Positions 1-33,714 of a stretch of DNA of 33,714 nucleotides are shown one piece after another. The stretch is from Elusimicrobiota bacterium. Its GTDB lineage: Bacteria > Elusimicrobiota > Elusimicrobia > UBA1565 > UBA9628. A program made the position numbers and the translations under genes. Below the pieces are notes generated by a model. It worked only from the letters and a program-made list of their open reading frames with translations, was not told where the DNA came from and searched no databases. Within the stretch, counting starts at the first letter, position 1; every line of letters begins with the position of its first letter. The DNA lies in assembly GCA_027327915.1 (NCBI GenBank), contig DAHVWT010000015.1, positions 1-33,714 of the forward strand, written 5' to 3'.

Positions 1-135
1 CGCCCGAGCGGCTCGTGGTCGTCGGCGAGGGCTTCTTCACGACCGACGCACTGGCCTGGTGCCAGGCCCAGGGCACCGCCGTGGTGGTGCTGGCACGAGA
101 CGACGTGCTGCTCGCCGCGTCGCCGCCAGGGTCTT
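1..135 (+). pseudogene. Fragment of a coding region, possibly Cas1-like N-terminus (PERLVVVGEGFFTTDALAWCQAQGTAVVVLARDDVLLAASPPGS), cut off at both ends
   Basis: Frame starting at base 3 is protein-like and resembles the Cas1 N-terminal pattern (ALxW...G.AVVVL...G/D.LLA); protein-like character ends near base 135, where the - strand membrane protein paralogue begins. Family assignment is from memory only. Confidence 0.3.
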
Positions 136-592
136 GCTTGCCTCGTCCGTTGTCATGGCACCAAAAAAGGACCGACATGAAAAGAAAACTGATCGTGCTT
201 GCGTTCTCGGTCCATCCATACCCTCGCGGCTCCGCGGCAGCCAAGGTCAAAGCCAGGGCCGCAAGCCTCGGCATCCAGGGAAGGCCCCGTTTGACGAGCA
301 ACCGCTCCTGGAAAAAAAGCCCTCCGACGACCAAAAGGGAGTTAAAAAGGATGATGCCGCCGTAGCCCGACAGACTTTGGATCGAGTAGAGGATCATCTC
401 GTAGAGCCAATGGCTGTCCGTCCAGCGCGTTCCCAGCGCGGTGAAGGAGAAAGGATCGACCCGAGGGACGCCCCCGTGCTCGATCATCCAGCGCCCGGCC
501 GCCAAGTGCCACCAGATGTCCGGGTCGCCCAGAGGACGGAACACGTACAGGGCCGCCCAGACGTAAAACGCCGCGAAGACGGCGGCGATCAA
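1..592 (-). CDS. GT-C-like polytopic membrane protein, 5' part only; paralogue of the next gene; homology lost below about base 165
   Basis: Not in ORF track because it runs off the edge. Manual translation: LIAAVFAAFYVWAALYVFRPLGDPDIWWHLAAGRWMIEHGGVPRVDPFSFTALGTRWTDSHWLYEMILYS...GYGWTENASTISFLFMSVLFW, closely matching 589..2382. TTG start overlaps upstream stop (TTGA). Confidence 0.65.
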   Translation of the reverse strand, partial: MIAAVFAAFYVWAALYVFRPLGDPDIWWHLAAGRWMIEHGGVPRVDPFSFTALGTRWTDSHWLYEMILYSIQSLSGYGGIILFNSLLVVGGLFFQERLLVKRGLPWMPRLAALALTLAAAEPRGYGWTENASTISFLFMSVLFWCHDNGRGKQDPGGDAASSTSSRASTTTAVPWAWHQASASVVKKPSPTTTSRSG

Positions 593-2382
593 CGCCCTTT
601 CTCCAGAGGAGCCAGGCGATTGATGAGACGCGCCGTTCTCCAGCTCCCAGGATGGATCGCCAGGTTGGCGAGGAGTTCCTCGCGAATCCGGGCTTTCGCC
701 GCCGGAGAACGCCGCCACCGGCGTTCGATCTCCGCGGGATCGGCGTCCGGGGAGATCTCCCGGAACTCCCAGCGCCGGATCAGGTCGCGATGCCGGGCGT
801 CGCGCCTGACGAAGAGGAGGGCGACGTCGTCCCAGTAGACAAGCGCCCAGCGCGATCTGGGAAAATAAAGATCGAGGGCCGACGGGGACGCGGCGGAAGG
901 CTCCGGGTAGCGGACCAGAGCCGCGCGCGCGCCGTAGGAATCGAGGAAACGACCCCAGACGCCGGGGGGCCCGCGCTTGGCGGCCCAGAAGCGATCGAGA
1001 ACCGGGATGTAGCCGCGCACCGAGGGGTAGCGGCCGTCGATGAAGACCTTCGGATCGCCGTTGAAACGCCAAATCCAATAGCCGCCGAAGCCGTAATCGT
1101 TGTAGAAAGGGCCGCTCACCTTGTTTTGCGCGATAAAGCCGCAGGCCGCGACCGGGACGCGGTCGAGCGCCACTCCCGCTCGCGCGGGCTGGAGGATGAT
1201 CGCCGACACGAGAAGGGCGAAGGCCGCCGCGGGCGTCCAGAGGCTATCGCCGGCGATCATCCGGACCAGCCTCCCCTCCCTCCCCTTGATCCTCTCCCAA
1301 ACCATCTCGGCCAGCTCCGCGCAGGCCTCGAGCGCGAAAAAACGCACGGCCCAAGAGTGACGCGCGGCAAGCCAGCTCAAGAACAACGGGACCAACCACT
1401 CACCCCCGCCCCTCTCTCCCTCCTTGAATGGACGGGTCGGGCCGGAGGGCGCTGTTATTTTCCAGATCCGCGACGCCCAAAATATCGCGAGGACGCACCA
1501 GAACGGCGCGAATCGGCTCAACGGCGGCCAAAACCAATTGCTCGTGTGCGCCGGCGACAGGAGGAAGTCGTCGGCGATGATCCGGTAAAGCCCGATCCCG
1601 TAAGGGTTGGCGAGAGTCGCTAGGCCGCAGAGGGCGACGAAGCCGGCCTCCTTCCATTTCGGGGCGCTCGCATTCGGGCCTTTTTCGATGAGATCGAGCC
1701 CTAGGATGGCCAGGCCGATGACGAAGCCCCGATGAAGGTTGGCCCACAGGGCAAAAAAAAGAAGGCTCGTCAGGACGCCGGGAGGCGGCTCGCCGCGCCT
1801 CCAGCGCTCCCGGCGCCAGAGCACGATTGAAAGGAAAAGGAAGCTGAGCGTGCTGGCGTTTTCCGTCCATCCGGCGCCCCGCGGCTGCGAGGCGATGAGA
1901 ACGAGAGCCTGGGCGGCCAGGCGCAGGGTCCAGGGCAGCCCGCGCTCGCGCAGGCGCTTGTCCATGGCGAGGAGGGCTCCCGCGACGAAGAGCGCCTTGA
2001 GCAAGATGATCCAGCCGAGGCCCGCCAGCCGCTCCCCCGCGTCAAGGACAATCTCATAGAGCCAGTAGGAGTCGACCCAGGGAGTCCCGAACGCGGTGAA
2101 GGAAAAGGGATCCGTCCGGGGGACGCACCCGTGGGAAAACATCCAGCGTCCCGCGGCCAAGTGCCACCAGAGGTCCGGGTCTCCTAAAGGACGGAAGCAA
2201 TCGAGGAGGACCCAGATATAAAACGCGACGAAAACGAATGGAATTAAAAGGGTGACACTATACGCATTTCGGGAAATAGGTATGGTGTCACCGGTTTTCC
2301 CGCTGGGGAAGCTGTTACTGGCCAGCCTGCTTGTCCTTGCCCGAGCCGCCGAAGAGAACGCCGACCTGCAACTGGCCTCCAA
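589..2382 (-). CDS. GT-C-like polytopic membrane protein (uncharacterised); true start is probably near 2244, not 2382
   Basis: Long ORF with DPDLWWHLAAGRW...PRTDPFSFTAFG and multiple hydrophobic segments; similarity to paralogue starts at LIPFVFVAFYIWVLLDCFRPLGDPD. N-terminal 46 aa span a palindrome and the upstream gene. Confidence 0.75.
   Translation of the reverse strand: MEASCRSAFSSAARARTSRLASNSFPSGKTGDTIPISRNAYSVTLLIPFVFVAFYIWVLLDCFRPLGDPDLWWHLAAGRWMFSHGCVPRTDPFSFTAFGTPWVDSYWLYEIVLDAGERLAGLGWIILLKALFVAGALLAMDKRLRERGLPWTLRLAAQALVLIASQPRGAGWTENASTLSFLFLSIVLWRRERWRRGEPPPGVLTSLLFFALWANLHRGFVIGLAILGLDLIEKGPNASAPKWKEAGFVALCGLATLANPYGIGLYRIIADDFLLSPAHTSNWFWPPLSRFAPFWCVLAIFWASRIWKITAPSGPTRPFKEGERGGGEWLVPLFLSWLAARHSWAVRFFALEACAELAEMVWERIKGREGRLVRMIAGDSLWTPAAAFALLVSAIILQPARAGVALDRVPVAACGFIAQNKVSGPFYNDYGFGGYWIWRFNGDPKVFIDGRYPSVRGYIPVLDRFWAAKRGPPGVWGRFLDSYGARAALVRYPEPSAASPSALDLYFPRSRWALVYWDDVALLFVRRDARHRDLIRRWEFREISPDADPAEIERRWRRSPAAKARIREELLANLAIHPGSWRTARLINRLAPLEKGR
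2251..2292. repeat. 42-bp near-perfect palindrome, REP/BIME- or MITE-like
   Basis: GGTGACACTATACGCATTTC-GG-GAAATAGGTATGGTGTCACC; 13 outer pairs (one G-T), two mismatches, then ATTTC/GAAAT. Confidence 0.7.
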
Positions 2383-3559
2383 GCGAGGACGGGATCGTGG
2401 TGGTCGTGCCGACGGATTGGATGTCCTGAGTTTGAGGGCTCGCCATCGCGGCCGCGTCGATATGGACGTGGAGGAGGTCGAGCCCGGCGCCCAAGGACAC
2501 GGTCTTTAAGCCGTCCACCAGGTTCTCCGAGACGCCGGCCCGAAGGGGAATATTAAGCCCGGGGCGGTTGAAGATGTTGACCTCGGTGCCGAGCGCCACC
2601 ATCTGGGACTCCGTCCCGTCCAAGGTGACGTTCCGGGTGAGATCCGCGTCTGCCTCGACGAACCACCAGTGAAACGGCCGAAGGCTCACGCCCGCTCGTG
2701 TCGTTCCCTGATAGGAAAGCTTGTCCATGCCGTTGGACTGGGCCTCTTGGGACATGTCGAACTTGGGGTCATTGATGTTGCGGGCCGTGACCGCGGCCGT
2801 CGGGTGCAACGGAAGCCCGAGACGGCCCAGGTCCCACAGAGCGCCGAGGTCGACGCCCGGCTGGATGGATTGCGTCATTTGCAAATGAGAAAAGCCGTTG
2901 GAGCCCTGTTGGACTACCGGGATCTGCTGATAGGCGGTTTCTCCCACGATCGCTTTGATGTTGGCGCCGACGGAGAGGCCCGGCAGGAACGGTATCTCAT
3001 GGCCGTAGCCAAAGCCGATCTCGGTCGCGGCCAAACCTAAAGCCGTAATCGAAGAGCTGTTGCTCGTGAAGAGATTGCTTCCCGTCGTATTCACGTCCGT
3101 CGTGTCGATATGATTCGGCGTCACGCCCGCATAGCTCAGGTTCTCGGCGAACAGCGCCAACTTGCCGAATTTCATGTTCAGCCCGCCGTTAAGGTCGGCG
3201 CGAAGGCCGTTGGACTTGTCGGCGAGCTCGTTGAGCGCGTTTTGGATGTTGGTTGAGTTACAGATGGCGGTGTTGACGGAATTGCACGCATTATAAATTT
3301 GATGCATGTTGTTGGCGGCCTGGATGAGATCGCCGTCCACGGTCGCCTGGCCGCCGACGGGGATCTCAAAGCCCGAGGGATTGTCGTAACGCCCAAGCCC
3401 GGCTGGATTCCAATAGGCGCTCAGCGGCCCGTTGTCCGGCAGGGCGACGCCGACGCCCCCCATGCCCATGGCCCGGGCGCCGACATCCTGCCACTCGGTG
3501 GCATAGGCGGCCGGGACGGCTGATAGCAAAAGGACGGCGACGGCCTTTCTGATCATCAT
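2315..3559 (-). CDS. TraF-like (conjugal transfer TraF_2 family) outer membrane beta-barrel protein
   Basis: Signal peptide, then EWQDVGARAMGMGGVGVALPDNGPLSAYWNPAGLGR, characteristic of the family. Confidence 0.8.
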   Translation of the reverse strand: MMIRKAVAVLLLSAVPAAYATEWQDVGARAMGMGGVGVALPDNGPLSAYWNPAGLGRYDNPSGFEIPVGGQATVDGDLIQAANNMHQIYNACNSVNTAICNSTNIQNALNELADKSNGLRADLNGGLNMKFGKLALFAENLSYAGVTPNHIDTTDVNTTGSNLFTSNSSSITALGLAATEIGFGYGHEIPFLPGLSVGANIKAIVGETAYQQIPVVQQGSNGFSHLQMTQSIQPGVDLGALWDLGRLGLPLHPTAAVTARNINDPKFDMSQEAQSNGMDKLSYQGTTRAGVSLRPFHWWFVEADADLTRNVTLDGTESQMVALGTEVNIFNRPGLNIPLRAGVSENLVDGLKTVSLGAGLDLLHVHIDAAAMASPQTQDIQSVGTTTTIPSSLGGQLQVGVLFGGSGKDKQAGQ

Positions 3560-3599
3560 GAGGGGACCCTCGCAACGGTCGGCTGTGGTCTGTTTGATG

Positions 3600-4631
3600 T
3601 TATTGTGGAAGAGTCGGAGGCTGGACGTTCACGGGATCGCCGGTTAAAGCGTCGAGAAAGGACAGCAATTCCTTTTTCTCGGATGCGGTCAAATGGAGGG
3701 GCTTGATCCTCCCGTCGAGCCACTGATTGGGCTCGCCCCCCCGGTCGTAGAAGTCGACGACCTCGGAGAGGGTCTTGACCGAGCCGTCGTGCATATAGGG
3801 CGCGGTATCCTTCAGATTGCGAAGGGTCGGGGTCTTGAAGGCTCCGCGATCCCGGTCTTCCTTCGTCACGTCGAAGCGGCCCAGGTCGGGCTTCGGCCGA
3901 GACATACCGACCCCGATGTTGTGGAAATCCGAATCGGAGAAATTAAAGCCCGTGTGGCAGACGGAACAGTTCCCCTTGCCGAAGAAAATCGCCATCCCCT
4001 TTTGGGCCTCGCGGCTCATGGCCGTCGCGTCTCCCGCCTGGAGCCGGTCGTAGGGAGCGTTCCCGGTGATGACGGTGCGCTCGAAGCTCGCGATCGCGCG
4101 GACTACGCGCTCGATCGTGATGCCGGGGCTGCCGAAGGCCTTCTTGAAGAGCGGCGCGTAGCCGCGGATGGACTTCAAGCGCCGGACCACGCCGGGAAGG
4201 GAAAAACCCATCTCCACCGGGTTCTGGATCGGCCCTTTCGCCTGCTCCTCGAGGCTCGGCGCCCGCCCGTCCCAGAACTGCAGGAGATTGTAGGCCGCGT
4301 TGAGCACGGTCGGAGCGCTGCGCGTCCCCTTCAGGCCGTGGATGCCCGTCGAAACGGGCGACTGGTCGGTCCAGCCCTTCGTCGGATTGTGGCAGGTCGC
4401 GCAGGAGATGGTGTTGTTCTTCGAGAGCCGCTTGTCGAAATAGAGCCGCTTGCCGAGATCGACCTTGGCGTCGTTTAGCGGATTGTCCGCGGGCACCAAG
4501 GGCGGCTGGAGGATGCCCACGGGGAGCTTGTAGGGAAAGGTGGATGTCTGCTCCTCGAACTGGGCCCGGGCGTAGCCTCCGGATGCGAGAGATAACGCGA
4601 CGGCCGCCAGCGCGGCCCAGCCCGTCTTCAT
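3600..4631 (-). CDS. Di-heme cytochrome c peroxidase / MauG-like protein
   Basis: Start MKTGWAALAAVALSLASGGYARA (signal peptide); two CxxCH motifs (CATCH, CSVCH); GKRLYFDKRLSKNNTISCATCHNP; TPTLRNLKDTAPYMHDGSVKTL. ORF extension to 5156 is antisense to queF and rejected. Confidence 0.93.
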   Translation of the reverse strand: MKTGWAALAAVALSLASGGYARAQFEEQTSTFPYKLPVGILQPPLVPADNPLNDAKVDLGKRLYFDKRLSKNNTISCATCHNPTKGWTDQSPVSTGIHGLKGTRSAPTVLNAAYNLLQFWDGRAPSLEEQAKGPIQNPVEMGFSLPGVVRRLKSIRGYAPLFKKAFGSPGITIERVVRAIASFERTVITGNAPYDRLQAGDATAMSREAQKGMAIFFGKGNCSVCHTGFNFSDSDFHNIGVGMSRPKPDLGRFDVTKEDRDRGAFKTPTLRNLKDTAPYMHDGSVKTLSEVVDFYDRGGEPNQWLDGRIKPLHLTASEKKELLSFLDALTGDPVNVQPPTLPQ

Positions 4632-4642
4632 GAGAATGAAAT

Positions 4643-4672
4643 GGTATACTTCATGCCAGTGGCAAAAGTCAA
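4643..4672 (-). promoter_or_regulatory. Putative sigma70 promoter for the cytochrome c peroxidase gene, TTGACT-N18-TATACC
   Basis: -35 at 4672..4667, -10 at 4648..4643; predicted start only about 5 nt before the ATG at 4631. Lies within the start of queF. Confidence 0.35.
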
Positions 4673-5081
4673 CACGGCCGCCGCCCGGAGTTCCCGCGCC
4701 GACGGCTATGCGCCGGAACTCGCCCTCAAGGGGCTTCGGTCGGCGATGCCGGCGATCGACACCTGGCCCAACCAGTACCCGGGCTACGAGATCAAGATCG
4801 AGTGCCCCGAGTTCACCTCGGTTTGCCCGAAAACGGGGCTCCCGGACTTTGGGACCTTGATTTTGCGCTACCGGCCCGACAAGAAATGCGTCGAGCTCAA
4901 GTCCTTCAAATACTACCTGCTCGCCTACCGCCCGATGGGGATTTTCTACGAAAACGCCGTCAACCGCGTTTTGGACGACGTCGTGCGGGCGACGAGGCCC
5001 CTGTGGGCGGAGTTGACCGGCGAGTTCAACGCCCGCGGCGGCATGCGCTCGACGATCATCGCGCGCTACCCCCGGAAATGA
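4653..5081 (+). CDS. queF: NADPH-dependent 7-cyano-7-deazaguanine reductase QueF
   Basis: ECPEFTSVCPKTGLPDFGTLILRYRPDKKCVELKSFKYYLLAYRPMGIFYENAVNRVLDD is diagnostic for QueF. ORF could also start at 4641. Confidence 0.95.
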   Translation: MPVAKVNTAAARSSRADGYAPELALKGLRSAMPAIDTWPNQYPGYEIKIECPEFTSVCPKTGLPDFGTLILRYRPDKKCVELKSFKYYLLAYRPMGIFYENAVNRVLDDVVRATRPLWAELTGEFNARGGMRSTIIARYPRK

Positions 5082-5101
5082 TCCGGGCCGAGAGCGAATA
5101 C

Positions 5102-5131
5102 TTGACCTCCCAAGATTCTTCCTGCTATCAT
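5102..5131 (+). promoter_or_regulatory. Putative sigma70 promoter for trxA, TTGACC-N18-TATCAT
   Basis: -35 at 5102-5107, -10 at 5126-5131; trxA ATG at 5204 with a GGAG Shine-Dalgarno. Confidence 0.45.
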
Positions 5132-5203
5132 GATGGCAGCCGCTGATCGCTTCCAAGCGGTTCCCCGGTGGTTCCCGGAGTTTCTTCGTAAGGAGAAAAA
5201 ACC

Positions 5204-5530
5204 ATGACGGAAATCCAACTGACGGACGCTTCCTTCGACCAAGAGGTCATCAAGAGCCAACAACCCGTTCTGGTCGATTTTTGGGCGCCGTGGTGCGGCC
5301 CCTGCCGCATGCTCGCGCCCGTCATCGAGGAGATCGCCTCCGAGTACGCCGGCAAGATCCGAGTGGCGAAAATCAACACCGACGACCATCCCAACGCCGC
5401 CGCGCGCTACAAGATTTCCGCGATCCCGACGATGCTTTTCTTTAAGGAAGGAAAGGTCGTCGAGCAGCTGGTCGGGGTCCACTCCAAGACCGAGATCAAA
5501 AAAACTCTCGACACCTTGGTCGCCGCTTAG
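5204..5530 (+). CDS. trxA: Thioredoxin
   Basis: VLVDFWAPWCGPCRMLAPVIEEIASEYAGKIRVAKINTDDHPNAAARYKISAIPTMLFFKEGK. Confidence 0.97.
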   Translation: MTEIQLTDASFDQEVIKSQQPVLVDFWAPWCGPCRMLAPVIEEIASEYAGKIRVAKINTDDHPNAAARYKISAIPTMLFFKEGKVVEQLVGVHSKTEIKKTLDTLVAA

Positions 5531-5564
5531 TGCCCCAGCCGAAAGACTAACCTCTTTTCCGCAT

Positions 5565-5582
5565 CCGGCCCTTCGGGGCCGG
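5565..5582 (+). terminator. Stable hairpin with UUCG tetraloop between trxA and polA; possible weak terminator or polA leader structure
   Basis: CCGGCCC-TTCG-GGGCCGG, 7-bp perfect stem; no downstream U tract. Confidence 0.4.
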
Positions 5583-5613
5583 CCTCGTCGCCCGTGCCGT
5601 CGTTGTCCGTTAG

Positions 5614-8211
5614 ATGAAACCGCGCCTTTTCCTCATCGACGCCCACTCCTACATCCATCGCGCCTACCACGCGCTGCCGCCGCTTTCCACCTCGAAGGGA
5701 CTTCCCGTAGGGGCCCTCTACGGCTTTGCCCGGATGCTTCTCAAGCTCCTGCGCGAGGAGAATCCCGACGCCGCCTGCGCCTGCTTCGACAGCCCCGGCC
5801 CCACCTTCCGTCATAAGCTGTTCCCTCAATACAAGGCGACCCGCAAGGAGACCGACGAGGACTTGAAGCGCCAGCTGGCCCTCTCCCGGGATGTGGCGGA
5901 GGCCCTTGGCTTCGCCGTCGCCGCCCTTCCGGGCTACGAAGCCGACGATCTCTTGGCGACTCTCGCCAAGACCGGCCGCGAAAACGGCTTCGACGTGGCG
6001 CTCGTCACCTCGGACAAGGACGCCCTCCAACTCGTCGGTCCCGGCATCAAGGTCTACAACGCCGCGAAGGGCGACTGGATGGCGGAGGGAGACGTGCGGT
6101 CCAAATTCGGGGTGCCGCCGCGGCACATCGTCGACTACCTGGCAATCGCAGGCGACAACATCGATAACATCCCCGGAGTGCGCGGCATCGGGCCCGTCGG
6201 AGCCAAGAACCTCGTCAACCGATACGGCGGCGTGGAGTCGATTCTTCGCGCCGCGCGGCAGGGCGACGCCCACATCCCCCCCAAGGCTCTCCAAAGCCTC
6301 CGGGATTCCGAGGAGACGCTTGAAAAGGCCAAGGCCCTCATCGCCCTCAAGGAAGACGCCCCGATTGATCTTCCCCGAGAACGCCTGCGCCCACCCCGCC
6401 CCGATTTGAAAGCCCTTCCCCCGCTTTTCGAGCGGCTCGAGTTCCATTCCCTTCTCAAGGAGATCCTGGGTGAAGCCGCCCCGGACGGCGACGGCGGCGC
6501 CGCGGAGCCGGAGCCGTCCCATGCCTTCAAGGAATCCGGCTGGGACAAGTTCCTGGCCGCGGCCCTCCAGTCTCCGGATTATATCGCCATGGCCGGATGG
6601 AGGCTCGACGAGGCGCCGATGGACGGGGAGTCCTTCGCGGCCATGGCCTTGCCGGACGGGCGCGCAGCGTTTCTAGACGACCAGGGCCTCTCGAGCCGTC
6701 GCCGGGATCTTGAACGGATCCTCTCCTCCAAGGCCGCGAAGGCGGCCTACGATCTCAAGGAGACGCTCAAGGCTCTCGGCCCCTCGGCCGCCGCCCTCAA
6801 GGAACCCTACGGCGACGCCCGGCTCGCCCAATACTGCCTCAATCCCGCCGAAGCCAAGGCGCCGGCCCTCAAGTCCGCCAAGGAATGGCGCGGGGCTCTC
6901 GCCACCCGCCTCGCGAAAGCCGCCTCCTGGCCCGAGCTCAAGCGCCGCATGCGGGACGCCGGAGTCCTCAAGCTCTACGAGGAGATCGAACTGCCTCTTG
7001 TCGCCGTCCTCAAGCAGATGGAGGAAACCGGCATCGCCGTGGACGGGAATTACCTCAAAACCCTCGCGAAAAAATTCGACGCCAAGCTCACGAAGCTCCG
7101 GCTCGATATCGATTCCCTCGCGGGCGCTCCCATCAATCCCAATTCCCCCCAGCAGCTCGCCGCCCTGCTTTTCGACAAGCTCCGGCTTCCGGTCGCCCAC
7201 AAGACCCAGAAAGGCAAACGCTCGACGGACGAGGAGACCCTGAGGGCGCTCAGCGGCCGTCATCCGGTCGCCGAGAAGCTTCTGGCCTTTCGCGAACTCT
7301 CCAAGCTCCAATCGACCTACGTGGACGGCCTCCTCTCCCGCATCAGCCCTCGCGACGGCCGAGTCCACACCCGCTTCGACCAAGCCCTGGCCGAGACGGG
7401 GCGGCTTTCAAGCTCCAACCCGAATCTCCAGAACATTCCCATACGCACGCCCCTGGGGCTTGAGATCCGCCGCGCCTTCGTGGCCGAGAAAGGCCATCTC
7501 TTCGTTTCCGCCGATTACTCCCAGATCGACCTGCGCGTGCTGGCGCACGTCTCGGGCGACAAGGGCCTTCGCGACGCCTTCGCGCGCGGCGAGGATGTCC
7601 ACGCCCGCACGGCCTCCGAGGTCTTTCACGTTCCGGCGGACTTGGTGAGCGAGGACATGCGCCGCAAGGCGAAAGCGGTCAATTTCGGCCTCGCCTACGG
7701 CCAAACCCCGTTTGGGCTCGCCCAGACGCTCGGCATTCCCCAGGCCGAGGCGGCCTTGATCATCGCGCGCTACTTCGAGCGCTACTCGGGGGTCAAGCGC
7801 TGGATCGACGAGAACCTCCAATTCGCCCGCGAGGCCGGCTTCGTTCGCACCTTCCTCGGCCGAACCCGCTATCTCCCCGAACTCAAAGCCCAAAATACGG
7901 CGCTGCGCCAGTACGCCGAGCGCGCCGCGACCAACACGCCCATCCAGGGCGGCTCGGCTGATATCATCAAGCTTGCGATGATCAAGTTTCACCGGGAGAG
8001 GTCCGCCGCCGAGACAGGCCCTTTCCCCGGAGCGCGGATGCTGCTCCAGATCCACGACGAGCTCCTCTTCGAGGTTCCGATGGCCGATGCGCCGTCTTTT
8101 TGCGAGAATATCCGTTCGCTGATGGAAGGGGCGGCCGAACTCTCCGTGCCGCTCCGCGCCGATGTGGCGACGGGCCCCAACTGGGGCGACATGGAGGCCG
8201 TGGAAGCATGA
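5614..8211 (+). CDS. polA: DNA polymerase I
   Basis: N-terminal 5' nuclease (FLIDAHSYIHRAYHALPPLSTSKGLPVGALYGFARML), family A polymerase motifs (SADYSQIDLRVLAHVSGD, RRKAKAVNFGLAYGQTPFGLAQ, QIHDELLFEVP). Confidence 0.97.
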   Translation: MKPRLFLIDAHSYIHRAYHALPPLSTSKGLPVGALYGFARMLLKLLREENPDAACACFDSPGPTFRHKLFPQYKATRKETDEDLKRQLALSRDVAEALGFAVAALPGYEADDLLATLAKTGRENGFDVALVTSDKDALQLVGPGIKVYNAAKGDWMAEGDVRSKFGVPPRHIVDYLAIAGDNIDNIPGVRGIGPVGAKNLVNRYGGVESILRAARQGDAHIPPKALQSLRDSEETLEKAKALIALKEDAPIDLPRERLRPPRPDLKALPPLFERLEFHSLLKEILGEAAPDGDGGAAEPEPSHAFKESGWDKFLAAALQSPDYIAMAGWRLDEAPMDGESFAAMALPDGRAAFLDDQGLSSRRRDLERILSSKAAKAAYDLKETLKALGPSAAALKEPYGDARLAQYCLNPAEAKAPALKSAKEWRGALATRLAKAASWPELKRRMRDAGVLKLYEEIELPLVAVLKQMEETGIAVDGNYLKTLAKKFDAKLTKLRLDIDSLAGAPINPNSPQQLAALLFDKLRLPVAHKTQKGKRSTDEETLRALSGRHPVAEKLLAFRELSKLQSTYVDGLLSRISPRDGRVHTRFDQALAETGRLSSSNPNLQNIPIRTPLGLEIRRAFVAEKGHLFVSADYSQIDLRVLAHVSGDKGLRDAFARGEDVHARTASEVFHVPADLVSEDMRRKAKAVNFGLAYGQTPFGLAQTLGIPQAEAALIIARYFERYSGVKRWIDENLQFAREAGFVRTFLGRTRYLPELKAQNTALRQYAERAATNTPIQGGSADIIKLAMIKFHRERSAAETGPFPGARMLLQIHDELLFEVPMADAPSFCENIRSLMEGAAELSVPLRADVATGPNWGDMEAVEA

Positions 8212-8218
8212 GCGCGCG

Positions 8219-9076
8219 ATGACTCCCCTTCAAGCCCAGAGTTTCGGAGGCGGACCCTTCGACTTCCGGGGCCTGCCTAAAGCCGTCAAGACTCTCCTTC
8301 TCGCCAACATCGCGGGCTTCCTCCTCTTTCAAATCGTGGGCGGGCAGTTCGTCGAGATCTTCGGGCTCATCCCAAGGCAGGTGACGGGGTCCCTGTGGCT
8401 CTGGCAGCCCATCACGTACCTTTTCATCCATGGAGGGCTTCTGCACCTCCTCATCAACCTCTGGATTCTCTGGATGTTCGGCGTTCCGGTGGAGGCTCAA
8501 TGGGGAAGCCGCGAATTCTACAAGTTCTATTTCCTCTGCGGCCTCGGCGCGGCCGCGACGCAGATCCTGGTCGCGCCGCATTCGGAAATCCCCGTCATCG
8601 GCGCCTCCGGCGCGATCTACGGGCTGCTGGTCGCCTTCGCGATGCTCTATCCCGAGGCCGTCATCTACGTCTATTTCTTCTTCCCCCTCAAGGCCGCGCA
8701 CGCGGCGGTCCTCTTCGGGCTCCTCGAATTCTACTTCAGCATGAACAGCCCGGGCGGGCGCATCGCGCACTTCGCTCACCTGGGAGGCATGGCGACGGGA
8801 TACGCCTACCTGCGCTGGTGGTGGATCGCGAAAATCAAGATCCGGGCTCTGTGGCAAACGATCGAGGAATCGACCCCCCTGGGCGGGATTTTTTCCGGCG
8901 CCCGGCCCCGAAGGGCTCCTCCCCGCCGTCCCGAGGCGCCCCGCCCTCCCGAGGAGCCGGAGATGGAGGACATCGACAAGATTTTGGACAAGATCCTCGC
9001 GTCCGGGCTCGACTCCCTCACCGACAAGGAACGCGAGATCATGGAACGTTACTCCCGGAGGACCAAATCATCGTGA
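8219..9076 (+). CDS. Rhomboid family intramembrane serine protease
   Basis: [31 protein letters not shown] (catalytic GxSG), [14 protein letters not shown] (catalytic His). Confidence 0.93.
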
Positions 9077-9681
9077 GAAGAGCGTTCGTCGCGGGTCTCA
9101 CCGGCGGAATCGCCTCCGGGAAAAGCCTCGCCCTCGGCGAATTTCGCCGCTCGGGAGCGCGCGTCTTCTCCGCCGACGAGGCCGCCCATCGGCTGCTGCG
9201 CGAAAGTCCTCCCGTCGCCCGCGCCGTCTCGCGGGCGTTCTCGGACGCCGTAGCGGCGAACGGCTCGATCGATCGCCGCAAGCTGGCCCTCAGGGCCTTC
9301 GCAAGCCCGCGGGACCGCCGTCGGCTCGAAAATATCCTCCACCCTCCCATCCTCCAGGCGTTGCGCCGGGAGATCTCGCGGGCGCGAGGAGGGCTGCTCG
9401 TCTGCGACGTGCCGCTCCTTTTCGAAAAGCGGCTCGCATCTCTTTTCGACGCGACGATCCTTCTCTGCTCGGCAAGAGCCTCCAGGCTCTCCCGCCTTCA
9501 ACGGCTCCGAAGCATGAGCCGGTCCGAGGCCCTCTCCCGCATGAAGGCCCAATGGCCGGATCGCCGCAAGCGTCTTCTCGCGGACGTCGTCATCGAGAAC
9601 CGCGGCGGCAAGGCCGCTTTCCTCCGGACCATCCGTTCCTATGGACGAGCGATGACCCTCATTGCCGCATCGAATCACTAA
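9073..9681 (+). CDS. coaE: Dephospho-CoA kinase
   Basis: GTG start overlapping rhomboid stop (GTGA); [14 protein letters not shown]-loop, [40 protein letters not shown]. Confidence 0.93.
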
Positions 9682-9692
9682 GGAGCATTTCC

Positions 9693-11009
9693 ATGGAAGA
9701 AACGGCTCAAGAACCGCAGAAGGCGCCGCAGGCCCCGCCGCAGCTGGATGTCCCGACCCTGACGAAAATGCTGATGCCGCAGCTCGCCGCCCTTGCCCAG
9801 GATCTGGGCGCCGACGGGCCGCTGACGGGACTGCGCAAGCAGGAGTTGATCGCCAAGATCCTCGAAGCGCAGCTCAAATCCAACGGGATGATCCACGACG
9901 AGGGCATCCTCGAGATCCTGCCCGACGGCTTCGGATTCCTGCGCTCCCCCGAGTACAACTACCTTCCGGGTCCCGACGACATCTACATGTCCCCCTCCCA
10001 GATCAAGAAATTCGGCTTGCGCAAGGGCGACGCGATCTCGGGATTCATCCGACCTCCCAAGGAAGGGGAGCGCTTCTTCGCCCTCCTCCAAGTGACGAAA
10101 GTCAACGGCGTCGACGCGGACAAGCTCAAGGAACGGCCCTTCTTCGACAACCTGACTCCGTTGCACCCCGACGAGCGCTACGCGCTCGAAAACGACCGCC
10201 ACGACGCGACGACCCGCCTGATGGACCTCATCGCGCCCATCGGCAAAGGGCAGCGCGGGCTCATCGTCGCGGCGCCCAAAACGGGCAAGACCATCATCCT
10301 CCAGAAAATCGCCAACGCCATCGCCACCAACGAGCCCGGGGCCGTGCTCCTGGTGCTCCTCATCGACGAGCGCCCGGAGGAGGTCACCGATATGAGGCGC
10401 TCGATCAAGGGCGAGGTCATCTCCTCGACCTTCGACGAGCCGCCGGACCGGCATATCCAGGTGGCGGAGATGGTGCTTGAAAAGGCGAAGAGGCAAGTCG
10501 AGCTTGGCAAGGACGTCGTGATCCTTCTCGATTCGCTGACCAGGCTCGCCCGCGCCTACAACGCCATGGCCCCCTCGACGGGCCGCGTCCTCTCCGGAGG
10601 GCTCGAGTCAGGCTCCCTCCAAAAGCCGAAGCGCTTTCTGGGGTCGGCGCGCAACATCGAGGAGGGCGGATCTCTGACCATCCTCGCGACCACCCTGGTC
10701 GAGACCGGAAGCCGCATGGACGAGGTCATCTTCGAGGAATTCAAGGGCACGGGCAACAGCGAGGTCTACCTCGACCGCAAGCTCTCCGACCGCCGCATGT
10801 TCCCCTCTTTCGACATCAACCGCTCGGGCACTCGCAAGGAGGAACTGCTTCTCTCGGAAGACGAACTCAACAAGATGTGGATCCTACGCAAGGTCCTCGC
10901 CCCCCTGGGCTCGGTCGAGGCCATGGAGCTTCTTCGCGACAAGCTCCTCTCGACCAAAACCAACAAGGAGTTCCTGAAATCAATCGAGCTATCGAGCGCC
11001 GGCGATTAA
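9693..11009 (+). CDS. rho: Transcription termination factor Rho
   Basis: [44 protein letters not shown]-loop [36 protein letters not shown]. Confidence 0.98.
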
Positions 11010-11932
11010 TCGCGATCGCCGTGGCCGCGGCGGCCGCCTGGGCGTCCCCCCTTGCGGCGGCGCCTTGGAGCGCCGGGGAAACAGCGGAGGAATGGCAGAT
11101 GTACTCCGTGACGACCTCTCCCGGACCGCCCGAGCCGGAGTCGGATTTCCTGCGAAAGCTCAATCGTCTCGTCTATGCCCTGCACCGGATCCGGCGCGGG
11201 GAATACGGCGGCGACGTGATCGCCCGCAAATACGGGGCTTCGCTCAAGGGGCTCCAAGCCACGAACAACAACGAACTCCTCTATTTGCTCCCCGGCCAAA
11301 AGATCACGGTCATCAACAAGCCGGGCTATCTCTACCAGGTCCGTTCTCCCCGCGGCGAAAGCCTCGATCAGATCGCCAAACGCTTCTACAAATCCGCCGC
11401 GTCGAGAAAGAGATTCGAGGAGGCCGTCGTCGAGGCGAACAACCTCCCCGGGGCGGCGCTGCTCCACTCCTATGTTTTCACCCAAGGAGCGCATCTCCTT
11501 CTGCCCGGGATCTCGTTTCAATTCGACACCTACCGCTTTCCCTTCCGGGGCTTCGGCTGGCCCCGCATCAGCTCCCGGTTCGGCATGCGCTACCATCCCA
11601 TCCTTCACCGGCGCATCTTCCACGACGGACTCGATCTTCCGCGGCCATGGGGAAGCCCCGTCTACCCGTCCCGAAGCGGCACCGTGCTATTCACGGGCTG
11701 GAAAAACGGCTACGGAAACCTCATCATCCTCAAGCACCATGACGGCGCGACGACCTATTACGGGCATCTCTCCAAGATCGAGGTGAAGCCGGGCGACACC
11801 GTCCTGCGCGGCAAGTCCCTGATCGGGCGCGTCGGTTCAACGGGCCTTTCCACGGGCCCCCATCTCCATTTCGAGGTCCACGACCGCTTCGGGCGGCTCG
11901 TCAATCCGATCCATAAGATCGGCCGGCGCTAG
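10979..11932 (+). CDS. Secreted LysM-type / M23 family metallopeptidase (LytM, NlpD-like)
   Basis: [61 protein letters not shown] open from 10877. Start chosen from SD AAGGAG (10965-10970) and the signal peptide; uses ATC. Confidence 0.85.
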
Positions 11933-13365
11933 TGTCGGTCCGCCTTCAACGACTCCTCCCGTTCGCCGCTCCCCTGCTGAGTTCCATCCTCATCCTGCTC
12001 GCCTCGCCCGCCCAGTATCCGGGCCGTCAGCAAGACGATCTCCTCTACATCCTGGCCTCCTTGGCGCTCTCCCACGGCCGCTATCATCTGCCGACGAGTC
12101 CCGCCTATATCCCGCTCGTCATGGTCAATCCCGGCCTGCCGGCGCTCCTGCTTCCCGTGGCCTGGGTCTTCGGCATACGCATCTGGGCCTATCAGATCGC
12201 CGCCACGCTCATGGCGGCGGCGCTTCCCTGGGCGTATGCGGCATGGCTTTTTCGGCGCGCCGAGGAGCCGGCGCGGTCCCTGCTCGTCCTCTTGCTTTCC
12301 TCCAGCCCCCTGGTCTTGTCCCAGTCCGGATGCGTCATGAGCGAGACCCCTTATCTCCTCTTTCTCTTCTCCTGGCTCCTCCTGCTTGAGAAAGCCCCGG
12401 GAGAGCGTCCCGTGCGCTGCGGCGCGGGGCTTTTGGCCCTTTGCGAACTGAGGCTCGCGGCCCTCTCTCTTTTTCCGGCGGCCGTCGCCGCCCAGACCGG
12501 CCGCCGCCGCTGGCGGCAGGCCGCGATCATCGTTGGAATCGCGGGCGGCGGCCTTCTTCCCTGGTTGTGGTGGTCCCACGCGCACGGCGGCGTGCAAAAG
12601 ATCTCCGAGTTCCTTCCGGCGGCAGGCTCGGCGCGCCGCGTCATCCCCGAGGCCTATGCCAACGCGCTCTATTACCTCCAGGCTTGGGGCCAGTGCTACG
12701 GACCGTCGGCCCTAGCCGCCCACCGTTGGTTGGCGCTCGGCGCCGGAACGCTCCTGGCCGCCGTCGCGGCGCTCGGCGCGTCGCGTTTGTGGCGCGAAAA
12801 CCCCGCGGAACGCCCGGCGCTGTGGGCTCTCGGCGGTTCGACGGTTCTTTATCTCATCTGGCCATGGCATTATCAACGCTATCTGATGACGCTCCTTCCA
12901 TGGCTCCTCTGGAGCCTGGCCCGCGGCGCCGGCGAGCTGCGGGTCCCGCTCCTCTCCCTGCTGCTGGCGGGTCAATTCTCTTGGAACTCCCTTGCGTGGA
13001 TTTCGGGACGATCCCCGTACTCCCAACCCGGGCTCCGGGAGACCTACTCATGGATTCGTAAGCACACACAACCCTGGGAGGCGCTTTCGAGCCCTCTCTA
13101 CGTCAGGGATGGCCTCTACTCCCGGAGGCCATGCCTCCCCCTCCCCGACGCCTCCTCCGCCGCGTCCTTTTCAAGCCTGCTCAAACGGATCAAGGCGCGA
13201 ATTATTCTTAAAGAAACCCGAATCGACCTCGGATTTTCCGACCCGAAGTCTTCCCTGATACTCCAGAGGCTGTCGAGGGATTATGACTGGCTCAACGATC
13301 CCGGATATTTTCGCAGGATCTACGACAATCCGCGTGAAAACGTCGCCATCTATGAGCCGCGCTGA
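11932..13365 (+). CDS. Polytopic membrane protein, glycosyltransferase 39 / ArnT-like
   Basis: GTG start overlapping previous stop (TAGTG); many hydrophobic segments; early acidic motif RQQDDLLYILASLALSHGRY. Confidence 0.6.
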   Translation: MSVRLQRLLPFAAPLLSSILILLASPAQYPGRQQDDLLYILASLALSHGRYHLPTSPAYIPLVMVNPGLPALLLPVAWVFGIRIWAYQIAATLMAAALPWAYAAWLFRRAEEPARSLLVLLLSSSPLVLSQSGCVMSETPYLLFLFSWLLLLEKAPGERPVRCGAGLLALCELRLAALSLFPAAVAAQTGRRRWRQAAIIVGIAGGGLLPWLWWSHAHGGVQKISEFLPAAGSARRVIPEAYANALYYLQAWGQCYGPSALAAHRWLALGAGTLLAAVAALGASRLWRENPAERPALWALGGSTVLYLIWPWHYQRYLMTLLPWLLWSLARGAGELRVPLLSLLLAGQFSWNSLAWISGRSPYSQPGLRETYSWIRKHTQPWEALSSPLYVRDGLYSRRPCLPLPDASSAASFSSLLKRIKARIILKETRIDLGFSDPKSSLILQRLSRDYDWLNDPGYFRRIYDNPRENVAIYEPR

Positions 13366-14746
13366 CAGGCGGGCGACGGCTTGGTCTGTCGGCTTGGCGG
13401 GCGCCCTCTTCTACCTTGGATGCCCTTCCTACCGGTTTAATTTCGACGGGGTCGCCTGCGCCATCGCGGTCGAGCTGGGAGACTGGAAGCATCTCGTCCA
13501 CGGAAACCATCTCCTCTACGGCGTGATGGGGCGGCTCTTCTTCGACGCCTGGACGTTCACGGGATACCACGGCCGCGCCCTTCCGGCGCTCGATGCCATG
13601 GATTCCTTGTTTGGCGGAGCCGGCCTCGCCGTCTTTTTCCTGGTCCTCCTCGATCTGGGCTTCGATGGGGCCTTGTCCCTTGCCGCCGCGGCCGGTTTGG
13701 GCGTGAGCGCCGCTTATTGGATCTGGAGCCTCGAGGCCCAAGTCTATTTGCCGGCCGTTTTCTTCCTGCTCCTGGCGTTCCTGGAACTTCTAAGCGACCG
13801 CCCGCGCCCGCTCCGCGCCGCGTCGTGGCATGCCCTCGCGACCTTGGGACACGCCGGCCACGCCCTCTTCCTGCCGGCCGGCCTCTGGATGCTTTCCCGC
13901 TCCTCGGTGGGAAAAAAGGGAGCCGGGCTCTACGCCGCGGCCTGGGCGGCTCTTGTCGGCGCATGCTACCTCGCGGCCGCCGCATTCATCGTCCACCCCG
14001 GCTCCTGGCGCCGCTTGGCGATCTGGCTCCTCGGAAGCGCGGCCCTGGACCCCGGCGGAGCCTTCCATTGGCACGCCGCGCCCGGCTTTCAGGCCGTCGC
14101 CGCCTGGCTTCTGGCCGCCCCAAGGATTTTCTGCGATCCTCTGGACCAGACCCGTCCTCCCGGCTGGGGCTGGCTTCTCGGCGCGGTCGCGATCTCGCTG
14201 GCCATCTACGGCGCCTGGAGGCTCGCCCAGGACGGCTCCCCGAGGCCTTGGAAGGGAGCGCTCTTTCTATGGCTTGGCTGCTACGCCCTTCTCTATCTTT
14301 CCTGGGAGCCGGCGACACTCGTCTACCGGATTTCGGATTTGCCCGCGCTGTGGATCTTCATCGCCATCGGCGCGCGCGCCCTGGGCCGGCCCGCCCGCCC
14401 CCTTCTTGCGTCTCTGGCGCTGGGGCTGGGACTCTATAACGGATTCTTTCTCATCATCCCCTTTGAAAACCCGGCCGCCAACAGGCCTTATCAAGAGGCC
14501 CTCGGTCTCGCCGAACGGACCCCGCAAGACGCCTGGATCGTCACCTCGGGAATCGGCGCCGTCTACCTGCCCTACTTCGCCAGAAGAAAGACGATCGACC
14601 GGCGCTACTATGAGGGGAAGCCGGAGGCTTTGCGGGAGAGAATCGCGGGACTTCTCGCCAGGGGAGAAGCCGTTTACTGGGATTCAGGCGCGAGCATCGG
14701 CATTCCTAGGGCCAAAGACCCCAAGGAAACAGGTAGAAAAAATTGA
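13352..14746 (+). CDS. Polytopic membrane protein of unknown function (GT-C-like)
   Basis: Start MSRADRRATAWSVGLAGALFYLGCPSYRFNFDGVACAIAVELGD; overlaps previous gene end; multiple hydrophobic helices. Confidence 0.6.
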   Translation: MSRADRRATAWSVGLAGALFYLGCPSYRFNFDGVACAIAVELGDWKHLVHGNHLLYGVMGRLFFDAWTFTGYHGRALPALDAMDSLFGGAGLAVFFLVLLDLGFDGALSLAAAAGLGVSAAYWIWSLEAQVYLPAVFFLLLAFLELLSDRPRPLRAASWHALATLGHAGHALFLPAGLWMLSRSSVGKKGAGLYAAAWAALVGACYLAAAAFIVHPGSWRRLAIWLLGSAALDPGGAFHWHAAPGFQAVAAWLLAAPRIFCDPLDQTRPPGWGWLLGAVAISLAIYGAWRLAQDGSPRPWKGALFLWLGCYALLYLSWEPATLVYRISDLPALWIFIAIGARALGRPARPLLASLALGLGLYNGFFLIIPFENPAANRPYQEALGLAERTPQDAWIVTSGIGAVYLPYFARRKTIDRRYYEGKPEALRERIAGLLARGEAVYWDSGASIGIPRAKDPKETGRKN

Positions 14747-15482
14747 AGATCGCTCCCGCGCTGAGAAAAGGCCCGAAAGGAATGGCGCCCCGGCGATCGA
14801 TCATGCGCCTGCGGATGAGCCACATCCCGTAGAGCGCTCCCCAAAAAGATCCGACGAAAAGGGCGTCGAACGCGCCCAAAGCTCCCCCCCAGGCCCCGAT
14901 CGCGGCCAGAAGCTTGACGTCCCCTCCGCCCATGGCCTCTTTTTTGAATATTCTTTCGCCGATGGCCGCCACGGCCCAACCCACAAGGAACCCGAAGAAG
15001 GCGCCCCAGAGGCTCCAGAGGACGGCGAGGTACCAAGGCGCCGAAGCCGCGCGCAAGAAGGGGTTGAGGGGCGAGACGAGGAGTCCCAGAAGGAGAAGCG
15101 CCAAGGAGAGCTCGTCGGGGATAATGCGGTGCTCCGCGTCGATGAAGGCGACGGCAAGAAAAAGCCCGGCGGCCGCGCAGACGGCGCCCATCCAGAACGG
15201 GGCTCTCGGCCAGCGGCTCCAGAGGGCGGAAAAAAGAACGGCCGTGGCCAGCTCGACCAGGGGATAACGCGCCGATATGGAGCCCGAGCAACGCCGGCAG
15301 CGGCCGCGCAGCCACAGCCAGCTCAAGAGGGGCACGTTGTCGTAAAACGCCAAGGGGTTGAGGCAGAGGGGACAGCGGGAGCCTGGAGCAACGATTGACT
15401 CCTCACGGGGAAGACGCCAGATAAGAACGTTGAGGAAGCTTCCGTAAAAAGAGCCTAGAATGAAGCTCGCGAGAAGGGCCAT
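14706..15482 (-). CDS. pilD: Prepilin peptidase (type IV leader peptidase, A24 family)
   Basis: SFLNVLIWRLPREESIVAPGSRCPLCLNPLAFYDNVPLLSWLWLRGRCRRC, FIDAEHRIIPDELSL, MGGGDVKLLAAIG. Confidence 0.95.
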   Translation of the reverse strand: MALLASFILGSFYGSFLNVLIWRLPREESIVAPGSRCPLCLNPLAFYDNVPLLSWLWLRGRCRRCSGSISARYPLVELATAVLFSALWSRWPRAPFWMGAVCAAAGLFLAVAFIDAEHRIIPDELSLALLLLGLLVSPLNPFLRAASAPWYLAVLWSLWGAFFGFLVGWAVAAIGERIFKKEAMGGGDVKLLAAIGAWGGALGAFDALFVGSFWGALYGMWLIRRRMIDRRGAIPFGPFLSAGAIFNFFYLFPWGLWP

Positions 15483-15494
15483 TGGAAATTCAAC

Positions 15495-15521
15495 GGGGGG
15501 GCCGCCTTAAGCGGCCCCCCC
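15495..15521. terminator. Perfect 11-bp GC hairpin between pilin gene and prepilin peptidase gene
   Basis: GGGGGGGCCGC-CTTAA-GCGGCCCCCCC; no poly-U on the - strand side. Confidence 0.6.
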
Positions 15522-15550
15522 GCCTTGCGAACGTTCCTGCAAAGAACTTC

Positions 15551-16003
15551 TCAGTACAACGTCCAGACGCTGCCCTTCGTGTCCGTATGCGTGCAACCCA
15601 CCCACACCGTACCGTAGTTGGGGTCGGAGGAGTTGTTGTCGTAGACCCAACCACCCGGGTCGACGGTCCAGCTCCCGGTTGCCTGGTCATTTTCGCCGGT
15701 GCTCGCGGGATGGTGGTTCGCAGGGTTCGATGCCGGCAACTGCGCCATGTACTTCCCGTTGATCGTCAACGATGACATCTGCGACGGATAGACCCCTTCC
15801 AGGTCGCCGTAGTAGATGCTCAACGCCGACCGCAGGCCGGCGAGATTGCCCTTCGTGGCTCCTTCCTGCGACTGCCTGATGAGCGATCCGAACTTCGGTA
15901 TGGCGACGGCCGCCAGGATACCAATGATGGCAACCACGATCATCAACTCGATGAGCGTGAATCCCGAAGCGCCCGAACCGCTCTTGTTCATCTTTGACTT
16001 CAT
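15551..16003 (-). CDS. Type IV pilin / pseudopilin, major-pilin-like
   Basis: [38 protein letters not shown]: class III prepilin signal with G|F cleavage site and E5. Confidence 0.95.
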
Positions 16004-16094
16004 GCTCGTACACCCCCTTTCTGCTGGAATAACGTTATTCAAGGGGAAATGACTCGATTCCCAGCATAGCCAGCGACAAGCACAAGCGATGCCT

Positions 16095-16124
16095 AATATA
16101 TCCTTGAAACGGCCTCTTTGTCAA
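16095..16124 (-). promoter_or_regulatory. Strong sigma70 promoter for the pilin gene, TTGACA-N18-TATATT
   Basis: -35 at 16124..16119 (perfect), -10 at 16100..16095; implies a roughly 85-nt 5' UTR. Confidence 0.65.
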
Positions 16125-16143
16125 CAAAAAGGGCACGCCGAAG

Positions 16144-16599
16144 TCAGGGGTTCGTTGGGGTTCGGCTCAGGCCCCAGGCCAAACACGCCGCGCCGACGGT
16201 GATTGAAGAATCGGCGACGTTGAAAACGGGCCAGACCCTGAAATCGAGGAAGTCGATCACGTGGCCGTAGACGATTCGGTCGTAGAGATTGCCCGCGGCG
16301 CCGGCAGCGACGGCGAGCAGCCCCCATCGCGCCCAGGGGCTTCCGGAGCCCCACTTTCGTCGAAGATAAAAGACGCCGGTCAAAAGGGCCGCCGTCAGGA
16401 CGATAAAAAACCCGTTCCGACTCCGGCCCATTCCGAAGGCGGCCCCGGTGTTCTCCACGTAGGTCAAGTGGAAAAAGGGCAGGAGCGGAATCTCGGAAAC
16501 AGGCTTCAAGCGCTCGATCGCCAGAGTCTTCGTGAGACGATCCAACGAAAATATCCCCACGAACGCCCCGGGCGCCGCGAAGGAGGACAACTTTCTCAC
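16144..16599 (-). CDS. lspA: Lipoprotein signal peptidase (signal peptidase II)
   Basis: VENTGAAFGMG, GAAGNLYDRIVYGHVIDFLDFRVWPVFNVADSSITVG (catalytic Asp motifs). Overlaps ileS stop (GTGA). Confidence 0.96.
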   Translation of the reverse strand: MRKLSSFAAPGAFVGIFSLDRLTKTLAIERLKPVSEIPLLPFFHLTYVENTGAAFGMGRSRNGFFIVLTAALLTGVFYLRRKWGSGSPWARWGLLAVAAGAAGNLYDRIVYGHVIDFLDFRVWPVFNVADSSITVGAACLAWGLSRTPTNP

Positions 16600-19412
16600 G
16601 CGGGCACGAGGGCCGAGACACAGCGCCCGCAGATGTCCTCATGCCGGGGGTCGCTTCCGACATCCTTCTGGTATCTCCAGCAACGGGCGCATTTGCGGCC
16701 ATCGGCCTTCAAGACCTCGACCTCAAGCGCGCCCGTTCCGCCCAGGAGCCGCGCCTCGGAGACGATGAACATCTCCGCCCAATCGAGCGCTTGTCCCTCG
16801 AGAACCTGGGGCGGAACGTTTCGGAGAACGAGCTTCGCCTCGATCGATGCTCCCAGAACGCCCCTCCCGCGCGCCTCTTCCAACGCCTTATGAGCCGCCG
16901 CGCGCAACTCGAAGATTTTTTCCCACCGCTCCCAAGACGGCGACTCGACGGGCCGACGGGCGCGCGACTTCCCCGCGGCATCCGGCCTTGTCGGCAGGCA
17001 GGCCAGGGCGGCGCGCTCGCCCCACCCCCACTCGCGGGGCTTGTGCCCCCAGGCCTCCTCCGCGGTGAAGGGCAGGATAGGGGAAAGCAGAGGCAGGAGG
17101 GACCGCAGGATCTCGGCAAGCGTCCGCTGCGCAGCGCGCCTTAAAGGATGGTTCCTGGGGTATGTATAGAGCCGGTCCTTGAGCACGTCAAAATAAAACG
17201 CCGAAAGATCGAAGGCGCAGAAATCGACAAGGCGCCGCGCGGCCGGCCGGAAGCCGAAATTCCGGTAGTCCTCCAGGACCCGCTCCTCCAGCTCGCCAAG
17301 CCTCGCGAGCACGTGGTTTTCCATCTCCGGCACGTCCGCCGCGGCCTCTCCGGTCGCGTCCGGAACGTAGTCGTGAAGATTCCCGAGGAGATAGCGCAGC
17401 GTATTGCGGACGCGGCGATAGGCGTCCACGACCCCCTTGAGGAGGTTCGCGGAGAGACGGACATCGTCCGCCCAGTCGGAGAGGGCGACCCACAATCTCA
17501 GGACGTCGGCGCCGTACTGCGAGATGACCTCCTGGGGCGACACGACATTTCCCAGGGACTTGTGCATCGCGCGGCCGTTCTCGTCAAGGACGAAGCCGTG
17601 CGTGAGGACCGCCCGGTAAGGCGCGGCCCCGTTGATCGCGAAGGAGGATAAAAGCGAGCTTTGAAACCAGCCGCGGTGCTGGTCCGAACCCTCGAGGTAA
17701 AGGTCGCAGGGAAGGCCCGCTCCGGCGTCGGCCAGAACCGAGAGCCATGAGACCCCGGAATCGAGCCAGACGTCCAGAATGTCCGTCTCCCGGCGGAAGC
17801 GCCTTTCCCCGCAGGAGGGACAAGCCGCCTCGCGAGGAAGAAAATCCCATTCCTCGGGAGTGACTTCCGCCCCGCGATTGGCGAACCAGAAATCCGAGCC
17901 GTCCCTCGCCACCTTCTCCTCGATGGCCTTAAGAAGATCATCGTCCCCGAGCCATGTTCCGCAAGCCGCGCAATAGAGGATGGGGATCGGCGTTCCCCAG
18001 AGCCGCTGGCGCGAGAGGCACCAATCGGGACGGGAGCCCACCATGCTGGCGATCCTCGATCGGCTCGCGGCCGGGACCCAGTGGACCTTGTCGATCTCGG
18101 CGAGGAGACGCGCGCGAAGATCTTTTTTTTCAACGCTCATGAACCACTGCTGGGAGGCGCGGAAGATGACGGGGTTCTTGCAGCGCCAGCAATGGGGATA
18201 GCTGTGGACGATCTCCTCGCGCGCCAAGAGCAGCCGTTTCGCCTCCAGCGCCCGGATCACCGCCTCGTTACCGTCTCCCAGGACCGCCAGCCCCTCGAAT
18301 TCTCCGGCCTCCGCCGTGAAGCGCCCCGCGGCGTCCACGGGGCAGAGGACGCCAAGATCGTTTTTTTGACCCGTCTCGAAGTCGTCGGCCCCGTGGCCCG
18401 GCGCCGTATGGACGATGCCGCTCCCGTCCTCGGCCGTCACGTAATCGGCGAGCACCGCCGGCGAGTCCCCTCGGAACGGCGCCTCGCAGACGATCTTCAT
18501 GGCGGCGATCTCCCGCCCCTTGTACGTTCCGGAGCCATCTTCGACGAGGCCCAGGAGCTTCATCGCATCCGGTTTTTTAAAGAGCCCTTGGGCCGCCAGA
18601 AAGCGCCTGCCGTCTTTGGTCTTGGCAAAACCATAGTCGAGCTCGGGATGGAACGCCACCGCCTTGTTCGCGGGAAGAGTCCAGGGCGTCGTCGTCCAGA
18701 CGATCACGAAGGCGCCGCGAAGCTTTTCCGGCGCCATGATCGGAAACGCCACGAAAACCGATTGGGATTTTTTCTCCTTGTATTCGACCTCGGCCTCGGC
18801 GAGTGCCGTCTCGCAATGGACGCACCACAAGACGGGCTTCAACCCCCGATAGATAAACCCTTGCCTCAAAAGCAGCCTGAAAGCGCGCAATGTCGCGGAC
18901 TCGTAGTCCCGGGACATCGTCTTATAGGGATTCTCCCAATCACCCAGGACTCCAAGGCGCTTGAAGTCCTCCCTTTGAAGGGAGATCCAGCGCTCGGCGA
19001 AATCGGCGGCCTCATGGCGGAATCGGACGACATCCGCAACGCCGCGGGGGCCCGATTTCTTTTCCTTTAAAAGAGCCGTCTCGATCGGCAAGCCGTGGCA
19101 GTCCCAGCCAGGCCGGTAAGAGACTTTGTGCCCCATCAACGCCCGAGAACGGATCACCATGTCCTTCAAGATTTTGTTAAGGGCGTGGCCGATATGGATC
19201 GCCCCGTTGGCGTAGGGCGGGCCGTCATGGAGGACGAAGGCGGTCTTGCCGTCGCGGCCCTTGGAAAGCTTCTCATAGAGCCCGTCCCACAGCTTGAGCA
19301 TCTCGGGCTCTCGCTTGGGCAGATCTCCTTTTAAAGGAAACGGCGTCTGGGGAAGGTTCAGCGTCGCCGCATAATCCCCCTTCGAAGCCGTGGCTGGGGA
19401 GGCCTTAGCCAT
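16596..19412 (-). CDS. ileS: Isoleucyl-tRNA synthetase
   Basis: HDGPPYANGAIHIGHALNKILKDMVIRSRALMGHKVSYRPGWDCHGLPIE (HIGH motif); WFQSSLL; AMHKSLGN; C-terminal CARCWRY...CGRC zinc site. Confidence 0.97.
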   Translation of the reverse strand: MAKASPATASKGDYAATLNLPQTPFPLKGDLPKREPEMLKLWDGLYEKLSKGRDGKTAFVLHDGPPYANGAIHIGHALNKILKDMVIRSRALMGHKVSYRPGWDCHGLPIETALLKEKKSGPRGVADVVRFRHEAADFAERWISLQREDFKRLGVLGDWENPYKTMSRDYESATLRAFRLLLRQGFIYRGLKPVLWCVHCETALAEAEVEYKEKKSQSVFVAFPIMAPEKLRGAFVIVWTTTPWTLPANKAVAFHPELDYGFAKTKDGRRFLAAQGLFKKPDAMKLLGLVEDGSGTYKGREIAAMKIVCEAPFRGDSPAVLADYVTAEDGSGIVHTAPGHGADDFETGQKNDLGVLCPVDAAGRFTAEAGEFEGLAVLGDGNEAVIRALEAKRLLLAREEIVHSYPHCWRCKNPVIFRASQQWFMSVEKKDLRARLLAEIDKVHWVPAASRSRIASMVGSRPDWCLSRQRLWGTPIPILYCAACGTWLGDDDLLKAIEEKVARDGSDFWFANRGAEVTPEEWDFLPREAACPSCGERRFRRETDILDVWLDSGVSWLSVLADAGAGLPCDLYLEGSDQHRGWFQSSLLSSFAINGAAPYRAVLTHGFVLDENGRAMHKSLGNVVSPQEVISQYGADVLRLWVALSDWADDVRLSANLLKGVVDAYRRVRNTLRYLLGNLHDYVPDATGEAAADVPEMENHVLARLGELEERVLEDYRNFGFRPAARRLVDFCAFDLSAFYFDVLKDRLYTYPRNHPLRRAAQRTLAEILRSLLPLLSPILPFTAEEAWGHKPREWGWGERAALACLPTRPDAAGKSRARRPVESPSWERWEKIFELRAAAHKALEEARGRGVLGASIEAKLVLRNVPPQVLEGQALDWAEMFIVSEARLLGGTGALEVEVLKADGRKCARCWRYQKDVGSDPRHEDICGRCVSALVPA

Positions 19413-20553
19413 TCAGCAATTGCCGGCTGATCACGAGCTGCTGGATCTGGCTTGAGCCTTCGCCGATCTGGTAGAGCTTGGCGTCGCGGAAATACCGCTG
19501 GACGGGAGAATCGAGCGATCCCCCTTCGGGACCGATGAGATCGACGATCTCGGTCGCGGCCCTCATGGCGAGATCGCCGCTGATGAGCTTCGCCATCGAC
19601 GCCTCGCGGGCGAAAGGCTTCCCCGAGTCCAGAAGCCACGCCGCGCGATGCGTCAGCAGTCTCGCGGCGTCGATTTCCGACGCGATCTGCGCCAACGTTT
19701 TCTGCGCGTAGGTGAGCCCCGGCGAGGGGATATCCAGGCCATAGTCCGCGGGACGGGCCTTGACGCGGCGGATCCCCTCCTCGAGGGCGGCCCGGGCGAT
19801 GCCGACGGAGACAGCCGCGATCGCGACCCGTCCGGCATCGAGGACGCGCATGGCGTCCCTGAAGGCGCCGCCCACCTTGCCCACCACGTTTTCGGCCGGA
19901 AGCCGCATCTGGTGCAGATGGAGTTGGGCCGTGTCGGAGGCCCGGATGCCCATTTTCTTTTCGATCTTGCCGACACCGAGGCCGGGAACGCCTTTCTCGG
20001 CCACGAAGGCCGTGAGCTGGGGCTTGCCGTTCCCATCCGTACGCGCGAAGATGACGTAAATCCCGGCCACCGAGCCCTGCGTCGTGAAAGTCTTCGAGCC
20101 GTTGAGAATCCAGCCGCTTCCGTTCGCGGCGGCCCGGGTCTTGATAGAGGCGGCGTCCGAGCCCGCGCCCGGCTCGGTCAAGGCCCAGGCGCCCAGGGCC
20201 TCGCCGGTGGCCAGCCGGGGCAGGTAGCGCCTTTTTTGGTCCTCGTTGCCGTGCAGGAAAAGGTGGTTGGCGCAAAGCCCGTTATGGGACTCGACCGTCA
20301 AGGCGAGCGCCGCATCCGCCCGCCCGAGCTCTTCGAGGACGAGGCAAAGGCTCAAGGCGTCAAGGCCCATGCCGCCGTAATCACGCGGAAGGACGATCCC
20401 GAAGAGCCCCTCTCGAGCAAGCTTCTTCGCGAGATCCCAGGGAAACGCCTCTTTGCGGTCGTTCTCCTGCGCCCGAGGGATAATCTCCCCCTCGCAAAAA
20501 TCCCGGACGCGCTTTTGGAGTTTCAGTCGCTCCGGTCCCAGATCGAATTCCAT
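19405..20553 (-). CDS. Acyl-CoA dehydrogenase
   Basis: ALTEPGAGSDAASIKTRA, GSKTFTTQGSVAGIYVIFART, RYFRDAKLYQIGEGSSQIQQLVISRQLL. Confidence 0.96.
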   Translation of the reverse strand: MEFDLGPERLKLQKRVRDFCEGEIIPRAQENDRKEAFPWDLAKKLAREGLFGIVLPRDYGGMGLDALSLCLVLEELGRADAALALTVESHNGLCANHLFLHGNEDQKRRYLPRLATGEALGAWALTEPGAGSDAASIKTRAAANGSGWILNGSKTFTTQGSVAGIYVIFARTDGNGKPQLTAFVAEKGVPGLGVGKIEKKMGIRASDTAQLHLHQMRLPAENVVGKVGGAFRDAMRVLDAGRVAIAAVSVGIARAALEEGIRRVKARPADYGLDIPSPGLTYAQKTLAQIASEIDAARLLTHRAAWLLDSGKPFAREASMAKLISGDLAMRAATEIVDLIGPEGGSLDSPVQRYFRDAKLYQIGEGSSQIQQLVISRQLLNG

Positions 20554-20617
20554 GGCCGGATCATCTTAGAAAATGAGAAGCGAGGACGCCAGATGATGAT
20601 GGAGGACTTTAAATAGA

Positions 20618-20696
20618 TTGATTACGATCATTGATTAATATCAATTTAATTAATTGACCATGATCATAGGTCTGGGCCGGCCTCCCGCGATATACT
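20618..20696 (+). promoter_or_regulatory. Putative CRP/FNR-family regulated promoter: three dyads plus -10 TATACT
   Basis: TTGAT-TACG-ATCAT (20618-20631), TTGAT-TAAT-ATCAA (20631-20644, perfect FNR-type consensus), TTGAC-CATG-ATCAT (20654-20667), TATACT (20691-20696); no good -35. Confidence 0.5.
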
Positions 20697-20730
20697 AAAG
20701 CCGTCAAGGATGGAATAAGGAGAACAAGCC

Positions 20731-21177
20731 ATGAACAACCAGACGATCAAGACCCCATTTGCCGGCCGCTTGGCCGTCGCCGCGGCGGCCATCACCGTCT
20801 TCTCGGCGGGCGCCTTCGCCGGAGCCTTCGACGAACTCGCCTCCCTGGCCCAGGCGGGTCAGCCTGTCTCCGGCGGCTACTTCGAGGGCTCCAAGGCCTC
20901 CCAGGCCCCGGATGTCATCGTGGCCCCGAAGAATATCCTGACCGTCCGCAAGGGCGTCGACGCCACCCTTCCGATGACGCCCCCGCCAAGCCTCCTGCCC
21001 GGCAAGAAGGCGCAGAACCTCTACAATGCCCCCAACCCGATCCACATCCTTCCCAGCGAGCCGGTGCACATCCTTCCGTACGTGGGCAAGCGCTCCAAGA
21101 AGCAGACCCGCCACATCCTTCCCTGGGGAGTGGCCACCCCGGTTCCCGGCTTCGCCGTCGACGGCAAGAAGCTCTAG
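20731..21177 (+). CDS. Small secreted protein of unknown function with three HILP motifs
   Basis: SD AAGGAG upstream; N-terminal signal peptide (LAVAAAAITVFSAGAFAGAF); C-terminal IHILPSEPVHILPYVG...RHILPWG. Confidence 0.75.
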   Translation: MNNQTIKTPFAGRLAVAAAAITVFSAGAFAGAFDELASLAQAGQPVSGGYFEGSKASQAPDVIVAPKNILTVRKGVDATLPMTPPPSLLPGKKAQNLYNAPNPIHILPSEPVHILPYVGKRSKKQTRHILPWGVATPVPGFAVDGKKL

Positions 21178-21275
21178 CTTAACCGCTGATACGGGGCCAA
21201 GACCACCGCTACGGCAACGGACCGCTTTCGCCGTCGGCTGCCCGCGCTTCTCGTTTTTGCTTTAATGACTCCGTT

Positions 21276-22493
21276 ATGAAACCCGCCCCCTCCAAGAAGC
21301 TGACCTCCCTGCCCCCCTATCTTTTCGTCCGCCTCAACGCCCTGAAGGCCAAGGCGAAGGCAGACGGGCTTGACATCATCGACCTTGGCCAGGGGAGCCC
21401 CGACCTCCCGACGGCTCCGCATATCGTGGAGGCCTTGCGTCTGGCCGCCGGCGACGCCCAAACGCACCGTTATCCGCCGTCAGACGGCCTGCCGGAGCTG
21501 CGCGAGGCGATCGCATCCTGGTACCGCAGGCGCTTCGACGTAGCCCTGAACCCGAACACGGAAGTCCTCCCCCTCATCGGTTCTAAAGAAGGGATCGCCC
21601 ATCTCTTGATGGCCCTTCTTGAGCCCGGGCAAGGGGTCCTGGTCCCAAGCCCCTGCTACCCCGTCCACTACAACGGCGTCGTGCTCGCCGGAGGCAAGGC
21701 GAATATCATGCCCCTCAAGGAGGAGCGCGGCTTCCTGCCGGACCTTAAAGCCGTCCCCTCTCCCGTCGCGAGGCGAAGCAAGATTCTCATCCTCAATTAC
21801 CCCAACAACCCGACGGGGGCCGTCGTCGAAGACATCGCATTCCTCAAGGAAGCCCTGGACTTCTCCAAAAAATACGGATGCCTCGTGGTCTACGACAACG
21901 CCTATTCGGAGCTCTCCTTCGACGGCTACGTCGCGCCCTCCATCCTTCAGCTCCCGGGCTCCAAGGAGCGCGCGATCGAGTTTCACTCCTTCTCCAAGAC
22001 TTTCTCGATGGCGGGCTGGCGCGTGGGCTTCGCCGTGGGGAACGCCGAGGCCGTCGGCCATCTCGCCAAGTTCAAGGGCTTTCTCGACTACGGCATCCCC
22101 GCTTTCATCCAAAAGGCCGCCGCCGCGGCTTTAAACGGCCCCGAGGACTGCGTCCGCGAGGCGCGGCGGGTCTACCAGAGCCGGCGCGACGTCCTCGTTT
22201 CGGCCCTGGGCGAGGCAGGATGGCCGGTCAAGCCGCCCAAGGCGGCCATGTACGTCTGGGGACGGCTTCCCGACGCCGCGAGAAAAATGGGCTCCCTCGA
22301 GTTTTCCGAACGCCTCATCCTGGAAAAGGGCGTCGTCATTTCCCCCGGCTCCGGATTCGGCCCGCTCGGGGAAGGATATGCCCGCTTTTCCCTCGTCGCG
22401 CCCGAGGAGAGGCTGCGCGAGGCGGCAAGCCGGATCAAGTCCTTCATCGCCTCGTTGTCGCCGTCGAAGGGCCGGGCTCTCGCCCACTCTTAG
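21276..22493 (+). CDS. PLP-dependent class I/II aminotransferase (AlaC / LL-DAP aminotransferase-like)
   Basis: IDLGQGSPDLPTAPHI, YPPSDGLPELREAIASWY, LNYPNNPTGAV, DNAYSELSFDGY, SFSKTFSMAGWRVGFAVGN (PLP Lys). Confidence 0.94.
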   Translation: MKPAPSKKLTSLPPYLFVRLNALKAKAKADGLDIIDLGQGSPDLPTAPHIVEALRLAAGDAQTHRYPPSDGLPELREAIASWYRRRFDVALNPNTEVLPLIGSKEGIAHLLMALLEPGQGVLVPSPCYPVHYNGVVLAGGKANIMPLKEERGFLPDLKAVPSPVARRSKILILNYPNNPTGAVVEDIAFLKEALDFSKKYGCLVVYDNAYSELSFDGYVAPSILQLPGSKERAIEFHSFSKTFSMAGWRVGFAVGNAEAVGHLAKFKGFLDYGIPAFIQKAAAAALNGPEDCVREARRVYQSRRDVLVSALGEAGWPVKPPKAAMYVWGRLPDAARKMGSLEFSERLILEKGVVISPGSGFGPLGEGYARFSLVAPEERLREAASRIKSFIASLSPSKGRALAHS

Positions 22494-23271
22494 CGGAACG
22501 CGCGGAGATCTTCGAAGCTCCCACGATCCACGCCAACATCCGGCTTTCAAAGCGCGCATCGGCGAACATTTGAACGCCGTGCCCCCCCGAGCCCTTGATG
22601 AACTCCACATGGGGACTTTGCGCCGCGAGCGCCCGGGCGCTCGCGAAGGCGTAGGCGTCGTCCGGGGAAGCGGCGACCGCGACCGGCCCCCGGGACGGCC
22701 GGGCCAGACGGACGCCTCGATACTCGACCCCCGGCGATAAAAGCGCCATCCAAGCGATGCGGCGATCCTCCTGATAGACGGCCGCGGCCAAGTTGGCTCC
22801 GATCGAGGCTCCGATCATCCCGACGGGACTCGCGGGAGCGAGACGCCTGATCTCGCGGATGGCGGCCCTCAGGTCCTCCGTCGCCGAAGTCCAAGCCCGC
22901 CGCCGATCGAGAGCCGACCGGAAATCCTCGCGGCCGCGCGGGCCCGCCTTGCTCTCTCCGTGCCCCCGAAGGTCGATCGCCATGGTCCCGAAGCCTTTTT
23001 TCCAAAGCATCGGGGAAAAAGCTCCCCACTCGCCCTTGCCGGACTCCGCTCCATGGATCAGAAGCACGACGGGAAGGCGGCGGCGCGGGGGATGGTAGAG
23101 GCCGGATATCCTCCAGCCGTCCCGGGTTTCTATCGGCACTCCCGAAACCTCCGGGGTCGTCGACGCCGCGGCGACGGCGGGGAGCATCCGCATGGCGGCC
23201 CCGAGAAACAACCAGGCCGCCGCGGCGGCGGCAGCAGCAGCTTGCGGGCGCCGGACCCTTTGTAGTAGCAT
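22444..23271 (-). CDS. Secreted alpha/beta hydrolase (dienelactone hydrolase-like)
   Basis: VVLLIHGAESGKGEWGAFSPMLWKKGFGTMAIDLRGHGES, MIGASIGANLAA (nucleophile elbow GASIG), C-terminal GGHG. Confidence 0.85.
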   Translation of the reverse strand: MLLQRVRRPQAAAAAAAAAWLFLGAAMRMLPAVAAASTTPEVSGVPIETRDGWRISGLYHPPRRRLPVVLLIHGAESGKGEWGAFSPMLWKKGFGTMAIDLRGHGESKAGPRGREDFRSALDRRRAWTSATEDLRAAIREIRRLAPASPVGMIGASIGANLAAAVYQEDRRIAWMALLSPGVEYRGVRLARPSRGPVAVAASPDDAYAFASARALAAQSPHVEFIKGSGGHGVQMFADARFESRMLAWIVGASKISARSAKSGREPGPSTATTRR

Positions 23272-23306
23272 CCTTCGGGAATTAAATCAAACTTCCTGGA
23301 GGCTCG

Positions 23307-24335
23307 ATGAAAGCAACGGAAAGCCGCGTCAAGCAAAAGAAAGCATCGGAAGGCAAAAGATTTTATCGCGGAATGCCGTGGCCTTCCGTGGCCATCTGCT
23401 GCCTCCTACTGCCTTCCGCGGCCTTCTCCCAAAAGGCGGGAGGCGCCATGCAGCCGTCGGCCGGCGGGGCGACTCCCCCCAAGGGGACGCTCGTGACCGT
23501 CGACGGGGCCCCCATCACGCGCGCCGAGGTCGCGGACCAAGTCTGGAGCCTTTACGCGAACCAGACGCTCAACCAAATGGTGGACCGCATCGTCATGGAT
23601 CACGCTCTCAATGCCTGGAAAGCCAATCTCTCGGCGAAGGAAAAGGCCGCCGAGAAAAAGGAGGTTTCGGAGCGCCTGGGACGCATCCAAAGCCAATTCG
23701 GAAGCCCCGCCGACTTCGCCGCGAGCTTGAAGCGCCGCGGCCTGACCGAGGAAGCCATCCGCAAGGACATCCTGCGCCAAGTCCAGTTGGAACGCATGGT
23801 GGCCCAGGCCGAGAAGATCAGCGTCACGTCTAACGACATCAAAAACTACTTTGAGCAAAACAAGAACAAGCTCGGCCAGCCCGAGGCCGTCCATCTTTAC
23901 TATCTTCTCGCGCCCACGCGGCAGAAGGCCGAGGAATACGAGGCGGCGATCAAGGCGGGGGCCGACTTCAAGAAATTCTCCGCGCAACTGTCCAAGGCCA
24001 GCCCCGGCAACCCCGGCATCGGAGGCGACCTGGGCTTCGTCAGCCGGGGAGTCCTCACCCAGCAGGTCGACAAGGTCGTCTTCGACCTCCCTGTCGGGGA
24101 AGTCTCGCCCATCGTCCAGACCCCGTCGGGCTTCAGCATCTTCGAGGTGGCGGCGAAGCGCGAGGCGAAACCGGCGGTCTTCGACGAGAAGACGAAACAA
24201 GAGCTTCATGCGGCGCTGCTGCTCCAAAAAATCAATCAGGCCCTCCCCGCCTTCATCGCGGCCCAGAGACGCCAAGCGAAGATCGTGACCTCCCAGGACG
24301 TCACGAAGGGCGCCGCCGCGGCCGCGGCTCCTTGA
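23307..24335 (+). CDS. Parvulin-type peptidyl-prolyl cis-trans isomerase (SurA/PrsA-like)
   Basis: SurA-N-like helical region, then AVHLYYLLAPTRQKAEEYEAAIKAGADFKKFSAQLSKASPGNPGIGGDLGFVSRGVLTQQVDKVVFDLPVGEVSPIVQTPSGFSIFEV. Confidence 0.93.
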   Translation: MKATESRVKQKKASEGKRFYRGMPWPSVAICCLLLPSAAFSQKAGGAMQPSAGGATPPKGTLVTVDGAPITRAEVADQVWSLYANQTLNQMVDRIVMDHALNAWKANLSAKEKAAEKKEVSERLGRIQSQFGSPADFAASLKRRGLTEEAIRKDILRQVQLERMVAQAEKISVTSNDIKNYFEQNKNKLGQPEAVHLYYLLAPTRQKAEEYEAAIKAGADFKKFSAQLSKASPGNPGIGGDLGFVSRGVLTQQVDKVVFDLPVGEVSPIVQTPSGFSIFEVAAKREAKPAVFDEKTKQELHAALLLQKINQALPAFIAAQRRQAKIVTSQDVTKGAAAAAAP

Positions 24336-24342
24336 GGAACCC

Positions 24343-24678
24343 ATGAGTTTCCTCAAGCCGTCCCTCCCCGAGATCACCGTGGAGGAGCTCAAGACCAAGA
24401 TGGACCGTAAAGACCGGTTCATCCTCATTGACGTGCGCGAACCCCACGAGTTCGACCAGGCCCGCATTCCAGGGGCGAGACTGATCCCCCTCGGGACCCT
24501 GGAGAGTTGTCTCGCGCAATTGAACAAGTTCGACGAGATCGTGATCCATTGCCGCTCCGGCGGACGCTCGGCCCGGGCCGTGCACTTCCTGTGCGCCAGG
24601 GGCTTTCGCGCCTTCAACCTCGCCGGCGGCATCCAGGCCTGGTGCGAGCGCATCGACCCGTCGATATCCGTCGACTAG
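24343..24678 (+). CDS. Rhodanese-like domain protein
   Basis: FILIDVREPHEFDQARIPGARLIPLGTLE, IVIHCRSGGRSARAVHFLCARGFRAFNLAGGIQAW. Confidence 0.95.
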   Translation: MSFLKPSLPEITVEELKTKMDRKDRFILIDVREPHEFDQARIPGARLIPLGTLESCLAQLNKFDEIVIHCRSGGRSARAVHFLCARGFRAFNLAGGIQAWCERIDPSISVD

Positions 24679-25458
24679 TTGCCCGAGCTCCCCGAGATCG
24701 AAGTCTCGAGGCTCGTCCTGGCCCCCGGGCTCGAGGGAGACACCCTGCTCTCCTGCCGTGTGCTGCCCCCGGGCTTTTACCGCAATCCCTCCGCGCGGGA
24801 GCTGAAGCGGCGGGCGGGCCGGGCCATCCGCCGCCTCTCGCGCCGCGGAAAATATCTCGTCATCGAGATGGAGGGTTCGCCTCCGCTCATCCTCCATCTC
24901 GGGATGTCGGGAAGGATCCTCCTTGACGGCCATGGTTCCCACGAGCGCTTCGAGATCCGCACGGCCAGACATCGCGTCTCGATCTGCGATCCCCGCCGAT
25001 TCGGGCGCGTCCTCTCGCGCCTGCCCAAGCTCGGCATCGAGCCGATCGATCCGGGCTTTTCGGCGCGGACCCTCGGGAACATCCTGCGGGGGCGCAAGGC
25101 GCCGGTCAAGGCCCTTTTAATGGATCAGCGGCTCGTGGCCGGACTCGGCAACATCTACGCGACGGAAGCCCTCTTCGAGGCCGGCATCCGGCCAGGCCGG
25201 GCGGGCGGACGCCTCTCCTCCAAGGAGATCGCGCGGCTCGCGCTCTCCTGCGCGAGAGTGCTGCGCCGGGCCATTCGCCTGGGCGGCAGCACTCTCGTGG
25301 ACGAAGCCTTTTTGGACCCCCTGGGGAGGCCGGGCCGCGCGGGAGGCGCCGTCGCCGTCTATGGGCGCGCCATCGGCCGGTGCGGGCACCCTTTGCGCCT
25401 CACGCGCCGCCTCATCGCGGGCCGGCGGGCGACCTACTGCCCCGCATGTCAAAGGTAG
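24679..25458 (+). CDS. mutM: Formamidopyrimidine-DNA glycosylase
   Basis: TTG start giving MPELPEIE; LILHLGMSGRILL; LMDQRLVAGLGNIYATEALFEAGIRP; C-terminal zinc-finger-like region ending YCPACQR. Confidence 0.95.
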   Translation: MPELPEIEVSRLVLAPGLEGDTLLSCRVLPPGFYRNPSARELKRRAGRAIRRLSRRGKYLVIEMEGSPPLILHLGMSGRILLDGHGSHERFEIRTARHRVSICDPRRFGRVLSRLPKLGIEPIDPGFSARTLGNILRGRKAPVKALLMDQRLVAGLGNIYATEALFEAGIRPGRAGGRLSSKEIARLALSCARVLRRAIRLGGSTLVDEAFLDPLGRPGRAGGAVAVYGRAIGRCGHPLRLTRRLIAGRRATYCPACQR

Positions 25459-25464
25459 GACGGC

Positions 25465-25956
25465 TCAGGCCTGGAACCGCCCCTTAAAACTCTTCTCGAG
25501 CTCCCGGGAGACGGCTCGTCGCTTGAGATCCTCGCGGCGGTCGGGGCCGCGCTTGCCGCGCGCGAGCGCCAGGCTCACTTTCGCCCAGCCCCGCTTCGAG
25601 AAATAAAGCTCAAGAGGGACGATCGTCAGCCCTCGAGCGTCAAGCCGCCCCGAAAGCCTGTGAATCTCGGAGCGGTGGAGAAGCAGCTTGCGCGGACGCC
25701 TGGGATCGGGAGGGGCGATCGTCGCCATAGGGTAGTTCGGGATGTGGAGATTCCAGAGATAGGCCGCGCCGCGCTCGATCCGGCCGAAGGCCCCGGCGAG
25801 CGAGGCGCCTTTCGTGCGCAGGGATTTTACCTCCGACCCGTCGAGGACGATTCCGGCCTCGTAGGTCTCCAGGATCTCGTAGGAGCGCCGGGCGTCGCGA
25901 TTGGCCGCCAGGACCTGCCGCTCCCCTTCCTCGTTGGATTTTTTGCTGGCGCCCAT
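25465..25956 (-). CDS. smpB: SsrA-binding protein SmpB
   Basis: ANRDARRSYEILETYEAGIVLDGSEVKSLRTKGASLAGAFGRI, YFSKRGWAKVSLALARGKRGPDRREDLKRR. Confidence 0.96.
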   Translation of the reverse strand: MGASKKSNEEGERQVLAANRDARRSYEILETYEAGIVLDGSEVKSLRTKGASLAGAFGRIERGAAYLWNLHIPNYPMATIAPPDPRRPRKLLLHRSEIHRLSGRLDARGLTIVPLELYFSKRGWAKVSLALARGKRGPDRREDLKRRAVSRELEKSFKGRFQA

Positions 25957-25994
25957 GATCGTTTTGTTTTTGTAGAATAGCAATCTTTATGGAC

Positions 25995-26078
25995 GGGCAG
26001 GTGGCGGAACTGGCAGACGCGCACGGCTCAGGACCGTGTGGCCGCAAGGCCTTGGGGGTTCAAGTCCCCCCTTGCCCA
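25995..26078 (+). tRNA. tRNA-Leu (anticodon CAG)
   Basis: Acceptor GGGCAGG/CTTGCCC, anticodon arm CACGG-CTCAGGA-CCGTG, long variable arm, T arm GGGGG-TTCAAGT-CCCCC; CCA not encoded. Confidence 0.93.
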
Positions 26079-26081
26079 AGA

Positions 26082-26897
26082 TTGGCGCTGTTTCTGGCGG
26101 TCTTACTGACGGCTCTCTCGGCGGCCGCGCCGATCGTCCGGGCTCAAGAGCCGTTGCAGTATCCTCCCCCGCCCGAGGAGCCGGATGCCCGGCAAAAAGC
26201 CGCCCAACCGCCGCCCGTCACCCTCGATCAGGCCCTGCTCGAGGCCAAGAGCGCCAACGCCGTCGAAAGGCGCCAGGGCGCTTCGGATTTAGGGTTGCTT
26301 CGCGTCAAGGCGGCCTCGGGTACCCTTGTCGACATGCTGTTAAGTGACCCCGATTCCTCGGCGCGCCAGGCCGCCGCGATATCGCTCGCGATGGTAGGAG
26401 CCCAATCGGCCGCTCCCGAGCTCATCAAGGCCCTTCAGGACAAGGACGAGGCCGTGCGGCTCTCGAGCATTGAGTCGCTGGGCATTCTCAAAGCCTCCTC
26501 GGCCGAGGAGGATCTCATCAAGCTCCTTCAAAGCCCCGACCTCGCGACCGCCAGGGCCTCGGCCATGGCCCTGGGCCTCATCGGGTCTCCCAAGGCCGCC
26601 GGGGCCCTCAAAGCCGCGCTCCAGAGCCGTGACGAGGGTGTGCGCGTCGAGGCCGCCGTCGCGCTCGCGAGCCTTGGGGACGCCTCGGGGCTTGCGGCGG
26701 CCCGTCAGCTCCTCCAAAACAGCAAGTCATCCTGGGTCCGCATGCGGGCCGCCTACGCCATCTCCTTGATGGGGACTTCCGCCGACGTGAACCTCCTCGC
26801 GACCGCGATTCTAAAGGAGAAGGACCCCGCCGCCCGCCGGGCCTTGCTCCAATCCCAAAAGATGCTTGAAGCCAAAACGGCAGCGTCGGCGCCGTGA
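26082..26897 (+). CDS. Secreted HEAT-repeat (PBS lyase HEAT-like) protein
   Basis: TTG start giving a signal peptide (LALFLAVLLTALSAAAPIVRA-QEP), then repeated RQAAAISLAMVGAQSAAPELIKALQDKDEAVRLSSIESLGIL units. Confidence 0.85.
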   Translation: MALFLAVLLTALSAAAPIVRAQEPLQYPPPPEEPDARQKAAQPPPVTLDQALLEAKSANAVERRQGASDLGLLRVKAASGTLVDMLLSDPDSSARQAAAISLAMVGAQSAAPELIKALQDKDEAVRLSSIESLGILKASSAEEDLIKLLQSPDLATARASAMALGLIGSPKAAGALKAALQSRDEGVRVEAAVALASLGDASGLAAARQLLQNSKSSWVRMRAAYAISLMGTSADVNLLATAILKEKDPAARRALLQSQKMLEAKTAASAP

Positions 26898-29038
26898 TGG
26901 GAGGCTTTCCCTCGGTCTCGAAAGACACGCCTCGTTTCTCGTTCTGGTTTTCGGCTCTCTACAGCCTGTTCTTCGTCTTTCTCTATTACGCGCCCCCCCA
27001 TCTTTTTTCCCGTATTGAGGAAAAGCTGCAGGATCGTCTTTTTGTCTGGCGCGGGATGTCTCTCCCGACGGGAGATCCCCGTATCGTCATCGTCGCGCTC
27101 GACGATGAAGCCCTCCAACTATACGGCTTCCCGCCGCCGCGGAAGGTTCACGCCGAGCTCTTGGGCAAGCTCCAGGCCCTGGGCGCCAAGACGGTTGCCT
27201 TCGACCTGTTTTTCATCAACCCGCGCGCCGGAAGCCAGGCCCTCATCGACGCCACGCGCCGATTCGGGCACGCCGTCCACCAGTTTCTCATCAACTGGGA
27301 ACAATCCTCCGCGGGCGGCGCCGGCCATGTCGTTCTCCGGCGCCTGGAGATGCCCATCAAGGGGCTCGTGTCCGCCTCCCAATACCTCGGCTACCCCAAT
27401 CTCATCAACGGCCTGAGCGCCGACGGTCATCCGCGGGCGGCGCTGCTTTTTTATCCCTACCTCTCCGATCCCAAGAATCCTTCCCAGCCGGCCCCCGCCT
27501 TCGCCGCCGCCGCCGCGGCCAGTTTTTCCGGAAAATCGCTTCAAGATTTGCGCCGGCGCTTCGATTTCTCGACCGTGTCGGCCCTGCAAACCTTGCGCAT
27601 TAATTTCAGGCGATGGACGGTCTGGCCCTATCATCCGGGACGCAAGGCGACGACGCTCGCGGGATTGCTGACCACGGTCCGTTCGCCCTATCGCACCATC
27701 TCCTACGTCGACGTCATGACCGGCCGGCTTTCCGCGGATCAGCGCCAGGCGCTTCGTGGCGCGCTGGTCTTTCTCGGTTCGACCAGCGTCGGCTATTACG
27801 ACCACTATCCCTCGCCCTTCAGCGACTTGACGCCGGGGGTCGTCTACAACGCCAACGTCGCCGACAACATCCTCCATGACGACTTCCTGCGGCCGATCTC
27901 GCCTCGGGGCGTCGTCGCCGCCGCCGCCGTCTCCTGCGGCGCGGGCCTGATCATGATCTGGCTTTCCTCCTTTCTCATGCTCCTCGAGCCCCTGGCCAGC
28001 ACGCTTCTGGCCTTGTCCGCCTTCGCGGGCTGGTCCGCCTTCGCTTGGTACGCCTTCACGCGGGGCTGGCGCGTCGACTTCGTCGCGCCGCTCTTCGCGC
28101 TGGCCTCCTCGTTCTTCGTCCAGATCTCCTACCGGGTCTTCGCGGAGAGCCGCGAGAAAAAATACATCACGGACCTCTTCGGACAGTTCGTCTCTCCCGC
28201 CGTCGTCTCGGAGCTCGCCAAGGACCCCGCCAAGGTCCGCCTGGGCGGCGAGAAGCGCGAGATGACGATCCTTTTCCTCGACATCGCCCATTTCACCGCC
28301 ATCTCGGAGAAGATGGACCCCGAGGCGCTCCTGAGCTTTCTCAACCGCTACCTATCGGCTTTCAGCCAGGCCATCATGGACCGCAGGGGCGCCGTCGACA
28401 AGTACATCGGCGACTGCGTGATGGCCTTCTGGAACGCGCCTCTGAGCCTCAACGAGCACCAGAAAAACGCCTGCCTCGCCGCCATCGAATGCCAGGAGGC
28501 TCTTTTGAGGCTCAACGAGGACCAGGACCGGAGTCTTCCCGAGCCGCCCTCGATCCGCATCGGCCTGAGCTCCGGGGTCGTCACGGTGGGGCTCACGGGA
28601 AGCCAGCGCAAGTTGCAGTACACGACGATCGGCGACGAGGTGAATCTCGCCTCAAGGCTCGAAGGCGCCAACAAGTATTTCGGCACGAGGATCCTGGCGA
28701 GCGAATCCACCTTCCTGCCGGCGGCGAGCGCCGTCGCGGGGCGCAAGATCGGGCGCGTGAGGGTCGTCGGCAAGGAAACCCCCGTCGCGGTCTATGAACT
28801 CCTGGCGAAGACGGATTCTCTTGCCGATTCCTGGCGCAAGGCCCTGCCCGTCTACGACGGGGCGCTCTCGCTTTTCGGCGAGGGCCGCTACGAAAAAGCC
28901 GCCTCCGTCTTCGAGGAAGTCCTCCGCCTGATTCCGGGCGACGGCCCCTCCCAACTCTACATCAAGGCCTGCCGGGATAATATCCAAACGCCTCCGCTCC
29001 CGGCGGACGTCGGGGTGTTCAACCTGATCGCCAAGTAA
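26894..29038 (+). CDS. CHASE2-domain class III adenylate/guanylate cyclase
   Basis: N-terminal CHASE2-like sensor (VIVALDDEALQLYGFPPPRKVHAELLGKLQALGAKTVAFDLFF), three TM segments, catalytic domain (EKREMTILFLDIAHFTAISE, VDKYIGDCVMAFWNAP, YTTIGDEVNLASRLEGANK). Confidence 0.94.
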   Translation: MMGGFPSVSKDTPRFSFWFSALYSLFFVFLYYAPPHLFSRIEEKLQDRLFVWRGMSLPTGDPRIVIVALDDEALQLYGFPPPRKVHAELLGKLQALGAKTVAFDLFFINPRAGSQALIDATRRFGHAVHQFLINWEQSSAGGAGHVVLRRLEMPIKGLVSASQYLGYPNLINGLSADGHPRAALLFYPYLSDPKNPSQPAPAFAAAAAASFSGKSLQDLRRRFDFSTVSALQTLRINFRRWTVWPYHPGRKATTLAGLLTTVRSPYRTISYVDVMTGRLSADQRQALRGALVFLGSTSVGYYDHYPSPFSDLTPGVVYNANVADNILHDDFLRPISPRGVVAAAAVSCGAGLIMIWLSSFLMLLEPLASTLLALSAFAGWSAFAWYAFTRGWRVDFVAPLFALASSFFVQISYRVFAESREKKYITDLFGQFVSPAVVSELAKDPAKVRLGGEKREMTILFLDIAHFTAISEKMDPEALLSFLNRYLSAFSQAIMDRRGAVDKYIGDCVMAFWNAPLSLNEHQKNACLAAIECQEALLRLNEDQDRSLPEPPSIRIGLSSGVVTVGLTGSQRKLQYTTIGDEVNLASRLEGANKYFGTRILASESTFLPAASAVAGRKIGRVRVVGKETPVAVYELLAKTDSLADSWRKALPVYDGALSLFGEGRYEKAASVFEEVLRLIPGDGPSQLYIKACRDNIQTPPLPADVGVFNLIAK

Positions 29039-29760
29039 TGCTTATTTTCTGGCGCCTCTGCTTCGGCCATCTCCTGGCCGATTTTACGTTCCAAACCGAC
29101 TTCGTCGCCCGTTGGAAGCGCAAGAGCTTCTGGGGAATGCTCTTTCATTGCGCCATGCATCCGATCGCCTACGCCGCGCTGGCCTACCCTTACCTAGGCG
29201 AGACCTGGATCAAGATCGGATGGCTTAAGCTTTCCGGTTGGCTGTGCATCCTGGCCATTTTTGTCGTGCATTTTATCGAGGATGAGTGGCGGGTCTTCAC
29301 CATTTTCAAATACCGCACTCCGGACAACACCCTGTATTTCCTGTGGGACCAGTTCATCCATCTGGCCTCCATCTTCCTCTTGACGCCGTACCAGATCGTC
29401 ACCCGGTGGCAGGCCGGCTGGCAAGGCCTCATGCCCGAGAAATGGCCCGTGCTGGGATGCCTCTTGATCCTCGCGACGCACACGAGCGTCGTCCTTGTCT
29501 ATTTCATCGAGAAGGACCTCTACGGCATCCCCTTTCCCAAGCCTTCCGAAAAATATTTCGTGATCGCGGAGAGGCTGCTGGTGGCCCTCGCCTGCCTCTT
29601 GCCGGCGCCGCTCGCCTTTCTTCTCGTCCCCGTCTTTCTCGCCGTGATGGGCGGGGCGCGTTACAAGGGCCTGGTCGGCTATTCGCAAGTGGGCTTCGTG
29701 CTCGGGGCGGCGTTGGCCGTGGCGTTCGGGCTCGCGGGACGCGCGGTTTATTACGCATAA
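29038..29760 (+). CDS. DUF3307-domain membrane protein
   Basis: CFGHLLADFTFQTDFVARWKR signature; polytopic; ATG overlaps cyclase stop (TAATG). Confidence 0.85.
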   Translation: MLIFWRLCFGHLLADFTFQTDFVARWKRKSFWGMLFHCAMHPIAYAALAYPYLGETWIKIGWLKLSGWLCILAIFVVHFIEDEWRVFTIFKYRTPDNTLYFLWDQFIHLASIFLLTPYQIVTRWQAGWQGLMPEKWPVLGCLLILATHTSVVLVYFIEKDLYGIPFPKPSEKYFVIAERLLVALACLLPAPLAFLLVPVFLAVMGGARYKGLVGYSQVGFVLGAALAVAFGLAGRAVYYA

Positions 29761-29813
29761 TATGAGCGCTCGGCATTCGGCTTCTGACTGCTGAACGTTT
29801 GCAAGGAGACACC

Positions 29814-30959
29814 ATGGACGATGTGCTGATTCTCGCCGCAACCCGGACTCCCGTCGGCGCCCTCAACGGCGTCCTCGCCTCCTACGCCGCCCCTCAGCTC
29901 GGGTCCAAAGTCCTCGCGGACGCCTTGGCAAAGGCGCAGGTGAAAGGCGCCGATTTGGGAGAGATCGTGATGGGCAACGTCATCTCCGCCGGCGTCGGAC
30001 AGGCGCCCGCCCGCCAAGCTTCGATCCTGGCTGGCATCCCCGCGAGCGTCGGGGCCACCACCGTCAACAAGGTCTGCGGCTCGGGACTCAAGGCCGTCAT
30101 GATGGCCTCCCAGTCGATCCGCCTCGGAGAAGAGAGCCTCGCGGCGGCGGGCGGCATGGAGTCGATGTCCAAGGCCCCTTTCCTTCTCGACAAGGCGCGT
30201 TCCGGCTACCGCTACGGCAATGCCGTTCTCATCGATTCGATCTTGTCGGACGGCCTCCTCGACGCCTACTCCCGCGTCCACATGGGAGACTGCGGCGAGA
30301 TGTGCGCGGAAAAATACGCGATCTCCCGCCAGGAGCAGGACGCCTTCGCGGAGAAGTCCTACCAGCGCGCGATCGAGGCCCAGAAATCCGGCGCTTTCGC
30401 GGACGAGATGGCCCCGGTCGACGGGCTCGCCGCCGACGAGGAGCCGGGCCGCGTCAAATTCGACAAGATCCCCAAGCTCAAGGCGGCCTTCAAGGCGAAC
30501 GGAACCATCACGGCGGCGAACGCCTCCAAGCTCAACGACGGCGCGGCCGCGCTCGTCCTCGCGAGTCCCGCCGGGGCGGCGGGAAAGAAGCCTCTCGCGC
30601 GAATCGTCGGCTGGGCCACGCACTCCCAGGAACCCCAATGGTTCACGACGGCGCCGGCGGGAGCGATCGAAAAGCTCTTAAAGCAGCTCAAGTGGTCCGT
30701 CAAGGACGTCGATCTCTTCGAGGTCAACGAGGCCTTCAGCGTGGTGGCGCTCGCCGTCATGAAGCTCGTCGGGCTCCCCCTCGAAAAGGTCAACGTGAAC
30801 GGCGGCGCGGTCGCCCTGGGGCACCCCCTGGGCGCGAGCGGCGCCAGGATTCTCGCGACCCTCGTCCATGCGCTCCGTCGCCGCGGCCTCAAGAGGGGAA
30901 TCGCCGCCATCTGCTTGGGCGGCGGCGAGGCCGTCGCCGTCGCGGTCGAGACCGTTTAA
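29814..30959 (+). CDS. Acetyl-CoA acetyltransferase (thiolase)
   Basis: VNKVCGSGLKAVMMASQSI (nucleophilic Cys), VNEAFSVVALAVMK, NVNGGAVALGHPLGASGARIL, CLGGGEAVAVAVE. Confidence 0.96.
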   Translation: MDDVLILAATRTPVGALNGVLASYAAPQLGSKVLADALAKAQVKGADLGEIVMGNVISAGVGQAPARQASILAGIPASVGATTVNKVCGSGLKAVMMASQSIRLGEESLAAAGGMESMSKAPFLLDKARSGYRYGNAVLIDSILSDGLLDAYSRVHMGDCGEMCAEKYAISRQEQDAFAEKSYQRAIEAQKSGAFADEMAPVDGLAADEEPGRVKFDKIPKLKAAFKANGTITAANASKLNDGAAALVLASPAGAAGKKPLARIVGWATHSQEPQWFTTAPAGAIEKLLKQLKWSVKDVDLFEVNEAFSVVALAVMKLVGLPLEKVNVNGGAVALGHPLGASGARILATLVHALRRRGLKRGIAAICLGGGEAVAVAVETV

Positions 30960-30963
30960 AGCC

Positions 30964-32472
30964 GTGCCCCGGGCCCAGGCGGCCGCCTTCGCGCTCGGCG
31001 GCCGCGTCGATCTTGATATTTTCCGCCAAGTCGCCTCCGGATCGAGGCCGGTTTCCCTCGGCCGCGAGGGAAGGCGCCGCGTCGCCCAAAGCCGGGCCCG
31101 GCTCCTCGCGGCGGCGGCGCGCGGCCCGATCTACGGCGTCAACACGGGCTTTGGCGACCTGGCCTCAAAGCGCATACCGCCGAAGGATCTCCTCAAGCTT
31201 CAACGGAATCTCGTCCTGAGCCACGCCTGCGGGGTCGGCGAGCCCTTGGGCGAGGAGGAGGCCCGCGGCATCCTCTTTTTACGCGCCAACGAGCTCGCCA
31301 AGGGCCATTCGGGAGTCCGCCCGGAGCTCGTCTTGCGCCTGGCCGATCTCCTCAACTCGGGCTCCGTCCCCGTGATCCCGAGCCGCGGCTCCGTGGGCGC
31401 GAGCGGCGACTTGGCCCCGCTCGCGCACCTGGCTCTCCTCGTGCTCGGCGAGGGAGACGCCCTCCACGGAGGGCGCCGAATCCCCGCGTCGGCGCTCCTT
31501 TCCCGGCTGGGCCTCAAGCCTTTCGTGCTCGATGCCAAGGAGGGGCTCTCCCTTCTCAACGGCACTCAGGCGATGCAGTCCCTGGGGGCCCTGGCCCTCC
31601 TCTCGGCCCGCCGCGTCTTCGACGCGGCGACGCTCGCCTGCGCCGCGACTCTCGAGGCCTGCGCGGGGACGCCCGCCCCCTTCGACTCCCGGCTTCACTC
31701 GCTCAAGCCGCATCCGGGCCAGATGAAAGTCGCCCGGGAGCTCCGGAGCCTCCTGGCCGGCAGCGCGATCCGCCGCTCGCACATCAAAAACGATCCCCGC
31801 GTCCAGGATCCCTACAGCCTGCGCGCCGCCCCGCAAATCCACGGACCGGTGTGGGACGCGATCGTCTCGGCGCGGCGCACGGTCGAGATCGAGATGAACT
31901 CCGCGACCGACAACCCCCTCGTCGTCGGCTCCCGCGTCGTCTCCGGCGGGCATTTTCACGGTGAAGCCCTGAGCCTCGCCTTCGACTCCCTGGCGACCGC
32001 CTTCGCGGTGCTGGGCGGAGTCTCGGAGCGGAGAATCTACCTGCTCACGGCCGGCAAGGCTCCGGGGCTCAAGCCCTTCCTGGCCTCGCGGCCCGGGCTC
32101 GAGTCCGGCTGGATGATTCCCCAGGTCGCGGCGGCGGCGCTGGCCTCCGAGAACAAGGGGCTCGCGCATCCCGCGAGCGCCGACTCGATTCCCACCTCGG
32201 CGGGGCAGGAGGATTTCGTCAGCATGGGGATGGGGGCCGCCTTGAAGCTCAAGCGCGCCGTCTGGAACACGGCGCAGATCGTGGCGATCGAGCTTTTGAT
32301 GGCCGCGCGCGGCGTCGAATCCCGCGCGCCCTTGAAGCCCGGCCGAGGCGTCGCGCGCGGCTTGGCGCGGCTTCGCCGCGAGATCGCGCCGAGCCCCGAG
32401 GACGAGATTCTCTCCCCGAAAATGGAGCGGAGCCGGGACCTCGTCTTGAGAGGCGAATTCTCCTCGCCATGA
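30964..32472 (+). CDS. hutH: Histidine ammonia-lyase
   Basis: GTG start; [18 protein letters not shown] motif [51 protein letters not shown]. Confidence 0.94.
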
Positions 32473-33714
32473 CGAACGCCCTCGCGGCCCCGGCCAAGCC
32501 CCTGCGCGCCCCGCGCGGACGGAAGCTCCACTGCCGCTCCTGGCAGCAGGAGGGAGCCCTGCGGATGCTCATGAACAACCTCGACCCCGAGGTCGCGGAG
32601 CGCCCCGAGGACTTGGTCGTCTACGGCGGCCGCGGCAAGGCCGCCCGCGACTGGCCCTCCTTCCACGCCATCGTCCGATCGATCAAGAGCCTCGCCAACG
32701 ACGAGACCCTGCTCATCCAGTCCGGAAAGCCCGTCGGGGTCTTCCGGACCTTCGAGGAGGCGCCCCGCGTCCTCATCGCCAACGCGAACCTCGTCGGGCG
32801 TTGGGCGACCTGGGAGCATTTCGACGAGCTCGAGCGGCGCGGGCTCATGATGTTCGGCCAGATGACGGCGGGCTCGTGGATCTACATCGGGACCCAAGGC
32901 ATACTCCAAGGGACCTACGAGACCTTCGCGCAGGCCGCGCGCAAGCATTTCGGGGAAAGCCTCGAGGGCCGGCTCGTCGTGAGCGCGGGGCTGGGCGGCA
33001 TGGGCGGCGCCCAACCCCTGGCCGCCGTCATGAACGGCGCCGCTTTCCTGGGCGTGGAAGTCGATGCCCGGCGGCTCGAGATGCGCCTGAAGACCGGCTA
33101 TCTCGACGCCGTCGAGACCCATCTCGACGCGGCGCTCGATCGCGTCCTCGAAGCGAAGAAGAGCCGCCGCGCGCTTTCGATCGGCCTGCTTGGCAACGCC
33201 GCCGAGATCATGCCCCGGATCGCGTCGCGGAACCTCCCGGTCGATCTCCTGACGGACCAGACCTCCGCCCACGATCTTCTGTTGGGCTACGTTCCCCGCG
33301 GGCTCTCCGTCGAGGACTCCCGGGAGCTCGCCCGCAAGGACCCCGAGAAGAAAAAGGCGCTGGCCTTGGAGTCGATCGCCGAGCACGTCCGGGCGATGCT
33401 GGAGCTCAAGCGGCAGGGCTCGATCGTCTTCGACTACGGCAATAACATCCGCGCCCAAGCCAAGTCCGCGGGCGTCACGGACGCCTTCTCGATCCCGGGC
33501 TTCGTGCCGGAATTCATCCGCCCGCTCTTTTGCGAGGGGAAGGGCCCCTTCCGCTGGGCCGCCCTCTCCGGGGACCCCGAGGACATAGCGACCCTCGACC
33601 GGGAAGCCTTGAAGCTCTTCGGCCGCGATCCAGCGCTCGCGCGGTGGATCAAGTTGGCTTCCCAAAAAGTCCGATTCCAGGGGCTTCCGGCGCGCATCTG
33701 CTGGCTGGGGCTGG
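32469..33714 (+). CDS. hutU: Urocanate hydratase, 5' part (runs off right edge)
   Basis: Not in ORF track. Manual translation: [70 protein letters not shown]...[20 protein letters not shown]...[33 protein letters not shown] overlap with hutH. Confidence 0.95.

Follow-up and report, generated by a model that had tools for sequence, protein, structure and literature searches.

The region between the HILP gene and its divergent neighbour in this Elusimicrobiota genome is, as judged from sequence comparison, a real and conserved activator-dependent promoter that is part of a small, lineage-specific regulon. We consider it probable that it serves the HILP gene as a class II promoter, whose dyads D2 and D3 would be bound by Crp/Fnr dimers, most likely of the regulator L016 acting as an iron-sulphur or thiol switch. 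The window, by which we mean the whole stretch of DNA analysed (33,714 nucleotides), is contig C66 of a 1.99-Mb draft genome that is 91% complete. A 177-bp intergenic region separates the acyl-CoA dehydrogenase gene (minus strand) from the HILP gene (plus strand) and holds all three dyads; the features concerned are listed below.

19405..20553, minus strand: divergent acyl-CoA dehydrogenase gene, judged not to be a target of the promoter element, with no class II -10 on its side
20618..20631, plus strand: D1, distal dyad TTGAT-TACG-ATCAT (TTGATTACGATCAT), taken from the sequence; one base is common with D2
20631..20644, plus strand: D2, middle dyad TTGAT-TAAT-ATCAA (TTGATTAATATCAA), exact FNR/Anr/Dnr consensus; centre at about -64.5/-65.5
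20654..20667, plus strand: D3, proximal dyad TTGAC-CATG-ATCAT (TTGACCATGATCAT); centre at 20660.5, about -41.5/-42.5, at a fixed 23 bp from D2
20691..20696, plus strand: -10 hexamer TATACT, 23 nt after D3, with no -35; 6/6 bases kept in three species
20702..20703, plus strand: predicted transcription start, placed by the -10 and by related promoters in which 34-35 nt separate D3 from the ATG
20717..20722, plus strand: ribosome-binding site AAGGAG, taken from the sequence; kept in three species
20731..21177, plus strand: HILP gene, 148 aa, with a signal-peptide-like N-terminus and three HILP repeats

The original prediction described three FNR-type dyads and a TATACT without a -35 hexamer; all of these are present exactly at the positions listed, and a sigma-70 scan of the promoter region returned 0 sites. 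When compared with the FNR/Dnr-type pattern TTGA(T/C)-N4-(A/G)TCAA, D2 is an exact match and D1 and D3 deviate by an end base or a T/C change. The GC content over 20610-20668 is 20%, as against 64.6% for the window, and D3 could accordingly be read as an ordinary promoter element, its TTGAC resembling a -35 hexamer, with the palindromes arising by chance in an AT-rich island. We give this reading a negligible probability: TTGAC lies about 31-32 bp from the -10 instead of 16-18 bp, the sigma-70 scan is empty, and the following comparative data already contradict it.

Orthologues of HILP were found only in two other genomes of its genus, with 82% and 48% amino-acid identity, and in both sister species, as in the window, D1, D2, D3 and TATACT lie at -113, -100, -77 and -40 from the ATG. 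Across the three species the half-sites are kept (27 of 29 bases invariant) while the N4 spacers diverge (2 of 12), and the difference between the half-sites and the other intergenic bases (68 of 130 invariant) gives a Fisher p of 1.9e-5. The right half-sites of D1 and D3 have changed from ATCAT to GTCAT in the most distant species, where the dyads are still intact. From the base composition, one would expect 2.6e-6 copies of TTGAYN4RTCAA-N9-TTGAYN4RTCAT in the 1.99-Mb genome, against three perfect composites observed and none in the reversed control; the dyads are far beyond chance. The FNR-type assignment of the dyads is supported, and the concern that the dyads might lack conservation is answered by their retention in the sister species and across the class.

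The two other composites of the genome are intergenic dyads sharing the same layout, namely D2, nine bases, D3, 22-23 bases and then TATACT or TACACT. Exactly three perfect composites were counted both in the window's genome and in the sister genome G001, and no credible composite beyond those three was obtained by a genome search at up to three mismatches; a looser class II search, accepting any TANNNT 21-24 nt after a dyad, likewise returned the same three promoters and no others in this genome. Among the 13 single-dyad matches listed elsewhere in the genome, 11 lie inside coding ORFs and were rejected, and the remaining two, intergenic and exact, are the other composite promoters themselves. 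When the search was extended to the class, 42 of 235 genomes proved to carry the D2-N9-D3 composite (at most one mismatch), mainly those of the window's family and order, and the reversed control gave 0 matches; one class-wide search relaxed the D3 end. The composite was absent from all 104 genomes of other Elusimicrobiota classes in a phylum-wide sample. In 86 of the 91 distinct promoters collected, the distance from D3 to the best -10 is 22 or 23 nt; across the collection the proximal right half-site reads NTCAT or NTCCT. On this comparative basis, the composite of dyad, 9 bp, dyad, 22-23 bp and -10 is a distinct promoter type. One collected composite (L104) precedes no sensible gene and may be due to chance.

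In 35 of the 91 promoters, the distance from D3 to an ATG or GTG is 34-35 nt, which leaves about 6 nt between the -10 and the start codon and suggests leaderless mRNAs with D3 fixed at -41.5/-42.5; transcripts from many of these promoters may therefore be leaderless. Because related promoters place the ATG 34-35 nt after the dyad, the start in the window is predicted at 20702 or 20703, which would put the centre of D3 at -41.5 or -42.5. The proposed start at 20702 is refined in this way, and the class II geometry, i.e. a site near -41.5 with no -35, agrees with the conserved dyad-to-(-10) distance, the start itself being a predicted one. In other systems, class II Fnr boxes normally lie at -40.5 to -42.5 (PMC7713065). 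The originally proposed control of the HILP gene by this region is supported. A D1-like third dyad upstream of D2 (at most 1 mismatch of 8) occurs at 13 bp in 13 and at 14 bp in 18 of the 91 promoters, and at none of the other tested offsets. Promoters of the targets of about 240 aa (L087-L095, L101, L103, L123, L124, L127, L129) share roughly AT(A/G)GGCCTTT(T/C)GGG between D3 and the -10, and in these the ATG is 6 nt after the -10.

The suggestion that the divergent acyl-CoA dehydrogenase is also controlled from this region was not borne out. The dyads could form a two-way control region that activates or represses this gene as well, considering that the 177-bp intergenic region is shared, that D2 is palindromic, and that the divergent gene arrangement is preserved in all three species; the minus strand, however, has no -10 at class II distance. 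The architecture is directional and is found elsewhere before unrelated genes without a divergent partner: D1 is also present in promoters that have no divergent neighbour, among them the ones immediately 3' of the regulator gene, and the other composites precede single secreted-protein genes. We regard two-way control as distinctly improbable and hold to a promoter directed at the HILP gene.

The prediction presupposed a CRP/FNR-family regulator in the genome, and two proteins with a Crp HTH domain are indeed encoded, L016 and L017. L016 (235 aa, contig C137), which is not adjacent here to HILP or to either of the other two targets, belongs to the CRP/FNR superfamily: PF00027 and PF13545 were both detected above cut-off, its fold matches CRP/FNR structures, and the predicted fold (mean pLDDT 89) aligns with holo-FNR of Aliivibrio fischeri along its whole length (230-238 columns). 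Its family is represented by one main copy in most of the order's genomes, and in a named collection nearly all of the closest homologues are from Elusimicrobia MAGs. An N-terminal C-x2-C-x5-C is invariant in a 32-sequence alignment and in 47 of 47 Elusimicrobiota homologues; a fourth cysteine, in the beta-roll, is invariant in 47 of 47 Elusimicrobiota homologues of a public genome collection. This fourth cysteine is C63 (C104 in the long reading), which corresponds by alignment offset roughly to FNR residue 72 and not to the position of FNR C122. A cAMP-type CRP was set aside as a reading of the regulator because the family has FNR-like N-terminal cysteines. The FNR-like recognition helix reads E-T-x-x-R in all 47 homologues; its E and R are invariant, and the usual FNR serine is V, I or T, mostly V.

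The neighbourhood of the regulator gene connects this family with the promoter type. In 28 of 48 regulator loci, a composite with at most three mismatches starts no more than 600 bp 3' of the regulator gene, and a Cx5C peptide gene comes next. The distribution of mismatches at these loci is two-peaked, at 0-3 or at 6 and more, and the latter equals the reversed control, which was never better than 6 mismatches. The regulator is present in 33 of 38 genomes with the motif and in 18 of 193 others (Fisher p = 8e-22, uncorrected for phylogeny). Four of the five motif genomes without a full-length regulator match are incomplete drafts (62-91%), and 18 genomes have the regulator but lack a perfect motif. 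Genomes of family f15 (G178-G232 and others) have divergent regulator homologues, at about 200 bits, without the composite, which may mean that the family has further targets or uses a different site spacing. A search for autoregulation of the Crp/Fnr regulators through such dyads gave nothing. In the window's genus, the regulator gene still adjoins an upp-like gene, as identified by eye, and the peptide gene between them is gone. Among 11 regulator loci examined, no recurrent peptide-modification enzymes were found near the regulator, and the recurrent neighbours look by eye like upp and deoA. Three loci (L156, L159, L163) have two or three composites in tandem, at about +72, +500 and +850 relative to the regulator stop; every composite has a Cx5C-repeat peptide gene of its own, an arrangement that looks like duplication of promoter plus gene.

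The other regulator, L017 (contig C83), could read these sites instead, as a nitric-oxide regulator of the DNR/NnrR type: its gene is flanked on one side by a ScdA/DUF2249/TusA fusion, suggestive of nitrosative stress, and on the other by a many-helix membrane protein, its recognition helix IETAIR is likewise of the E..xR type, and sequence does not distinguish a Dnr box from an Anr box (PMC5398030). The regulator found beside this promoter type in the 28 loci, however, is of the L016 family, not L017, and no dyad was found near L017; we therefore think L017 fairly unlikely as the reader of these sites. The L017 locus itself (138-3195 of contig C83), with the DUF2249/ScdA_N/TusA fusion and a 487-aa membrane protein without a Pfam or NCBIfam match, is possibly a nitric-oxide response cluster.

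With L016 preferred as the activator because of the neighbourhood of its gene to the composite in relatives, we infer binding, activation and signal as follows. In class II promoters, a Crp/Fnr dimer that sits at -41.5 in the absence of a -35 touches several surfaces of RNA polymerase, and a dimer bound to D3 at -41.5/-42.5 would take the place of the -35 element. A second dimer would sit on D2, 23 bp upstream, presumably by cooperative binding, and the two side-by-side dimers would recruit sigma-70 RNA polymerase. D1 may be an alternative register for binding; it overlaps D2, and therefore the two are probably not filled simultaneously. The activator would most likely be L016, a four-cysteine FNR-like protein, and its regulon in this genome would comprise HILP, a double-DUF333 protein and a 53-aa peptide. 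The FNR-like cysteines suggest that L016 is probably an iron-sulphur or thiol sensor; the cue for such a switch would be oxygen, nitric oxide or redox state, and oxygen or redox is a plausible signal.

Gene regulation in Elusimicrobiota is, to our knowledge, almost unexplored, and our literature searches found no such regulon for this phylum. Two activator dimers, one of them at the class II position, are also used in CRP class III promoters, where the second site is usually further upstream, at -93 or so, whereas here it is adjacent, at about -65. FNR class II promoters (E. coli FNR; Sphingopyxis FnrN, PMC7713065) are similar in their TTGAT/C-N4-A/GTCAA dyads, centred at -40.5 to -42.5 with no -35, and in a regulator having an N-terminal CxxCx5C and the CRP/FNR fold. 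The present system differs from them in its second dyad at a fixed 23 bp, sometimes with a third at 36-37 bp, in having secreted repeat proteins as its only targets, in the many genes that look leaderless, and in the different location of the fourth cysteine. Regulators of the Dnr/NnrR/FixK type (PMC5398030) share an indistinguishable consensus and class II positions, but lack the N-terminal cysteines and typically target genes for denitrification or microaerobic respiration. The parts are thus of known kinds, and the combination, tandem geometry, target set and lineage are new as far as the searched literature tells. A natural family of class II promoters with a fixed second dimer offers material for studying the cooperation of adjacent Crp/Fnr dimers.

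All three composites of this genome precede secreted-protein genes, and the regulon holds secreted proteins only, with no respiratory genes. Besides HILP, for which no Pfam or NCBIfam family and no plasmid match was found, the targets are a secreted protein of 191 aa that has two DUF333 domains and is kept in the two sister genomes, and a 53-aa secreted peptide with the C-terminal sequence PPPCAINHTCH. A hydrophobic N-terminus was found in 89 of the 91 downstream ORFs versus 74 of 362 control ORFs, a contrast somewhat inflated because the choice of start codon favoured such an N-terminus. About four groups can be distinguished among the downstream ORFs: micro-proteins with QFRPCVWPNKC-like repeats (n = 37); 150-250-aa proteins with a C(G)VLD...PC core (n = 24, plus four of nine unclassified ORFs assigned by eye); Pro/Leu-rich proteins with ILPGGRG or HILP motifs (n = 18, plus three by eye); and DUF333 proteins (n = 3). 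A Pfam search of group representatives gave no family except DUF333.

Taking these groups together with the regulator, we tentatively propose, with somewhat less than even confidence, a lineage-specific four-cysteine FNR-like sensor that is widespread in one class of Elusimicrobiota and lacks a general respiratory regulon. It would be devoted to secreted repeat peptides with Cys or His (PCVWPNxC, HILP and relatives), acting through a promoter on which two dimers are obligatorily adjacent and from which the transcripts are often leaderless. If true, such a dedicated sensor would constitute a self-contained system leading from signal to secreted peptide. Now that there is a concrete regulator, with a precise promoter code and only a few targets, the role of the secreted repeat proteins becomes testable.

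The stretch from HILP to the aminotransferase-like gene that follows it (21177-21276) showed no terminator-like hairpin, so that read-through is possible. The micro-proteins L076, L078, L079, L081-L085 and L148-L189 are secreted proteins with Cx5C repeats like RPCVWPNKC or TTCQWPHVC, and the two representatives tested belong to no Pfam family. The HILP repeats in the window resemble a cysteine-to-histidine version (xHILPxx) of these Cx5C repeats.
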